Source: Daejeonella oryzae DSM 19973 (GTDB lineage: Bacteria > Bacteroidota > Bacteroidia > Sphingobacteriales > Sphingobacteriaceae). Taken from it: a stretch of DNA of 64,000 nt. The DNA lies in the NCBI RefSeq assembly GCF_000422945.1, contig NZ_KE383964.1:535650-599649 (forward strand), in the 5' to 3' direction. Below, piece after piece: positions 1 through 64,000 of this stretch. The translations under genes and the position numbers were made by a program. The stretch's first letter is position 1, and each line of letters starts with the position of its first letter. The notes under the pieces were generated by a model that worked only from the letters and a program-made list of their open reading frames with translations, searched no databases and was not told the origin of the DNA.

Positions 1-2
1 TT

Positions 3-860
<858 letters not shown>

Positions 861-916
861 GTTCTGAATTTATATCTTAAAAATGACTTTTATCATCACC
901 ACGTTCCAGAAATAAG

Positions 917-1501
917 ATGAAATCAATTTGTGTTTTTTGCGGAGCTAATTTTAATGGAGATCCGGTTTTATTAAGTGCTGTGAACAAACTGGCGGATGTC
1001 CTGGTTGCGAACGATATCAAGCTAGTATTTGGCGGTGGCAAGGTAGGAGTGATGGGTCTTATGGCTGATGCAGTTTTACAGCGGGGCGGATATGCAATTG
1101 GTGTAATTCCACAGTTTTTGATGGATAAGGAAGTTGCCCATACAGGTTTAACCGAGCTGATTGTCACCGAAAATATGCATCAGCGCAAGCAAACTATGGC
1201 CGATCTTTCTGACGGAGTTATCACTCTGCCGGGAGGCTTTGGTACGCTGGAAGAATTTTTCGAAGTGCTCACCTGGCTACAGTTAGGCTTGCACCAAAAT
1301 CCAATCGGACTTTTAAATGTAGATGGTTTCTATGATCATCTGCTTTTACAAATGGATCTGATGGTTTCCCGAAAATTTTTAAAACCTGTTAACCGAAGCC
1401 TGGTTTTGGCTGATCATGATCCTGAAACACTTGTTAATCTGATGTCTTCCTTTAAAGCTGATCCGGATGAGGTTTGGTTCAGAGACCGCAATTTAACCTG
1501 A
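917..1501 (+). CDS. LOG-family (TIGR00730) Rossmann-fold nucleotide hydrolase
   Basis: A 194-residue member of the Lonely Guy family, known as cytokinin-nucleotide or nucleoside 5'-monophosphate phosphoribohydrolases. The family signature PGGFGTLEEF is at residues 105-114. The glycine-rich GGGKVGVMG at 39-47 forms the nucleotide-binding loop, and the N-terminus MKSICVFCGA matches short LOG proteins. It follows guaB by 56 bp on the same strand, so co-transcription is possible. The physiological substrate cannot be told from sequence; in bacteria without cytokinin signalling a nucleotide salvage or housekeeping role is inferred. A second, longer LOG paralogue lies at 11878-12585 on the other strand. 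Confidence 0.9.
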   Translation: MKSICVFCGANFNGDPVLLSAVNKLADVLVANDIKLVFGGGKVGVMGLMADAVLQRGGYAIGVIPQFLMDKEVAHTGLTELIVTENMHQRKQTMADLSDGVITLPGGFGTLEEFFEVLTWLQLGLHQNPIGLLNVDGFYDHLLLQMDLMVSRKFLKPVNRSLVLADHDPETLVNLMSSFKADPDEVWFRDRNLT

Positions 1502-1660
1502 TTTAAAATTAGCTCCGGAAATCAGCCTCATTAATATTTACAATTATATTTTATTTAACTGATACTGAGGTCCTCAAATGGAATGATTTTTGTAGATATT
1601 TTTATAGTAATTTTTTTTCAAATCTTTTCAATTTTTCTTCAACTTTTTTCTTAATTAATC

Positions 1661-1689
1661 GTTGTGCAGTTAATATTCTGTTAACTTTG
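1661..1689 (+). promoter_or_regulatory. Bacteroidota-type promoter for the primary sigma factor
   Basis: The element TAACTTTG at 1682-1689 matches the TAnnTTTG -7 consensus of Bacteroidota exactly. Seventeen bases upstream is GTTG at 1661-1664, a partial match to the TTTG -33 element. Transcription would begin about 25 nt before the sigma-factor ATG. Seen by eye; not tested. Confidence 0.55.
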
Positions 1690-1720
1690 CAGACTTTTAG
1701 AAAGGGTTTTAAATTCATAA

Positions 1721-2581
1721 ATGAGACAACTCAAAATAACTCAATCCATTACTAACCGTGAATCTCAGTCATTAGACAAGTATTTGCACGAGATTGGTAA
1801 AGTAGATTTAATTACAGCCGAGGAAGAAGTAATTCTTGCTCAAAAGATTCGCGAAGGTGACCAGGCAGCCTTAGAACGTTTAACCAAAACAAACCTGCGT
1901 TTCGTAGTTTCTGTTGCTAAACAATATCAGAACCAGGGTTTAACTCTCGGAGATTTGATTAATGAAGGAAATCTTGGATTAATTAAAGCTGCCAAACGCT
2001 TTGATGAAACCAAAGGTTTTAAATTCATTTCATACGCTGTATGGTGGATCCGTCAGTCTATTTTACAGGCTATTGCAGAACAATCCCGTATTGTGCGTTT
2101 GCCTTTAAACCAGGTTGGATCCTTAAGTAAGATCAGTAAAGCATTCTCCAGATTGGAGCAGGAATACGAACGTGAGCCATCTCCGGAAGAACTGGCAGAT
2201 ACTTTAGAAACAACTGTTGATAAAATTACAGATACCTTAAGTAATTCAGGTCGCCACGTTTCTATGGATGCACCATTTGTTCAGGGTGAAGAAAATACAT
2301 TGCTGGATGTACTTGAAAATCACGATCCGAATACAGACAGTAACCTGATTGATGAATCATTATCTGAAGAAATCAGACGTTCATTAGCTACGCTTACAGA
2401 ACGCGAACGTGAAATTATCGTTTTATTTTTCGGTTTAAGTACCAATCATCCTCTTTCTCTGGAAGAAATTGGTGAGAAATTTAATCTGACCCGCGAACGT
2501 GTTCGTCAGATAAAAGACAAAGCCCTTCAGCGCCTCCGTCATACGTCAAGGAGCAAAATTTTAAAATCTTATTTGGGATAA
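1721..2581 (+). CDS. rpoD: RNA polymerase primary sigma factor (sigma-70, RpoD/SigA type)
   Basis: A 286-residue sigma-70 factor of the short form used as housekeeping sigma by Bacteroidota; it lacks the long N-terminal region 1.1 of proteobacterial RpoD. Region 1.2 ([16 protein letters not shown]) starts near residue 17. Region 2 follows with [26 protein letters not shown] and [10 protein letters not shown] (core binding and -10 recognition). Region 3 is [10 protein letters not shown]. Region 4 ends with [10 protein letters not shown] and LTRERVRQI, the helix-turn-helix for the -33 element. It is monocistronic, with its own promoter and a downstream terminator. This protein would recognise the TTTG/TAnnTTTG promoters seen across the window. 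Confidence 0.95.
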
Positions 2582-2603
2582 CATCCTTCAAACAAAATAT
2601 ATG

Positions 2604-2634
2604 AAAAAGATTGGGCTATCACCCGATCTTTTTT
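2604..2634 (+). terminator. Intrinsic terminator after the sigma factor gene
   Basis: Arms AAAAAGATTGGG (2604-2615) and CCCGATCTTTTT (2622-2633) pair with one G-T wobble around a 6-nt loop and run into a T tract. Confidence 0.85.
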
Positions 2635-2662
2635 ATTTTTGGGCTAAATCAAAATCACTAGC

Positions 2663-4108
2663 ATGTTAAATAAATACGAAAGCGAATTTAGCAATTGGAT
2701 CGATAAGGAAAAAAAGGCAATAGAACTCATTGGTATAGTAGGCAAACTTTGGTTTGACAGATCCATTGAGCTCGTTCTGTTTCGTAAACCTCTGTTTGAT
2801 ATTGGCAGCAGCGAAGTTCTGGCGCATCATCAATATGCCCGAAAAATCATTAATAAAGACATTTCCATTTATGAAACCCTGGATCTGGCCAGAGCGATTT
2901 CTAAATCCGGACTGGCTCCCTCACGAATAGATATTGGCAGACTTGCTTCAGAATGGATCGATGAGGAAGGAAAATACTCTTCAACTGAAGATTTTGTTAT
3001 CAAAAAGCTGGGGCATCATATCGGTAAAGATAAAATTACCATGAAACCTACCGATGTGGTTTTATACGGTTTTGGCCGTATTGGACGCATCGCAGCCCGC
3101 GAATTAGTGACGCAGGCCGGTAAAGGTGAGCAGCTACGCTTAAGGGCTATTGTTACCCGCAGTTACAGTGATGAGGATCTGATAAAAAGAGCCGATCTTC
3201 TGCGTAACGATTCCGTTCATGGTCCGTTTTCGGGAACTATTACCGAAGATTTTGAACATAAAGCATTAATCATAAATGGCCAGGTTATCTACATGATCGC
3301 GGCCAAAAATCCTGATGAAGTTGATTATAGCGAATATGGAATTAACGATGCCTTAATCATTGATAATACAGGTGTTTTCCGTGACCGGGAAGGACTGGCT
3401 AAACACCTGCTTTCCAAAGGAATCGGGAAAGTTTTGCTGACTGCTCCGGGAAAGGGAGATGTACCGAATATTGTTTTTGGGATCAATCAAAGCGAGTTTA
3501 ACGAAAATGAAACTGTTTTCTCGGCTGCTTCATGTACTACCAACGCAATCGTTCCGGTATTGAAAATAGTTCAGGATACTTTCGGGATTGAAAAAGGTCA
3601 TATTGAAACAGTACATTCCTACACAAATGATCAGAACTTACTGGATAACTATCATCAGAAATATCGCCGTGGCAGGTCTGCAGCTTTAAATATGGTAATT
3701 ACAGAAACCGGTGCAGATAAAGCTGTTTCAAAAGTTTTGCCTCCTTTGGAAGGAAAACTGACCGGTAATGCCGTTCGGGTTCCAACTCCGGATGTTTCTC
3801 TTGCTATTTTAAACCTTACATTAAACAAAAAAACCAGCAAAGGAGAAATCGAAGCTGTATTGAAAAAAGCTTCTCTCTTTGGCGGATTAGTTGAACAAAT
3901 AGAATATTCTATTTCCAATGAACTTGTTTCCAGCGATGTAATTGGTAATAGTCATGCAAGTATTATTGACGGGCCGGCAACTATCCTTTCTAAAGATGGA
4001 AAAACTGCGGTATTATATGTTTGGTATGATAACGAATACGGGTACACAAGACAAGTTGTTCGCCTGGCCAAATCATTGGCAGGAGTTATCCGCCTGACGT
4101 ATTATTAA
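2663..4108 (+). CDS. gap: Glyceraldehyde-3-phosphate dehydrogenase, long Bacteroidota form
   Basis: Oxidises glyceraldehyde 3-phosphate to 1,3-bisphosphoglycerate with NAD(P)+ (glycolysis, or gluconeogenesis in reverse). The GAPDH core begins near residue 130. The Rossmann motif YGFGRIG is at 135-141, and the catalytic cysteine is C291 in SAASCTTN. HSYTNDQ follows, and the C-terminal WYDNEYGY is typical of the catalytic domain. The first ~130 residues are an additional helical domain found in a ~480-residue GAPDH class common in Bacteroidota; canonical GAPDH is ~335 residues. Its function is unknown to me. Terminators flank the gene, so it is probably monocistronic. Confidence 0.93.
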   Translation: MLNKYESEFSNWIDKEKKAIELIGIVGKLWFDRSIELVLFRKPLFDIGSSEVLAHHQYARKIINKDISIYETLDLARAISKSGLAPSRIDIGRLASEWIDEEGKYSSTEDFVIKKLGHHIGKDKITMKPTDVVLYGFGRIGRIAARELVTQAGKGEQLRLRAIVTRSYSDEDLIKRADLLRNDSVHGPFSGTITEDFEHKALIINGQVIYMIAAKNPDEVDYSEYGINDALIIDNTGVFRDREGLAKHLLSKGIGKVLLTAPGKGDVPNIVFGINQSEFNENETVFSAASCTTNAIVPVLKIVQDTFGIEKGHIETVHSYTNDQNLLDNYHQKYRRGRSAALNMVITETGADKAVSKVLPPLEGKLTGNAVRVPTPDVSLAILNLTLNKKTSKGEIEAVLKKASLFGGLVEQIEYSISNELVSSDVIGNSHASIIDGPATILSKDGKTAVLYVWYDNEYGYTRQVVRLAKSLAGVIRLTYY

Positions 4109-4128
4109 TAATTATTATTCATATTTGA

Positions 4129-4164
4129 AAAAGAGCAGGGTTTGAAATATATCTCTGCTCTTTT
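4129..4164 (+). terminator. Intrinsic terminator after gap
   Basis: A perfect 10-bp stem, AAAAGAGCAG (4129-4138) with CTGCTCTTTT (4155-4164), with a 16-nt loop and T-rich 3' side. Confidence 0.8.
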
Positions 4165-4229
4165 CAGTTTCTGCTTATTTCTTTTTACTGCGTGATATTT
4201 TTGTATTTTTCGATAATCAATTTAATCCT

Positions 4230-5750
4230 ATGAAAAGACTCATTTGTGTCAGCCTGATTTTCTTATCAGGATCAGCTTCAATAAAAGCTCAATCTCCATC
4301 CTTTATTAAAGATAGTCTGGATTCTTATATACAAAAGGGAATTGCTCAATGGGATATCCCTGGTCTGGCTATTGCGATAGTAAAAGACGGCAAGACCATT
4401 GTATCTAAAGGTTACGGGGTTCGTGATCTGAAGACAAAAGATCCGGTAGATGAAAATACCTTGTTTATGATTGCCAGCAACAGTAAACTATTTACGGGTA
4501 CCGCACTGGCTCAGCTGGATTATAATAAGAAATTGTCACTGGATGATAAAGTGACCAGGTATCTGCCGGGATTTCAATTATACGATAAAACATCTACAGA
4601 ACTGGCGACTATAAAAGATGTATTAAGTCACCGCATCGGTACCAAAACTTTCCAGGGAGATTTTACTTTCTGGAACGGTACCTTAAGCCGCCAGCAGATT
4701 GTAGAAAAAATGAAGCTGTTAAAACCCAGCGGACAGTTCAGACAGGATTTTGGTTATTGCAACAGCTGCTTTTTAACTGCCGGCGAAGTGATTCCGGTTG
4801 TAACCGGAAAACGTTGGGAAGAATACGTACAGGACAGTATTCTAAAACCTCTTGGAATGTCGAATACCTATATGCTTACCGAAGGAATGGCTTCCCGCAA
4901 CAATGTATCCAGACCTTATACTAATCAGTTTACCGGAAAGATCACCGAATTGCCCTACGATCAGGTAGATAATTTAGGTCCGGCCGGAAGTATGGTGAGC
5001 AACGTAAAAGATGTTTCAAAATGGCTGCTCACCCAGCTCGACAGCGGACGTTTTGAAGGAAAACGTGTTTTGCCCTGGCCCGTGATCCGTAAAACCCGCG
5101 ACATCAACCTGGCTATGTCAAGCCGTAAAAGCCCGGTAAATCCAAGCCATTTTACTGGTTACGGTCTGGGTGTTTTTATGACGGATTTTGCAGGAAAACA
5201 GGTTTTCTGGCACACCGGAGGCGCATTTGGATTTGTTACCAATACCTGTTTTGTGCCCGAACTTAATCTGGGTATTACCATTCTGACGAATAATGACAAT
5301 CAGAATTTTTTCGAACTTTTACGCTATCAGATCCTGGATGCTTATTTAGATCAGCCGTATGTAAACCGGAGCGAGAAAGCTTTGCCGGCACAGTTGAAAG
5401 GAATTGCTGAAGCAAAAAAGGAAGTAGCTGATTTAGAAAATAGAATTGGAAAAGGAAAACCCGAGCTTCCGCTTGCAGCTTATGCAGGGAACTATAAAAA
5501 TGAAATTTATGGTCCAATAACTATTAAAGAAGTAAAAAATAAATCTTTGGAAATTACATTTCTGAATCATAAAAGTTTAAAAGCCACGCTTCAGTACATG
5601 GACAAAAACGAATGGTTAATGCGCTATAATAATATTGCATATGGCGTATTCGCAACTAAATTTCAAATCGAAGGCAAATCTGTAAAATCAATAACTATAA
5701 AAGCGAATGATTTTATTGAATACGATCCGTATATTTTTGTGAAGGATTAG
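4230..5750 (+). CDS. Secreted serine hydrolase, class C beta-lactamase / PBP-like family (S12)
   Basis: A 506-residue exported enzyme. An N-terminal signal peptide (MKRLICVSLIFLSGSASIKA, cleavage near Ala20) precedes a beta-lactamase-like domain with SNSK at 83-86 (SxxK nucleophile), YCN at 176-178 (YxN) and HTGGAFGF as the KTG-equivalent. Residues after ~390 form a separate C-terminal domain of the DUF3471 kind. Family members include D-aminopeptidases, esterases and PBP-like proteins, and the substrate cannot be assigned. The SHRIG segment at 133-137 is the usual SHxxG loop. The gene ends 7 bp before a small membrane protein gene, so the two may share a transcript. Confidence 0.88.
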   Translation: MKRLICVSLIFLSGSASIKAQSPSFIKDSLDSYIQKGIAQWDIPGLAIAIVKDGKTIVSKGYGVRDLKTKDPVDENTLFMIASNSKLFTGTALAQLDYNKKLSLDDKVTRYLPGFQLYDKTSTELATIKDVLSHRIGTKTFQGDFTFWNGTLSRQQIVEKMKLLKPSGQFRQDFGYCNSCFLTAGEVIPVVTGKRWEEYVQDSILKPLGMSNTYMLTEGMASRNNVSRPYTNQFTGKITELPYDQVDNLGPAGSMVSNVKDVSKWLLTQLDSGRFEGKRVLPWPVIRKTRDINLAMSSRKSPVNPSHFTGYGLGVFMTDFAGKQVFWHTGGAFGFVTNTCFVPELNLGITILTNNDNQNFFELLRYQILDAYLDQPYVNRSEKALPAQLKGIAEAKKEVADLENRIGKGKPELPLAAYAGNYKNEIYGPITIKEVKNKSLEITFLNHKSLKATLQYMDKNEWLMRYNNIAYGVFATKFQIEGKSVKSITIKANDFIEYDPYIFVKD

Positions 5751-5757
5751 TCAGTTA

Positions 5758-6042
5758 ATGGAAGTTTATAAAAAATTTGTTCGAATGCACATTGCAGGCT
5801 TTATTTTATGCAATCTTGTATTTGTTATTTTTTTATTTAGAAGTCCATATATTTTGCTGGTGTTGACAATTAAGCCAATAGGTTATGCCGCTCTTTATTT
5901 AATCACCCGCCCAAAATATTCTATTTATGATTATTATTTTAAGAATTTGGGAATTTCGCCACTTCGATTGTTCCTGATCGTTTGCTTAATGGATTTCATC
6001 CTTTTTTCTGTACTGGTCGCCCCCTTAAAGTTTTTGTTTTAA
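5758..6042 (+). CDS. Small membrane protein, putative partner of the downstream ABC ATPase
   Basis: I do not recognise a family. The 94 residues contain hydrophobic segments at about 10-30, 31-50 and 70-90, so two or three membrane helices are likely. A short loop RPKYSIYDYYFKNLG lies between. The stop codon overlaps the ATG of the ABC ATPase by one base (TAATG), indicating translational coupling, so the protein is inferred to work with that ATPase. It is far smaller than a normal ABC permease (5-6 helices). The sequence is AT-rich with many AAT/ATT/TTT codons compared with the flanking enzymes, which may mean later acquisition. Confidence 0.7.
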   Translation: MEVYKKFVRMHIAGFILCNLVFVIFLFRSPYILLVLTIKPIGYAALYLITRPKYSIYDYYFKNLGISPLRLFLIVCLMDFILFSVLVAPLKFLF

Positions 6043-6686
6043 TGCTTGAAATTGATAGCGTTTTTTTAAGTTTTCGAGGTCGCCAAATTTTGTCTGGTTG
6101 TTATCTTCAAGTTAGACCCGGAGAAATTTTAGGTATGCTCGGGCGGAACGGCTCCGGCAAATCAAGCTTGTTGAAAATAATATTTGGTTCTCTTAAAGCA
6201 AATTTCAAACATTTGTGTATTGATAATAGCATTGTTCAAAAAGGTTATTTAACCAGAAGAATAGCTTATCTGCCACAGCAATCTTTTATAATTCCATTCT
6301 TAAAAATAAGAGAAGTTGTAAATGCTTTATCTCCAATTATTCAAAAAAGAATTTTGGATGAAGGATTAATAATTGATGATTTAAATAAGAGAATAGGTGA
6401 CGCCTCTAAAGGGCAAAAGCGCCTTTTAGAGTGTTTATGGATACTTAGTCAGCCAGCCGATTATATTTTACTTGATGAGCCTTTTTCAGCCATATCTCCA
6501 ATTCATGTTGAATTTCTTCAATGTGTAATTGCAGAAATTGGTAAAGACAAAGCGATAATACTTACTGATCATATTTATAGACCCCTATTAACAGTTAGTA
6601 ATAAAATAATTTTGCTGCATAATAATGCTGTTTATGACATACATAATGAAGATGATTTAATTACTTATAATTATATTCCAGGGTAA
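6042..6686 (+). CDS. ABC transporter ATP-binding protein with degenerate signature motif
   Basis: A 214-residue ABC ATPase starting MLEIDSVFLSF; a longer frame upstream overlaps the preceding gene and is not used. Walker A is GRNGSGKSS, the Q-loop is LPQQS, Walker B is YILLDEP, and the switch histidine is in ILTDHIY. The LSGGQ signature is altered to ASKGQKRL, which departs from most transport ATPases. No standard permease is adjacent, only the 94-residue membrane protein translationally coupled to it. What the complex moves is unknown. Alternatively it may act with a permease encoded elsewhere. Confidence 0.82.
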   Translation: MLEIDSVFLSFRGRQILSGCYLQVRPGEILGMLGRNGSGKSSLLKIIFGSLKANFKHLCIDNSIVQKGYLTRRIAYLPQQSFIIPFLKIREVVNALSPIIQKRILDEGLIIDDLNKRIGDASKGQKRLLECLWILSQPADYILLDEPFSAISPIHVEFLQCVIAEIGKDKAIILTDHIYRPLLTVSNKIILLHNNAVYDIHNEDDLITYNYIPG

Positions 6687-6728
6687 AATATCCCTTAAAT
6701 ATTTACAAATTTCAAATAGCAATTACCT

Positions 6729-7517
6729 ATGCAAACCTTTCCCATTTACCAGGTTGACGCTTTTACAGATCAGCTCTTCGGCGGAAATCCGGCTGCAATT
6801 TGTCCTTTAAAGAACTGGCTGCCTGCGCCCGAAATGCAAAAAATTGCAGCAGAGAATAATCTGGCTGAAACCGCTTTCTTTATTCAGCAGGGAAAGGGTT
6901 TCGAGTTGCGCTGGTTTACCCCCGAACTTGAAATTGATCTTTGCGGTCACGCAACACTTGCAAGCGCACATATCATTTTTACAGAATTGGGGTATACCGA
7001 TGATGTTATTCACTTTCACACTTTAAAAGCAGGTTCTCTGACAGTTAGCCGTGCAGATAATTTGTATACATTGAATTTCCCTTCGAGAGTTGCTGAGGTT
7101 TCCCAATCACCGGACGGATTGCTCGATGCGCTGGGAGGGAATAAACCTCTCGAAGTTTTACGCTCGCGGGATTACATGCTGGTTTACGCAAATGAAAAAG
7201 AAATCAGAGCCCTTAAACCTGATTTTAATGCTCTGGCAAAAATTGATGCTTTGGGAATTATAGTGACGGCACCGGGAGATCATTGCGATTTTGTATCCCG
7301 CTTTTTTGCTCCTGCAGCAGGAATCAATGAAGATCCGGTAACCGGCTCTGCACATTGCAACCTGATTCCTTACTGGGCCGGCAAGCTGGGAAAAAATAAA
7401 CTTCATGCTTTCCAGGTTTCCGGGAGGCTGGGGGAATTGTGGTGCGAGCTATCGGGAAACCGGGTACTAATGAGCGGCAAAGCGGTAACTTATTTAAAAG
7501 GCGAAATCTATATTTAG
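6729..7517 (+). CDS. PhzF-family isomerase/epimerase-like protein
   Basis: A 262-residue member of the PhzF fold (related to diaminopimelate epimerase). Conserved features are the N-terminal QVDAFTDQLFGGNPAA, the general acid/base glutamate E47 in NLAETAFF, DLCGHATLASAH at 70-81, and EDPVTGSAH near residue 205. There are no phenazine genes nearby, so the name refers to fold only; most such proteins have no known substrate. The gene stands alone on the plus strand between the ABC gene and the minus-strand accessory island, whose first gene ends 12 bp after its stop. Confidence 0.9.
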   Translation: MQTFPIYQVDAFTDQLFGGNPAAICPLKNWLPAPEMQKIAAENNLAETAFFIQQGKGFELRWFTPELEIDLCGHATLASAHIIFTELGYTDDVIHFHTLKAGSLTVSRADNLYTLNFPSRVAEVSQSPDGLLDALGGNKPLEVLRSRDYMLVYANEKEIRALKPDFNALAKIDALGIIVTAPGDHCDFVSRFFAPAAGINEDPVTGSAHCNLIPYWAGKLGKNKLHAFQVSGRLGELWCELSGNRVLMSGKAVTYLKGEIYI

Positions 7518-7528
7518 ATTTAAAAAAT

Positions 7529-7750
7529 TTATTTTTCTACCAGTTTTGTTTGTAGTTCCTCAATAATGGAGTTCTTATCTTTTACTTCCATTTGATAATA
7601 TTTAAGACTTGTGACCAGATAAATAAGAACAAGAATATTTCTGATATCCATAGTATTGAATTCAGTGGAATCAACAAACTTGCTTAAAACCCATAAAATT
7701 CCAAACAAAATAATTGAAGCGATAGAAATGATTTTTAGTGATTTTTTCAT
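7529..7750 (-). CDS. Small two-helix membrane protein, unknown
   Basis: A 73-residue protein of no family known to me. A hydrophobic segment covers residues 5-25, a second less certain one 38-54, and the C-terminal ~20 residues are charged and helical (MEVKDKNSIIEELQTKL), consistent with a short coiled coil. It is the last gene, in transcription order, of the minus-strand island. It is separated from the GRAM-domain gene by 74 bp holding a small hairpin. Confidence 0.55.
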   Translation of the reverse strand: MKKSLKIISIASIILFGILWVLSKFVDSTEFNTMDIRNILVLIYLVTSLKYYQMEVKDKNSIIEELQTKLVEK

Positions 7751-7800
7751 TGTTTATAAATTCTTATTGAGAGATTTCAAACTATAAATGTCAATGTTAA

Positions 7801-7820
7801 ACTGCTTTTACCTGCAGTTT
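7801..7820 (-). other. Short hairpin between two island genes
   Basis: AACTGC (7801-7806) and GCAGTT (7815-7820) form a perfect 6-bp stem with an 8-nt loop downstream of the GRAM-domain gene. There is no T tract on the minus strand, so it is a poor terminator. It may be the remnant of a shortened cassette boundary. Confidence 0.35.
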
Positions 7821-7824
7821 ATTT

Positions 7825-8172
7825 TTAAAGCATTGAATTTACCTTTTCAAACCATTTTTCCCTTGTATTTGCAGATAATACAAATTTATATTCATCATCA
7901 TTTTCAATAGTTACTCTTAATGAGGTGTCAAAGAAATCAAGAGTTCTTACTTTTTTTACTCCTTTAATTTTTTCAATTTCTATTACTTCATCATTTTTTT
8001 CAAAATTTATTTTATGTGGTTGAAAAATTAACCTGCTATTTGTTAGAGTTAATCTTCCGCCTACTGAAATTGGACCACGAAAGAGATTTGCGGCATCTTG
8101 AAGAATGATATTTTCATCATTTTCGAGTTTTTTTTCAATGTCATCGATAAAGAGATTTAATAATTTTAACAT
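7825..8172 (-). CDS. GRAM-domain protein
   Basis: A 115-residue cytoplasmic protein. Residues ~18-110 resemble the GRAM/PH-like fold: ENIILQDAANLFRG, then GGRLTLTNSRLIFQPHKIN (the typical strand pair of GRAM domains), then an acidic-basic segment and a C-terminal helix EKWFEKVNSML. GRAM domains are membrane- or lipid-associated modules in eukaryotes; the role of the short bacterial versions is not established. It follows the attC-like element at 8215-8349, with 42 nt between the element and its ATG. Confidence 0.65.
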   Translation of the reverse strand: MLKLLNLFIDDIEKKLENDENIILQDAANLFRGPISVGGRLTLTNSRLIFQPHKINFEKNDEVIEIEKIKGVKKVRTLDFFDTSLRVTIENDDEYKFVLSANTREKWFEKVNSML

Positions 8173-8214
8173 AATATTTTATATTCTATTTTTTGCATGT
8201 TCTGAAATTCCAGG

Positions 8215-8349
8215 TAACGTTTGGGTATTTCTGTTGTCGGGACTTTTTATTACAAGTCTTAGTAGATATAACAAAAAAGAATAATTAGAGAAAATCTTTA
8301 TGTTGTAAACTTCAAACCCGCTAACAGAAATAAGGTATTGTGCGACGTT
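8215..8349 (-). repeat. attC-like imperfect inverted repeat 1 (cassette boundary)
   Basis: TATTTCTGTTGTCGGG (8226-8241) pairs with CCCGCTAACAGAAATA (8317-8332) at 14 of 16 positions. Outer arms AACGT (8216-8220) and ACGTT (8345-8349) also pair. The central loop is 75 nt and the whole element 135 nt. It lies between a lipoprotein gene, whose stop codon is 4 nt away, and the ATG of the GRAM gene. Size, imperfect pairing with bulges, and position directly after a stop codon resemble integron attC sites. The outer 7-mers do not match the classical core consensus well. Confidence 0.6.
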
Positions 8350-8353
8350 TTTT

Positions 8354-8911
8354 TTATTTTTCCTTAAGGAACTTTTCTACTTCAGAATAATAATCAGATC
8401 CATAGTATTTCAAAAATTCTCCATTTGGTTTTAATATAAAGAATGCTCTACAATTTTCTTGCAATGTGAAAATATTTTCAGCGAAAAAACCTGAATCTAA
8501 AATGAAGTTTTTTCTATTTTCAACTCTTTCTTTATTCAACACATTTTCAGAATAAACAAAAAAGTCAATTGCATTATTTTCCTTTGACATCCTTGAAGAA
8601 ATACGAATGCTATTGTCAATCACAGTCATTGCATCCTTTTTAGTAATACCATACTCGAAACAATTTGAACCAAATTGATAAAAGTTTACTAGAATAGACT
8701 TGTTACTTGGAATTTCTGTTTTTAATTCGTCGATAATCAATTCACGAATTTTTTTGTATTCGTCAAGATTCAGTTTTCCTACAGATTTTTTTCTACTTGC
8801 AATATATTCCTTATTAATTTTAGTATTAATTTTTCCCATTTTATTCTTTTGAGCAGAACAAGAAAAAAAAAGTAGAGAAAAAATGAGAAGATGAAATTTA
8901 TTGATATTCAT
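8354..8911 (-). CDS. Lipoprotein of unknown function (island gene)
   Basis: A 185-residue protein with a lipoprotein signal peptide: hydrophobic residues 7-16, lipobox-like LLFFSC with Cys18. The remainder is charged and Lys/Asn/Glu-rich, with no family I recognise. The segment ILDSGFFAENIFTLQENCRAFFILKPNGEFLKYYGSDYY resembles, loosely, the end of a thioredoxin-like fold. It lies between two attC-like elements (8215-8349 and 8940-9070), so it would be a single-gene cassette of about 725 bp. Codon use is more AT-rich than in the flanking core genes. Confidence 0.6.
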   Translation of the reverse strand: MNINKFHLLIFSLLFFSCSAQKNKMGKINTKINKEYIASRKKSVGKLNLDEYKKIRELIIDELKTEIPSNKSILVNFYQFGSNCFEYGITKKDAMTVIDNSIRISSRMSKENNAIDFFVYSENVLNKERVENRKNFILDSGFFAENIFTLQENCRAFFILKPNGEFLKYYGSDYYSEVEKFLKEK

Positions 8912-8939
8912 TTGTTGATGCGTTTTTTTATATAATGTC

Positions 8940-9070
8940 GTACAACGGTTCGGGCTTGCCGAAGATGGCGGATAGAAAACACTTCATTGTCGCCCGGCAC
9001 AAAACTTAGTTAAATGTAGAAATTTCAAGAATAACGTCACCCGCCATTTTTGAAATAGGCTTTGTTATAC
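8940..9070 (-). repeat. attC-like imperfect inverted repeat 2 (cassette boundary)
   Basis: Outer 7-mers GTACAAC (8940-8946) and GTTATAC (9064-9070) pair at 6 of 7 positions. Inner ATGGCGG (8965-8971) pairs perfectly with CCGCCAT (9041-9047). The arms between pair only partly, and the central loop is 69 nt. Read on the minus strand, the ends are GTATAAC and GTTGTAC, each matching 6 of 7 positions of the attC core consensus (RYYYAAC and GTTRRRY) with mutually complementary deviations. The TAA stop of the upstream acetyltransferase gene lies inside the outer 7-mer, as is common in integron cassettes. Confidence 0.65.
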
Positions 9071-9577
9071 ACCGTTAATAATCAAATACACTTGCTTACT
9101 AATTATCATGTTACAAGCGGTCCAAGTTTCCTCATTGATTTTCATGTGAGTTTCAAAACCTGGTCTGATTTCAAAGCCTACACTTTTGTAACTAGCGATT
9201 GCGTTGTAATTCCAGTCGAAAACAGTTAGGTTAACATTTTCAAACTCAGTGGTTGTAAATACACGCGTTAATAAATTTCTTATTATTGCTTTTCCTAACC
9301 CTCTATTTCGGAAAGAACGATCGCCTATTAATATTCTTGAAAGTCGTGGAATCTCATTTTGAAAGTTAAGTTCGCAATGCCCGATGATTTCTCCGGTTGA
9401 TATTAGTCGAACTTTAAATATTTTTCTTGTAGTGTCACTAGTATACTTTGATAACTGCTCCAGGTTCAATGGGTAAGTGAATATAGGTCCAGCAAATTGA
9501 ATCATTTCCTCTTCATTTTTGACCCAAGTAATAAGTCGGTTAAAGTCCTTTTCTTCAAAGTCTTGTAGTTCGATCAT
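9065..9577 (-). CDS. GNAT-family N-acetyltransferase (RimJ/RimL-like)
   Basis: A 170-residue acetyl-CoA-dependent acetyltransferase. I chose the ATG at 9577 because MIELQDFEEKDFNRLITW is a typical RimJ/RimL start; the open frame extends 37 codons upstream into the attC-like element and those residues look non-coding. Motif A is RNRGLGKAII (acetyl-CoA pyrophosphate loop), preceded by LSRILIGDRS. Later VFDWNYNAIASYKSVGFE is the motif B region. The acceptor substrate is unknown. Attc-like elements flank it on both sides, giving a one-gene cassette of about 655 bp. Acetyltransferases are among the commonest integron cassette genes. Confidence 0.8.
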   Translation of the reverse strand: MIELQDFEEKDFNRLITWVKNEEEMIQFAGPIFTYPLNLEQLSKYTSDTTRKIFKVRLISTGEIIGHCELNFQNEIPRLSRILIGDRSFRNRGLGKAIIRNLLTRVFTTTEFENVNLTVFDWNYNAIASYKSVGFEIRPGFETHMKINEETWTACNMIISKQVYLIINGV

Positions 9578-9593
9578 GAAGGTTCTTATAATA

Positions 9594-9731
9594 GTGTATA
9601 GCGGTTCTCGCATTTGCTCAGGAGCGGAAAATAGGAGCAGAGTTCTCTCCGCTAACTTACAACTTTCTTGGTTTGGAAAAACGTTCAATTAACTAAAAAC
9701 CAGCTCTTGCGTAAATGCGATGTAAGTGACG
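9594..9731 (-). repeat. attC-like imperfect inverted repeat 3 (cassette boundary)
   Basis: TCGCATTTGCTCAGGAGC (9608-9625) pairs with GCTCTTGCGTAAATGCGA (9703-9720) at 15 of 18 positions, enclosing a 77-nt loop. Outer segments GTGTATAGC (9594-9602) and TGTAAGTGAC (9721-9730) pair only partly. Its right edge is 3 nt from the stop codon of the HEPN gene, and its left edge is 16 nt before the acetyltransferase ATG. Length (about 138 nt) and loop size match the other two elements although the sequences differ, as expected for attC sites, which are conserved in structure rather than sequence. Confidence 0.55.
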
Positions 9732-9734
9732 TTT

Positions 9735-10394
9735 TTACGTTTGGCCGGTAAACAAAATTTTTATTCTTTGTAGCAAATTAAATTTTGACCATTGCATTGA
9801 CTTAGGGCTTCTGCTCAAAGTCCCCAGTGATTCATAGACATCTAATTCATCGTCAAATAAACGTAAACCATTTAATATTTGAACAACGTTTGCTTTTTCG
9901 GTTGCTGGATCTAACGGCTGTTGTGTGCTAAAGGAAGTATGGGCAATTTCTCCACGAGCACCACCGAAATTATGTAAGGTAGCTTTTAATAGCGAATCCA
10001 TTTCAAAACCTATTGGCCTAAAGAAGTTTGACAAATTATTTTCTTTAATTCCATGATTGCCTTCAATGGATTTTTTATATTCCAGATAGGATTTGACAAC
10101 TAGTGAATACGGGACATCTTTAATCTTTGAAGCAAAATTATATGCTAACTGGAATATTATAGGTGATATTACAGATTTATCTGTCAACCACTTATTATAT
10201 GCTCGAGTCACTACTTGTAAAGTAATTCCTTCCAGATAAGCTTCAAATTCAGCGTGGCATAATAGACAATATGCTCGCAGGAGATCTTGATCTTTATCTG
10301 TGTAAGTTCCCATAGGATTTATAGGAGGAAGTAAATGCGCTTCGAGCTGATGGATTCTTGCAAACGTAGTTGTATAAGTGTGAGATACTGCCAT
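9735..10394 (-). CDS. HEPN-domain putative ribonuclease (MAE_28990 / RiboL-PSP-HEPN type)
   Basis: A 219-residue all-helical protein. An N-terminal helix AYCLLCHAEFEAYLEGI (41-57) resembles HEPN proteins of the MAE_28990/RiboL-PSP group. R147-GEIA-H152 forms the R-x4-H motif that is the catalytic signature of HEPN ribonucleases. Its ATG overlaps the stop of the DUF262 gene by one base (TAATG), so the two are translationally coupled. Known biology: HEPN RNases of this type occur in toxin-antitoxin and phage-defence loci, and pairing with DUF262 proteins has been noted in comparative surveys. RNA cleavage here is inferred. An attC-like element starts 3 nt after the stop. Confidence 0.72.
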   Translation of the reverse strand: MAVSHTYTTTFARIHQLEAHLLPPINPMGTYTDKDQDLLRAYCLLCHAEFEAYLEGITLQVVTRAYNKWLTDKSVISPIIFQLAYNFASKIKDVPYSLVVKSYLEYKKSIEGNHGIKENNLSNFFRPIGFEMDSLLKATLHNFGGARGEIAHTSFSTQQPLDPATEKANVVQILNGLRLFDDELDVYESLGTLSRSPKSMQWSKFNLLQRIKILFTGQT

Positions 10395-11587
10395 TATAAT
10401 AATTTTATGCCATCATCTGTTTTTGTTGGGATTTTGAATTCCTTTTGCAAAACATCTTTTAATTTAGTTCCCCATGTATTATAACGTTTCATGGTAGGTT
10501 CAATATTTTTTGTTGATGTTTCTAGGCTCCTTAAAAAATCAATATCGTGTGTGCATAAAGACTCAAAAAGTTTTTTTACATCCTGTCTTTTTCTAACGGC
10601 TTCATCTCTAATTTCCGGAATAGAAAAGTAATAAGACATAATATCATATACTGGTCTATTGAAGATTCCAGTATACGTACCATCAGAGAATTTGCTAAAC
10701 GCATTTTCTTCAAATATCAAATAAGTAGCCTTAATTGACTCCGTTAATTCATTAGCTTGATCATGTATTCTTTTTTCACTCTTAATATATTCCCTATTTA
10801 GCTTTTCACAAGTGCCATCTAGAAATTCTTTCAAATTTCCAGTATATGTGTCAATATAATTTTTAAATGCAAAAAATCTGACAACCACCTCGACATCACG
10901 CATTCTATAATCTGGTTTTTTGATTTTTAAAGCTCTTTTTATTTCCTCATTTTGAGCTGAAAAAGCATCTGCAAATGAGGTAAATAGTCCAGGATTCAGC
11001 GCTTGCCGCAATTCTTGCGGTGAAAGAGGTAGACTTCCTGTATTTAGTCTCAAGAAAACGGTATAAAGAAAATTATGGTTTGGCCAGTTGCGAATGATAA
11101 TTGTCCTAATAGTCTGATTTTCAAAAGCAGTGATATAGTTATTATAATCTATTTCAGCGATAAGTTGAGAGTAGACTTTACCATTTAAATCATCTAGTAC
11201 TTTAAGTCCAACTAATTTTAGAGGTTCAAATTCATCATTAACATCATTTGAGGCGAATTGACGTATACTCAATAAACGTTGTTTTCCATCTATTACTATG
11301 TAAGACCCCCGTTTATCTTTGCGTTCTGCAAGTATGATTTGAGGAATTGGTAAACCGAGAATGATTGATTCAATGAATTTACTTTTTCTATCGCTACCCC
11401 AAGCATCTCGACGCTGAAAATTTGGGGATAACTCAATATTACCTTTTTTTAGCTGGGATACGATAGTTTCCGTTGTCCAGTCAGTAGACCATAAAACTGC
11501 TTCGGAAAAACTCTCTTTGCTTAAATTCTGAATATCATTTTCGGTTTCTTCGCCAATACGCTCTTCTTCTATATCGTAATTTTTCAT
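10394..11587 (-). CDS. DUF262 (GmrS/ParB-like) protein paired with a HEPN RNase
   Basis: A 397-residue protein with the DUF262 fold in its N-terminal half: SPNFQRRDAW at 54-63, SIILGLPIPQIIL at 74-86, and the conserved IDGKQR at 99-104 (the DGQQR nucleotide/ParB-like motif, Q to K at its third position). RLNTGSLPLSPQELRQAL follows. GmrSD-type restriction enzymes carry the same domain fused to an HNH nuclease domain (DUF1524); here the C-terminal half is helical and I see no HNH motif, so it is not a standalone type IV nuclease. It is the first gene of a two-gene unit with the HEPN protein, plausibly sensing or controlling it. Confidence 0.75.
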   Translation of the reverse strand: MKNYDIEEERIGEETENDIQNLSKESFSEAVLWSTDWTTETIVSQLKKGNIELSPNFQRRDAWGSDRKSKFIESIILGLPIPQIILAERKDKRGSYIVIDGKQRLLSIRQFASNDVNDEFEPLKLVGLKVLDDLNGKVYSQLIAEIDYNNYITAFENQTIRTIIIRNWPNHNFLYTVFLRLNTGSLPLSPQELRQALNPGLFTSFADAFSAQNEEIKRALKIKKPDYRMRDVEVVVRFFAFKNYIDTYTGNLKEFLDGTCEKLNREYIKSEKRIHDQANELTESIKATYLIFEENAFSKFSDGTYTGIFNRPVYDIMSYYFSIPEIRDEAVRKRQDVKKLFESLCTHDIDFLRSLETSTKNIEPTMKRYNTWGTKLKDVLQKEFKIPTKTDDGIKLL

Positions 11588-11606
11588 TGTTATCTATTTG
11601 TTAATT

Positions 11607-11640
11607 CTAAAATAGTGAATTAAGTGGTGGATGGCTCAAA
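11607..11640 (-). promoter_or_regulatory. Candidate promoter of the DUF262-HEPN pair
   Basis: On the minus strand, TTTG (11640-11637) and TATTTTAG (11614-11607, 7 of 8 to TAnnTTTG) are separated by 22 nt and end about 20 nt before the DUF262 start codon. The remaining spacer to 11877 is AT-rich, with an alternating TA tract at 11678-11698; I see no other element in it. Confidence 0.4.
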
Positions 11641-11877
11641 AATGTCACCTAACTAGTAGATATAGGCTGTCAATTGCATATATATATACTATATATATTC
11701 AATTTTCTCTAAAAGTAGAGGTTAAGTACTGTGTCCAACTTCATTGATCAAGGGCATTATCTGTTCAATAATTTTCTTAAAGATAGATTTGTAATTAAAT
11801 AATTAAGAGAAATTCATTTGAGCTCCGGGATTCTCTTTTAAGTCTTTTAAACCTCCGTTTGAACTCCCGACTGCTCC

Positions 11878-12585
11878 CTAAAAGTTCGGCTTCAACACAT
11901 ATTTATCATAGAACCTGAAAATATGTTCGGCAGCTTCTTCAGCGGTATCTACCAGGCGGAAGAGGTTCATGTCTTCTTCGCTGATATTTTTTTCGGTAGC
12001 CAGCATCGTGTTTTTAATCCAGTCTAATAATCCGCCCCAATAAGCCTTTCCAACCAAAACGATGGGGAAACGGGCTACTTTACCGGTTTGAATCAGGGTT
12101 AATGCCTCAAACATTTCATCCAGTGTTCCAAATCCTCCAGGAAGGATAATAAATCCCTGGGAATATTTCATAAACATTACTTTACGGACAAAGAAATAGT
12201 CAAATTCCATTACTTTATCCCGATCGATATATTTGTTATGGAATTGCTCAAAAGGCAATTCAATGTTTAATCCAACAGATTTACCGCCGGCTTCGTAAGC
12301 TCCTTTATTGGCCGCTTCCATAATGCCCGGGCCACCGCCGGAAATTACTCCATAGCCGCGTTCTGTAAGTAGTCGGGCGCAATCTTCTGCAAGCTTGTAA
12401 TACTGGTTTTCATTATGCGTACGGGCAGAACCGAAAATAGAAACGCATGGACCGATACGGGCCATTTTCTCAAATCCATCTACAAATTCGGCCATTATTT
12501 TAAATATCTGCCAGGAGTCGGTTACCTTGATTTCCTGCCAGTTTTTATTTTCGAAGGCGCTTCTTATTTTGTCTTCACTCGTCAT
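11878..12585 (-). CDS. LOG-family (TIGR00730) protein, long form
   Basis: A 235-residue LOG-family phosphoribohydrolase-like protein, the second in this window. The ATG at 12585 is preferred over an in-frame GTG three codons upstream. Motifs: VSIFGSART (start of the Rossmann fold), GVISGGGPGIMEAANKGA (nucleotide loop), RKVMFMKYSQGFIILPGGFGTLDEMFE (catalytic signature). The ~35-residue N-terminal extension distinguishes it from the short paralogue at 917-1501. It lies 28 bp downstream of the symporter gene on the same strand, so co-transcription is likely. The true substrate is unknown. Confidence 0.9.
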   Translation of the reverse strand: MTSEDKIRSAFENKNWQEIKVTDSWQIFKIMAEFVDGFEKMARIGPCVSIFGSARTHNENQYYKLAEDCARLLTERGYGVISGGGPGIMEAANKGAYEAGGKSVGLNIELPFEQFHNKYIDRDKVMEFDYFFVRKVMFMKYSQGFIILPGGFGTLDEMFEALTLIQTGKVARFPIVLVGKAYWGGLLDWIKNTMLATEKNISEEDMNLFRLVDTAEEAAEHIFRFYDKYVLKPNF

Positions 12586-12613
12586 AATCTCCACAATATA
12601 TTAGGTATTTATT

Positions 12614-14119
12614 TTAAAATTGAGTTTTAGAAGTAGTCGGGCGACTGATCAGTAATAATCCCACAAAAGTGATCAGGCCGTTAACAACAATTAATTCATT
12701 GTCAAAAACATAGCCACCCATCAAAGTTTTTGAATTTGCATTTAAAAATAAACAGATGGCCGGCGACAAAACGCAGATAAATGGAACAAGTTTATCTTTA
12801 ACTCCGCGATTTTTCATAAATAATCCGAAGCCGTATAAGCCCAGTAATGGTCCGTAAGTGTATGATGCAACGGTGAAAATGGCGCTTACTACACTGGCGT
12901 TATTAACGGCGTTAAATAAAATAACCACTAAAAACATCAGCAGGGAAATTCCTACGTGAACAACATGGCGGGTCATAACAACCGATGGCTCGTTGATATT
13001 TTCTTTTTTATCAAAGCCCAGAAAATCTACACAAAAAGAGGTAGTTAAGGCGGTTAAAGCAGAATCCGTTGTTGCGAAAGTTGCCGCGGTTAAGCCAAGC
13101 ATGAAAACTACTGCAGGCACTACTGATAAATGATTTAGGGCTATTTCAGGAAACAGAAAATCTGTTCGTAAATTTCCGGCAGCATCTGTTGGAATAGCGA
13201 TGCCATTTTTGCTTGCAAACACATATAACAAGGCTCCGACACTTAAAAAGAAGATATTGATCACCACGAAAATGGCGGTGAATGTGAACATGTTTTTTTG
13301 TGCTTCGCCGATATTTTTACAGCTTAAATTTTTCTGCATCAGATCCTGATCCAGGCCAACCATTGCCAGAGTAACAAAAATACCGCCCAGCAACTGCTTT
13401 GAAATATGAAATTTGCTGGTTACAAAATCTTCGAAGAAGAACACTTTAGAATACCCGCTTTCCTTAATAGTTTCAAAGGCTTGCGGAATACTAAGCCCCA
13501 AATTGCTGCAGATAAAATAAATGGTTAAAAAAACGGAAGAAACCAGAAAAATGGTTTGAAGCGTATCGGTAATAATAATGGTTTTTAATCCGCCTCGGAA
13601 CGTATACGACCAGATCAATCCCAAAGAAATTAATACTGTTGCCCAGAAAGGCACGCCGTACGAATCAAAAATAAAACGCTGCAATACAATTACAACAAGA
13701 TATAACCTGAATGAAGAACCAATGGTCCGGCTTAAAAGAAAAATACTGGCAGCGGTTTTATAGCTGTAGGTTCCAAGGCGCTGTTCAATGTACGTATAAA
13801 TGGAAGTCAGGCGCATCCGGTAATACAAAGGAAGCAAAACCGTGGCCACCAGGATGAACCCGATTGCGTTTCCTAAAACGAACTGAAAATATTTAAATTC
13901 ATTACCTGCGGGTGAACCAACTTCTCCGGGTACCGAAATAAATGTAACTCCTGAAAGCGCAGTACCTATCATTCCAAAGGCAACCAGGTACCATTTAGAA
14001 TTTCTGTTCGCTGTAAAAAAGGTTGAATTGTCTGAAGATTCTCTGGATGTGAAGTAGGAAATACTGATTAAAACGATAAAGTATCCGACGAGAAAAGATA
14101 ATAGAACTGCTGGGGCCAT
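12614..14119 (-). CDS. Sodium:solute symporter (SSS family)
   Basis: A 501-residue inner-membrane protein with about 13 predicted helices. Family hallmarks include GMIGTALSGVTFISVPGEVG in the first third, FRGGLKTIIITDTLQT, and GLTAATFATTDSALTALTTSF near the Na+ site (Ser/Thr-rich helix 8). The N-terminal STFFTANRNSKWYLVAFG is typical of SSS proteins of Bacteroidota. Na+-driven uptake is expected of the family; the solute (sugar, amino acid, sialic acid or other) cannot be decided. The downstream LOG gene is probably in the same transcript. Confidence 0.9.
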   Translation of the reverse strand: MAPAVLLSFLVGYFIVLISISYFTSRESSDNSTFFTANRNSKWYLVAFGMIGTALSGVTFISVPGEVGSPAGNEFKYFQFVLGNAIGFILVATVLLPLYYRMRLTSIYTYIEQRLGTYSYKTAASIFLLSRTIGSSFRLYLVVIVLQRFIFDSYGVPFWATVLISLGLIWSYTFRGGLKTIIITDTLQTIFLVSSVFLTIYFICSNLGLSIPQAFETIKESGYSKVFFFEDFVTSKFHISKQLLGGIFVTLAMVGLDQDLMQKNLSCKNIGEAQKNMFTFTAIFVVINIFFLSVGALLYVFASKNGIAIPTDAAGNLRTDFLFPEIALNHLSVVPAVVFMLGLTAATFATTDSALTALTTSFCVDFLGFDKKENINEPSVVMTRHVVHVGISLLMFLVVILFNAVNNASVVSAIFTVASYTYGPLLGLYGFGLFMKNRGVKDKLVPFICVLSPAICLFLNANSKTLMGGYVFDNELIVVNGLITFVGLLLISRPTTSKTQF

Positions 14120-14321
14120 ATTCTGTTTTAGTTAAGCCGCTAAAAGTAATATTTAAGTTTTTAAAAAATCAATTCCCTTTGAGATAAAACTTTAAAAATA
14201 TTATTTCATCCCGGATAGGGTTAAGTGTCATTTATCGGGAAACCATTTGGAGATTAGGATTCCCTGTTGAATTAAATTAGCGGGTTCGATAAACATTGAG
14301 TATAAAAATTAAATTTGCAGA

Positions 14322-14939
14322 ATGAATTTCTCTTCTAAACTTTTAGAAAACGCCGTCAGCGAATTTGCCAAATTACCGGGAGTGGGCCAGAAAACTGCTT
14401 TAAGATTGGTACTTCATTTACTTAATCAGCCTGCCGCAGATGTAGAAAAGTTCAGTTCGTCAATTACCCGGTTAAAAATGGAAATCCGGTTTTGCGAAAT
14501 ATGCAGCAATATATCCGATTTGAAAATATGCGAAATTTGTGCTGCCGCTAAGCGGGATAAATCTATAATATGTATTGTTGAAGATACCCGCGACGTGATG
14601 GCTATCGAAAATACAAATCAGTATAATGGGGTGTATCATGTTTTGGGCGGATTAATTTCTCCTATGGATGGAGTAGGGCCATCTGATCTGAATATTGAAA
14701 GTCTGCTGCAACGTGTTAATTCCGGCGGCATTACAGAAGTTATTTTAGCGCTTAGCGCTACCATGGAAGGGGATACCACCATTTTTTACATTTATAAAAA
14801 GCTTAAAGATGCGGGTGTTCAAATCAGTGCAATTGCCCGCGGAATTGCTTTCGGCGGTGAACTGGAATATGTAGATGAAGTAACTCTGGGCCGTTCTATT
14901 GCAACCCGGGTTCCCTATGAAAACTCACTCATTAAATAA
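14322..14939 (+). CDS. recR: Recombination mediator RecR
   Basis: A 205-residue RecFOR-pathway protein that helps load RecA at single-stranded gaps. The order of domains is standard: helix-hairpin-helix ([20 protein letters not shown]), a four-cysteine zinc site C58-x2-C61...C70-x2-C73, then a Toprim domain ([16 protein letters not shown] to EVILALSAT), and the C-terminal Walker-B-like end ([22 protein letters not shown]). Length matches the family (~200). It is followed 92 bp later by an SDR gene. Confidence 0.96.
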
Positions 14940-15031
14940 ATTCCTGATTTTTTAATTATATATAATTAAAGTTCTGCCGGATGAACATTTATTCCGGTTG
15001 AATAAATATCACCAAATCGAGTTCGCATATC

Positions 15032-15847
15032 ATGGATCTGAAAAATAAAACAATAATTATTACGGGAGCATCTTCAGGCATTGGAAAAGCATGTGCCGAA
15101 GAATTTGCAAAAAGAGGAGCCAACCTCGTTTTAGGGGCCCGTCAGTATGTAACTCTTTGCCAGATAACAGAGGATCTGGAAAAGAGATACAATATTAAAG
15201 CGGTTGCAGTGCAATGTGATGTTTCCAAAGAAATTGAATGTGAGCACCTGATCAAACAAGCTTTGTTAACCTTCAACCGGATAGATGTGCTGGTTAATAA
15301 TGCCGGAATTTCTATGCGTGCCCTGTTTAAAGATCTGGATCTGCTGGTATTACGTAATTTAATGGATGTAAATTTTTGGGGTGCCGTGTACTGCACTAAA
15401 TATGCGCTTCCTGAATTATTGAAACGACAGGGATCTGTGGTTGGAATATCATCAATAGCAGGCTACCGCGGATTACCGGGCCGCACCGGTTACTCTGCAT
15501 CGAAGTTTGCTTTAAATGGATTTTTGGAAGCTTTACGTGTGGAAAATCTAAAAACCGGCTTACATGTATTGATTGCCTCTCCGGGATTTACAGCATCAAA
15601 TATCCGGAATGCCGCCCTTGTTAAAGATGGATCTGCACAGGGCGAAAGCAGCATGGATGAAGGGAAAATGATGTCTTCGGAAAAGGTGGCCGAAATTATT
15701 GCAGATGGAATTGTAAACCGCAGGCGCAGTCTCATCATGACAGGGCAGGGCAAGCTTACTATTTTCCTGAACAAGTTTTTACCATCATGGCTGGATACTT
15801 TAGTTTATAATCATTTTACCAAAGAAAAAGATCCGCTGATTAAATAA
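15032..15847 (+). CDS. Short-chain dehydrogenase/reductase (DltE/YqjQ-like)
   Basis: A 271-residue NAD(P)-dependent oxidoreductase. The cofactor motif TGASSGIG is at residues 11-18, NNAG near 90, the catalytic Ser is in ISSIAGYRG, and YSASK is the catalytic Tyr-Lys. The C-terminal extension (LTIFLNKFLPSWLDTLVYNHF) is amphipathic and may sit on the membrane, as in several SDRs of this group. Substrate unknown. The esterase-like gene starts 12 bp after its stop, indicating an operon. Confidence 0.9.
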   Translation: MDLKNKTIIITGASSGIGKACAEEFAKRGANLVLGARQYVTLCQITEDLEKRYNIKAVAVQCDVSKEIECEHLIKQALLTFNRIDVLVNNAGISMRALFKDLDLLVLRNLMDVNFWGAVYCTKYALPELLKRQGSVVGISSIAGYRGLPGRTGYSASKFALNGFLEALRVENLKTGLHVLIASPGFTASNIRNAALVKDGSAQGESSMDEGKMMSSEKVAEIIADGIVNRRRSLIMTGQGKLTIFLNKFLPSWLDTLVYNHFTKEKDPLIK

Positions 15848-15859
15848 ATTTATCTACCT

Positions 15860-16702
15860 ATGAAATTAAAAGTCTGGTTGCTTATGTTAATATTTCTTAC
15901 AAATATTACTTCTGTATTTTCAAGTGTAAAGAACGATCTCAATATAAGCTATACCAACCAGTCTTATGGAAATCGCAATTTATTGGATGTTTATTTCCCG
16001 GAAGATGTAAGCGGGCAGAAAGATGTTCTTGTATTTATACATGGTGGTTCATGGAACAGCGGTAAAAAAGATACATACTGGTGGCTGGGCAGAAATTTTG
16101 CCAAAAAAAATGTAGTTACGGTTACTATCAATTACAGTCTTTCTCCGGCATATCAGTATGAGCAAATGGCTGGCGATTGTGCTGCGGCTTTAAAATGGGT
16201 TAAAAATAATATATCAAAATACGGCGGAGACGCTTCCCGGATATTTGTGATGGGTCACTCGGCAGGCGGCCATCTGGCTTCTTTAATTGATTCAGATCCC
16301 CGGTTTTTTAATGAACAGGAAATCGAAAATCCAATCCGTGGGGTCATATTAAATGATGGTTTTGGACTTGATATGAATGAATATTTACTACAGGCTGCTA
16401 AAAATGAGCAAACCAACAGTTTTCTATTCACTTTTACAGATCAGTCACAAAACTGGATAAAAGGGTCGCCTTTTACATATCTCGATAACATGAAGAATCC
16501 ATACCTGATACTGGTCGGAGCGAAAACCTATCCAGCTATTAAGCTGCAATCTAAAAGATTATATGAAAGCCTTTCTACTTTAAATGTACCGGTCAAATAT
16601 GAACTTATTGAAAAGAAAAGGCATATAGGTATGATTACTCAAATGCTGTTCAAAGGGAATGATGTTTATAAAACAATACTAAACTTCATGAATTCTATCT
16701 GA
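15860..16702 (+). CDS. Exported alpha/beta-hydrolase (BD-FAE / kynurenine-formamidase-like esterase)
   Basis: A 280-residue hydrolase with a signal peptide (MKLKVWLLMLIFLTNITSVFSS). The oxyanion-hole motif FIHGGSW is around residues 59-65, the nucleophile elbow is GHSAGGH, and the catalytic His is likely in EKKRHIGMI near the C-terminus. These fit the esterase/lipase group of alpha/beta hydrolases acting on small acyl or carbamoyl substrates. Substrate unknown. It follows the SDR by 12 bp and is closed by a bidirectional terminator. Confidence 0.85.
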   Translation: MKLKVWLLMLIFLTNITSVFSSVKNDLNISYTNQSYGNRNLLDVYFPEDVSGQKDVLVFIHGGSWNSGKKDTYWWLGRNFAKKNVVTVTINYSLSPAYQYEQMAGDCAAALKWVKNNISKYGGDASRIFVMGHSAGGHLASLIDSDPRFFNEQEIENPIRGVILNDGFGLDMNEYLLQAAKNEQTNSFLFTFTDQSQNWIKGSPFTYLDNMKNPYLILVGAKTYPAIKLQSKRLYESLSTLNVPVKYELIEKKRHIGMITQMLFKGNDVYKTILNFMNSI

Positions 16703-16719
16703 TGAACTTTACTGCATAA

Positions 16720-16751
16720 AAAAACCGGTATTTATTAGTACCGGTTTTTTT
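16720..16751. terminator. Bidirectional terminator between convergent genes
   Basis: AAAAACCGGTA (16720-16730) and TACCGGTTTTT (16739-16749) form a perfect 11-bp stem with an 8-nt loop, with A and T tracts on the two sides. It serves the hydrolase (+) and the four-helix-bundle gene (-). Confidence 0.88.
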
Positions 16752-16767
16752 TTATTAATTAGAAATA

Positions 16768-17226
16768 TTAATGAGTTTGCTGATCACGCATCATTTTTAT
16801 TTTATCATGAGATAATCTTAAACTCTGCTTTTGTCTGCTTACCAGTTCACGACAAGTGCCGGAAAGATCTTCGTCTTCTAAAGCTAATTTATAAGCCTTT
16901 TGAGCAGCATCTTCACCGAATTCGCAATTTTCTAAAACTGCTTGTCGGCTGTGACCGGTAAATGTTGCTTTAACATCCATCCACGCTCTGTAGATTTTAC
17001 CGCTATTGGTTGTACCGCTTTCAATTTCTCCTCCCAGAGTTCTGATCTCATTACTCAACTCCTGTTTGTATTGATTGCTTTCCTGAATCATAGCATTAAA
17101 AACAGCCTTCAGATCTGCGTCCTCAGCTTTAGTCTCTTCGATGGCACGTTCGTACCCTACAACTCTGTCATTATTAATTAAAACCAGGTCATTTAAAACT
17201 TCTACTGCTTCTTTGTTATTTTCCAT
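16768..17226 (-). CDS. PA2169-family four-helix-bundle protein (DUF2383)
   Basis: A 152-residue ferritin-like helical bundle with no signal peptide. It begins NNKEAVEVLNDLVLINNDRVVGYERAIEE and continues with LKAVFNAMIQESNQYKQEL, both characteristic of DUF2383. Family members are stress-associated and often near general stress proteins; biochemical function is unknown. The next upstream gene on the strand is an SDR of the general-stress type, so the two may be expressed under the same conditions. Confidence 0.85.
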   Translation of the reverse strand: MENNKEAVEVLNDLVLINNDRVVGYERAIEETKAEDADLKAVFNAMIQESNQYKQELSNEIRTLGGEIESGTTNSGKIYRAWMDVKATFTGHSRQAVLENCEFGEDAAQKAYKLALEDEDLSGTCRELVSRQKQSLRLSHDKIKMMRDQQTH

Positions 17227-17297
17227 AATTAATAGCTTTTGTTTCTAAATTAACCCCCTGACTTACTTTTTGTTTAATTGAATTTTAAAAACTGAAT

Positions 17298-18158
17298 TTA
17301 ACCGTTCACTATTTCACCTCCATTTATATGAATAACCTGGCCCGTTACGTAAGAAGAATCAGGGCAGGCGAGGTAAACATAAGCCGGTGCAATTTCAGAA
17401 GGCTGCCCAGCACGCCCCATGGGAGTATCTTTCCCAAAGTTTTTAATATGCTCACTATCAAAACTTGAAACAATGAGCGGTGTCCAAACCGGACCGGGTG
17501 CTACCGCATTGACACGTATTTTTTTAGCAGCCAGATTTTTTGCCAGCGACCGTGTAAAAGTTATAATGGCGCCTTTGGTAGCTGAGTAATCTATCAGGTG
17601 TTCGCTGCCGCGATATGCAGTTACAGAACTTGTGTTGATAATTACATCACCTTCTTTAAAATAGTTTAATGCTTCTTGCGAAAGATAAAAATAGGGGTAG
17701 ATATTGGTTTTAAAAGTCAGATCCAGCTGCTTTTCATCAATATCTTGAATGTCATTTTGTGGATATTGCTTTGCTGCGTTATTAATAAGGATATTTAAAC
17801 CTCCAAGATCATTTACAGTTTGCTTTATTGCTTTTTTACAAAAGTCAGAATTGCTGATATCTCCTTTTAGGAGCAGGCATTTCCTGCCTTCTTTTTCTAC
17901 CAGTTTTTGGGTTTCCTTCGCATCTTTATCTTCATCCAGATAAAGAATAGCTATATCCGCACCTTCCTTTGCAAAATGAACACAAACTGCCCTTCCAATA
18001 CCGCTGTCACCTCCGCTGATCAGGGCAATTTTGCCTTGCAACTTACCTGCAGCTTTGTAATGTTTACTGATATATTCAGGTTTGGGATTCATTTCTGATT
18101 CTTTACCCGGCTGATGATTCTGCTTCTGTTTCGGGAAATTTTTAGGTTTTGCTTCCAT
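17298..18158 (-). CDS. SDR oxidoreductase, YghA/GSP39-like stress type
   Basis: A 286-residue short-chain dehydrogenase with the N-terminal extension rich in Lys/Pro/Gln (FPKQKQNHQPGKESEMNPKPE) typical of this stress-type subgroup. Cofactor motif SGGDSGIGRA replaces the usual TGxxxGIG, as in that subgroup. NNAA, SSVTAYRG and YSATK carry the catalytic Ser, Tyr and Lys. NADP-dependent aldehyde or ketone reduction is expected; the substrate is unknown. It lies 71 bp upstream of the four-helix-bundle gene on the same strand. Confidence 0.9.
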   Translation of the reverse strand: MEAKPKNFPKQKQNHQPGKESEMNPKPEYISKHYKAAGKLQGKIALISGGDSGIGRAVCVHFAKEGADIAILYLDEDKDAKETQKLVEKEGRKCLLLKGDISNSDFCKKAIKQTVNDLGGLNILINNAAKQYPQNDIQDIDEKQLDLTFKTNIYPYFYLSQEALNYFKEGDVIINTSSVTAYRGSEHLIDYSATKGAIITFTRSLAKNLAAKKIRVNAVAPGPVWTPLIVSSFDSEHIKNFGKDTPMGRAGQPSEIAPAYVYLACPDSSYVTGQVIHINGGEIVNG

Positions 18159-18245
18159 AGTTTCTGAGAATTAATATCCTATAGAAACCTGCTGAAAAAC
18201 CTATTGTTTGGAAGTTTTACGATACTTTAGTTATCAGCGTTCAAC

Positions 18246-19133
18246 TTAATGTAAAGGTCTTTGCTTAATCATACCGCCTTTGGTTTCATTAATGGGGTTC
18301 ATAATCATAAACGCCTTGTGATCTATCCGGTTCACTTCATCCTTTAATTTAGAAACTTCCAGACGGGTAACTACTGTAAAAATGATGTCTATCTCTTTAT
18401 TTTTGAAATCCTCACTTCCTCTGCCTCCTTCGCCTTTATAAATGGTGACACCGCGGCCCAGGGTCTGAATTATAGATTCACGAATGGCTTTGCTTTTTGA
18501 TGAAATAATGGTCACGCCGGTATATTCCTCAATACCCTGAATAATAAAATCGATTGTTTTGGAAGCAGATAAATAAGTTAGAATTGAATAAAGAGCAGTT
18601 TCAATATTTAAGATAAAGGCAGCTGCTATAAAAATCACCAGGTTGATAAGAAGTATAATATCGCCAATGCTTAAAAAGCTCTTTCGGGTAATATAAACCG
18701 CTAAAATTTCTGTACCATCAATAACGCATCCGCCCCGAATTGAAAGCCCGATACCTGCACCCAGAAAAAAACCTCCGAAAATTGAGATCAGCAATTTATC
18801 ATTGGTGATAACCGGGAATGTAACAAAGTAAATTACCAGAGAAAGTATGACGATAGCAATGCTGGTATTGATAGCAAATTCTTTTCCCATTTGCTTTACA
18901 GCGATTAGAATGAATGGAATATTAAATACAACAAGCCAGACAGATACAGGAATTCCGGTAATTTGAAATGTTAATAATGAAATGCCGGTAACTCCGCCGT
19001 CAATAAAATGGTTAGGTACAAGGAAACCTTTTAAGCCAAACGCAGCCAGCATAATCCCCAATAACATCAGTGATATTTTCCCAAGTCTGATTTTAAGTCT
19101 TAAAATGTTTCTGGATCTTCTGGTCGCCTTCAT
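18246..19133 (-). CDS. YitT-family membrane protein
   Basis: A 295-residue protein with five to six N-terminal transmembrane segments (from residue ~15 to ~190, including LLGIMLAAFGLKGFLVPN and GGFFLGAGIGLSIRGGCVIDGTEI) and a soluble C-terminal DUF2179 domain (GVTIISSKSKAIRESIIQTLGRGVTIYKGEGG). The family is widespread and its transport activity unproven. It is transcribed divergently from the trp leader, with about 60 bp between the two starts, so their promoters are close. Confidence 0.9.
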   Translation of the reverse strand: MKATRRSRNILRLKIRLGKISLMLLGIMLAAFGLKGFLVPNHFIDGGVTGISLLTFQITGIPVSVWLVVFNIPFILIAVKQMGKEFAINTSIAIVILSLVIYFVTFPVITNDKLLISIFGGFFLGAGIGLSIRGGCVIDGTEILAVYITRKSFLSIGDIILLINLVIFIAAAFILNIETALYSILTYLSASKTIDFIIQGIEEYTGVTIISSKSKAIRESIIQTLGRGVTIYKGEGGRGSEDFKNKEIDIIFTVVTRLEVSKLKDEVNRIDHKAFMIMNPINETKGGMIKQRPLH

Positions 19134-19154
19134 TTTTTAAAAATACTTAAATGG

Positions 19155-19186
19155 TTTGCAGCAGAAGAAAAGATTCTTCATCTTTG
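19155..19186 (+). promoter_or_regulatory. Promoter of the trp leader and trpDFBA operon
   Basis: TTTG at 19155-19158 and CATCTTTG at 19179-19186 (7 of 8 to TAnnTTTG) are separated by 20 nt, the usual Bacteroidota spacing. Transcription would start a few bases before the leader ATG at 19197, giving a nearly leaderless trpL message. Confidence 0.6.
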
Positions 19187-19196
19187 CAGCAGACAC

Positions 19197-19271
19197 ATGA
19201 AAATCAACAACCTGCATATCAATTGGCGCTGGCACCAAAATCAAAATTTGGCGATCAGGATAGGTATGTAA
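19197..19271 (+). CDS. trpL: trp operon leader peptide with a Trp-Arg-Trp motif
   Basis: A 24-codon frame (ATG 19197, TAA 19269-19271) encodes a peptide with Trp residues 10 and 12 in the segment INWRWHQ. It sits immediately after a promoter and just before a terminator hairpin in front of trpD. This is the classical layout of ribosome-mediated attenuation, in which stalling at the two Trp codons when charged tRNA-Trp is scarce should prevent terminator formation. A structured RNA of this sort, Bacteroid-trp, has been described upstream of trp genes in Bacteroidota. A longer overlapping frame in another register (19151-19369) ignores this logic and is not supported. Confidence 0.8.
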   Translation: MKINNLHINWRWHQNQNLAIRIGM

Positions 19272-19297
19272 TGTTATTAATAAAAATACAGATACCA

Positions 19298-19323
19298 GGG
19301 TTGCCGCAAGCAACCCTTTTTTT
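19298..19323 (+). terminator. trp attenuator terminator
   Basis: GGGTTGC (19298-19304) and GCAACCC (19310-19316) form a perfect 7-bp stem with a 5-nt loop, followed by seven T (19317-19323). It ends 43 bp before trpD. CCAG at 19295-19298 could instead pair with CTGG at 19229-19232, next to the second Trp codon, which is a possible antiterminator; that pairing is only an inference. Confidence 0.85.
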
Positions 19324-19365
19324 GTACCCCCGGTTTTTGAAAATTATGCCGGAAAAGATTATAAA

Positions 19366-20352
19366 ATGAAGAAGATATTAAATCATTTATTCGAACAAAA
19401 AACATTTACCAAGCAACAGGCCAAAGAGATTTTAATGGATCTGACCAGAGGTAAATTTAATACTTCGCAAATGGCTGCGTTTATGGCGGTGTATTGCATG
19501 CGCAACATAACGGTACAAGAGTTGGAAGGTTTTAGAGATGCCATGCTTGAATTGTGCTTGCCCATAAATTTAGCAGATTATCAGCTTATAGATCTTTGCG
19601 GAACAGGTGGCGATGGAAAAGATACATTTAATATTTCTACCCTTGCTTCTTTTATAGTTGCCGGAGCAGGATACAAAGTTGCCAAACATGGCAACTACGG
19701 CGTTTCTTCCGGATGCGGTTCTTCTAATGTAATGGAATACCTTGGCTACCGGTTTACAAATGATATTGGAGCACTTAAACATAATTTGGATACTGCAGGG
19801 ATTTGTTTTTTGCACGCTCCCTTATTTCATCCGGCCATGAAAACCGTTGCCCCAATTCGTAAAGAGCTGGGAGTAAAGACATTTTTCAATATGTTGGGCC
19901 CGATGGTAAATCCTGCTAAACCGCAGTTCCAAATGGTTGGGGTTTACAGTCTGGAATTAGCTCGCCTATATGCATATTTATACCAGAAATCAGATCAGAA
20001 ATACACTATTCTGCATTCTTTAGAAGGATATGATGAGGTTTCATTAACCTGCGATTTTAAAACATATTCTAATGCGGGAGAGCGTACCTATTCCCTTAAA
20101 AATTTGGGGTTTGAGAAAATTCAACCAAATAAAATTGCCGGTGGTAGTTCGGTTAAGGAATCGGCAGAAATTTTCAAAGCTGTTTTAATTGGAGAGGGAA
20201 GTACAGAGCAAAATAATGTGGTGTTAAGCAATGCTGCTATCGCAATTAACACTATTAAACCATCCGCCAGTTTTGCCGATTGTTTTTATGAAGCAGAAGA
20301 ATCATTACTCAGCAAGGCTGCATTGACAAGTTTTAAAAAACTACTTGCATGA
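19366..20352 (+). CDS. trpD: Anthranilate phosphoribosyltransferase
   Basis: Transfers phosphoribose from PRPP to anthranilate, the second step of tryptophan synthesis. The 328-residue protein has the PRPP-binding loop GTGGDGKDTFNIST at about 80-93, KHGNYGVSSGCGSSNVMEYLG for anthranilate/PRPP contacts, and FFNMLGPMVNPA in the C-terminal part. Its stop overlaps the trpF start (ATGA). Unlike many bacteria it is not preceded by trpE/trpG and is the first structural gene of the operon behind the trpL attenuator. Confidence 0.97.
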   Translation: MKKILNHLFEQKTFTKQQAKEILMDLTRGKFNTSQMAAFMAVYCMRNITVQELEGFRDAMLELCLPINLADYQLIDLCGTGGDGKDTFNISTLASFIVAGAGYKVAKHGNYGVSSGCGSSNVMEYLGYRFTNDIGALKHNLDTAGICFLHAPLFHPAMKTVAPIRKELGVKTFFNMLGPMVNPAKPQFQMVGVYSLELARLYAYLYQKSDQKYTILHSLEGYDEVSLTCDFKTYSNAGERTYSLKNLGFEKIQPNKIAGGSSVKESAEIFKAVLIGEGSTEQNNVVLSNAAIAINTIKPSASFADCFYEAEESLLSKAALTSFKKLLA

Positions 20353-20996
20353 AAATAAAAGTATGCGGAATGAGGGACAGTTCAAATATCAGGGATCTGA
20401 TTGAACTTAAACCTGACTATCTCGGACTGATATTTTATCCCGGTTCTAAAAGATATCTAGAAACACTTCAGTTAGAATTAGTAGCCGAAGTTTCACAGTT
20501 AAGTAAGATTACAGGGGTTTTTGTAAATGAGCAACCCGAAATTGTAAATCAAAAGATTCAATTATTTAAATTGAAAGCCGTTCAGCTTCATGGAAATGAA
20601 TCACCTGCTTACTGCCACTCAATAAAAATGCAAAATCCTTCGGTAGAATTAATTAAAGCATTCGGGATAGATGAGGACTTTAATTTTTCTGACTTGGAAC
20701 CATTTTTAACAGTAACTGATTTTTTTCTTTTCGATACCAAATCAGCACAGCATGGGGGTTCCGGAAAAACTTTCGACTGGAATGTTTTGAAACAATATTC
20801 CTATCAGAAGCCTTACTTTCTGAGCGGCGGTATCGGTTTGGAAAATTTGGATGAAGTTTTAACTGTAAGCGATAACCGTCTATATGCTGTGGACTTGAAC
20901 AGCCGGTTTGAAACAGAACCGGGTTTTAAAAATATAGGCAAATTAAAATTGGCATTTAATAAATTAAATCCCGTTAGGGAACAGGAGGATATATGA
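20349..20996 (+). CDS. trpF: Phosphoribosylanthranilate isomerase
   Basis: Converts N-(5-phosphoribosyl)anthranilate to CdRP. A 215-residue TIM barrel: KVCGMRD at 3-9 carries the catalytic Cys, [12 protein letters not shown] follows, [19 protein letters not shown] contains the catalytic Asp, and [11 protein letters not shown] the phosphate site. Four-base overlaps with trpD (upstream) and trpB (downstream) indicate translational coupling. The next enzyme, TrpC (indole-3-glycerol phosphate synthase), has no gene here; the protein is of ordinary TrpF length, so it is not a TrpC-TrpF fusion. Confidence 0.96.
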
Positions 20997-22174
20997 AATA
21001 TCAGGTAAATGAAAAGGGATATTATGGTGATTTTGGAGGGGCTTATATTCCCGAGATGCTTTATCCTAATATAGAACATCTGCGTCAGCAGTATTTGGAA
21101 ATTATGCAGGAACGTCAGTTTCAGAAGGAATTCCAGCAGCTTTTAAAAGATTATGTAGGACGTCCATCACCTTTATTTTTTGCTGAGCGATTATCAGAAA
21201 AATACGGAACCACAATTTATCTGAAACGCGAAGATTTGAATCATACTGGTGCACATAAAATTAATAATACCGTTGGGCAAATTTTACTTGCCGAACGATT
21301 AGGCAAAAAGAGAATCATTGCCGAAACAGGAGCAGGCCAACATGGTGTTGCTACAGCAACTGTTTGTGCTTTAAAGGGTTTGGAATGTGTAGTGTACATG
21401 GGCGAAGTAGATATTGAACGCCAGGCACCCAATGTTGCCCGTATGAAAATGATGGGAGCAAAGGTAATTCCGGCAACATCCGGAAGCAAGACCTTAAAAG
21501 ATGCAACCAATGAAGCTATGCGTGACTGGATTAACAACCCTGTGGATACCCATTATATTATTGGTTCGGTGGTAGGTCCCCATCCGTATCCGGATATGGT
21601 TGCCCGATTTCAATCTGTAATATCAGAAGAAACCAGAAAGCAACTGAAAGAAAAAACAGGTTCTGAAACTCCGGATCATGTTTTGGCCTGTGTTGGAGGC
21701 GGCAGCAATGCCATGGGTATGTTTTACCATTTTCTGGATGATGTGGATGTAAATCTCATTGCTATAGAAGCGGCCGGCAAAGGCGTGGAAAGCGGTGAAT
21801 CTGCAGCCACTACTTTACTTGGGAAAGAAGGAGTTTTACATGGAAGCCGCTCTATATTAATGCAAACCGCTGATGGGCAGGTTGTAGAACCTTATTCTAT
21901 TTCTGCAGGTTTGGATTATCCCGGCATTGGCCCGCAGCACGCTCATTTATTTAAAGTAAAGCGGGCAAAGTACGTGAGTATTACAGACGATGAAGCTATG
22001 CAAGCCGGATTACTGTGCGCCCGGCTGGAAGGAATTATTCCTGCCATAGAATCTGCACATGCATTTGCTTATTTGGAAAAAATGAAATTTTCAGGTAATG
22101 AAACTGTTGTCATATGTCTTTCAGGAAGAGGGGATAAAGATCTGGATACGTATATGAGGTACTTCGATTTATAA
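20993..22174 (+). CDS. trpB: Tryptophan synthase beta chain
   Basis: Condenses indole with serine using PLP. The 393-residue protein has the PLP lysine in HTGAHKINN, the phosphate-binding GGGSNA, the ammonium/substrate loop [11 protein letters not shown], and the C-terminal [13 protein letters not shown], all typical of TrpB1. It starts within the end of trpF (ATGA overlap) and is followed by trpA after 62 bp. It forms the alpha2-beta2 complex with TrpA. Confidence 0.98.
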
Positions 22175-22236
22175 ATTTCATTATCTAAAGCTTTTTTCAG
22201 TATTCTAAAACCTTAATATCAATCTCATAATATATA

Positions 22237-23007
22237 ATGAACAGATTAAACCAACTTTTCAAAAATACAAGCAAGCCAATTCTTTCAATTTATTATACAG
22301 CAGGTTATCCTGCGCTCGAAAGTACACTTGATATTGCTGAAAAGCTAGAGCAAGCAGGCGCAGATTTTATTGAGATAGGATTCCCTTATTCTGATCCGCT
22401 GGCCGATGGACCGGTTATTCAAAACAGTTCTCAAAAAGCTCTTGAAAATGGAATGACTCTCCATGTTCTTTTTGAGCAGTTAAAAGACCTGCGGAAAAGG
22501 GTAACCATCCCTGTTTTATTAATGGGATATGTGAACCCGGTTCTTCAGTTCGGAGTGGAAAATTTCTGTAAAGCTTGCGCTGAGGCTGGTGTTGATGGGG
22601 TTATAGTTCCTGATTTGCCGATGTATGAATACGAAGAAATGTATAAAGATTACTTTATAGATAATAATCTCACAAACATATTTCTGGTAACTCCTCAAAC
22701 TTCAGAAGAGCGCATCCGCAAAATTGACGGATTGAGTAATGGATTTATCTACCTGCTTTCTTCAAATTCAACAACCGGTAAATCCACAGGCATTTCCGGT
22801 GATTCAGAAACTTATTTTTCCCGGATTCAGTCAATGAACTTAGAGAATCCAACAATGATAGGATTTGGAATTTCAGATAGTACAAGCTTTAATAAAGCAG
22901 CCCAATATACCCGCGGCGCTATTGTCGGAAGCGCTTTTGTAAAATTTCTTGATACTGAAAATGCGTTAAATCAAATACCCCAGTTTATTTCAGAAATTCG
23001 AGGCTAA
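22237..23007 (+). CDS. trpA: Tryptophan synthase alpha chain
   Basis: Releases indole from indole-3-glycerol phosphate and channels it to TrpB. The 256-residue TIM barrel has the catalytic Glu in DFIEIGFPYSDPLADGPVIQ, the second acid in GVDGVIVPDLPMYE, and the phosphate-binding GFGIS and GAIVGSAFV. It is the last gene of the trp operon. Its 3' end overlaps that of the convergent nhaA gene by 18 bp, so no separate terminator fits between them. Confidence 0.97.
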   Translation: MNRLNQLFKNTSKPILSIYYTAGYPALESTLDIAEKLEQAGADFIEIGFPYSDPLADGPVIQNSSQKALENGMTLHVLFEQLKDLRKRVTIPVLLMGYVNPVLQFGVENFCKACAEAGVDGVIVPDLPMYEYEEMYKDYFIDNNLTNIFLVTPQTSEERIRKIDGLSNGFIYLLSSNSTTGKSTGISGDSETYFSRIQSMNLENPTMIGFGISDSTSFNKAAQYTRGAIVGSAFVKFLDTENALNQIPQFISEIRG

Positions 23008-24198
23008 CCGTTGTTTTTCAATCCTTTTTTTCCGTTTTGAATTTAGCATGCTGAGGTATAAATAACCTACAACACCGGCCAATACGGAAGCAACCAGGAT
23101 GGAGAATTTTGCTTCAACCTGGTACTCGGGATCACTGAAGGAAAGTAAGCCGATAAATATCGACATGGTAAAACCGATTCCGGCTAAAAAACCAAGCCCG
23201 ATCACATGATTCCAGCTTGATTTTGAAGGAAGAGTGCTAAAGCCAAATTTTACCGATAACCATGAAAATAAGGTAATTCCTATCGGTTTTCCTACCAGAA
23301 GTCCCAGAATAATTCCAATTCCTAAAGGACTGTACAATCCATCTATCATCTGTTTTTCGAAACGTATATTGGTATTGGCGATAGCAAAAATAGGCATGAT
23401 TACAAAGTTAACCGGCCTGACCAGCATGTGCTCCAGTTTTTCAAGCGGAGATTCAACAGCAGTTTCATTGGTAGGAATTGTTAATGCGAGCAATACACCG
23501 GCTATTGTAGCGTGTATGCCCGAATGGTGAATGAAATACCAGAGGAATATTCCGGGTATAATATAAAAAATCAATTTTTTTACTCCCATGAAATTCATTC
23601 CAACTAATAAGGCCAAAATACCGGCTGAATACAATAACTGCATCCAGTGCAGTTCATTGGTATAAAAAATGGCAATCACCAGAATTGCTCCCAGATCATC
23701 AACAATGGCTAAAGCTGCCAGGAAAATTTTTAATGATGCTGGAACCCGCTTCCCCAATAAAGAGATAACACCTAATGCAAAAGCAATATCTGTTGCCATC
23801 GGAATTCCCCAGCCATGACTTGTTGGGGCGTTTAAATTGAAAATCGCGTATACAGCTGCAGGAACAAGCATTCCGCCTAAGGCCGCAAAAATGGGCATGG
23901 CCGCTTTTTTGGGTGATGACAATTCTCCTTCTACAATTTCACGCTTGATTTCCAATCCCACCAGTAAGAAAAATATGGCCATTAAACCATCATTGATCCA
24001 GAGAGATACAGAATATTTAAGTTGAATATCAGAACTTTCATAACCTAATTGCTGAGCTAATATGGAACTGAATTCATCATTTAATGAAGAATTGGCAATT
24101 AATAAAGAAATAATGACACAGCAAATAAGTATAATTCCACCAATTTGCTCCGACCTGAAAAATGCCTTAAATGTGTTTAGGTTAATCAATTTTCCCAT
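22990..24198 (-). CDS. nhaA: Na+/H+ antiporter NhaA
   Basis: Exchanges cytoplasmic Na+ for H+ across the inner membrane, conferring salt and alkali tolerance. The 402-residue protein has about 12 helices. The ion-binding aspartate pair is in ALAIVDDLGAIL. Other conserved parts are GLEIKREIVEGEL (N-terminal regulatory loop) and GIGFTMSIFIGLL near the C-terminus. Monocistronic; the short run of basic residues at its C-terminus (NSKRKKRIEKQR) is cytoplasmic. Confidence 0.96.
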   Translation of the reverse strand: MGKLINLNTFKAFFRSEQIGGIILICCVIISLLIANSSLNDEFSSILAQQLGYESSDIQLKYSVSLWINDGLMAIFFLLVGLEIKREIVEGELSSPKKAAMPIFAALGGMLVPAAVYAIFNLNAPTSHGWGIPMATDIAFALGVISLLGKRVPASLKIFLAALAIVDDLGAILVIAIFYTNELHWMQLLYSAGILALLVGMNFMGVKKLIFYIIPGIFLWYFIHHSGIHATIAGVLLALTIPTNETAVESPLEKLEHMLVRPVNFVIMPIFAIANTNIRFEKQMIDGLYSPLGIGIILGLLVGKPIGITLFSWLSVKFGFSTLPSKSSWNHVIGLGFLAGIGFTMSIFIGLLSFSDPEYQVEAKFSILVASVLAGVVGYLYLSMLNSKRKKRIEKQRLASNF

Positions 24199-24245
24199 AA
24201 TCCCGAAAGTAACAATTTAAAATTATATAGCTTATCAAAAACAAA

Positions 24246-24276
24246 AAAGAGCATTACCTGGCAGGCAATGCTCTTT
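24246..24276. terminator. Bidirectional terminator-like hairpin
   Basis: AAAGAGCATT (24246-24255) and AATGCTCTTT (24267-24276) form a perfect 10-bp stem. On the minus strand it is followed by a T run and closes the amidohydrolase gene. Confidence 0.8.
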
Positions 24277-24314
24277 CTTGGATCTTATTTCAGCTTATTA
24301 AGCGAAATTAATCT

Positions 24315-27300
24315 CTAATCACAATCCGGAGTAGTAAAAGTATAGGTTTCAACATTTCCGTTTGGGATGCTGAAACTATCTGACCTGCCCATTTGCCACC
24401 AGAATTTGTTTCTTGGTTTTGGATGATTTCCTATTTCATTCATGGTTTCTGCATCATATAAACGACCGTTAAGCATTACATATGTAATTTTTTCGCTGTT
24501 GCGAATATCATCCAGCGGGTTAGCATCCATAATAATCAGGTCGGCAAGTTTGCCGATTTCTAATGAGCCGATTTCCTTGCTCATTCCCAAGTAGTCCGCA
24601 CCGTTGAGGGTAGCGCTTCTGATAGCCTGTAATGGCGACATGCCTCCCTGAGCAAGCATCCATAATTCCCAATGTGCACCTAAACCCTGTAATTGTCCGT
24701 GAGCTCCCAGATTTACTTTAGTTCCGCCATCGGCAAGTTGTTTTACGGCTTTAGAAACGTTTATATGGCCATAATCTCCAAATTCGGAAGTGGTTCTTCG
24801 TCTGGAACGTTGATCCACTATTTGCCTTGGCGTAAAGTTCAATAAACGTTCGTTTTCCCACACGTTGGTTCGGTCATACCAGTAATTTTCTCCGCTTTGC
24901 GAACCATAGCTTACAATTAATGTTGGGGTATATCCGGTTTTACTCTGGTTCCAGAGCGTTTTTACATCTTTATAAAGAGGTAAAACCGGTATGTTGTGTT
25001 CTACACCGGTATGTCCGTCAACTATATGGGTCATATTATGGAAATAGGTAGAGCCGCCCTCCGGAACTACTTCCATTTTAAGTTCACGTGCAGCCTGTAT
25101 TATTTGCTGTCTTTGCTCACGACGGGGCTGATTGTATGATTTTACCGAAAAAGCACCCATTGCTTTCATTCTGCGAAGTGCTGAGCGTGCATCATCCAAA
25201 CTATTAATAACGGCTTTAAAATCGCCATCGGCTCCGTATAATATGGTACCTGTTGAATAAACCCGTGGCCCAACCATGCGCCCGGCTTTTAACATTTCGG
25301 CCTGGCTAAATACCATTTCGCTGTTTGCCGAAGGATCATGAGATGAAGTTACGCCATAAGCCAGATTGGTATAATAACTCCAATCCTGTTGAGGAGAAAC
25401 TCCATCCGGACTGGTATGTAAATGACCGTGTACATCAACAATGCCGGGCATTATGGTTTTTCCATTAGCATTTACAACCCTGGCGTCAGCAGGGATTTGC
25501 ACATTTGCTCCAATGGCTGCTATTTTATTTTTGTCGATCAGGATAGTTCCATTTTCTATTACCTCATCACCTTTCATGGTAATTATGCGGGCGCCTGTGA
25601 TGGCTATTTTTCCTGAAGGAAGATCTGATTTTAGTTTCAGATCGATAGTTAAACCGACACTATCAATAGCCGGTAATTTATCAGGTGCTCCGTCTACAAA
25701 AGTGAAGGCGTTTTTTACCTCACGGGAAAAATACTGAGGCCCTAAAGACCAGTTTATTCTTTGTCCGTCGCGGCTCCAGTGCAGGTAATTACCGGCATCT
25801 CTGCTAAGTTTGGTTAATGGCAAAGATTTATTTGTAGAAGACAGATCCAAAGTATTCCCGGACGTGGTCATCGGGGTGATATACACATTAAAAAGCTCTG
25901 TGAAGGCCATCCACTTTCCATCCGGGCTAGGAATAAATAAATTTGCATAGGTAGAAGTATAGTGCGTCCGCTTATTTCCTCCATTAAGATCTACACTTTT
26001 AAAAGCTTTTTTACCGGCTTCTGAAGACTGGAAATAAATTCGGCTGTCATTTGCATTAAACAGCGGACGAATTCCTTCTTCTGAAATCAAGGCAGCATTT
26101 CCACCATTTACAGGGATTACATAGATACCAGTATTTTTACCGTAAGCAAATCCCAATACATCATTTCCAACACCTTTGCGATAGACAATCTTATCTCCGC
26201 GGTTTGAATATTTGGGCGAATAATAATAACCCTTTTCAGAAGTTAATTTGCTGATTTTACCATTCTTAAGTTCAACTTTATTGATCGAACCTTTATATTC
26301 ATCATTCCATGAAACATAGATGAGGGATTTTCCATCCGGACTAAACTCGGGTTCAAATTCAAAATCAACACTTTTAGTAACCCTTTCAGGAACTCCGTTT
26401 GGAAGGTCTTTGATATAAAGATAACCTGCTGCATTGAAAGCCACTTTTTTGCCATCCGGCGAAGTGGTTAACTGCCTGATCATTTTAACCGAAAACTCCT
26501 CTTTAAAAACCTGCTGGTCGAAATGCAGGGCTTCGGTAATCTGTTGATTTGAATTAACTTCGAAAGGAATTTCGTTCACTCTTTGAGTAGCAATTTCCAG
26601 CTTTCTGATTTTTCCTTTCGCATAAAAAATCAGGTTTTTAGCATCAGGTGTCCATGAGAAATTCGGGTAAACGCCAAAGATCGCCCAGGCTTCCTGCTGA
26701 TCGTGAGAAAGATCATCGTAAAGCGGCCATTCTTCACCAGTCTCCTGATCCTGCAAAAACAGAACTGATTTTAAGCGAACACGTTTAACAAAAGCCAGGT
26801 ATTTTCCATCCGGAGAAATTTGCGGGCGGAAAGCTCCTCCTTGTCCACCGGCAGCAGTTTTTATCTCGCCGCTTTCACGGTTCAGCTGACGGATCGCATA
26901 TATTTCGCCATTGGGATCTTTATTGTATTGAAATGTCGGCCCCTGAGAAACATCTTCAGAGTAATATAAATATTTGCCATCTGCAGAAACATTAGGTTCG
27001 CCTGCATCCTGCTGATCGTTTTTGCGTTTGGTTAATTGAATTCCATCGCCGCCTCCGGCAATATGGTACATCCACATTTCACCGGCGCCAAGTGAACGGT
27101 AACCTGTAAAATGCTTTCGTGCAATTAAATACTGATTGTCTGGTGTCCATACAGCATTATTCAGCAGCCGGAAGTTTTCCTTTGTAACTGAACGCTTGGC
27201 GGATCCGTCGGCATTCATTACCCAAATATTATCAGCCCCTTCCTTGTCGCTGGTAAATGAAATGTATTTTCCGTTCGGACTGAAACGCGGCTGTACTTCC

Positions 27301-27569
27301 CAGGCCATTCCGCCGGCAAGCAGGCTGGCCTTTCCGCCGCTAATTGGCATTTTATAAATGTCGCCGAGCAGATCGAAAACGATCTCTTTCCCGTCCGGAC
27401 TTACATCCAGGTCCATCCAGGTTCCTTCATCGGTGGTAAAAGAAATGTTTTTGCTGGGACCCGCCGGTTTTTCAATATTCCATTTTGGACTTTCTTTGGG
27501 AATTTGCTGGGCGAAGTTTTGTTGACTGAACAATACAATACCGAATGCGACAATAATGGTTTTATTCAT
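24315..27569 (-). CDS. Secreted TolB-like beta-propeller / amidohydrolase fusion protein
   Basis: A 1084-residue exported protein (signal peptide ending AQQIP). Residues ~40-630 carry repeated PD40/WD40-like blades, such as DVSPDGKEIVFD, RFSPNGKYISF, NVSADGKYLYY, QISPDGKYLAF and EFSPDGKSLIY. Residues ~650-1050 are a metal-dependent amidohydrolase of the imidazolonepropionase group: GIVDVHGHLH supplies the HxH metal ligands, and NLGAHGQ and ADLIIMDANP mark the end of the barrel. The architecture is known in Bacteroidota. Substrate unknown; a peptidase or amide hydrolase role in the periplasm is inferred. Confidence 0.88.
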   Translation of the reverse strand: MNKTIIVAFGIVLFSQQNFAQQIPKESPKWNIEKPAGPSKNISFTTDEGTWMDLDVSPDGKEIVFDLLGDIYKMPISGGKASLLAGGMAWEVQPRFSPNGKYISFTSDKEGADNIWVMNADGSAKRSVTKENFRLLNNAVWTPDNQYLIARKHFTGYRSLGAGEMWMYHIAGGGDGIQLTKRKNDQQDAGEPNVSADGKYLYYSEDVSQGPTFQYNKDPNGEIYAIRQLNRESGEIKTAAGGQGGAFRPQISPDGKYLAFVKRVRLKSVLFLQDQETGEEWPLYDDLSHDQQEAWAIFGVYPNFSWTPDAKNLIFYAKGKIRKLEIATQRVNEIPFEVNSNQQITEALHFDQQVFKEEFSVKMIRQLTTSPDGKKVAFNAAGYLYIKDLPNGVPERVTKSVDFEFEPEFSPDGKSLIYVSWNDEYKGSINKVELKNGKISKLTSEKGYYYSPKYSNRGDKIVYRKGVGNDVLGFAYGKNTGIYVIPVNGGNAALISEEGIRPLFNANDSRIYFQSSEAGKKAFKSVDLNGGNKRTHYTSTYANLFIPSPDGKWMAFTELFNVYITPMTTSGNTLDLSSTNKSLPLTKLSRDAGNYLHWSRDGQRINWSLGPQYFSREVKNAFTFVDGAPDKLPAIDSVGLTIDLKLKSDLPSGKIAITGARIITMKGDEVIENGTILIDKNKIAAIGANVQIPADARVVNANGKTIMPGIVDVHGHLHTSPDGVSPQQDWSYYTNLAYGVTSSHDPSANSEMVFSQAEMLKAGRMVGPRVYSTGTILYGADGDFKAVINSLDDARSALRRMKAMGAFSVKSYNQPRREQRQQIIQAARELKMEVVPEGGSTYFHNMTHIVDGHTGVEHNIPVLPLYKDVKTLWNQSKTGYTPTLIVSYGSQSGENYWYDRTNVWENERLLNFTPRQIVDQRSRRRTTSEFGDYGHINVSKAVKQLADGGTKVNLGAHGQLQGLGAHWELWMLAQGGMSPLQAIRSATLNGADYLGMSKEIGSLEIGKLADLIIMDANPLDDIRNSEKITYVMLNGRLYDAETMNEIGNHPKPRNKFWWQMGRSDSFSIPNGNVETYTFTTPDCD

Positions 27570-27744
27570 GTTTTACAATGCTTGAACCCGCAATGTAAGA
27601 ATATTCATAGTTTTGGATAGTATCAAATTTATGACTGTTCCGGCAGACGCTACTTTCAAGATTTTTAATGCATGCAAGTATTTGTGGGTATGCTATGCTA
27701 TGTATTTACTTTCCAAATCTAAAAAGCACAATTACAATATTGTC

Positions 27745-28194
27745 TCATTTAATCGAAACAATGGTTGCCTGTCTGGCAGTTAATTTCCAGATATTCTGTT
27801 CTTTGATCCAGATGTTGGTAAATCTTCTTGTAATTGTTTTCCCGGGATTATTAGTTAAGCCCTGAGGTATTAACACCTCTTTTCCCATCACTATAGAAAC
27901 ATTGTTGAAAAATGTTATCCTTTCAATATGTCTTTCAAAAGAAGCATAATTGATTTTCCCGGTTCTGATTCTTTCCATGATTTGGCTAAGTCCGACAAGA
28001 GCATTTTCAGGATTTTGAACTACAATTTCGGGAGACATTAATTGATAAAGCTTGCTTGTATCTCCTTTTAATATGGCCTCACGTTCTTCATTTTCCAGTC
28101 CTTTTATTATTGTTTCTTCAGGGTGCTGAGCCAAACAAATAGTACTAATGGAAATATGGAAAGTTAATAAAAGTATAATTCTGAGTTTTTTCAT
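27745..28194 (-). CDS. Exported DUF4440 / NTF2-like protein
   Basis: A 149-residue protein with a signal peptide (MKKLRIILLLTFHISISTICLAQ). The mature part has the SnoaL/NTF2-like cone-fold pattern: a helix LENEEREAILKGDTSKLYQLMSPEIVVQNPEN, then FERHIERITFFNNVSIVMG and FTNIWIKEQNIWKLTARQATIV. Function is not known; such domains bind small molecules or act as isomerase-like modules. It stands alone between two unrelated genes. Confidence 0.75.
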   Translation of the reverse strand: MKKLRIILLLTFHISISTICLAQHPEETIIKGLENEEREAILKGDTSKLYQLMSPEIVVQNPENALVGLSQIMERIRTGKINYASFERHIERITFFNNVSIVMGKEVLIPQGLTNNPGKTITRRFTNIWIKEQNIWKLTARQATIVSIK

Positions 28195-28404
28195 TAGGAT
28201 GAATTTATTTTAAGTGGAAACGAATATTCTGCGTTTTAAAAGAAAGGGCTGATTGAAAATCCGCCCCTTCCTGTTAAATGGTCTTTAAACAAATATGGCT
28301 TTCCAAACATAATTTATTGGAAATGACTTCTTCTGATTTTGAGAATATGTATTTAACGTTTCTGTTATGATTGAAAGATTCAACAAAGCAATATATATGA
28401 TACG

Positions 28405-29187
28405 TTAATGATATTTAAAACCTTCTACTGCTACCACATACTCATTTTTGTCAGCATCAAAAGAAATACGATAAGTAGTTGGATAGTAGCCAGATTTCTG
28501 GAAGCTTTGAGGCTGCTTAATCGCTGCTGTAAAATCAGGCTTTGTTAAAAGGAAATTAAGGGTGAACATGGGTTCCCAGAATATCATTTTGCCTTGGTAG
28601 AATCCATAAATATAAGTTTTGTCGAACGTAGAGCCATTAAACTCCGGACCAGTAACATCCACATAATGAACTCCCATATTTGGTACGGCTACCACTCCTG
28701 AAATGTAATTTTCAGGGATAAATTGAGGCAATACGATAATAGGATCAGGACCAGGAATTACTGCGGCCTGATCTTTTCGGCTAATCATATAAAAATGAAG
28801 ATCGAAATGGGGCAGAGTATAGATCGGATCAGGTTCGTGACCTTGAGGGTTCCAGCCAAAATCAATATGATCGATACCTATATCTTTAGCTTCTTTCGGT
28901 ACTTTTAAAAGAGCTTGCTTTAGATTGTTATTTATATCAGTAGGTAAACCTTTTAAAGTATTTTCACTAATGCGTACACCCAAACTTAGTGGCTTATTTT
29001 CATTATCTAAAGTCACGAATGATTGAATAGTACCATGACAATAACTTACTTTGTCGCAGTAGTACGTTTTCCCTGATAGCGGGCTTAAAACAATGGGTTC
29101 ATTATAAACCATTTCTTTTTCACAACCGGGTAAAATGTTAAGAACCAAAAATCCCATGGCCATTAATAATAGTTTGAAATTTTTCAT
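28405..29187 (-). CDS. Lipoprotein, TTHB210/DUF5602-like
   Basis: A 260-residue lipoprotein: signal peptide with lipobox LPGC (Cys22). The conserved-looking part HIDFGWNPQGHEPDPIYTLPHFDLHFYMISRKD has a cluster of His and Asp residues, suggestive of a metal site, and resembles the TTHB210-like (DUF5602) group. That match is from memory and tentative. There are three Cys residues in the N-terminal mature part (YYCDKVSYCHG). No operon partner. Confidence 0.6.
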   Translation of the reverse strand: MKNFKLLLMAMGFLVLNILPGCEKEMVYNEPIVLSPLSGKTYYCDKVSYCHGTIQSFVTLDNENKPLSLGVRISENTLKGLPTDINNNLKQALLKVPKEAKDIGIDHIDFGWNPQGHEPDPIYTLPHFDLHFYMISRKDQAAVIPGPDPIIVLPQFIPENYISGVVAVPNMGVHYVDVTGPEFNGSTFDKTYIYGFYQGKMIFWEPMFTLNFLLTKPDFTAAIKQPQSFQKSGYYPTTYRISFDADKNEYVVAVEGFKYH

Positions 29188-29601
29188 AATTAAAAGTTTA
29201 AAATAGTTGAATTGAGTTTTACATTATATTAATAATGTGCTGAAGTCAGAAAATTATACAAGCATAAATATGTGTTACTTAAGTACACTAATCAGTAGGA
29301 ATTCAGCAATTTTGAGATTATGTGGATGCTTATGAAACGAAGTTTCTGGCAAATAAATAGCTATTGGGAGATCCGGCTAATTATGTATTAAAGTTATAAT
29401 TATAATAGGATAATTTCAATGAAAAATAAAAATGAGTAAGTGTGAGGTAGTATAATGACTGAAATAAAAATTGTAAATTATAAATTAAGATATCAGAATA
29501 AGAAGATACCCTGTATTATTCTTTATTTATGAATTTGATTTGAGGGAAGTCAAATTTCGAAGAACTAAAATCCCAAATCATTGCTTTAGTTTTGTCAGGC
29601 T
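29188..29601. other. Intergenic region without a recognised gene
   Basis: This AT-rich 414-bp stretch between divergent genes holds no ORF or RNA I can support. Near the recQ end are a weak 7-bp hairpin AATTTGA/TCAAATT (29532-29556) and TAGTTTTG at 29587-29594, an exact TAnnTTTG match only 7 nt before the recQ ATG. It may be the -7 element of a leaderless recQ transcript, but no clear -33 TTTG lies upstream. Confidence 0.4.
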
Positions 29602-31494
29602 ATGACCATTCATCAAATATTAAAACAGTATTGGGGATTTTCTGAATTTCGTCCTTTACAGGAAGAGATTATTCATTCTGTTTTGGATGGGAAAGATACG
29701 CTTGCCCTAATGCCTACAGGCGGAGGCAAGTCTCTGTGCTTTCAGGTTCCTGCAATGCTTAACCCTGGAATTTGCATTGTAGTTTCCCCCTTAATTGCCC
29801 TGATGAAAGATCAGGTTGAAAACCTGAAAGATAAGGGAATTAAAGCGATCGCAATTATCTCAGGCATGGGAAACCGGGAAGTTGATATTTTACTGGATAA
29901 TTGCATTTACGGAGATATCAAATTTCTGTATATATCGCCGGAACGACTATTATCTGACCTTGTGCAGGAACGTATACGGCACATGAAGGTAAACCTGATC
30001 GCGATAGACGAAGCACATTGTATATCTCAGTGGGGATATGATTTTCGTCCGCCTTATCTGCATCTTTCCGAACTCCGTAATTTACAGCCGGGCATTCCTG
30101 TTTTAGCCCTCACGGCTACAGCCACCGAACGTGTAATCAATGATATTAAGGAAAAACTGCATTTTAAAAATGATCAGTTCTTCAGAAAATCATTTGAAAG
30201 AAAAAATCTGAGTTATGTAGTTTTTAACCAGGATGATAAAATGCGAAAACTACAAGCAGTAGCGGCAAGCGTACAGGGAACCGGAATTGTGTATGTGAGA
30301 AACCGGCGTGAAACCCAGGAAGTAGCCAGACTATTAAACCTGCAGGGGATTTCTGCCGAATTTTATCATGCCGGATTAGAAACCCCTTTACGGATGAAAA
30401 AACAAACCGACTGGAAAAATGGTGCAACCCGCATTATGGTTGCCACCAATGCATTCGGTATGGGAATAGATAAAGCGGATGTTCGGTTTGTTGTTCATTT
30501 AGATCTGCCCGAAAGTCTGGAAGCATATTATCAGGAAGCAGGAAGAGCCGGTCGCGATGAGAAGAAAGCATTCGCGGTTTTGCTGTACAATGCGGCAGAC
30601 AAATTTCAATTGCATAAAAAGCTGGAACAAAGTTTTCCGTCAGTTGAAGAGATTAAGCAGGTTTATCACCATTTAGGGAATTATTTTCAGCTTGCTTACG
30701 GTGCAGGAGAGGGTTTAAGCCTTGAATTTGATGTGGGTGATTTTTGCAGCCGATTTAAATTAGACGCAATACGGACTTTAAACGCCTTAAAATTTTTAGA
30801 ACGAAATGAATATATCGTATTGAGCGAAAATGTATTTCTACCTTCCCGGGTTCAGATTATAACCGGTCAGGAAGAATTATACCGATTCCAGATTGAGCAG
30901 CCAGTTTACGACAGCTTTATTAAAACTCTGCTCAGATCTTACGGAGGAATCTTTGACCATTTTGTTCCTGTTAAAGAAAGTGATCTTTCGAAACGCTGCG
31001 GAATGCAAAAAACTGAAATTGTTAAAATGCTTCAGGATCTGCAAAAATTTTCTTTGCTCAATTATCTTCCTCAAACCGATAAGCCACAGCTCACCTACAT
31101 TAAACCAAGGGTTGATTCTCCTCATTTATTCATCAACGGCAAACATATAGCAGAACGACAGCATTTATTTAAGCAGCAAATAGAAGCTGTGATTAAGTAT
31201 GCAGAAGAACCAATTTGCCGAAGCAAACAACTTCTGAATTATTTTGACGAAAGCGATGCGGCTGTTTGCGGTGTGTGCGATGTTTGTCTGGATTTAAAGC
31301 GCTCTGACAAAAAGGAATTTATTGAGGATACTATTACTGAGAATATTCTTCAGCTTCTGGATCAGAAACATCTCAAATTGAATGAGCTGGTATCGGGAAT
31401 TAAATCAGGCAACGAAAAGGAAAAACTCAGCGTGATCCGTAATTTACTGGATGCCGGAAAGATTAAAACCACCGGTGACACATATTATATTTAA
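29602..31494 (+). CDS. recQ: RecQ-family ATP-dependent DNA helicase (short form, no HRDC)
   Basis: A 630-residue 3'-5' DNA helicase. Motif 0 and I are FRPLQEEII and MPTGGGKSLCFQ; motif II is IDEAHCISQWGYDFRP; the aromatic-rich loop follows it. Motifs V-VI are ATNAFGMGIDKADVRFVVH and YYQEAGRAGRD. The zinc-binding module C-x16-C-x2-C-x2-C lies at the end (CRSKQLLNYF to CGVCDVC). The winged-helix RQC region and HRDC domain of E. coli RecQ are reduced or absent, as in the ~630-residue RecQ paralogues common in Bacteroidota. A second full-length RecQ elsewhere would be expected. Confidence 0.92.
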   Translation: MTIHQILKQYWGFSEFRPLQEEIIHSVLDGKDTLALMPTGGGKSLCFQVPAMLNPGICIVVSPLIALMKDQVENLKDKGIKAIAIISGMGNREVDILLDNCIYGDIKFLYISPERLLSDLVQERIRHMKVNLIAIDEAHCISQWGYDFRPPYLHLSELRNLQPGIPVLALTATATERVINDIKEKLHFKNDQFFRKSFERKNLSYVVFNQDDKMRKLQAVAASVQGTGIVYVRNRRETQEVARLLNLQGISAEFYHAGLETPLRMKKQTDWKNGATRIMVATNAFGMGIDKADVRFVVHLDLPESLEAYYQEAGRAGRDEKKAFAVLLYNAADKFQLHKKLEQSFPSVEEIKQVYHHLGNYFQLAYGAGEGLSLEFDVGDFCSRFKLDAIRTLNALKFLERNEYIVLSENVFLPSRVQIITGQEELYRFQIEQPVYDSFIKTLLRSYGGIFDHFVPVKESDLSKRCGMQKTEIVKMLQDLQKFSLLNYLPQTDKPQLTYIKPRVDSPHLFINGKHIAERQHLFKQQIEAVIKYAEEPICRSKQLLNYFDESDAAVCGVCDVCLDLKRSDKKEFIEDTITENILQLLDQKHLKLNELVSGIKSGNEKEKLSVIRNLLDAGKIKTTGDTYYI

Positions 31495-31839
31495 TATTGC
31501 TTTAACGATTCCTACTCAACTACAAACCATTCTTTCCGGATATTTTATCCGAAGAATCTGAATTCTTCAAATTCAATTTCTGCAATCCGAATTTCTGAAA
31601 ATCTCCTCCTGAAATTCAATTGATTGTATGTGCTTCAATTTATTTTTAACAAAATTTTAACGTTTATTTCTAATTGGATATGTAACGTTTAATTTTTAAC
31701 TGCGTCATATATACAGGTTAACAATAAATTATTGCACATTTTAAAATTGCACATAGTATTATGTTTAACATAGTAGCAGTTTGTAAATATTTACCAAAAA
31801 TTAATCGCTCAAAAATTAACGCTCTCAATTTTAAACCTC
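31495..31839. other. Intergenic region upstream of the DUF2807 gene
   Basis: 345 bp without a gene. It holds two adjacent small hairpins just after recQ, CGGATA/TATCCG (31537-31551) and GAAGAAT/ATTCTTC (31551-31568), without a T tract. A direct repeat TAACGTTTA occurs at 31658-31666 and 31683-31691, 25 bp apart, which could be an operator for the downstream envelope gene; this is only a pattern. Confidence 0.35.
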
Positions 31840-32514
31840 ATGAAAACAACAATTTTAAACAGGTTAGCTTTAATAGTTTTAGCTTTCGTTGTTATTATCA
31901 TTAGTAGTTCTCGTCCTGCAAAAGCTACCGACGCAAACGCTAAAGTCACCGAACTGGCCTCTGTTAAAAATATTCAAAAGATCATTCTTAACGGAAACGT
32001 TGAAGTTTTTTTAACCCAGGGAATTACCGAAAATTTAAGAATTTATGATGATTATTATTCAAAAAATGCCCTGGTTCAGTGGGAAAACGGCGAGCTTAGA
32101 ATTTCATCGTTTGAAGATCATAAGCTGAGTGTTTGGATCACTGTAAAAAATCTTTCTGACATAGAAGCGAACGGCAATTCAGTTATACGCACAACCAATA
32201 AGCTCAGTTCAGTAGATTTAAATGTTAACTTATTGGATGGAGCAAAAGCAAAACTGGATGCCCGTGTTTACAATTTAAATACCCATGTTTCGGGCTCGTC
32301 AAAACTGGAAATGAGGGGGGAAGCTGAAAACCAGCAAATTACTTTAAGTGATGCATCTGTATATGAATCTGTTGGGTTGAATGTCCAAAACCGGTCAATT
32401 TCAATATCAGACAGAGCAGAAGCTTCTTACTATCAGGATGGAAAAGTTACCAGTATTAAATCTGCAAAAGCGCTTTCTCCTATAGATGGATTCGTTTTTG
32501 AGCCTTCTATATAA
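31840..32514 (+). CDS. Exported DUF2807 (GIN-domain) protein
   Basis: A 224-residue protein with an N-terminal hydrophobic export segment (LALIVLAFVVIIISSSRPAKA). The mature part is a head-type GIN/DUF2807 domain: VKNIQKIILNGNVEVFLTQG, then IEANGNSVIRT, and alternating short strands LDARVYNLNTHVSGSSKLEMRG that suggest a right-handed beta-helix. Such proteins are abundant in Bacteroidota envelopes, with unknown function. A second DUF2807 protein follows but is separated by a terminator, so the two are independent transcripts. Confidence 0.82.
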   Translation: MKTTILNRLALIVLAFVVIIISSSRPAKATDANAKVTELASVKNIQKIILNGNVEVFLTQGITENLRIYDDYYSKNALVQWENGELRISSFEDHKLSVWITVKNLSDIEANGNSVIRTTNKLSSVDLNVNLLDGAKAKLDARVYNLNTHVSGSSKLEMRGEAENQQITLSDASVYESVGLNVQNRSISISDRAEASYYQDGKVTSIKSAKALSPIDGFVFEPSI

Positions 32515-32542
32515 TATCCATAACTTCATTATATATCTCTAA

Positions 32543-32575
32543 AAAAAGGATTTGTATACTATTCAAATCCTTTTT
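32543..32575 (+). terminator. Intrinsic terminator between the two DUF2807 genes
   Basis: AAAAAGGATTTG (32543-32554) and CAAATCCTTTTT (32564-32575) form a perfect 12-bp stem with a 9-nt loop and a T-rich tail. Confidence 0.85.
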
Positions 32576-32626
32576 CTATTTTAGCAGTTACCTGTACCAA
32601 CAAAACAACGTCTCAAAAAAAGAATT

Positions 32627-33346
32627 ATGAAAAGATCAGCCTCGTTTTATTTTATTGCTCTTGTTATATTAATTGCGCAAAGCGGGTGTAATCAAATTGA
32701 TTGTATTTCGGGTTCGGGCAATGAGGTAACTCAAAGCCGTAAATTAGATTCGTTTACATTTATTGAAACAGGTGGATCTATTAAACTTGTTTTAAAACAG
32801 GGCCCGGTTCAGGATGTACGCATTGTGGCTGATGATAATATACAGGAAGAAATCACAACACGGGTTAATGGAAAAACTCTTAAGATTGAATTGGAAGGGA
32901 ATTTATGTGATTCAGGTCCAATAACTGCCTACATAACCGCACCAGCATTTGAAGGTGTTGATGCATCTGGGGCTGTAGAATTAAACAGCGACGGGAATTT
33001 GAAGGTAAATAATTTTGAAATTCATTTAAGCGGTTCAAGCAAAGTTAATCTTGATCTGAATGCAGCGAATGTACTTACCACTTCCAGCGGTTCATCAGAG
33101 ATTTATTTGAAGGGGCAGGCGGGAACACATGAAGTAGATCTGAGCGGGGCGGGATCAATAGAAGCACTTGACTTTATTGTCGGTAAATATAAAATCGAGT
33201 CCTCCGGCGCAAGCAAATCCCGGATAAATGTTTTAAATGAATTACGTGTAAAATCAAGCGGTGCCAGTGATGTTCAATATCGTGGTAATCCTACATCGGT
33301 TTCCAATAACGACTCGGGTGCTTCCAGTCTAAAAAAGATTAATTAA
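32627..33346 (+). CDS. Lipoprotein with DUF2807 (GIN) domain
   Basis: A 239-residue lipoprotein (signal peptide ending in LIAQSGC, Cys21). The DUF2807 domain starts at RKLDSFTFIETGGSIKLVLKQG and continues with repeated SG-rich turns: VDASGAVELN, LSGSSKVNL, TTSSGSSEIYLKG, DLSGAGSIEA, ESSGASKSRIN and KSSGASDVQYRG. The regular period of about 20 residues fits a beta-helix. It shares the domain with the upstream protein but the sequences are clearly divergent. Function unknown; cell-envelope location. Confidence 0.85.
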   Translation: MKRSASFYFIALVILIAQSGCNQIDCISGSGNEVTQSRKLDSFTFIETGGSIKLVLKQGPVQDVRIVADDNIQEEITTRVNGKTLKIELEGNLCDSGPITAYITAPAFEGVDASGAVELNSDGNLKVNNFEIHLSGSSKVNLDLNAANVLTTSSGSSEIYLKGQAGTHEVDLSGAGSIEALDFIVGKYKIESSGASKSRINVLNELRVKSSGASDVQYRGNPTSVSNNDSGASSLKKIN

Positions 33347-33535
33347 TAGGAGCAGGAATTGAATCGGAATTTTATAGTCTTATAATTCTGGAAGACAACT
33401 GATTATGGTTTCGGTTCTATCGCCGGATAAATTAGTTTATAAATTGATAACCATTTGTGCCTTTCTAAACAGTTCCCAGAGCAATAATTTTAATTTATCC
33501 GTTTATTAATTTGAATAATTTTTTACTTTAGCGAT

Positions 33536-33994
33536 ATGCTGATTATAAAAAGTTATACAGAGTTTGAATCAAAACTAGGCCAGGAACTTGGAGTTTCATC
33601 ATGGCATAAAATTACTCAGGAACAGATTAATAGTTTTGCCGATGCCACTTTGGATCATCAATGGATACATACAGATCCCGAAAGAGCAAAAACTGAAAGT
33701 CCTTTTAAGGCTACCATAGCCCATGGATATCTTACTCTTTCCCTCATTCCATTTTTGTGGAAACAAATTGTGGATGTTCAAAATCTGAAGATGGAGGTGA
33801 ATTACGGAATTGAACGATTGAAATTTGGTCAGGCCGTAATAGTGGACAGTGAAGTTCGCTGCAGAGTAAAACTGGCATCAATTGCTAATTTAAGAGGAGT
33901 TACTAAAGCTACATTGGCCATCCAGTTGGAAATTAAAGATCAGCAAAAACCTGCTTTTACCGGAGATGTATTATTTCTATACCACTTTATTTAG
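33536..33994 (+). CDS. MaoC-family (R)-specific enoyl-CoA hydratase-like protein
   Basis: A 152-residue hot-dog-fold protein. The conserved hydratase signature FADATLDHQWIHTD carries the catalytic Asp and His, and FKATIAHGYLTLSLIPF is the following helix. Length and motifs match NodN/MaoC single-domain dehydratases that add water to trans-2-enoyl-CoA. The physiological substrate is not evident. It is followed by a terminator at 34027-34055, so it is monocistronic. Confidence 0.9.
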   Translation: MLIIKSYTEFESKLGQELGVSSWHKITQEQINSFADATLDHQWIHTDPERAKTESPFKATIAHGYLTLSLIPFLWKQIVDVQNLKMEVNYGIERLKFGQAVIVDSEVRCRVKLASIANLRGVTKATLAIQLEIKDQQKPAFTGDVLFLYHFI

Positions 33995-34026
33995 TGCTGA
34001 TTAAATCATCCCTAATTTATATTTTT

Positions 34027-34055
34027 AAAAGGCTGAATTTATGTTCGGCCTTTTT
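34027..34055 (+). terminator. Intrinsic terminator after the MaoC gene
   Basis: AAAAGGCTGAA (34027-34037) and TTCGGCCTTTT (34044-34054) pair with one wobble around a 6-nt loop, then T's. The hairpin contains an ATG (34041) in frame with the MFS gene, so that ATG is not its start. Confidence 0.85.
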
Positions 34056-34139
34056 GCATATGATCTTATAGAAGGCGATAAGTCATCCTCTTTACCTCCA
34101 GGTTTTTTCTTTGCTAAATTTTTTTACTTTAGCTTAAGT

Positions 34140-35456
34140 ATGAATAGCAAAAATAATAAAAAAACCATCCGGGGTTGGGCTATGTTCGATTGGGCAAATT
34201 CAGCCTATAATCTGGTAATCACTTCTACTATTTTTCCGGCTTATTATGCCATTATAACTACTACCCAGCAACACGGAGATCAGGTTTTTTTCTTCGGAAG
34301 ACAGTTTACCAATACTGCTCTTTCAAGTTATGCTTTATCGCTGGCTTACCTGCTCATGGCCCTTTTATTACCTGTTTTATCATCAATAGCTGATTACCGG
34401 GGCAATAAAAAGATATTCATGCAGATTTTCACCTACATCGGTGGAGTAGCCTGCGCAGGATTATTTTTCTTCAGACTGGAAACTTTGGAGCTTGGAATAA
34501 TCTGCTTTACACTTGCCGCAATGGGCTATATCGGTGGCGTAATGTTTAATAACTCCTACCTTCCCGAAATTGCCACTCCTGATCAGCAAGATAGAGTAAG
34601 TGCCCAGGGCTTTGCATACGGTTATGTTGGAAGTGTACTATTACAAATTATCTGCTTCGCATTTGTTTTGAAACCTGAATTATTCGGTATTTCAGATGCG
34701 TCTTTACCCGCCAGATTATCCTTTTTATTGGTAGGAATCTGGTGGATCTCTTTTGCCCAAATTCCATTTAAAGTTTTGCCTGCCGGAAGTCCCAATTACA
34801 AAGCGGTAAACAAAAATATGGTTAAGAGCGGATTTCAGGAACTGCAAAAAGTATGGCAACAGTTAAATGAAATGAAGCTATTAAAACGCTACCTGTTGGC
34901 ATTTTTCTTCTACTCAATGGGAGTTCAAACAATCATGCTGGCCTCTACAGGTTTTGGAGAAAAAATTTTAAAACTGGGTACTTCCAAGCTGATTGCAACC
35001 CTTCTTGTTATCCAGCTGGTAGCCATTCTGGGCGCACTGATAATGGGTTATTTTGCCCGTAAATTCGGAAATCTGAAAGTTCTGATTTTTGTAGTTATTA
35101 TCTGGATTGGGGTTTGCATAAGCGCATTTTATATCAGCAATGAGTACCAGTTTTATGTACTTGCTGCACTTGTAGGTTTAGTGATGGGTGGAATTCAGTC
35201 TATATCTCGCTCTACGTACTCCAAACTAATACCCGAAAAAACTCCCGACACCGCTTCTTTTTTTAGCTTTTATGATGTAACCGAAAAAATGGCCATTGTT
35301 ATTGGCTTGGCAAGCTTTGGTTTTATTGAAGAATTTACAGGTAATATGCGGATTTCGGCTTTAAGTTTGACAGCCTTTTTTATCATTGGCTTACTGGTTC
35401 TGATTTCGATTTTATTTATGAAGCCAGCAGAACTGAAACGTTTACAGCCAGAGTAG
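34140..35456 (+). CDS. MFS transporter, Atg22/UMF1-like family
   Basis: A 439-residue inner-membrane protein with about 12 helices. I place the start at 34140 (MNSKNNKKTIRGWAMFDWAN), because the longer frame begins inside a terminator hairpin and the shorter start matches the family: WAMFDWANSAYNLVITSTIFPAYY is the conserved beginning of UMF1/Atg22-like proteins. GGVMFNNSYLPEIA and MGGIQSISRSTYSKLIPE are further family segments. Yeast Atg22 effluxes amino acids from the vacuole; substrate of bacterial members is not known. Confidence 0.88.
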   Translation: MNSKNNKKTIRGWAMFDWANSAYNLVITSTIFPAYYAIITTTQQHGDQVFFFGRQFTNTALSSYALSLAYLLMALLLPVLSSIADYRGNKKIFMQIFTYIGGVACAGLFFFRLETLELGIICFTLAAMGYIGGVMFNNSYLPEIATPDQQDRVSAQGFAYGYVGSVLLQIICFAFVLKPELFGISDASLPARLSFLLVGIWWISFAQIPFKVLPAGSPNYKAVNKNMVKSGFQELQKVWQQLNEMKLLKRYLLAFFFYSMGVQTIMLASTGFGEKILKLGTSKLIATLLVIQLVAILGALIMGYFARKFGNLKVLIFVVIIWIGVCISAFYISNEYQFYVLAALVGLVMGGIQSISRSTYSKLIPEKTPDTASFFSFYDVTEKMAIVIGLASFGFIEEFTGNMRISALSLTAFFIIGLLVLISILFMKPAELKRLQPE

Positions 35457-35515
35457 ATTATTTTTCTGAATTTAGCATTTTTAAAAAGCTCAATTATGGG
35501 GCCTTATAAACATTT

Positions 35516-36244
35516 ATGAACGTAGAGCTTTTTATACCTTGTTTTATGGATCAGATATATCCTAAAACAGCATTCAATACTATTAAAGTCCTTGAAAAAG
35601 CAGGATGCAACGTCACTTATAATGCAGAACAAACCTGTTGCGGACAACCAGCATTTAATGCAGGCTTTTGGGACGAAGCAAAAGCTGTTGGGTCTAAATT
35701 CTTAAATGATTTTTCTGAATCAAGTTATATTGTTTCACCTTCTGCATCCTGTACAGGAATGGTTAAAAATTATTATAACGATCTGTTTACCAATACAGCT
35801 GTTCACAATAAATGCAGGGCCGTACAAAATAATATTTTCGAGCTTTCTGATTTTCTGGTGAATGTTTTAAAGAAAGATTATTTTGGTGCCGAATTGGAAG
35901 GAAGAGCTGTTTATCACGATTCGTGTGCCGGATTACGCGAATGCAATATCAAAGATGAACCTCGTTTGCTCCTCAGTAAAGTACATGGATTGGATCTGGT
36001 GGAAATGGCAGATACAGATGTTTGCTGTGGTTTTGGAGGAACTTTTTCTGTTAAATTTGAAGGAATTTCCAGTGCAATGGCTCAGCAAAAGGTAAACAAT
36101 GCTTTGGATATGGAAGCAGATTATATTATTTCAACTGATGCTTCGTGCCTGTTGCATTTGCAAAGCTATATTGAAAAACAACAGTTACCTATTAAAACGA
36201 TTCATCTTGCAGATGTGCTTGCAGGCGGCTGGGGAAATGTATAA
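35516..36244 (+). CDS. (Fe-S)-binding protein, LutA/YkgE family
   Basis: A 242-residue protein with two cysteine-rich CCG domains, each of the form CCGxP or CCGFGG: TCCGQPAFNAGFWDEA in the first and CCGFGGTFSVKFEGIS in the second. It starts ELFIPCFMDQIYPKTAF. LutA acts with LutB and LutC in L-lactate oxidation in Bacillus, but those partners are not adjacent here, so a lactate role is only a family-based guess. It is convergent with the deacetylase frame: the two stop codons are directly adjacent (36242-36244 and 36245-36247). Confidence 0.88.
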   Translation: MNVELFIPCFMDQIYPKTAFNTIKVLEKAGCNVTYNAEQTCCGQPAFNAGFWDEAKAVGSKFLNDFSESSYIVSPSASCTGMVKNYYNDLFTNTAVHNKCRAVQNNIFELSDFLVNVLKKDYFGAELEGRAVYHDSCAGLRECNIKDEPRLLLSKVHGLDLVEMADTDVCCGFGGTFSVKFEGISSAMAQQKVNNALDMEADYIISTDASCLLHLQSYIEKQQLPIKTIHLADVLAGGWGNV

Positions 36245-36946
36245 TCAACGCAACAGTTCATCAATGCGTTTAAAACTATAGCCTCTTCTTTTTAAATCGG
36301 GAATCAGCTCATTTAATTGCTCATAAAATTTATCAGTACGTCTCGGATCTGTTCCCAGATGGATCAGTAATATAAATCCATTCAATCCATTTGCCGATGA
36401 ATTTTCATAGTTCATGATTGATTTATAAATTTCATTGCTGCTCAGGTATTTATTGCCCATTTCCGGCCAGGTATAATCGGCCGCTGATCGGGTTCCCGCA
36501 CTAAAATTTATAAGTGTCAAACCCGCTTGTTCAGTCCAGCTGCTTATAGATTTATTATACCACTCATACGGAGGTAGAAAATAGGGTGCATCTTTCTTCC
36601 GGATACCCAAACGGACCAGTTCTAAATAGTTATTTTCTAGATCCTCAAAAAACTGATTTTTATTTACCAGCAAGCTATCGCGATAAGTCCAGTCGCAATA
36701 CAGTAAATGTTTGTCTGAATGGGCTCCGATGTAATTCCCATTCCGTTTTACTGTTTTTATTAAGTTGCTGAATTGAGGATCTCTTAAGAAATCTCCTGTG
36801 AAGAAAAAAGAAGCTTTAACATTTTCTTTTTTAAGTGTTTTGCTTACACTTTCACCGCCATCAGCAAATTCATGGGCGGTAAAAACTATGGCTATTTCTT
36901 TTTTAGTGATATCGCCACGATTAATTGCTCCATATGTATCAATTAC
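36245..36946 (-). CDS. Polysaccharide deacetylase (NodB-like) domain, no start codon of its own; probable -1 extension of the GH9 protein
   Basis: In this frame 233 residues can be read from the GTA codon at 36946: VIDTYGAINRGDITKKEIAI, VFTAHEFADGG (in place of the TxDDG metal motif), SFFFTGDFLRD, YIGAHSDKHLLYCDW with the metal-binding HSxxH, then YFLPPYEWYN and LINFSAGTRS. It is recognisably a NodB-type deacetylase of the kind found in Bacteroidota. There is no ATG or GTG in frame before the catalytic core: a TTG at 36673 would remove motifs 1 and 2. It directly follows, in the -1 frame, the stop of the GH9 gene, and has no signal peptide. Either it is translated by a -1 frameshift from GH9 or it is a gene broken by an indel. 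HEFADGG differs from the typical Asp pair, so zinc binding is uncertain. Confidence 0.7.
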   Translation of the reverse strand, partial: VIDTYGAINRGDITKKEIAIVFTAHEFADGGESVSKTLKKENVKASFFFTGDFLRDPQFSNLIKTVKRNGNYIGAHSDKHLLYCDWTYRDSLLVNKNQFFEDLENNYLELVRLGIRKKDAPYFLPPYEWYNKSISSWTEQAGLTLINFSAGTRSAADYTWPEMGNKYLSSNEIYKSIMNYENSSANGLNGFILLIHLGTDPRRTDKFYEQLNELIPDLKRRGYSFKRIDELLR

Positions 36947-36968
36947 TTTTTTGCGGCATCTTCCTCCC
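36943..36968 (-). promoter_or_regulatory. Candidate -1 frameshift site (A AAA AAG, stop, upstream SD-like element)
   Basis: On the minus strand, GCA AAA AAG TAA (36954-36943) ends the GH9 frame and contains the heptamer A AAA AAG (36952-36946), the slippery sequence of dnaX. A -1 slip gives AAA AAA GTA ATT, which enters the deacetylase frame directly. GGGAGG at 36968-36963 lies 10 nt before the heptamer, the position of the stimulatory Shine-Dalgarno-like sequence in dnaX. Whether Bacteroidota ribosomes respond to it is unknown, since they make little use of Shine-Dalgarno pairing. Confidence 0.55.
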
Positions 36969-38766
36969 GGGATGCGTTTTCTTTAGAAGCGAGAAGATAA
37001 ATTAAAGAAGCCGTACCATCCATTGTAGGTTCATTCGTACTATAATCTCCATAATCATCGTGGTAAACAACCAACGGCGACTGGAATTGGGCGTATTCAT
37101 CAGCATCATTTAATTTTATCCCAATGAGATTATTGAAAATTGATCCATAAACTGGTCCATCTACCAAACCTCCATCAATCGGGTAGTTTTTTAAATGTGT
37201 AAAGGCAGAATGCGGGTCAATTGGAGTATCTCCATTTGCCGGAAGTCCGTAAACCATGCTGGTTCCCCAGGGATTACAACCAAAAAGCCAGTCTATATTT
37301 GCCTGTTCCAGTTCCTCATAACTTCGGTCATTGGTAGAGCTTCGGTACAGGTAGCACTGAATTGCAAAAGATGTTGTTAAGTTATTGGAACACCAGATAT
37401 AAGGTATTCCGCGATAAAATGCATTGTTTTTTGCTTTTGCCCAAACCTTCTCTATTCCGGTTTTATAACTAGCCATCAACTCATTTTTTATTTCTGAACG
37501 TCCGGATTTTGCCAATTCATAATGCCCGAAATTATGGAATGGGTACCATTGATAATGTTTAGCTGTATCAGCACCCATCCATGGCGTAACAGGTTCTGAT
37601 CTGGCATAATTAAGAGCTGTATCAATTAAATTACCATATATATCTGAAATTAATTTATGCTTCGCAGGGGAGTTTTCTATGGATGCCAATGCGAGTTCCA
37701 TATCATCAACCCAGTTATCTTCCGCATATATGTATGGAGATTTAACCGAAGCCGTTTGTGTAACACCCTTTTTCTTTAATGCATATTTATAGGCCGTTAA
37801 AGATTTAATGCTTAATGTTTCCTCAAAAGTTTTATCAATGGATGAATAAATTTTAGATCCCAAAGCAAAGGCACTTGCGAATTTAGCGGCGGTAGAACTG
37901 GTTCCGGTAGTATTATTCATGAACTTTCCGCGTTGCTGAGGTTCGCCTGTAATAAAATACAATGGTCTTTCAAAACCTTTCCCATACTGATTATCTTCTT
38001 TGGGAATTCGCATAGAAATATGGTCACGGTCATCGGCAATCTGGTTAAACATCCAGTTTTCTTTGGGATGCATTTTAAGCAGCCAGTCCAATCCCCATTT
38101 AGCCTCATCCAGAACATCGGCCAATCCATTTTTACCATCCAAACCGTTTGCTTGCTTTTCATCGCTGAATATTTTTGGGAAATCGCGGTAAGCTGCAAGT
38201 AAATGATAGGTTGCATTGGCAGAGGTGCTGGAATATTGCAAATAATCACTTGCATCATGCCAGCCTCCTGATGCATCAATAAAAGTGCTGTCTTTAAGTC
38301 CAGCTTTTGATCCGTAAATTACAAAGCCATCATTGGTATGACAACTATCTTTTAAATACGGATTGAACCCGCTACGTTGCTGCCGCATATACCGGAGAGC
38401 AAAATCCGCAGAACCTTTATACACATCAGAACCTATTTTAAACCTGGGTGATTTTATTTTTCCTGCCTGAATGTAGTATTCTCCTGCCAACTTTAATTTG
38501 GAAAAGGATAATCTGAAGGATGATTTAAAAGGGCCGTACTCGCCAAAATTTGTTCCCGCCTTTCCTTTAAAAATAATTTTATTGGTTGTTGCATCAATAA
38601 CCTCAAAACGTTTTATACTTGTTATTTCTTTTGAAACCCAAATTGCAGTTTTTACTCCTGATGGTAAATAACCAAGCTGGTTAATTCTAATCCATGAATT
38701 TTGTCCTGAAGGTTTAAAAGAAAATAAAACAGGAAGTAGTAAAAGTGAATAAAGTAACTTTTTCAT
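36943..38766 (-). CDS. Glycoside hydrolase family 9 (endoglucanase-like)
   Basis: A 607-residue secreted glycosidase. Start at 38766 (MKKLLYSLLLLPVLFSF signal peptide); an ATG 12 bp upstream is possible. A CelD_N immunoglobulin-like domain covers residues ~25-105 (IRINQLGYLPSG), then the (alpha/alpha)6 barrel: GGWHDASDYLQY holds the Asp pair of the base/nucleophile water site, and YSTNEPTMDGTASLIYLLA near the C-terminus has the catalytic Glu. The family hydrolyses beta-1,4-glucans or related polymers by inversion. Its last codons, GCA AAA AAG TAA, form a slippery site leading to a polysaccharide deacetylase domain in the -1 frame, so the complete product may be a ~840-residue two-domain enzyme. 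Confidence 0.92.
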   Translation of the reverse strand: MKKLLYSLLLLPVLFSFKPSGQNSWIRINQLGYLPSGVKTAIWVSKEITSIKRFEVIDATTNKIIFKGKAGTNFGEYGPFKSSFRLSFSKLKLAGEYYIQAGKIKSPRFKIGSDVYKGSADFALRYMRQQRSGFNPYLKDSCHTNDGFVIYGSKAGLKDSTFIDASGGWHDASDYLQYSSTSANATYHLLAAYRDFPKIFSDEKQANGLDGKNGLADVLDEAKWGLDWLLKMHPKENWMFNQIADDRDHISMRIPKEDNQYGKGFERPLYFITGEPQQRGKFMNNTTGTSSTAAKFASAFALGSKIYSSIDKTFEETLSIKSLTAYKYALKKKGVTQTASVKSPYIYAEDNWVDDMELALASIENSPAKHKLISDIYGNLIDTALNYARSEPVTPWMGADTAKHYQWYPFHNFGHYELAKSGRSEIKNELMASYKTGIEKVWAKAKNNAFYRGIPYIWCSNNLTTSFAIQCYLYRSSTNDRSYEELEQANIDWLFGCNPWGTSMVYGLPANGDTPIDPHSAFTHLKNYPIDGGLVDGPVYGSIFNNLIGIKLNDADEYAQFQSPLVVYHDDYGDYSTNEPTMDGTASLIYLLASKENASREEDAAKK

Positions 38767-38823
38767 TGCTCTAACCATAATATGCTAAAGTAAACTTTCT
38801 TTGATTACATTTATAAAAAAGCC

Positions 38824-39612
38824 ATGTCGAAGCAGTTTTCAATTATAATATTGTTTTGTTGTTTTTTAACAACCTACGTTGTTGCCCAGCAGAAAACTTC
38901 CGGAGTTATATATTATACTCAGGTTATAAATTTGAGGAATGTGGGTGCCAATTCAGCTACTCAGGGGAATCGTCCTCAAAGAGCAAATATGCCCGAAAGC
39001 ATTACCAATAAAATGGAAATTATATACAACGCAAATGGCGCCCGACTTCAAAAATCTATACTAGATGAAGATCTGAATCCGGATGCTGGAAATACTGCTG
39101 GCGGCGGACAGATGATGATGCGTTTTGCCGGAGGTACTGACCGTGAGGTGTTTTTTAATTTGGCCGATAAAAAAGCTACTGAATCATTTGAAATGAATGG
39201 TGTTCCCTATCTGCTTGAAAGCCTGTTGGGATCTAAATCTGAAGGATTTGTAAAAACTGATGAAACAAAAATAATTGCAGGCATTAAATGTAAGAAAGCC
39301 GTGATGAATGATAAAGATGGAAATCAAACATCTATTTGGTACACTAATTCTCTGCCTTTTGTTGCTTCGCCTGTGCCATCCTTATGGACCGAAGGAGTTG
39401 TAATGGGAGTGGAGAACCAAAGAATGAAGTATATGGCAAGCAGCATAGAATATACAAAAATTAAAGATTCAGAAATTACGCTTCCAAAAAAATCAACAAA
39501 GATCAGTCAGGAAGAATACCAGGTAAAGCAGGAAGAGATGCGAAAAAAAATGCGTGAACAATTTCGTTCCGGTGGAAATGGTAATGTAATTATCCGTGAA
39601 GGCGGAAACTAA
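38824..39612 (+). CDS. GLPGLI-family exported protein
   Basis: A 262-residue protein with a signal peptide (MSKQFSIIILFCCFLTTYVVAQ). Mature features of the GLPGLI family: TSGVIYYTQVINLRN at the start, FFNLADKKATESFEMNGVPYLLE, and KIIAGIKCKKAVMNDKDGNQTSIWYTNSLPF. The C-terminal ~45 residues are charged and Met/Gln-rich (EEYQVKQEEMRKKMREQF), probably helical. Function of the family is unknown; it is restricted largely to Bacteroidota and likely envelope-located. Confidence 0.85.
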   Translation: MSKQFSIIILFCCFLTTYVVAQQKTSGVIYYTQVINLRNVGANSATQGNRPQRANMPESITNKMEIIYNANGARLQKSILDEDLNPDAGNTAGGGQMMMRFAGGTDREVFFNLADKKATESFEMNGVPYLLESLLGSKSEGFVKTDETKIIAGIKCKKAVMNDKDGNQTSIWYTNSLPFVASPVPSLWTEGVVMGVENQRMKYMASSIEYTKIKDSEITLPKKSTKISQEEYQVKQEEMRKKMREQFRSGGNGNVIIREGGN

Positions 39613-39967
39613 TTTTATTGAGTTTCCAATCGCCCTGAATAATTGTTTATCGAATTGATAACTATTTAAAAATCGAAAATAAAGCAACTGAGCTATTAGT
39701 TCAGTTACTTTTCAACCTAAATTTTTTAGAAAATTTTAATACTCAAACGGGGAATTTCTTCTCTTAATTAATTAGGTTACAATAGCTATTATTAAAATCC
39801 CGGCTTCATTTTCTCCTGCCAATTTAATTTGCTGAATAATTTAATGGAATAAATAAAATGCGCAGGGTTTGCTCGGCAAATAATATTATTTTTGCTCCTC
39901 AATTTAAAAATCACGTAGTAGGTGATTCGTTTTTTTATTAACACACAACTTATAAATCATTTTGTAG
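39613..39967 (+). other. Intergenic region with thrS promoter and terminator-like leader hairpin
   Basis: AACTGA/TCAGTT (39686-39706) is a possible weak terminator for the upstream gene. TTTG (39868-39871) and TATTTTTG (39887-39894, exact TAnnTTTG) form a candidate thrS promoter with a short 15-nt spacer. Downstream, AATCAC/GTGATT (39909-39927) is followed by CG and seven T's (39930-39936), which resembles an intrinsic terminator inside the thrS leader and could be an attenuator. It has only two G-C pairs and may be too weak. I see no gene here. Confidence 0.45.
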
Positions 39968-41893
39968 ATGATCAATATTACACTCCCCGATGGAACTGTC
40001 CGTCAATATGAACAAGGAATATCTGCACATCAGATTGCTTTATCAATTTCTGAAGGACTCGCCCGCAATGTTTTAGGAGCACAAGTAAACGGAGAAGTTT
40101 GGGATTCAAGCCGCCCAATTCAAACGGATGCAAATGTGAAATTGTTAACCTGGAATGATCAGGAGGCAAAATCTATATTCTGGCATTCATCAGCGCATTT
40201 AATGGCCGAGGCTCTGGAAGCATTATATCCGGGTACGAAATTCGGTATCGGTCCGGCTATCGAAACAGGTTTTTATTATGATGTTGATTTCGGTGACCGT
40301 GTTTTCTCTTCCGACGATTTTAAACAGATTGAAGATAAGATTTTGCAGCTTGCTAAAACTAAATCAGAGTACAAACGCACCGAGGTTTCTAAAGCCGATG
40401 CAATAAATTATTTCACCGAAAAAGGCGATGAGTATAAGCTTGACCTTCTTAAGGATCTGGAAGACGGAACGATAACCTTTTATAATCAGGGTAACTTTAC
40501 AGACCTTTGCCGCGGGCCACATATTCCAAATACCGGTTTTATAAAAGCGGTTAAGCTTATGAATGTTGCCGGTGCTTACTGGAGAGGTGACGAAAGCCGT
40601 AAACAGCTAACGCGAATTTACGGAGTGACTTTTCCGAAGCAAAGTGAGCTGACGGAATATCTTCAAATGATTGAAGAAGCTAAAAAGCGTGATCACCGAA
40701 AGCTGGGCAAGGAACTGGAACTATTTACTTTTTCAGAAAAAGTAGGTATGGGATTGCCTTTATGGTTGCCTAAGGGAACCGCTTTACGCGAAAAATTGGT
40801 TAATTTCTTACAAAGAGCTCAGGTTAAATCCGGATACGAGCAAGTGATTACTCCGCATATCGGGCATAAAAATTTGTACGTTACTTCCGGACATTATGAC
40901 AAGTATGGAGCAGATTCTTTTCAGCCAATAAAGACACCGCAGGAAGGAGAGGAGTTTTTCCTGAAACCGATGAACTGTCCTCATCATTGCGAGTTATATA
41001 AATTCAAACCCCGTTCATATAAAGATCTTCCGGTAAGGTATGCCGAATTTGGTACTGTATATCGATATGAACAAAGTGGTGAGCTGCATGGCTTAACCAG
41101 AGTTCGCGGATTTACTCAGGACGACGCACACTTATTTTGTCGCCCAGATCAGGTGAAAGAAGAATTTAAAAAGGTAATTGACCTTGTTTTATATGTTTTT
41201 AAAGCACTGGGTTTTGATAATTATACGGCTCAGGTTTCTTTACGCGATCCTGAAAATAAAACTAAGTACATTGGTTCTGATGAGAATTGGGCCCTTGCCG
41301 AAAGTGCTATAATTGAGGCTGCCGCCGAAAAAGGATTATCTACAATTGTTGAATTAGGTGAAGCTGCTTTCTATGGTCCTAAACTTGATTTTATGGTTAA
41401 GGATGCGCTGGGAAGAAAATGGCAACTGGGAACTATTCAGGTTGATTACAATTTGCCGGAGCGTTTCGAATTGGAATATACCGGAAGTGATAATCTAAAA
41501 CATCGTCCTGTAATGATTCACAGGGCTCCTTTTGGATCATTGGAAAGATTTGTTGCTGTATTGATAGAACATTGTGCCGGTGAATTTCCTTTATGGTTAA
41601 CACCCGAGCAATTTATTGTTCTGCCTATATCCGAAAAATATGAGGATTATGCTAAAAAAGTTTTAGAATCACTTAATAATTCCGATATTCGCGGCTTGAT
41701 AGACTCAAGGGATGAGAAAATCGGACGCAAAATACGTGATGCGGAAATGAAAAAAATCCCTTATATGTTGATTGTAGGAGAGAAGGAAATGAACGAAGGA
41801 CTGGTTTCAGTTCGTAAACACGGTCAGGGAGATTTGGGAAGCATAACAACAGAGGAGTTTAGTAATCAGTTGATTAAAGAAATTACAATTTAA
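39968..41893 (+). CDS. thrS: Threonyl-tRNA synthetase
   Basis: Charges tRNA-Thr with threonine; class II synthetase, 641 residues. N-terminal TGS domain (~1-65), then the editing domain with [16 protein letters not shown] (HxxxH zinc motif) and GPHIPNTG. The catalytic domain starts around 245, motif 2 is [18 protein letters not shown], motif 3 is [13 protein letters not shown], and the anticodon-binding domain covers the last ~100. First gene of the thrS-infC-rpmI-rplT operon. Confidence 0.98.
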
Positions 41894-41908
41894 AAAAGAA
41901 AATATAAT

Positions 41909-42481
41909 TTGGCATTAGGAAGACCAGGCTTTAACAGAGGACCACGCCCTCCGTTTAAAAAGAAAGAAGCAGAGCATAAGATCAATGAGTTGATCAGGGC
42001 TCCGGAAGTTCGCCTTACTGGTGATAACGTGGAAACAGGTATTTATCCTATCCGGGAAGCTTTAGCCATTGCGGTTGAACAAGATCTTGATTTGGTAGAA
42101 ATTTCTCCAAATGCAGTTCCGCCCGTTTGTAAAATTGTTGATTACAACAAGTTTATTTACGAGCAGAAAAAGAAAATGAAAGAGATTAAGGCCAATGCAA
42201 AGCAAACCGTGATCAAAGAGATCCGTTTTGGCCCTAATACAAATGAACATGATTTTCAGTTTAAGTTGAAACATGCTATCGGTTTTCTTGAAGCAGGTGA
42301 GAAAGTGAGAGCTTACGTTCATTTTAAAGGCCGTGCTATTGTTTATAAAGAACAGGGTGAAATCCTTTTGCTGAAATTTGCTCAGGCATTGGAAGAGGTT
42401 GGTAAAGTAGAACAATTGCCAAAACTTGAAGGAAAACGGATGTTCCTGACTGTTGCACCAAAAAGCGCAAGCAAGAAATAA
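41909..42481 (+). CDS. infC: Translation initiation factor IF-3, TTG start
   Basis: Binds the 30S subunit and checks initiator tRNA and start codon. The 190-residue protein starts at TTG (41909); no ATG or GTG fits, because the frame opens just after the thrS stop. The N-domain has [15 protein letters not shown] and [19 protein letters not shown], the linker is [21 protein letters not shown], and the C-domain ends with VAPK. Non-AUG starts on infC allow IF-3 to repress its own translation in E. coli (AUU); the TTG here may serve the same purpose. Confidence 0.95.
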
Positions 42482-42567
42482 ATCCATCGGCACTATTTCA
42501 GTTTGCATTTGCTTATTGATTTAACCGATGAATACATTGAATAATTGACAAATAAATAATAATAGTT

Positions 42568-42768
42568 ATGCCAAAAATGAAGACGTGTTCCAGTGCAAAA
42601 AAGCGCTTTAAGCTTACTGGAACAGGTAAAATTGCCAGAAAAAACGCATACAAAAGTCACATCTTAACCAAGATGAGTAACAAACGTAAGCGTGGCTTAG
42701 GTCAGACCAGTTTAGTTTCTGATGCTGATATGGGCAACGTAAAGCGTATGCTTTGTATCGGAAAGTAA
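42568..42768 (+). CDS. rpmI: 50S ribosomal protein L35
   Basis: A 66-residue basic protein of the large subunit. [22 protein letters not shown] and [14 protein letters not shown] match L35. The 86-bp spacer after infC holds complementary CATCGG (42485-42490) and CCGATG (42525-42530), a possible leader structure. Confidence 0.97.
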
Positions 42769-42839
42769 TTAATTAATTTAACCAGGTAACCGGTTTAAAA
42801 GTTCCCATAAAGGGCACCGTTTATCAAAATGAAAACAAC

Positions 42840-43184
42840 ATGCCACGTTCGGTTAACGCAGTAGCGTCAAGAAGAAGAAGAAAAAAGATCTTAAATTTAG
42901 CCAAAGGCTATTGGGGATCAAGAAGCAAGGTGTACACCGTTGCTAAAAACACAGTCGAAAAAGGTTTGCAATATGCTTACCGTGACCGTAAAGCAAAGAA
43001 AAGAGAATTCAGAGGATTATGGATTCAGCGTATTAATGCAGGTGCTCGTCAGTATGGAATGTCTTATTCTGTATTCATGGGAAAATTAACTGCCAGCGGA
43101 AATTTATTAAACCGTAAGGTTTTAGCAGATTTAGCAATGAATCATCCGGAAGCATTTAAAGCTATCGTTGAATCAGTTAAATAA
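42840..43184 (+). CDS. rplT: 50S ribosomal protein L20
   Basis: A 114-residue large-subunit protein; binds 23S rRNA and in other bacteria represses its own operon. The N-terminus [20 protein letters not shown] and [20 protein letters not shown] are typical. It is the last gene of the operon, followed by a strong terminator. The 71-bp spacer before it may hold an autoregulatory site, which I cannot identify. Confidence 0.97.
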
Positions 43185-43201
43185 TCTCTTCGAAATAGTT
43201 T

Positions 43202-43233
43202 AAAAAAGGGGAATCAATTGATTCCCCTTTTTT
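43202..43233. terminator. Perfect palindromic terminator after rplT
   Basis: AAAAAAGGGGAATCAA (43202-43217) is immediately followed by its exact reverse complement TTGATTCCCCTTTTTT (43218-43233). It serves rplT (+) and, as a mirror, the minus-strand gene ending at 43252. Confidence 0.9.
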
Positions 43234-43251
43234 TTGATTAAAATTTTAAGC

Positions 43252-45036
43252 TTACACTTCCTGATCATCGATTTTCTGGACCTTATTTAATAGCAGAATG
43301 GAATAACCGTTTTCGGCATTCGAGGTAAATTCTGCAGGCCGGGGCTGATCAGCATCGCTGATACAAAGCAAAATCTTATCCGGATTTTGTATTTGATAAA
43401 TTCCCCTGACAATTTGGAATTTAGACTTTTCATCAGCCCATAACAGGTTTATACAATAGGGTTGAATATGCGGCAGGTAATAAACCAGACCGGCTGAATG
43501 AGTATTCATAAGTCCTAATTCAAAACTGGAGCTCTGCAGCGTTAAGGTTATTGTTGTGCCTGTTAGATCGATTCCTACGCCCGAATGCTGATAAGTCTCC
43601 CCCTCCCATACCCCGTCAATATTGGGGTTGGAATTTAATCCCTGCGTTAATATATCTTTCATCAATTCCTTCTCACGGTCTGTGGCAATGGAATAGTTTT
43701 CATAAAGAGCTTGTAAAACATTTTCATAAATAGGCGCTAATTCATGGGCATAATCTTCATTTATTGCCTTGATGTATTTTTGGAGATAAGGTACAGATCC
43801 ATCGGTGATTAAGCGTTCCAGGAAATAACCTTTTAAAAGTGGCGATTCTATACTGTTGATCAGAAATAAAAAATCCTGAATTTCTTTTCTAACTGCTGAT
43901 TTGTGCTGATCATCCCGCATCCTGAAAAGGTCGATCATGAAAATTTCCAGTTTTAAAGCATAAGGTTCTCCATAACTTGGTTCCTTTTTAATGGCTTTAT
44001 CACAATTAGACAGCGAGGTTTCTTTCAGTTCCGGAGTACCATATTTCTCAAATATGTTGGTATGCGCAATGGCTGCATTTACATACGTTTGGGGCAAAAG
44101 ATCATATTTATTTTCATAGTTCTGAATCAGTTGCACCATTTTTTCATATTTCTCTTTTTCATTATTTGAGCTGTAATAGCACCTCATTAAAGTATCAATG
44201 ATCTGGATTTTTAATCCTTTACTTACGTTTAATTCGGTTTGTAACAGCTTTTCAAAGCTGTTAATCAGATCGTCGCCTTCATATTTTTTTGCAGCCGCCC
44301 GGTCAATCATAGCACTTATCACATCAGCCCATAAAAAATCAAGGGTTTCGGAAAACTTTGTATCCAGTCTGCTGGTAATGGTTTTCTCGAAACTGTTGCG
44401 GGAATTTTCCTGGCTTTGAATTGCTGTAAAAAGGTCTGATGTATTTTTATTAAGAATTTCTTCAAATTGTTTGATGCGGGTAAGAGTTGTTCCTTCGAAA
44501 TCAACAATGCGTTTGGTTATGGTTGAATTAAACTGCTGGATCTGGTTATCCAGTATAGACCTGAAATTATCAAGCCTAAGGCCAATATCTTTTATTCGTT
44601 CATCGAATAATTTTGTGCTGCTGTTTATAAAATCCTTTTGTTCTGAGAGAAGAACGTCAAGTTTTTCTTTTGATTCCAGATTATCTTCTCTAACTTTTCT
44701 GCTTAAGTCTGAGACACTGTTATCAATTTGTTTACGGGTACTTTCTGAAAAAAAATATTTAGCCAGAAATCCCAGTAAAAATGAAATCAGACCGATTACA
44801 GTACTGGTTAATGCAATTTTCCCCGAAATGTAATTACCCACCTGCTTATCAACCATATCCTGTAATGTTCTGTCGAAATCTGTATTAGGTACACGGGTGT
44901 AAAACTTTTCATCCATTCTTTTTTCAAGAGAATCGATTCGGTTTTTTAAGCGGGTGTTTTCTTCCTGTAAGCTGCTGCTTTGCTGAGCAACCAGCATTAA
45001 AGGCAGTAAAAGCAAAACTAAAAGTAATCTCTTCAT
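43252..45036 (-). CDS. Large coiled-coil membrane protein with C-terminal TIGR03067-like domain
   Basis: A 594-residue protein of no known family as a whole. Signal peptide MKRLLLVLLLLPLMLVAQQ, coiled coil at ~22-45 (LQEENTRLKNRIDSLEKRM), one membrane helix at ~75-97 (ALTSTVIGLISFLLGFLAKYF), then a long helical/coiled-coil region to ~210, a TPR-like helical region at ~250-470, and a C-terminal beta domain ~485-590. The last part (GVWEGETYQHSG, INLLWADEKSKFQIVRGIYQ, DQPRPAEFTS) resembles TIGR03067 domains, best known from Planctomycetes. Envelope sensor or scaffold function is a guess. Confidence 0.7.
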   Translation of the reverse strand: MKRLLLVLLLLPLMLVAQQSSSLQEENTRLKNRIDSLEKRMDEKFYTRVPNTDFDRTLQDMVDKQVGNYISGKIALTSTVIGLISFLLGFLAKYFFSESTRKQIDNSVSDLSRKVREDNLESKEKLDVLLSEQKDFINSSTKLFDERIKDIGLRLDNFRSILDNQIQQFNSTITKRIVDFEGTTLTRIKQFEEILNKNTSDLFTAIQSQENSRNSFEKTITSRLDTKFSETLDFLWADVISAMIDRAAAKKYEGDDLINSFEKLLQTELNVSKGLKIQIIDTLMRCYYSSNNEKEKYEKMVQLIQNYENKYDLLPQTYVNAAIAHTNIFEKYGTPELKETSLSNCDKAIKKEPSYGEPYALKLEIFMIDLFRMRDDQHKSAVRKEIQDFLFLINSIESPLLKGYFLERLITDGSVPYLQKYIKAINEDYAHELAPIYENVLQALYENYSIATDREKELMKDILTQGLNSNPNIDGVWEGETYQHSGVGIDLTGTTITLTLQSSSFELGLMNTHSAGLVYYLPHIQPYCINLLWADEKSKFQIVRGIYQIQNPDKILLCISDADQPRPAEFTSNAENGYSILLLNKVQKIDDQEV

Positions 45037-45175
45037 CGTATTTAATAACAGATGAGTATTCGTGAGAAATGATTATTGGCAGAAAGCTTGTATAAATATA
45101 ATTTTAATAAAGTAATTATCAATAAGCAATTTAAGAGCTATTTAGAGTAATTAGTTGCTATTAATTATTAAAAAA

Positions 45176-46087
45176 ATGGATTTTGGATACGTTAAACCTG
45201 AATTAATAAAAGAGATTGATTTCACTTTACCTCCGGATACGGACCTGACATCCCGTGTTTTAAAATCAACGAATACGCAAGTTTCATTTGATGCGTATGT
45301 GGGATGTGCAAAATGGGGCCGTAAAGAATGGATTGGGTTGATATATCCGGAGAAAACCAAAGAAGCACATTTCCTTGATGAATATGTAAAGCAATTTAAC
45401 AGTATTGAGTTAAATGCAGTATTTTATAATATGCCTAAAAAAGAACAGATTAAAATTTGGCGTGAAAAGGCTGAGAACGTGCGAAATGATTTCAGGTTTT
45501 TTCCAAAAATTACACGTGGTATTAGTCATTTAAAGCGGCTGAAAAATGCAGATGAGCTTACTTCGCAATATCTTGAGAATATAACTGAATTTGGAATTAC
45601 CCTTGGCCCTTGTTTTCTTCAGCTGAGCGATAATTTCGGACCTAAAAATTTTGACGTTCTAAAATCATATTTGGAAGCGCTGCCCGATGATTTTAAGCTT
45701 TTTGTTGAAGTAAGGCATCCGGAATGGTTTTCGGATAAATCTGTGCGATCCGATTTGTTTAATATGCTGCATGAATTAAATAAGGGTGCAGTAATAACCG
45801 ATGCAGCGGGTCGGAGGGATTGTGTTCATATGGAAGTGCCAATGCCGCAAGCCTTTATCCGTTATGTTGGAAACGGTTTGCATCCTACCGATTATAGCCG
45901 GATCGATGAATGGGCTGAGAGGATTTTAAGCTGGAAAGAACGTGGACTTCAATCTTTATATTTCTTTTTGCATCAGCATGATGAGAAAGATACACCTGTA
46001 TTGGCAAGTTATGCAATAGAAAAATTTAATAGGCTACTGGGTACGAGTATTGAATTACCCAAGATCATAACAAAAACCGAAAGTTAA
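45176..46087 (+). CDS. DUF72 (YecE-like) protein
   Basis: A 303-residue TIM-barrel-like protein of the DUF72 family. The ATG at 45176 (MDFGYVKPELIKEI) is chosen over an upstream in-frame TTG. Conserved segments: DAYVGCAKWGRKEWIGLIYP, NSIELNAVFYNMP, FRFFPKITRGISH, LPDDFKLFVEVRHPEWF, and FIRYVGNGLHPTDYSRIDEWAERI. Biochemical function of DUF72 is not established. A terminator follows. Confidence 0.88.
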   Translation: MDFGYVKPELIKEIDFTLPPDTDLTSRVLKSTNTQVSFDAYVGCAKWGRKEWIGLIYPEKTKEAHFLDEYVKQFNSIELNAVFYNMPKKEQIKIWREKAENVRNDFRFFPKITRGISHLKRLKNADELTSQYLENITEFGITLGPCFLQLSDNFGPKNFDVLKSYLEALPDDFKLFVEVRHPEWFSDKSVRSDLFNMLHELNKGAVITDAAGRRDCVHMEVPMPQAFIRYVGNGLHPTDYSRIDEWAERILSWKERGLQSLYFFLHQHDEKDTPVLASYAIEKFNRLLGTSIELPKIITKTES

Positions 46088-46101
46088 GTAGAGAAAAAAA
46101 T

Positions 46102-46138
46102 AAAACATGAAAGGCGCTTAATGCGCCTTTCATGTTTT
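46102..46138. terminator. Strong bidirectional terminator
   Basis: AAAACATGAAAGGCGC (46102-46117) and GCGCCTTTCATGTTTT (46123-46138) form a perfect 16-bp stem with loop TTAAT. It lies between convergent DUF72 (+) and sucC (-). Confidence 0.92.
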
Positions 46139-46181
46139 ATTTCAATTAAACCCGCTAATTAATTACCGGGCTTTTGTCAAA

Positions 46182-47375
46182 TTAATTTTCTAAAACCTGC
46201 GTTACCAGATCTGCTGCTTCTTTTAACTGAATAGCAGAAAAAACCTTTAATCCAGATTCATCTATCAGTTTTTTAGCTTCTACCGCATTTGTTCCCTGTA
46301 ACCGAACAATAATAGGAACTGGGATATTTCCAATTTCCTGGTAAGCATCAATAACACCTTGTGCAACACGATCGCAACGAACAATACCACCAAAGATATT
46401 AATCAGAATTGCTTTAACATTTGGATCCTGAAGAATGATATTGAAACCGGCTTTTACAGTTTCTGCGTTTGCAGTTCCACCAACGTCAAGGAAGTTAGCC
46501 GGCTCACCGCCTGCCAGTTTAATAATATCCATAGTCGCCATGGCTAATCCTGCTCCGTTCACCATACAGCCCACGTTTCCGTCAAGCTTTACATAGTTGA
46601 GGTTAGAATTGCTTGCTTCAACTTCAGTTGGATCTTCTTCGCTTGTATCCCGCATGTCGGCATAATCAGGATGACGGAATAATCCGTTATCATCTAGATT
46701 TACCTTTGCATCTACAGCTAAAATTTTATTGTCTGAAGTTTTTAATACCGGATTGATCTCAAACATGGATGAATCGGTAGCTTCATAAGCTTTGTAAAGA
46801 GCAGCTATGAATTTGGTCATGTCCTTAAACGCATCGCCGCTAAGGCCAAGATTAAAAGCTATTTTGCGAGTCTGAAAACCTTGTAAACCTACTTTAGGAT
46901 CTATTTCTTCTTTGAATATAAGATGAGGAGTGTGCTCCGCAACTTCTTCGATATCCATTCCGCCTTGTGTAGAGTACATGATAATATTACGGCCGCGTGC
47001 ACGGTCAAGTAATACACTTACATAAAACTCTTTCGTTTCACTTTCGCCGGGATAATAAACATCCTGGGCAACCAGAATTTTACTTACTTTTTTACCTTCT
47101 TTACTTGTTTGTGGAGTAATGAGCTGCATTCCAATAATTTGTTCTGCTCTTTCTCTTACTTCATCAAGATTTTTAGCCAGCTTCACGCCGCCACCTTTAC
47201 CACGGCCACCTGCATGAATTTGTGCTTTTATAACTACCCAGTCAGAATTATAATCTTGTTTAAGCTGTTTTGCAGCTTCAACTGCCTGGTCTGGAGTATC
47301 GGCAACCATGCCTTCCTGAACGCGTACGCCGAAGCTTTTTAATATAGCTTTGCCTTGATATTCGTGAATATTCAT
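46182..47375 (-). CDS. sucC: Succinyl-CoA synthetase beta subunit (ADP-forming)
   Basis: TCA-cycle enzyme that makes ATP or GTP from succinyl-CoA, with the SucD alpha subunit, which is not in this window. Start at 47375 (MNIHEYQGKAILKSFG) gives 397 residues, the family length; the frame extends 49 codons upstream into non-conserved sequence. ATP-grasp domain features: VVIKAQIHAGGRGKGGGVKLA, MFEINPVLK and AVDAKVNLDDNGLFRH (Mg/ATP). The C-terminal flavodoxin-like domain has GGTANAETVKAGFNIILQD and FGGIVRCDRVAQGVI. Confidence 0.97.
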   Translation of the reverse strand: MNIHEYQGKAILKSFGVRVQEGMVADTPDQAVEAAKQLKQDYNSDWVVIKAQIHAGGRGKGGGVKLAKNLDEVRERAEQIIGMQLITPQTSKEGKKVSKILVAQDVYYPGESETKEFYVSVLLDRARGRNIIMYSTQGGMDIEEVAEHTPHLIFKEEIDPKVGLQGFQTRKIAFNLGLSGDAFKDMTKFIAALYKAYEATDSSMFEINPVLKTSDNKILAVDAKVNLDDNGLFRHPDYADMRDTSEEDPTEVEASNSNLNYVKLDGNVGCMVNGAGLAMATMDIIKLAGGEPANFLDVGGTANAETVKAGFNIILQDPNVKAILINIFGGIVRCDRVAQGVIDAYQEIGNIPVPIIVRLQGTNAVEAKKLIDESGLKVFSAIQLKEAADLVTQVLEN

Positions 47376-47530
47376 TTTGCTTGTAATTTGCGGTAAAACT
47401 ACCATTTTGCTTTTGTTTCCAAAACTTATATTATGGAAATTATAAGGACAGGAATTAAAACATGTAAAACTTTCGTTTCCATCCAATTTATGTAAATGCT
47501 TCTCTTTAACATTGTGGCTCAAAATAATTT

Positions 47531-49963
47531 ATGAAGCAACTTTACGTATTGTTTATCTTCTTACTTTTCAATTTCCAATCTCAGGCTCAACCGATTTCTA
47601 AAAAAGTAAATGCGGTACGTTTAGTAATTCAGCCACGCATTGATGGAATATTGGAAAATGAGGTGTGGGAAAATATAGAACCTGCCAAAGATTTCAGGCA
47701 ATATTCGCCACGTAATGATGCAGAACCATCTCAAAATTCAGAAATCAAAATAGGCTATGACCATTCGGCGATATATATTGCTGCATTTCTTTATGATACA
47801 CATCCCGACAGTATTTTAAAACAATTAACTCAAAGAGACGATTCGGGAAATGCCGATCAATTTTTGGTTTCATTTGATACTTTTTCGGATCAGCAGAATG
47901 CCTTTATTTTTGGCGTTACAGCCGCAGGTGTACAAATTGACGACCGGATAGGATCCAATATTGCAGCTAATTCAGCTTCAAATTTTGATGTAGTTTGGGA
48001 AAGTGCCGTTAAAATAACCGACAAAGGCTGGTTCGTAGAAATGAAAATTCCATTTTCAGCATTAAGATTTCCTAAAAAGGATATACAGCTATGGGGAGTA
48101 AATTTTAGGCGGGATATCAGGCGCTTACGCGAAGAAGATTTGTGGTCACAAACTCCGGCAACGGCTCAAAATATTGTACCCTATTTCGGCTCTTTGCAGG
48201 GCATATCTCATGTAAATCCTCCATTGCGTTTGTTTTTAACTCCATATCTGGGAACCACCGTAAGTCATTATCCCATAAATAAATCCGGCCTGAACAATTA
48301 CTCTTCATCTTATAGTGCGGGTGCTGATTTAAAATATGGCATTAATGAAAGCTTTACCTTAGATATGACTCTGGTTCCTGATTTCGGCCAGATCGCTTCT
48401 GATCCAAAAGTTTTAAATCTGAGTCCTTATGAAGTACAGTTTGATGAAAATCGTGAGTTTTTTAAAGAAGGTATCGATCTATTTAATCAGGGCGCACTTT
48501 TTTATCCGCGAAGAATTGGAAAAACACCAGCCGGTTTTAATCGCATTCAATCATTGGCAGCATCAGGAGTTGATGTTACTGATAACCCGGCACAGGTTCG
48601 GTTACTGAATGCTGCAAAAATTTCAGGACGCACTCCATCCGGCTTAGGATTAGGGATATTAAACGCAATTACTGCCCGAACGGAGGCTCATATTAAAACC
48701 AGCTCAGGTGCTGATTCTGTTATTGTTACAGAGCCTTTTGCCAATTACAATATCCTGGCTTTAAATCAAACTTTTGATAACAATTCATCAGTTAGTTTTA
48801 TCAATACAAATGTAACCCGCGATGATATTAGCAGGAATAATGCAAATGTTACCGGTTTAGGTTTTGTATTAGGAAACCGTGCGAATACCTATGCACTTCG
48901 AGGATTTGCTGCCCTAAGTCAAAAAATATTTGAAACAAATGTGCAGGATGGATTTAAATACACGCTGCAGTACGGAAAAATTAACGGTAATTTTCAATTC
49001 AATCTGCTTCAAACTGTAGAAAGTGATCAATTTAATCCAAATGATCTGGGTATTTTAAAGGCTCCTGATGAGTTTAGCAACTCTGCAAAGTTTATTTATC
49101 GCACCGTAAAACCAAGGGGTGTATTTCTGAGGACTAACTCTGATATTAACTTTCTTTACTCCAGCACCTACAAAACAAGACAGTATCAGGATGCCGGCGT
49201 AAGTATTTCTTCAAATGCTGTTTTTAAAAACTTTCTGTTTGCTCAATTAAAAGTGAATGCTCACGCCAACGGAAATGATTTTTTTGAAGCGAGAATTCCG
49301 GGCAGGGTTTTTAAACGGCTGGGTTATATGGGGTTTAATGGACTTATTTCAACGGATTACCGCAAGCGTTTTGCTATCGATATCAGCACAGGTATTTATG
49401 ATAATTTTGCCATCCGCAGGCCTTATAAATTTATTAAGATAGAACCTCGTTACCGCTTTTCTGATAAATTCAGCATGATATTTACCCATCATTATGAACA
49501 AGACAGGCAACAGGGATTTGCAGATATTGAGGGATCAGACATCGTTTTCGCAGAGCGTTTTGTGAAAACCGATATCACCGAACTGGAAAGTGCCTATAGT
49601 TTTAGTCCAAATATGTCGCTTTCTGTTCAGGGAAGATATTATTGGAGTCGTGTAAAAAATTACGAATATAAATTGCTTACTGATGAGGGATATTTGGCTC
49701 CCAATACCATTGGTTATAACAGGCAAAATGATCAGAATGCAAATTTCTTCAACGCAGATTTGGTTTACCGATGGAGATTTGCTCCCGGAAGCGACTTCTT
49801 TGTAGTTTATAAAAACAACATTCAGGAGTTTCAAAACCAGGTTCAGAAAGATTATTTCAGAAATGTGCGCTCTGTTTTTAACAGTGATCAGCAAAACACC
49901 TTAAATTTAAAAGTGCTTTACTTTCTGGATTATCTCTATTTAAAAAATCGGGTTAAAAGTTAA
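47531..49963 (+). CDS. DUF5916 protein with CBM9-like N-terminal domain
   Basis: An 810-residue exported protein, signal peptide MKQLYVLFIFLLFNFQSQAQ. Residues ~30-210 resemble a CBM9/CBFD-type sugar-binding domain (RIDGILENEVWENIEPAKDFRQYSPRNDAEPS, IKIGYDHSAIYIAAFLYD). The remaining ~600 residues match DUF5916: alternating hydrophobic strands, TLDMTLVPDFGQIASDPKVLNLSPYEVQFDENREFFKEG, suggestive of an outer-membrane beta-barrel. Function unknown; common in Bacteroidota. It is divergent from sucC, with 155 bp between starts. Confidence 0.85.
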   Translation: MKQLYVLFIFLLFNFQSQAQPISKKVNAVRLVIQPRIDGILENEVWENIEPAKDFRQYSPRNDAEPSQNSEIKIGYDHSAIYIAAFLYDTHPDSILKQLTQRDDSGNADQFLVSFDTFSDQQNAFIFGVTAAGVQIDDRIGSNIAANSASNFDVVWESAVKITDKGWFVEMKIPFSALRFPKKDIQLWGVNFRRDIRRLREEDLWSQTPATAQNIVPYFGSLQGISHVNPPLRLFLTPYLGTTVSHYPINKSGLNNYSSSYSAGADLKYGINESFTLDMTLVPDFGQIASDPKVLNLSPYEVQFDENREFFKEGIDLFNQGALFYPRRIGKTPAGFNRIQSLAASGVDVTDNPAQVRLLNAAKISGRTPSGLGLGILNAITARTEAHIKTSSGADSVIVTEPFANYNILALNQTFDNNSSVSFINTNVTRDDISRNNANVTGLGFVLGNRANTYALRGFAALSQKIFETNVQDGFKYTLQYGKINGNFQFNLLQTVESDQFNPNDLGILKAPDEFSNSAKFIYRTVKPRGVFLRTNSDINFLYSSTYKTRQYQDAGVSISSNAVFKNFLFAQLKVNAHANGNDFFEARIPGRVFKRLGYMGFNGLISTDYRKRFAIDISTGIYDNFAIRRPYKFIKIEPRYRFSDKFSMIFTHHYEQDRQQGFADIEGSDIVFAERFVKTDITELESAYSFSPNMSLSVQGRYYWSRVKNYEYKLLTDEGYLAPNTIGYNRQNDQNANFFNADLVYRWRFAPGSDFFVVYKNNIQEFQNQVQKDYFRNVRSVFNSDQQNTLNLKVLYFLDYLYLKNRVKS

Positions 49964-50011
49964 GCAGACAGAAAGCTTTTCAATTATGCGATACTTTGTA
50001 TCTTCGCAACC

Positions 50012-50665
50012 ATGCTTCAGGCCAAAGGAATAAAAAAATCATTCGGAAAATTAGAGATATTAAAAGGGGTAGACCTGGATATTCATAAGGCAGAAATTGT
50101 AACAATTGTTGGCCCGTCAGGCGCCGGTAAAAGTACCTTACTTCATATAATCGGAACTTTAGATTCTCCGGATGCAGGGAATGTTCATATAAACGGAATT
50201 TCTATAAGTTCTTTATCTCCAAAAAAATTGAGTGCATTTAGAAATGAGCATATTGGATTTATTTTTCAGTTTCATCACCTGCTGCCAGAATTTACGGCTT
50301 TAGAAAATATTTGTATACCTGCATTTATTGCAAAAAAAGGTAAAAAAGAAACAATGCTGAGAGCGCATGAACTATTAGAGCTTTTGGGGCTTTCTCACCG
50401 GGCAGAACATAAACCAAATGAATTATCGGGTGGAGAGCAGCAGCGTGTGGCTGTAGCCCGGGCACTTATCAATAATCCTTCTATAATTCTTGCGGATGAA
50501 CCTTCAGGAAATTTAGATTCAAATAATGCAGAAAGCCTGCACAATCTTTTTGTTGATCTTCGCGACAGATTGAACCAGACGTTGGTGATTGTAACGCACA
50601 ATGAAAACCTGGCTAATATGGCCAATCGGATTGTTCATATGAAAGATGGCTTAATTATTCCTTAA
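50012..50665 (+). CDS. lolD: LolD-type ABC transporter ATP-binding protein
   Basis: A 217-residue ATPase of the LolD/MacB group. Walker [11 protein letters not shown]-loop [12 protein letters not shown], signature [15 protein letters not shown], Walker [14 protein letters not shown], switch His in VIVTHN. In Gram-negative bacteria LolCDE releases lipoproteins from the inner membrane; the LolC/E permease is not in this window, so assignment rests on the ATPase. TATCTTCG at 49999-50006 (7 of 8 to TAnnTTTG) only 5 nt before the ATG suggests a nearly leaderless transcript. The next gene starts one base after its stop. Confidence 0.88.
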
Positions 50666-50666
50666 A

Positions 50667-51161
50667 ATGCCTGTTCTAATTACCGCAGCTTCGCATGCCG
50701 AAGCTTATAAACTCGAAAGGTTGCTTAATGCTTCAGATGTAATTTTTGCTGATCACATTGACAATTCACATCTAAAGTATTCGGGACGAAAACACATCCA
50801 GATTCCTGCGGGAAATTCTGCAAGTTATGCCCATGAACTTTTGAAAGCCTGCCTTGATCTGGATATTGAGAAAATTTATCCTTTATATTTTGATGAGATT
50901 GTTGCGCTATCAGAAGCAAAACTTCTATTTGATGAATATGGCATTAAAGTTATAGTCCCCGGAATTGATTTTCTCAGAAATATAAAAGCTCAGCAAATTG
51001 CACTGGGAGCTGATTTGGTAATTATTGAAGACGGGAAATTAATAGCAGGAAATTTGCCTCAGAATTTAAGTTTATCTCATACATTAGAAACAGGTATCTA
51101 TTGTTTTAATATGGATGAAAATCCGCAGGATATTAAATTATTCTTCATTTATCATGCTTAA
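50667..51161 (+). CDS. Unrecognised small protein, possible PreATP-grasp-like fold
   Basis: A 164-residue cytoplasmic protein starting MPVLITAASHAEAYKLERLL. The alternation of short strands and helices (DVIFADHID, YAHELLKACLDLDIEKIYPLYFDEIVALSEAK, YGIKVIVPG) recalls the PreATP-grasp Rossmann-like domain that precedes ATP-grasp enzymes; this is a fold guess only. There is no ATP-grasp domain after it. It is one base downstream of lolD and overlaps the HAD-like gene by 8 bp (ATGCTTAA), so the three form a tight operon. Confidence 0.6.
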   Translation: MPVLITAASHAEAYKLERLLNASDVIFADHIDNSHLKYSGRKHIQIPAGNSASYAHELLKACLDLDIEKIYPLYFDEIVALSEAKLLFDEYGIKVIVPGIDFLRNIKAQQIALGADLVIIEDGKLIAGNLPQNLSLSHTLETGIYCFNMDENPQDIKLFFIYHA

Positions 51162-51768
51162 ATACACCGATCTGGAGCCCAATAAGAAAGCTTATGTTTT
51201 TGAGCTGGATAATGTACTTATTCCCGAAAGGGATTATCTTCTGCAGGTTTATTATTTATTCTCCAATTTTATTGAGTTTACAGAAACTGTGCCTACAGGT
51301 AAAGAACTGACTGACTTTTTTAAAACTGCTTACGAACATCATGGCTCAGAAAATATATTCGACCGGGCTAAAGAAGCCTTTAATCTGGATGAAAAATATC
51401 GTGAAAATTTCAGAAAATTGCATTATACAGCCCGACTGCCTTTAAAATTGCTTTTATATAATCAAATGCTTACGCTTTTGCAGGAATTGGTTATTGATAG
51501 AAAGCAAATCTTCTTAATTACTAATGGTGATACTGAAGTACAGTTAAATAAGATTCGACAGACAGAATGGAACGGGCTTGAGAAATATTTGAAAGTTTAT
51601 TTTGCCCAGGAAACAAACTTAAAGCCAGAAACAAACGTATTTGATATTGTACTTAATCAGCATCAATTAATCAGGAAGGAAATTACGATTATAGGAAATT
51701 CTGCAGTTGACGAAGAATTTGCTTTATCATGTGGTGTTGATTATATTCCTTCTTCTACTTTTATGTAA
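51154..51768 (+). CDS. HAD-superfamily-like protein with altered catalytic motifs
   Basis: A 204-residue HAD-fold protein; the start at 51154 (MLKYTDLEPNKKAYVFELDN) overlaps the previous stop and is chosen over one 13 codons upstream. Motif I, normally DxDx(T/V), reads E17-L-D19-N-V: the nucleophile Asp is Glu. Motif II is intact (LITNGD with Thr), motif III has the Lys in KPETNVF, but motif IV reads GNSAVDEEF with Asn for the first Asp. Loss of the nucleophile and an acidic Mg ligand suggests it is not a normal phosphatase and may bind a ligand or scaffold. Cap region ~residues 25-100. Confidence 0.75.
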   Translation: MLKYTDLEPNKKAYVFELDNVLIPERDYLLQVYYLFSNFIEFTETVPTGKELTDFFKTAYEHHGSENIFDRAKEAFNLDEKYRENFRKLHYTARLPLKLLLYNQMLTLLQELVIDRKQIFLITNGDTEVQLNKIRQTEWNGLEKYLKVYFAQETNLKPETNVFDIVLNQHQLIRKEITIIGNSAVDEEFALSCGVDYIPSSTFM

Positions 51769-51821
51769 AAAATAAAACAATCAATTAAACGTTTTGGTTA
51801 ACATTATCATATAATTTATAC

Positions 51822-53237
51822 ATGATTAACATCTCTCAGATTTCGGGCTACAAACTATTGAAAGTCTTCTTTTTATTATCATCTGCTTTTCTGACATCCT
51901 GTCAAAAAGATCCAGTTATAAATGGCGTTGACGATACAGTTTATGTACCTCAGGTAGATATTCGCGACTCAGCATACCTATATACAAAAGATATATATCT
52001 GTGGTCAGAAGTATTGCCATCTATTGAAGACTTCAGACCGAGAAACTCAGCTGATATTTTTGCTGTAATGACAAAAGTGCGCAGTTACCAGCCACTGGAT
52101 CGTTTTAGTTTTGTAGAGAAAAAAACGGATACAGATAATTCAAACCAGGGTCTGGATACAGATTTTGGATTTCTGGTTAAATTTTTCAGTAGCTCAACAG
52201 ATCTTCGAGTAAACTATGTTTATCAAAGCTCGCCTGCAGGAAATAAGGGTGTAAAGAGGGGTTGGAAAATACTGGCTTTAAATGGAAGAGCACTTGACGC
52301 CTCCAAGCAAACAGATGTGGATTACTTGAATGATGTATTTTTTGGAACAGCTCAGTCTGCATCTTTTACTTTTCAAAAACCAGACGGAACCACAACAATG
52401 ATAACTATTGATAAAGGAATGTATCCTTTAAATACGGTGTTATTTAAAAACGTATATACCTTTGGTTCTAAAAAAATAGGCTACCTGGTATTTAATCAGT
52501 TTTCAGGAATTTCATCGGTATATGAACTAACTACAGCAATCGATTATTTTCAGTCAAACGGAGTAAATGAAATGATCGTCGACCTGCGTTATAACCGAGG
52601 TGGTTTTGTATCTACTCAGGATACGTTGGCTAATATGCTGGCACCGCAAAGTGTGGGCAGGGGCCAGAATGTGATGTATAAATATATTTTCAATCAAAAA
52701 TATTCAAGCTGGAACGAAACAACATATTTTAATAAAGCCAGTACATTAAATCTGAGTAAAATTGTATTTATAGTTACTTCGGCTTCAGCCTCGGCAAGTG
52801 AATTATTAATTAATAATCTGAGGCCGGTAATGGATGTAAAACTGATTGGTGAAAAAACATTTGGTAAGCCTGTAGGGTTTTTCCCAATACCTGTATTTGA
52901 TTATAATATTTATCCGGTTTCATTTAAAACAGTAAATAGCGTTGGGTCTGCAGATTATTACACCGGATTCCCAGTTGATAAAGTTACGGTTGATGATGTA
53001 TCAAAAGATTTTGGAGATATCAATGAAGCGAGTTTAAAAGAGGCATTAAATTATATCAATTCAGGAGCATTTACAGCAATTACCGCTAAACGAATTATGT
53101 CTGGCAGTTCTATGAATGAGTTTCAGTTGGATGGCATCAATAAAGAAATTCATTCGAATATTCGTAAGATCGAAATTGAGAACCGCCCATCTAAAATGCC
53201 ACGGCCCATTCGTGATCTTCAAGAAAAATTCAAATAA
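51822..53237 (+). CDS. S41-family C-terminal processing-like peptidase lipoprotein
   Basis: A 471-residue lipoprotein (signal peptide ending LTSC, Cys27). The N-terminal part precedes a PDZ-like domain (VNYVYQSSPAGNKGVKRGWKILALNGRAL); the S41 domain follows with GYLVFNQFSG, MIVDLRYNRGGFV, the catalytic Ser in TSASASASELLINNL and the base Lys in GEKTFGKPVG, the Ser/Lys dyad of the family. Envelope location; substrates unknown. C-terminal 50 residues are basic and helical. It is the last gene before a terminator. Confidence 0.9.
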   Translation: MINISQISGYKLLKVFFLLSSAFLTSCQKDPVINGVDDTVYVPQVDIRDSAYLYTKDIYLWSEVLPSIEDFRPRNSADIFAVMTKVRSYQPLDRFSFVEKKTDTDNSNQGLDTDFGFLVKFFSSSTDLRVNYVYQSSPAGNKGVKRGWKILALNGRALDASKQTDVDYLNDVFFGTAQSASFTFQKPDGTTTMITIDKGMYPLNTVLFKNVYTFGSKKIGYLVFNQFSGISSVYELTTAIDYFQSNGVNEMIVDLRYNRGGFVSTQDTLANMLAPQSVGRGQNVMYKYIFNQKYSSWNETTYFNKASTLNLSKIVFIVTSASASASELLINNLRPVMDVKLIGEKTFGKPVGFFPIPVFDYNIYPVSFKTVNSVGSADYYTGFPVDKVTVDDVSKDFGDINEASLKEALNYINSGAFTAITAKRIMSGSSMNEFQLDGINKEIHSNIRKIEIENRPSKMPRPIRDLQEKFK

Positions 53238-53256
53238 AAGTATACAACTCATGCTG

Positions 53257-53285
53257 AAAGCCTGCTCCTAAAAAGCAGGCTTTTT
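53257..53285 (+). terminator. Intrinsic terminator after the S41 peptidase gene
   Basis: AAAGCCTGC (53257-53265) and GCAGGCTTT (53275-53283) form a 9-bp stem with a 9-nt loop and T tract. Confidence 0.88.
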
Positions 53286-53361
53286 CTTTGATATTTATTT
53301 GTCGGGTGAATTCAAATTATTTAAATTGGAATAATCAATTTTTTAATTAATATCTATTATT

Positions 53362-53997
53362 ATGAGTTTAAGATTAGGTGATACCGCTCCAAATTTTACC
53401 GCTAAAACATCCGAAGGTGAAATTAATTTCTACGACTACGTTGGTGATAGCTGGGTAGTTTTATTTTCACACCCCGCTGATTATACCCCGGTATGTACTA
53501 CCGAATTAGGAAAGACTGCTTCTCTGAAACAGGAATTTGAAAAACGTAATGTAAAAGTCATTGCACTAAGTGTTGATTCTGTAGAATCACATAAAGGCTG
53601 GATAAAAGATATAAATGAAACTCAGGATGTAGAGGTTAATTTTCCAATTATAGCCGATGAAAGTCGTGAGGTTTCTATGGCTTATGATATGATCCATCCC
53701 AACGCTTCGGAGACTTTTACCGTTCGGTCTTTATTCATTATTGATCCGGATAAAAAAGTTAAATTAATGATTACTTATCCGGCTTCAACAGGAAGAAATT
53801 TCCAGGAAATTCTTCGGGTTATAGACTCATTGCAGCTTACAGCAAACTATAGTGTGGCTACTCCTGCCGATTGGAAAGCGGGGGAAGAAGTTGTTGTGGC
53901 CCCGGCCATAAAAACAGAAGATATTGCTGCAAAATTTCCCAAGGGCTTTAGGGAGATAAAACCTTACCTTAGAATGACTCCGCAGCCTAACTTATAA
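53362..53997 (+). CDS. 1-Cys peroxiredoxin (Prx6 family)
   Basis: A 211-residue peroxidase. The active site is PADYTPVCTTELG with peroxidatic Cys45 (P38, T42 and C45 form the Pxxx(T/S)xxC motif). I find no second Cys, so it is the 1-Cys type whose resolution needs an external thiol. It has a long C-terminal domain (WKAGEEVVVAPAIKTEDIAAKFPKGF), as in Prx6. It detoxifies hydrogen peroxide and alkyl hydroperoxides. Monocistronic. Confidence 0.95.
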   Translation: MSLRLGDTAPNFTAKTSEGEINFYDYVGDSWVVLFSHPADYTPVCTTELGKTASLKQEFEKRNVKVIALSVDSVESHKGWIKDINETQDVEVNFPIIADESREVSMAYDMIHPNASETFTVRSLFIIDPDKKVKLMITYPASTGRNFQEILRVIDSLQLTANYSVATPADWKAGEEVVVAPAIKTEDIAAKFPKGFREIKPYLRMTPQPNL

Positions 53998-54036
53998 GTA
54001 AATTATATAAGTTTATAACTTAATTATACTATGATA

Positions 54037-54066
54037 TTTGTTTATTAAGATAATCTTATATCTTTG
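54037..54066 (+). promoter_or_regulatory. Promoter and 5' leader of the cold-shock gene
   Basis: TTTG at 54037-54040 and TATCTTTG at 54059-54066 (exact TAnnTTTG) are 18 nt apart, a textbook Bacteroidota promoter. The resulting leader of about 60 nt contains GGTGA/TCACC (54077-54102), a hairpin that could respond to temperature; this last point is inference. Confidence 0.75.
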
Positions 54067-54129
54067 GTAACATAGTGGTGATTAATACTTGGGAATTTCA
54101 CCTTAATGAATATTTTTAATATCTAACTT

Positions 54130-54327
54130 ATGAAAACTGGAAAAGTAAAGTGGTTTAACACACAAAAAGGTTATGGTTTTATTGTACAAGATGACGGTAA
54201 AGACATATTTGTACATTTTAAGGACGTTGACGGAGGAGTAAATTCCCTGCGTGATAATGACGATGTAGAGTTTGAAGTTGCAGAAGGCCGCAAAGGAATG
54301 CAGGCTGTGAATGTGAAGAAAGTTTAG
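54130..54327 (+). CDS. Cold-shock protein (CspA family)
   Basis: A 65-residue single cold-shock domain. RNP-1 (KGYGFI) is at about 13-18 and RNP-2 (DIFVHF) at about 26-31, which bind single-stranded RNA or DNA. Starts MKTGKVKWFNTQ, as in all members. It is monocistronic, with a promoter and leader upstream and a terminator after it. Confidence 0.97.
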   Translation: MKTGKVKWFNTQKGYGFIVQDDGKDIFVHFKDVDGGVNSLRDNDDVEFEVAEGRKGMQAVNVKKV

Positions 54328-54350
54328 TTATCCTTAATATAAAGACCTTT

Positions 54351-54378
54351 AAAAGCTCCGCAACAGCGGAGCTTTTTT
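54351..54378. terminator. Bidirectional terminator after the cold-shock gene
   Basis: AAAAGCTCCGC (54351-54361) and GCGGAGCTTTT (54366-54376) form a perfect 11-bp stem with loop AACA, then T's. It also lies just beyond the minus-strand methyltransferase stop. Confidence 0.9.
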
Positions 54379-54390
54379 GTGCATTTTAAA

Positions 54391-55572
54391 TTATAGGCGA
54401 TCACAATTCAATACCAGCAATTGGTTTTCTGATCCCGTTGTAAAGATCAAATAATCACTTCCGCCATCCTTAATTTTATGCTTCCTCTTTAAATCAGCAG
54501 GCTGATGAGGGAAATTTCTGGTGATAATATTTGCTGTTTTAACCGTATTCTTTTTCATAAATTCAGAATACGGCCAGGATTTTTTCAGTTGGAATTTGCG
54601 TCCTATAAATGTATTGTTTAATTCTTCTGAAGTGTATAAATGTGTATGCTGATGAAGTTTTAAAATATTGAAATCCCGGGTAATAAGTTTGAAGCATCCT
54701 GCTTTTAATAAACATACATCCGGCTCATAAATGAATTTTAAAGGAGCTGAAAAATGCCCGATGCTGAAAGATTTTTCTTCAGATATTTTAAAACTATAAA
54801 GCTGAACATTATCAGTTTCTAAGGCGGCGCAAAGTATAACAGGCTCTTCTTCAGAAAAGCCTTTTTCAATTACCCAAAGTAATTCTTTACAATCATTTTT
54901 TACACTAACAATGTGTATCTCTTTAACATTTTTTAGTTCCTTTAATCCCGATTGAAGATCTAAAAGGGGGGAGGTTTTTATGATAATTCGTAAAGATTTT
55001 GCAAGTAAACTTTCCAGGTTTGAGGGGACATCAGGTTCGCAATCCTGCAGCTTAAATACTTTTTGTGAATTTAACCTGCGAGAAGGATCAATGTAAAGAG
55101 TGTCAAATTCTATATCAGTTTTATGTATAAATTGGATTCCGTCACCCTGAATAAAAGTGATATTATCAACACCCAGAATTTCAGCATTATGTTTGACAAT
55201 TGCAGAAAGTTCTGTATTGATTTCACAATGAAATACTTGCTGTGCTTTTCTGGAAAAATAGTAACTATCTATTCCAAATCCGCCGGTAAGATCTGCAACT
55301 TTGCTGCCCCGTATTAAATCAGCCTTGTATTTTGCAGTTATTTCTGAAGATGCCTGTTCAATGGATAATTTCTGCGGAAAATAAATTCCCCGAGTGTTGA
55401 ACCATAAGGGAAGCTTTTTCTCAGTTCGTTTTTTACTTTCTATTTGTTCTGCCAGCTCTTTTGTACTTACATCTTCAAAAGCTGATTTGCCAAAAAGTAT
55501 CCTGCTAATTTCTGTACCCAGATTTTCTGAGATGAATTTTTGAGGACCGGTTTTTAGAATTGACTTGTTCAA
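54391..55572 (-). CDS. Class I SAM-dependent methyltransferase with THUMP-like domain
   Basis: A 393-residue protein. The Rossmann methyltransferase core carries VADLTGGFGIDSYYFS (SAM-binding motif I), FHCEIN, and DTLYIDPSRR as a DPPR-like motif. The C-terminal part resembles the THUMP-like domain (PF18096) found with RNA methyltransferases; the N-terminal region is helical. A tRNA or rRNA target is expected from the family but cannot be assigned. It is three bases from the aspartate kinase gene, in an operon with it. Confidence 0.82.
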   Translation of the reverse strand: MNKSILKTGPQKFISENLGTEISRILFGKSAFEDVSTKELAEQIESKKRTEKKLPLWFNTRGIYFPQKLSIEQASSEITAKYKADLIRGSKVADLTGGFGIDSYYFSRKAQQVFHCEINTELSAIVKHNAEILGVDNITFIQGDGIQFIHKTDIEFDTLYIDPSRRLNSQKVFKLQDCEPDVPSNLESLLAKSLRIIIKTSPLLDLQSGLKELKNVKEIHIVSVKNDCKELLWVIEKGFSEEEPVILCAALETDNVQLYSFKISEEKSFSIGHFSAPLKFIYEPDVCLLKAGCFKLITRDFNILKLHQHTHLYTSEELNNTFIGRKFQLKKSWPYSEFMKKNTVKTANIITRNFPHQPADLKRKHKIKDGGSDYLIFTTGSENQLLVLNCDRL

Positions 55573-55575
55573 TGA

Positions 55576-56838
55576 TTATTTGAGTACGAACTGAGCAGTA
55601 TTTCTGCTTAATTGTTCCATTAAAATTATCCGCCCTTTACTTAATAAATCAATTGTTTCGTGTCTAAAATACCTTATTGTATAAAGCTCCAGATCTGCAT
55701 TATATTTAATTCTGAAAGTAGTATTCAGCAGTTTTAATAACTGTTCAAATTTCTTTTGATCGTAGTCAAAACACACAGAGAAACTTAGTGCAGAAATCTG
55801 CATCATATTTATTTTAATGTGCTTTGAAGCAAAAACAGCAAAAATAGCAGATAAATGCTCTTCTGAAATAAATGAAAAATCACGTGTGAAAAATGAAGTC
55901 AGCACCTGATTTTTTTTAACAATTATGGCCTGCTGATCAGCCGAAATGAAAGGATCATTGTTGATAATCGTTCCGGATTCTTCGGGGTTTAAAAACGGCT
56001 TTACAAATAAAGGGATATTAGCCTGAAATAAAGGCCTGATTGTTTTAGGATGTATTACCGTAGCTCCATAATAACTCATTTCCATGGCTTCAGTATACGG
56101 CAGCTGGCTGAATTTTATAGTTTCATTAAATAATTTCGGATCTGCATTTAATACTCCGGGTACGTCTTTCCAAATAGTTACTGATTCCGCTTTAAGTGCA
56201 GAAGCAAATATGGCCGCACTGTAATCAGATCCTTCTCTGCCTAAAGTGGTTGTAAAATTCTCTGATGTTCCTCCAATAAAACCCTGGGTAACAATTGTTT
56301 TTTTGGCTAATATCTGAGGGAGATTCTGTTGAATAATACTGGTTGTTTTGTTCCAGTCCACCACACCCTCGCGGTAGGTATTATCTGTTTGTATATACCC
56401 GCGGGCATCAATCCATTGATTGTCTAAACCTGCGTAATTTAAATAAGCACTTACAATTTTAGTGGAGACCAATTCTCCTACTGATACAATCTGATCATAA
56501 TTAAAATCATAATCGGGATGAGGCTCCTCCTCCAAAATCCAGTCAAGTTCAATAAAAGAATTTGAGATTTCATCAAAAACCGGATGTGAGGGATCATTAA
56601 ACAGATCTGTTAAAATTTGATCGTGATATGATTTAATTTCATCAAGCAGGTTTTGTGCTTCGTGAGATTGATTTACGTAAGCATATGTCAGTTTTTCAAG
56701 TGCATTCGTGGTTTTTCCCATCGCAGAGATCACAATCAGGAGGGAACTCTGTGTATTCAGCGAAACAACTTTTGCAAGATTTTTAACACCTTCAGCATCT
56801 TTTACAGACGCACCGCCGAATTTATAAACCTGGATCAC
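55576..56838 (-). CDS. Aspartate kinase (monofunctional)
   Basis: Phosphorylates aspartate, first step toward lysine, threonine and methionine. The 420-residue protein begins IQVYKFGGASVKD (kinase signature), followed by SVGELVSTKIVSAYL, TTLGREGSDYSAAIFA and the C-terminal ACT-like region. It has no fused homoserine dehydrogenase. The pocket TIRPLFQANIPLFVKPFLNPEESGTII is typical. It overlaps the upstream GNAT gene by 17 bp and is 3 bp from the methyltransferase gene. Confidence 0.93.
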   Translation of the reverse strand: MIQVYKFGGASVKDAEGVKNLAKVVSLNTQSSLLIVISAMGKTTNALEKLTYAYVNQSHEAQNLLDEIKSYHDQILTDLFNDPSHPVFDEISNSFIELDWILEEEPHPDYDFNYDQIVSVGELVSTKIVSAYLNYAGLDNQWIDARGYIQTDNTYREGVVDWNKTTSIIQQNLPQILAKKTIVTQGFIGGTSENFTTTLGREGSDYSAAIFASALKAESVTIWKDVPGVLNADPKLFNETIKFSQLPYTEAMEMSYYGATVIHPKTIRPLFQANIPLFVKPFLNPEESGTIINNDPFISADQQAIIVKKNQVLTSFFTRDFSFISEEHLSAIFAVFASKHIKINMMQISALSFSVCFDYDQKKFEQLLKLLNTTFRIKYNADLELYTIRYFRHETIDLLSKGRIILMEQLSRNTAQFVLK

Positions 56839-57301
56839 TCTTTAATAAATTAATCTGTTCTTTGGAAAGGGAGGCATTCAACCAGCCCGTTTCAATATTT
56901 GAATTGTACTTTTTGTAAAAATTAATAGCCGGTTCATTCCAGTCAAGCACCTGCCAGGTCATTCCATTATATCCTTTATCTACGGCCTCATTAATCAATG
57001 TGTCGAATATAAGTTTTCCTATTCCCTTGCCTCGTGATTTCTCGGTAATCAGAAGATCTTCTAAATATAATCTGCAGCCTTTCCAGGTTGAATACCGAAT
57101 GTAATACAGCCCGAAGCCATGTATAAAACTATCTTCTTCTGCAACGAAAGCCTTCCAAACCGGCTTGGTTCCGAAACCAGCTTCTTCAAATTCGGTTAAT
57201 GTAACGGTAACTTCCTCGGGCGCTTTTTCAAAAAGGGCCAGTTCATGAATCAGCTCCATAAGTCTGGCGCAATCTTCTTTTCGGGCAACTCTAATATTCA
57301 T
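56822..57301 (-). CDS. GNAT N-acetyltransferase (SAT-like)
   Basis: A 159-residue acetyltransferase resembling spermidine/diamine N-acetyltransferases: NIRVARKEDCARLMELIHELA at the start, LYLEDLLITEKSRGKGIGKLIF as motif A with RxxGxG, and WQVLDWNEPAINFYKKY as motif B with the conserved Tyr. The acceptor is not known. Its 3' end overlaps the aspartate kinase start by 17 bp, so translation is coupled. Confidence 0.88.
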   Translation of the reverse strand: MNIRVARKEDCARLMELIHELALFEKAPEEVTVTLTEFEEAGFGTKPVWKAFVAEEDSFIHGFGLYYIRYSTWKGCRLYLEDLLITEKSRGKGIGKLIFDTLINEAVDKGYNGMTWQVLDWNEPAINFYKKYNSNIETGWLNASLSKEQINLLKSDPGL

Positions 57302-57312
57302 AATTTAATTCT

Positions 57313-57978
57313 TTATCTGCCGCCAAATATGGTGCTTCCTACGCGGATCATGGTACTGCCTTGCTCTATCGCAATTTTGTAATCCGACGACATTCCCATC
57401 GAAATTTCTTTGAAAGAATCTTCTTTTCTGAAAAAGGTCTCTTTTAATCCTTTAAACAATGTTTTTAATTCGTAAAATTCTTCCTGTAATAGTTTGGGAT
57501 TTTCTGTATTGGTAGCAATTCCCATTACCCCAGTAATTCGGATATTGTTAAGTTCAGCAAACTCCTCAGATCTCAACAACTCTATAGCTTCATCAAAACC
57601 AAGTCCAAATTTAGTGTCTTCATCGGCAATGTAAATTTGAAGAAGGCAATCTATTACCCTTTTGTTTTTTAGAGCTTGTTTATTAATCTCCTGTAAAAGT
57701 TTAAGACTATCTACAGAGTGGATCAATTTTATAAATGGTGCAATAAGTTTTACTTTATTTGTTTGAAGATGCCCAACTAAGTGCCATTCAATATCCTGAG
57801 GGAGTTTTTCATGCTTTTCAACCAGTTCCTGTACCTGATTTTCGCCAAAACAACGCTGACCGGCTTCGTAAGCTTCCAGCACTTCCTCCGCTGATTTTGT
57901 TTTTGAAACAGCTATTAATTTCACGTTTGCACGTTCTGCCTCTTGCTTTATCGCTGAAATGTTAGCTGCAATGCTCAT
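57313..57978 (-). CDS. PLP homeostasis protein, YggS family
   Basis: A 221-residue PLP-binding barrel protein. KLIAVSKTKSAEEVLEAY holds the PLP lysine, FGENQVQEL, WHLVGHLQTNKVKL and ISMGMSSDYKIAIEQGSTMIRVGSTIFG are conserved family segments. It lacks known enzyme activity; it buffers PLP and influences amino acid metabolism. It is the first gene of a four-gene minus-strand run (YggS, GNAT, aspartate kinase, methyltransferase). Confidence 0.96.
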   Translation of the reverse strand: MSIAANISAIKQEAERANVKLIAVSKTKSAEEVLEAYEAGQRCFGENQVQELVEKHEKLPQDIEWHLVGHLQTNKVKLIAPFIKLIHSVDSLKLLQEINKQALKNKRVIDCLLQIYIADEDTKFGLGFDEAIELLRSEEFAELNNIRITGVMGIATNTENPKLLQEEFYELKTLFKGLKETFFRKEDSFKEISMGMSSDYKIAIEQGSTMIRVGSTIFGGR

Positions 57979-58116
57979 TTATCTGTATTTTTGATTTTTA
58001 TATAGGAGGGTAAACCTACATGATACCTGTATAAAAAACAATAAGAAAATGATTGGTCTGTAATATGATCAGACAGGTATTTGTAAAATTTTATTTTGAT
58101 ATTTCGTTATATACCT

Positions 58117-58485
58117 ATGAGGCATTTCATACTACTTTTTTTCGGACTGGTTTTGCTGTCTGCCTGTGATCAGCAAAAAGCGCCAAAAGGAATAATGGAA
58201 AACAAAAAGATGGTTACTGTTTTAACAGATGTTCATTTAATGGATGCCTATATTTCAATGATTCCTTATAATGATTCTGTATTAAAGCAGCAGTCTTTAA
58301 GGTATTATGATGCGATTTACAAAAAGCATAAAATTTCCCGTCGCGATTTTGATAAAAGTCTGGAATATTACAGCAAACAGCCCAAAGTTTTAGATAGCAT
58401 GTACAGCCAGGTTATAACTAATCTGAATAAAAAAGAAAAGGAACAGGCAAAGTTTCTAAAGAAAAAAAATGATATACCCCAGTAA
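58117..58485 (+). CDS. DUF4296 lipoprotein
   Basis: A 122-residue lipoprotein; the ATG at 58117 (MRHFILLFFGLVLLSAC, Cys17) gives a clean lipoprotein signal and is chosen over an in-frame TTG upstream. Mature part matches DUF4296: MVTVLTDVHLMDAYISMIP, then YYDAIYKKHKISRRDFDKSLEYYSKQPKVLDSMY. Function unknown. Its 3' end overlaps the mutS2 start by 17 bp. Confidence 0.88.
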   Translation: MRHFILLFFGLVLLSACDQQKAPKGIMENKKMVTVLTDVHLMDAYISMIPYNDSVLKQQSLRYYDAIYKKHKISRRDFDKSLEYYSKQPKVLDSMYSQVITNLNKKEKEQAKFLKKKNDIPQ

Positions 58486-60832
58486 TGCTTCAGAAAAATT
58501 AGGATTTCTTGAAATAAAGCAGCTTATAAAAAATTATTGTCTTAGCCCCATGGGGGAGCAAATGGTTGATAAGATCCAGATGCTTACAAACTTTGATCAT
58601 ATTAACAAATTTTTAAGGCAAACTCAGGAATTTAAAAATATCATAGAGAATGATTCTCCGCTTCCTATAAGTACTTTTTTTGATATTAAGAAACTCGCTG
58701 ATAAAGCACGAATTGAAGGAACTTATTTAAGTGAAGACGAGTTTTTTCAGGTGCTGCTATCTTTAAATACAGTTTTTTCAGTCATTCATTATTTTAATGA
58801 GCGCCAGGGTCAATATCCAAATCTGGAAGCTCTTTTTGAACATTTGCCGGTTGAGAAATCTATAATCAGCAAAATTGAATTCATAATAGATCCCAAAGGA
58901 AAGATTAAGCCGAATGCTTCTAAAGAACTTGCAGAAATTACCCACAGCCTGGCAAAAGCAGAGAAAGAAGCACGAAATAAAATTGATCAGATTTTTCGGT
59001 CTGCTCAAAACAGCGGATTTACCGCAGATGGAAATTTAACGGTTCGCGACGGCAGATTATGTATTCCGCTGTTAGCAGAAAATAAACGTAAAATTAAAGG
59101 ATTTGTACACGATGAATCTGCCTCAGGTCAAACGGTTTATCTTGAGCCTGAAGAAGTATTTCAGCTTAATAATTCTATCCGCGATCTTGAATTTGACAGG
59201 CGCCGGGAGATCATAAAAATATTGCAAAGATTGACGGATGACTTGCGGCCTTTTGTTCCCCTGCTGCTTTCTTATCATGGCTTACTTACCAAACTTGATT
59301 TTGTAAGGGCCAAAGCGTTGTTTGCAATTGAAATTGACGGGAATATGCCTCAATTAAGCACTCATTCCGAACTCAGCCTGATCAACGCCAGTCATCCTTT
59401 ACTTCTGCTGAATTTTAAAAAGGAAAAGCATACAGTTGTTCCATTAAATATTCAGATTGACGAGCATCAGCGGGTTATTGTTGTTTCGGGTCCGAATGCC
59501 GGCGGCAAATCTGTCTGTATGAAAACCGTTGGACTGCTTCAGATTATGGTTCAGGCAGGTTTGCTGATTCCTGCAGATGAACATTCTAAATGCGGAATTT
59601 TCAAACAGATCTTTGCTGATATTGGAGATGATCAGTCAATAGAAAGCGATCTGAGTACCTATAGTGCGCATCTTTCTAAAATGAAATATTTCATTGAAAA
59701 TTCCAATGCAAAGACTTTAATTGTTATAGACGAGTTTGGAACAGGTACGGATCCTCAATTTGGCGGACCCATCGCGGAAGCTGTTCTGGAAAGTTTGAAT
59801 GCAAAAAAAGTGCGTGGAGTAGTCACTACGCATTATTCAAATTTAAAGAATTTTGCCAATGCCACATCCGGTTTAGAAAATGCATCCATGCTTTTCAACA
59901 ATCAGCTGATGCAGCCTTTATATATTCTGGAGATGGGGAAACCCGGAAGCTCATATGCTTTTGAAATTGCTCAGAAGATTGGACTTCCGCCACAGGTTTT
60001 AGAATCTGCACGATCGAAAATTGGCGATCAGCAGAAAAAAGTGGATACTCTTCTGGTTGATCTTGAACGCGAAAAAAGAAAGCTTTTAGAAAATAAAATT
60101 GCTATTGATATAAGAGAATCAAAGGTGAATAATCTGCTTGAAGAAAATCAGAAGTTGCAATCGTATCTGGATGAAAACAAGAAACTGATTCTAAAAGATG
60201 CAAAAATAGAAGCTCAAAATATCATTAAAGGAGCCAATAAATTGATAGAGAATACCATTGCAGAAATTAGAGGAAGCAATGCGGATAAAGAAAAAACCCA
60301 GGGGCTGCGGCATAATCTTCAGCAAGAGCTGAAAAAGAATGAGGTTAAAGAAAAGGTAATTAAACCTGCCGCAATATCAGTAGAAATCAAAGCGGGAGAT
60401 TGGGTAAAACTCATCGATTCTGAAACTATGGGGCAGGTAATTGATGTGGCTAAAGATAATGTGATTTTGGCTATGGGAGATTTGCGATCGGTAGTTAAGC
60501 TGAAGCGGGTTGAAAAAATTTCTAACAAATCTGTTCCAAAAGAAATCCGAAAAACATCGTATTCAAATCTTACCGAGAGCATTTCTCAGTTTAGCCCCGA
60601 GCTTGATCTGCGTGGAAAAAGGGGTGAAGAAGCACTTTATGAAATTGAAAGGTACCTGGATAAAGCAATTATGATGGGGCTTCCGAGTTTGAAAATTATT
60701 CATGGTAAAGGGGATGGAATCCTGAGAAAACTGATCAGACAATACCTTAGTAAATATTCTCAAGTCAACCGGATGGAAGACGAGCATGCCGATCGGGGCG
60801 GAGACGGAATTACGTATGTTTACCTGAACTGA
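58469..60832 (+). CDS. mutS2: MutS2 family DNA/ribosome-associated ATPase-endonuclease
   Basis: A 787-residue protein. The ATPase domain has Walker A SGPNAGGKSV, LSTYSAHLSKM, Walker B VIDEFGTGTDP and TTHYSNLKNFAN. A long coiled coil follows at ~510-620. The C-terminal Smr endonuclease domain begins LDLRGKRGEEAL and has the conserved IIHGKGDGILRKLI. It lacks the mismatch-recognition domain of MutS. Known roles are suppression of recombination and, in Bacillus, rescue of collided ribosomes. Confidence 0.96.
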   Translation: MIYPSNASEKLGFLEIKQLIKNYCLSPMGEQMVDKIQMLTNFDHINKFLRQTQEFKNIIENDSPLPISTFFDIKKLADKARIEGTYLSEDEFFQVLLSLNTVFSVIHYFNERQGQYPNLEALFEHLPVEKSIISKIEFIIDPKGKIKPNASKELAEITHSLAKAEKEARNKIDQIFRSAQNSGFTADGNLTVRDGRLCIPLLAENKRKIKGFVHDESASGQTVYLEPEEVFQLNNSIRDLEFDRRREIIKILQRLTDDLRPFVPLLLSYHGLLTKLDFVRAKALFAIEIDGNMPQLSTHSELSLINASHPLLLLNFKKEKHTVVPLNIQIDEHQRVIVVSGPNAGGKSVCMKTVGLLQIMVQAGLLIPADEHSKCGIFKQIFADIGDDQSIESDLSTYSAHLSKMKYFIENSNAKTLIVIDEFGTGTDPQFGGPIAEAVLESLNAKKVRGVVTTHYSNLKNFANATSGLENASMLFNNQLMQPLYILEMGKPGSSYAFEIAQKIGLPPQVLESARSKIGDQQKKVDTLLVDLEREKRKLLENKIAIDIRESKVNNLLEENQKLQSYLDENKKLILKDAKIEAQNIIKGANKLIENTIAEIRGSNADKEKTQGLRHNLQQELKKNEVKEKVIKPAAISVEIKAGDWVKLIDSETMGQVIDVAKDNVILAMGDLRSVVKLKRVEKISNKSVPKEIRKTSYSNLTESISQFSPELDLRGKRGEEALYEIERYLDKAIMMGLPSLKIIHGKGDGILRKLIRQYLSKYSQVNRMEDEHADRGGDGITYVYLN

Positions 60833-60944
60833 TTTAACATATGGGTTATTGAAAAATCTGAATAGCATTTCAAATGTATAAACGTGTGTGAAATGAACTT
60901 TTATTCTGTTGATGAGTTATTATTCAGATACTAATCCAACAGCC

Positions 60945-62051
60945 ATGAGATCATTTTTTATCATATTTACTGTATTTGCATCCTTTCTTATATTAGCTAG
61001 TTGTAAAAATACAAAGAATCAAGACCGTCCGCCAGTTTCTGATGCTGAAATAGACATCAATGTATTAACCGAAAACCTTTCTCATCCATGGGAGCTTGTC
61101 TATGGATCTGACAACAAAATTTGGATGACCGAAAGAGGCGGAAAGGTTAGCTGGATTGACCCTGTAACCGGAAGTGTAAATCTTGTTGCTAATTTAACGG
61201 AGGTAGTTTCAAGGGGCGAAGGCGGATTATTGGGAATGGCCCTTCATCCTGACTTTGTCAACACTCCCGAAGTGTTTTTAGCCTATAATTATCTCAAAGG
61301 AGGTGTTTATACAGAAAAAGTAGTAAAGTATAGATATAACGGAACTTCCTTAATTAATCCTTCTATACTGATAGATAATATTGAAGCGAATACTTTTCAT
61401 AACGGTTGCCGTTTGCTGATTTCCAATGACAATAAGCTATTTATATCTACAGGCGATGCCGGCGATAAGCCTTTGGCTCAGAATATGAATTCTGTGAATG
61501 GCAAAATTCTTCGCCTGAATCTGGACGGATCAATACCCGCTGATAACCCATTTCCGGGAAGTCCGGTCTGGAGCCTTGGTCATCGGAATGCTCAGGGTTT
61601 GGTTTTTGGAAACAATGTATTGTATAGCTCTGAACATGGCCCTAATGCTGATGATGAGATAAATATTATCAGCAAAGGGAAGAATTATGGCTGGCCCAAT
61701 GTAGAGGGTTTTTGCAATGAGAATGCAGAGAAAGATTTTTGTCAGGCAAATCAAGTGGTTGAGCCTCTGAAATCATGGACTCCAACTATTGCTGTCAGCG
61801 GAATAGATTTTTATACCCAGGACTATATTCCTCAATTTAAAAATTCTGTATTGATGACTACCCTGAAGGATAATACCCTTTACCAATTAAAAATGAACGC
61901 TGCGGGTAGCAGTGTGGAAAGTATGACGGAAATTTTTCGGGGTACTTATGGCCGCTTAAGAGATGTTTGTATAGCGCCTGACGGTAAGGTATATGTTTCC
62001 ACAAGTAACGGTTCAAATGATAAAATACTGGTCATCAGCAAAAAAAACTAA
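60945..62051 (+). CDS. PQQ-dependent sugar dehydrogenase-like lipoprotein
   Basis: A 368-residue lipoprotein; start at 60945 (MRSFFIIFTVFASFLILASC, Cys20) rather than a longer frame 12 codons upstream. The beta-propeller of the soluble glucose/sorbosone dehydrogenase family is shown by HPWELVYGSDNKIWMTERGG, GEGGLLGMALHPDF, HNGCRLLISNDNKLFISTGD, and SEHGPNADDEINIISKGKNYGWP. Such proteins oxidise aldoses with PQQ; whether PQQ is made by this organism is not shown here. Confidence 0.9.
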   Translation: MRSFFIIFTVFASFLILASCKNTKNQDRPPVSDAEIDINVLTENLSHPWELVYGSDNKIWMTERGGKVSWIDPVTGSVNLVANLTEVVSRGEGGLLGMALHPDFVNTPEVFLAYNYLKGGVYTEKVVKYRYNGTSLINPSILIDNIEANTFHNGCRLLISNDNKLFISTGDAGDKPLAQNMNSVNGKILRLNLDGSIPADNPFPGSPVWSLGHRNAQGLVFGNNVLYSSEHGPNADDEINIISKGKNYGWPNVEGFCNENAEKDFCQANQVVEPLKSWTPTIAVSGIDFYTQDYIPQFKNSVLMTTLKDNTLYQLKMNAAGSSVESMTEIFRGTYGRLRDVCIAPDGKVYVSTSNGSNDKILVISKKN

Positions 62052-62175
62052 TTAAATTAAGGATGTTTCTCGATTATGAACAAATTTAATTCTTCCTTAA
62101 AAGATTGATTTAAATTTTATTCATATCCGTTTCTAATGCTAAGGTATTTGTTAAATTCGCTTCAAATCTTTGTAT

Positions 62176-62874
62176 ATGATTAATAAAGTAGTATCCAATG
62201 CCGATGAGGCAATTAAAGATATTGAAAACGGCATGACCCTCATGTTGGGAGGTTTTGGCCTTTGCGGGATTCCCGAAAACAGTATTAATGCACTTGTGAA
62301 AAAGGGCGTAAATAATTTAACCTGCATATCAAATAATGCAGGTGTCGATGATTTTGGTATCGGCCTGATGCTTCAGAAAAGGCAGGTGAAGAAAATGATT
62401 TCATCTTATGTTGGTGAAAATGCAGAATTTGAACGCCAGTTATTAAGCGGCGAGCTCGAGGTGGAGCTTATTCCACAGGGAACCTTAGCTACGCGTTGCA
62501 TGGCTGCTGGCTACGGCATGCCTGCAATTTTTACTCCGGCCGGAGTAGGTACAGAGGTTGCCGAGGGAAAAGAAATAAGGAATTTTAATGGAAAAGATTA
62601 TCTCATGGAAATGGCTTTTGATGCTGATTTTGCAATTGTAAAAGCATGGAAGGGAGACACATCGGGGAATTTAATTTTTCGTTCAACTGCCCGCAATTTT
62701 AATCCGGTTATGGCTATGGCAGGCAAAATTACCATTGCAGAGGTAGAAGAATTAGTGGAACCCGGTCAGCTGGATCCAGATCAGATTCATACTCCCGGAA
62801 TTTATGTTCACCGTATTTTTCAGGGTGAAAACTATGAAAAGAGAATTGAGCAAAGAACGGTGAGGACCAGGTAA
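62176..62874 (+). CDS. scoA: 3-oxoacid CoA-transferase subunit A
   Basis: The A subunit of a succinyl-CoA:3-ketoacid (acetoacetate) CoA-transferase. Start at ATG 62176 (MINKVVSNADEAIKDIENG). GGFGLCGIPENSI is the family signature near the N-terminus, and SNNAGVDDFGIG follows. 232 residues, standard for the subunit. The B subunit follows after 79 bp. Together they activate or use acetoacetate in ketone body or branched-chain catabolism. Confidence 0.95.
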   Translation: MINKVVSNADEAIKDIENGMTLMLGGFGLCGIPENSINALVKKGVNNLTCISNNAGVDDFGIGLMLQKRQVKKMISSYVGENAEFERQLLSGELEVELIPQGTLATRCMAAGYGMPAIFTPAGVGTEVAEGKEIRNFNGKDYLMEMAFDADFAIVKAWKGDTSGNLIFRSTARNFNPVMAMAGKITIAEVEELVEPGQLDPDQIHTPGIYVHRIFQGENYEKRIEQRTVRTR

Positions 62875-62953
62875 ACTTAGAGGTTGATGATTTGACAATT
62901 CACAAGTCAGAAGCAGCTAATTTGTCCATTAAATTAATTAGAAATCATAACAA

Positions 62954-63610
62954 ATGTTAGATAAAAACGGTATCGCGAAACGTATCGCTAAAGAAATAAA
63001 AGACGGGTATTATGTCAATCTCGGAATTGGAATTCCAACGTTAGTGGCTAATTATATCCCCGAGGGTATTAATGTAGTATTGCAATCTGAGAACGGTTTA
63101 CTGGGAATGGGACCTTTTCCTTTTGAAGGAGAGGAGGATCCGGATTTGATTAATGCCGGAAAACAGACCATTACAACTTTACCCGGTTCCGCAATTTTCG
63201 ATTCTGCAATGAGTTTCGGAATGATCCGGTCACAAAAGGTGGATCTTACCATTTTGGGTGCAATGGAAGTATCTGAGAACGGAGATATTGCAAACTGGAA
63301 AATACCCGGAAAAATGGTTAAAGGAATGGGCGGAGCTATGGACCTGGTAGCTTCGGCCAAAAACATTATTGTTGCCATGCAGCATGTAAATAAAGCCGGA
63401 GAAAGCAAGCTTTTACCTGAATGTACCTTGCCTTTAACCGGAATTAAGTGTATTAAAAAAGTGGTGACCGAACTTGCCGTGCTGGATATTTTGCCAGAAG
63501 GTGGTTTCCGCCTTTTGGAAAGGGCACCGGGTGTATCTGTTGATTATATTAAATCGGTGACCGCCGGAAAGCTAATTATTGAAGGAGAGATACCGGAAAT
63601 GGATGTGTAG
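62954..63610 (+). CDS. scoB: 3-oxoacid CoA-transferase subunit B
   Basis: The catalytic B subunit, 218 residues. VVLQSENGLLGMGPFP carries the active-site Glu that forms the covalent CoA thioester intermediate. YVNLGIGIPTLVANYIPEG and FDSAMSFGMIRSQKVDLTILGAMEVSENGDIANWKIPG are further family segments. It works with the adjacent A subunit and ends just before a terminator. Confidence 0.95.
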   Translation: MLDKNGIAKRIAKEIKDGYYVNLGIGIPTLVANYIPEGINVVLQSENGLLGMGPFPFEGEEDPDLINAGKQTITTLPGSAIFDSAMSFGMIRSQKVDLTILGAMEVSENGDIANWKIPGKMVKGMGGAMDLVASAKNIIVAMQHVNKAGESKLLPECTLPLTGIKCIKKVVTELAVLDILPEGGFRLLERAPGVSVDYIKSVTAGKLIIEGEIPEMDV

Positions 63611-63618
63611 CAAATAAA

Positions 63619-63644
63619 AAAAAATCCCCATAAGGGGATTTTTT
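63619..63644. terminator. Terminator between scoB and udk
   Basis: AAAAAATCCCC (63619-63629) and GGGGATTTTTT (63634-63644) form a perfect 11-bp stem with loop ATAA, lying between convergent genes. Confidence 0.9.
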
Positions 63645-63661
63645 GAAAGAAAACTCAATTT

Positions 63662-64000
63662 TTAGTGAGCTAAAACGGTGTGTTTTAGTTCTTCCGAAAG
63701 TTCTTGGGTAATATTAATTATATCATCGGCAACATGAGTATTGTTCATGATGATTTTATCTGCCGTGCATTTGTAAGGAAGTAAATACGCGTTATATGCA
63801 GGGATTACATGGTTTAACCATTGATACATCACCATATCCCGATCATAGCCACGCTCTTCGCCATCACGCTTAATGCGGCGGTTCAAAGTGATTTCCTCAT
63901 CGGCATCCATAAATATCCGCATGTCAAAAAGATTAGCCACGCGGGTATAGTGAAATATAAATAATCCTTCCACAATAATGATAGGAGCCGCCTTGATAGT
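63662..64000 (-). CDS. udk: Uridine kinase, C-terminal part (5' end outside window)
   Basis: Phosphorylates uridine or cytidine in pyrimidine salvage. The frame is open to the window edge, showing 112 C-terminal residues. IKAAPIIIVEGLFIFHY is the conserved strand after the P-loop domain, FMDADEEITLNRRIKRDGEERGYD is the lid region, and YDRDMVMYQWLNHVIPAYNAYLLPYKCTADKIIMN is typical of Udk. An in-frame GTG at 63973 is internal (Val in IVEG). The P-loop itself is outside the window. Confidence 0.92.
   Translation of the reverse strand, partial: TIKAAPIIIVEGLFIFHYTRVANLFDMRIFMDADEEITLNRRIKRDGEERGYDRDMVMYQWLNHVIPAYNAYLLPYKCTADKIIMNNTHVADDIINITQELSEELKHTVLAH

Follow-up and report, generated by a model that had tools for sequence, protein, structure and literature searches.

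Among ordinary bacterial genes, prfB and dnaX are the textbook cases of frameshifting. In E. coli dnaX, a Shine-Dalgarno (SD)-like element lies about 10 nt upstream of the slippery heptamer, and the product is a polymerase subunit. Other systems are close to the junction analysed here in single respects. Two-ORF dnaX genes also require a shift for their longer product, and Antonov et al. (2013, PMC3711429), in a survey listing 146 candidate frameshift clusters, report ten A's in 9 of 17 such genes and attribute these to transcriptional slippage. The prfB gene of Bacteroidia is described as responding to SD-like pairing during elongation despite a hidden anti-SD, but its shift is +1, at CUU UGA, with the SD 3 nt away and a role in RF2 autoregulation (PMC8710568). 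The alpha-L-fucosidase of S. solfataricus is a glycosidase made with a -1 frameshift; it is archaeal, and its shift restores a single enzyme and adds no second domain (PMC8037382). Here we describe a junction in Daejeonella oryzae DSM 19973, a member of the Sphingobacteriaceae in class Bacteroidia, between a secreted glycosidase and a deacetylase that shares features with each of these systems and matches none of them fully.

The window, by which we mean the whole 64,000-nt stretch analysed, carries the junction on its minus strand. A GH9 glycosidase with a CelD_N domain occupies frame 0 (36943..38778; the start is either 38778 or 38766, MKKLLYS...) and ends GCC GCA AAA AAG TAA. Its last codons contain the heptamer A AAA AAG (36946..36952), in phase with the GH9 frame and followed immediately 3' by the frame-0 stop, TAA (36943..36945). 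GGGAGG, complementary to the 3' tail of the organism's own 16S rRNA, stands upstream (36963..36968, minus strand), its GGAGG separated from the heptamer by 10 nt. A slip of -1 leads, from GTA at 36946 to a stop ending at 36245, into 233 residues of a CE4/NodB polysaccharide deacetylase (36245..36946 with the stop), as judged from translation, Pfam and a structure model. The last in-frame stop of that frame 5' of the heptamer is a TAA at 36983..36985, which confines entry to 40 nt. The frame opens at 36982, has no ATG, GTG or TTG as far as 15 codons into the match, and has an internal TTG at 36673 as its earliest listed start. Pfam matches in the window are Glyco_hydro_9 (7.2e-66), CelD_N (2.7e-21) and Polysacc_deac_1 (5.4e-11). 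An earlier note on this DNA had described the same GH9 ending with its heptamer, the slip into a NodB-like frame with an HSxxH motif, the lack of a usable start or signal peptide in that frame, and the purine-rich element at 10 nt; sequence, translation, Pfam match and positions (36968..36963 against 36952..36946) agree with it throughout.

We searched for the deacetylase in the organism's own genome (one copy), in 100 relatives (28 with a match), on contigs of named genomes (80 of 89 loci retained), in the family at 1e-40 (143 of 399 genomes matched) and in the class (19 of 395). The resulting 236 loci were reduced to 225 with a deacetylase match at 1e-10 and, after identical copies had been removed, to 207 distinct loci, window included. 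These comprise 109 in-frame fusions, 73 loci in a -1 arrangement, 10 in a +1 arrangement and 15 without an adjacent GH9 found. Four loci were dropped from the -1 set, leaving 69: two are broken inside the deacetylase (L017, in two pieces in one genome, and L087, with an interrupted frame), and two have their own start (L084, which is signal-like, and L088, whose ATG overlaps the GH9 stop and whose N-terminus falls below the hydrophobicity cut). L084, from a Cytophagales MAG, carries an in-phase T_TTA_AAC, which lies 16 nt ahead of the last base of the GH9 stop. The frames of L087 and L093 (Niabella hibiscisoli and N. defluvii) are broken within the domain through either decay or assembly error. 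We considered the +1 loci (Algoriphagus, Arenibacter and others) as a second type of recoding and rejected them, since nine are overlapping but separate genes, each beginning at a start of its own with a signal-like N-terminus, and the tenth is the broken L093. Thirteen loci from the class search (L268-L280) were looked at outside the 69, and L017, L018, L087 and L093 were left out of the tree.

A slip site lies in the frame overlap of all 69 analysed -1 loci, which is more than chance would give. In 52 of them it is an in-phase A_AAA_AAG (A6 in 50, A7 in two), and in the other 17 a run of nine or ten A's. The in-phase heptamer otherwise occurs 8 times in the 29,076 codons that make up the GH9 bodies of these 52 loci. 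In 49 of them the heptamer is directly followed by the frame-0 stop, which across the class is TAA in 30, TAG in 22 and never TGA. The first A of the heptamer is contributed by GGA, CCA, GCA, GTA, AGA, GAA or ATA, such that the third base is constant and the amino acid varies; in L004 and L211 a stop in the deacetylase frame stands immediately 5' of the heptamer. The class includes Pontibacter, Pedobacter, Daejeonella, Arcticibacter and Olivibacter among named relatives, and the frameshift junction was found in dozens of species of one family plus two Pontibacter. The 52 loci form 18 clusters at 70% deacetylase identity, with identities within the class of 40 to 99%, so the class is not one recent copy.

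These data bear on the simplest alternative, that a sequencing error or recent indel in the A6 run hides a plain fusion gene. The earlier note had raised this possibility and had proposed aligning relatives; in that alignment the 52 loci, in 18 clusters, retain the heptamer, the stop next to it and the purine-rich element, contradicting such an origin. Plain in-frame fusions do make up 109 of the 207 loci, as an error that hides a fusion might lead one to expect, but an identical -1 break with an identical signal recurs in 69 loci from several genera and many assemblies, and the ten +1 loci resolve into nine with their own signal-like start and one broken within the deacetylase. Given conservation over 18 clusters and at identities down to 40%, error or recent indel is ruled out as the general cause, and error or decay appears very unlikely for the window. 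Two-product output would be common without being universal: -1 junctions are frequent, each analysed one with its slip site, and plain fusions outnumber them. Two products are thus not needed everywhere.

Upstream of the heptamer, predicted pairing with the anti-SD is present in 52 of 52 loci, at -7.6 to -11.2 kcal/mol. Pairing at -7.6 kcal/mol or better occurs in 3.7% of random GH9 windows and in 7.6% of fusion-linker windows of the same size; when whole linkers of plain fusions are scanned, 21 of 109 reach this level. The spacing from GGAGG to the heptamer is 10 nt in 40 loci, 13 nt in five and 9 nt in one, and the remaining six carry GGGAG or AGGAG. The 13-nt cases (L006, L007, L038, L044 and L123) are Pedobacter-like, and their GGAGG lies within an AAKEA-coding stretch and may be incidental. 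Codon choice follows the element: the Glu codon four upstream of the heptamer is GAG in 43 of 43 cases, against a preference for GAA of 657:450 in gene bodies, and the preceding codon ends in G in 50 of the 52 loci. Across the organism's own genome, GGAGG plus heptamer occurs at chance level (8 sites, 9 in the control), and only the site in the window combines the right phase, a position closing a long ORF and a long -1 continuation. At L342, one of the other seven, GGAGG and an in-phase heptamer fall inside a frame of 168 codons, and the -1 frame is short.

Our data suggest that a programmed -1 ribosomal frameshift at the heptamer makes both GH9 alone and a secreted GH9-deacetylase fusion, a reading to which we give a probability of roughly 0.86. 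Most ribosomes would end GH9 at the stop just past AAA AAG. Some would move back one base on A_AAA_AAG, where tRNA-Lys (UUU) can re-pair, assisted by base pairing between GGAGG and the 16S tail, and would continue to yield the secreted fusion. The earlier note had proposed these two products from the window, and conservation of the signal in 52 loci and 18 clusters favours its proposal. The sequences themselves show the anatomy, its conservation, the absence of a usual start or signal peptide for the deacetylase, and purifying selection on that domain; slippage itself, its ribosomal nature in the heptamer class, its rate and the function of both products are inferences.

A different account of the same junction is that a fusion gene lost its frame and is simply rescued by a natural slip site, the two products being made without benefit. 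We consider this unlikely. In its favour, locus classes are gained and lost frequently. There are 16 changes among three classes on a tree of GH9 plus deacetylase, of which the heptamer class alone needs 10, and 28 among four classes on the deacetylase tree. Among the plain fusions, L037 and L130, both with A7, fall in a group with L007, which is frameshifted and has A6; L201, with A11, has L207 (A10) as its sister; and L113 retains GGGAGG together with A11. Deacetylase evolution is also faster in heptamer-class loci than in fusions: median dN/dS is 0.126 for the deacetylase and 0.033 for the more constrained GH9 in the former (72 pairs, not independent), and 0.077 and 0.057 in the latter (56 pairs, likewise not independent). 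A tolerated loss of frame would not lead one to expect an upstream element held at one spacing in 40 of 52 loci, or GAG in 43 of 43, across 18 clusters. Moreover, the end of the unshifted GH9 roughly coincides, as judged by eye, with that of stand-alone GH9 proteins in Algoriphagus and others. The dN/dS values (the A10 class gave only three usable pairs) place the deacetylase under purifying selection, and its frame is thus probably translated.

Programmed frameshifting would deliver the deacetylase behind the GH9 signal sequence, and the N-termini are consistent with this: 50 of 51 loci with a complete 5' end have a hydrophobic GH9 N-terminus, and a signal-like start (ATG, GTG or TTG with a hydrophobic N-terminus) is present in the deacetylase frame of none of the 52 heptamer loci and none of the 17 long-run loci. 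Stand-alone short deacetylase frames have one in 20 of 22 cases. This figure derives from a separate class of 25 loci (14 without an adjacent GH9 found; 23 of 25 with a signal-like start) after removal of L011, L064 and L065, whose long open frames may be other fusions. Alternatively, the deacetylase could be translated on its own by re-initiation or from an internal start, with GGAGG serving as a ribosome-binding site; an ATG, GTG or TTG occurs in frame at 18 of the 52 heptamer loci, rare starts uncounted. This is highly improbable. The other 34, including the window, have none as far as 15 codons into the match, no locus of the class has a start that is signal-like, and in 40 loci GGAGG plus 10 nt leads to AAAAAAG and to no start codon.

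The long-run class appears to have reached the same two products by another route. Exactly ten A's are present in 16 of its 17 loci, in all three codon phases. A10 takes the place of SD and heptamer at L015, L071, L103, L106, L188, L190, L191, L195, L197, L198, L203, L205, L207, L219, L234 and L235, and also at the junction of L280, a locus of another family from the class search. The remaining coding bases of these loci, 511,647 in total, contain no A10 run, although A9 occurs five times and A11 twice. Upstream anti-SD pairing in 16 of the 17 is weaker than in every heptamer locus (the exception, L111 with A9, pairs strongly), which suggests that this class uses transcriptional slippage; by adding or dropping A's, RNA polymerase would produce some mRNAs in which the fusion is in frame. 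Ribosomal slippage on A_AAA_AAA may also occur at A10 loci. The dnaX genes we scanned are similar, with exactly A10 in at least 17 of 21 loci (L313 from the organism's own genome and L314-L333 from 20 relatives), a lower bound since the scan covered only part of some loci; L325 has A9. In most A10 dnaX loci the -1 frame stops a few codons later; L330 and L333 have a frame-0 stop and a -1 frame that stays open for more than 200 codons. SD plus heptamer is not the dnaX pattern in these 21 loci. With A10 common to the junction and dnaX, two devices known from dnaX appear at one junction in related species.

Could RNA polymerase slippage also explain the window? The regularity of A10 at junctions and in dnaX lends the mechanism weight in the second class, but in the window it is improbable. 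The run there is A6, short of the homopolymer of about eight or more expected for transcriptional realignment, a length reached only in the 17 long-run loci. A further 49 heptamer loci have A6 and two have A7, all in a single codon phase and with the SD-like element; both run length and phase suit ribosomal slippage.

The two-ORF dnaX genes share with the junction the need for a shift to make the longer product, and their ten A's recall our A10 class, but the gene is different and the window has A6 with an SD. The resemblance to E. coli dnaX, which the earlier note had stressed, holds for the heptamer A_AAA_AAG and for the SD-like element described in PMC5600365, as well as for a single tRNA-Lys. 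Downstream, we found no conserved 3' stem-loop over the 52 heptamer loci. The 53 nt 3' of the heptamer have a mean folding z of -0.8, with 9 of 52 loci below -2, compared with -0.2 and 4 of 109 in fusions, an excess that is weak at most. No structure came out of consensus folding of these loci, nor out of shuffled alignments, so this analysis has low power; the fold downstream of the heptamer in the window reaches only -6.1 kcal/mol. Given the weak z excess and low-power consensus fold, we do not class the junction as an E. coli dnaX-type cassette. Unlike in that gene, the shift here would yield the longer product, with the stop in frame 0, and the protein is a secreted enzyme.

Both domains have recognizable folds. 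The upstream part is a predicted secreted GH9 glycosidase, its catalytic domain assigned by the Pfam match, and the nearest solved endoglucanase is 3x17 (4.8e-29), with BoGH9A 6dht matching at 1.6e-17. The deacetylase model is a confident CE4 fold (pLDDT 96.8). Its PDB matches are, in order, a peptidoglycan deacetylase, an acetylxylan esterase and a CE4 pseudoenzyme (BA3943); with a pseudoenzyme among the top matches, the fold is sure and activity is only predicted. HSxxH is present in all 203 of 203 deacetylases. Motif 1 (residue 26; domain 36248-36949, minus strand) reads TAHEF in the window, TGHDL in 25 of 52 heptamer loci, and TGDEF in 14 of 17 long-run loci and 38 of 109 fusions. We take this position to be that of the usual catalytic Asp; it is His in many members, and activity may therefore differ among them.

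Some features of the host's translation machinery favour the proposed mechanism. The organism's own 16S 3' tail is ACCTCCTTTCT and keeps CCTCC. ARAGORN assigned a type to 34 of 37 tRNA hits, among which the sole tRNA-Lys is UUU; three are untyped, one of them Phe by eye. A purine-rich element precedes the prfB CTTTGA site in 19 of 21 genomes, and the organism's own prfB (L304) has GAGGAGG before the +1 site. Earlier work speaks in part against it: Bacteroidia ribosomes are reported to hide the anti-SD, with the prfB element often retained nonetheless (PMC8710568), hiding is tied to bS21, bS18 and bS6 (PMC9976891), and prfB frameshifting is reported to be low in F. johnsoniae (PMC12421855).

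GH9-deacetylase is most likely a new gene for a known mechanism, with an SD element that is puzzling in its lineage. A literature search found no report of frameshifting in such a gene, although it may be listed in the cluster tables that supplement PMC3711429 and PMC4066793. The part most likely new is a cellular gene for a secreted enzyme that has a conserved -1 frameshift and an SD-like element, in a class that hides its anti-SD. Across the sampled loci, some lineages appear to have an A10 run or a plain fusion in place of the heptamer and SD device. One could envision that elongating Bacteroidia ribosomes free the hidden anti-SD and so drive -1 frameshifting on a cellular mRNA. Since the hiding is bS21-dependent, the balance between free GH9 and the fusion would then track ribosome composition, and ribosomes without bS21 would make more fusion; we regard this extension as doubtful.

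The junction provides a second natural test, besides prfB, of how anti-SD-hiding ribosomes can still answer an SD-like element in elongation. Related species have this junction as SD plus heptamer, as A10, as a plain fusion or as separate genes, which amounts to a natural experiment on keeping two products. Annotation may split a real fusion protein in two or flag it as broken.
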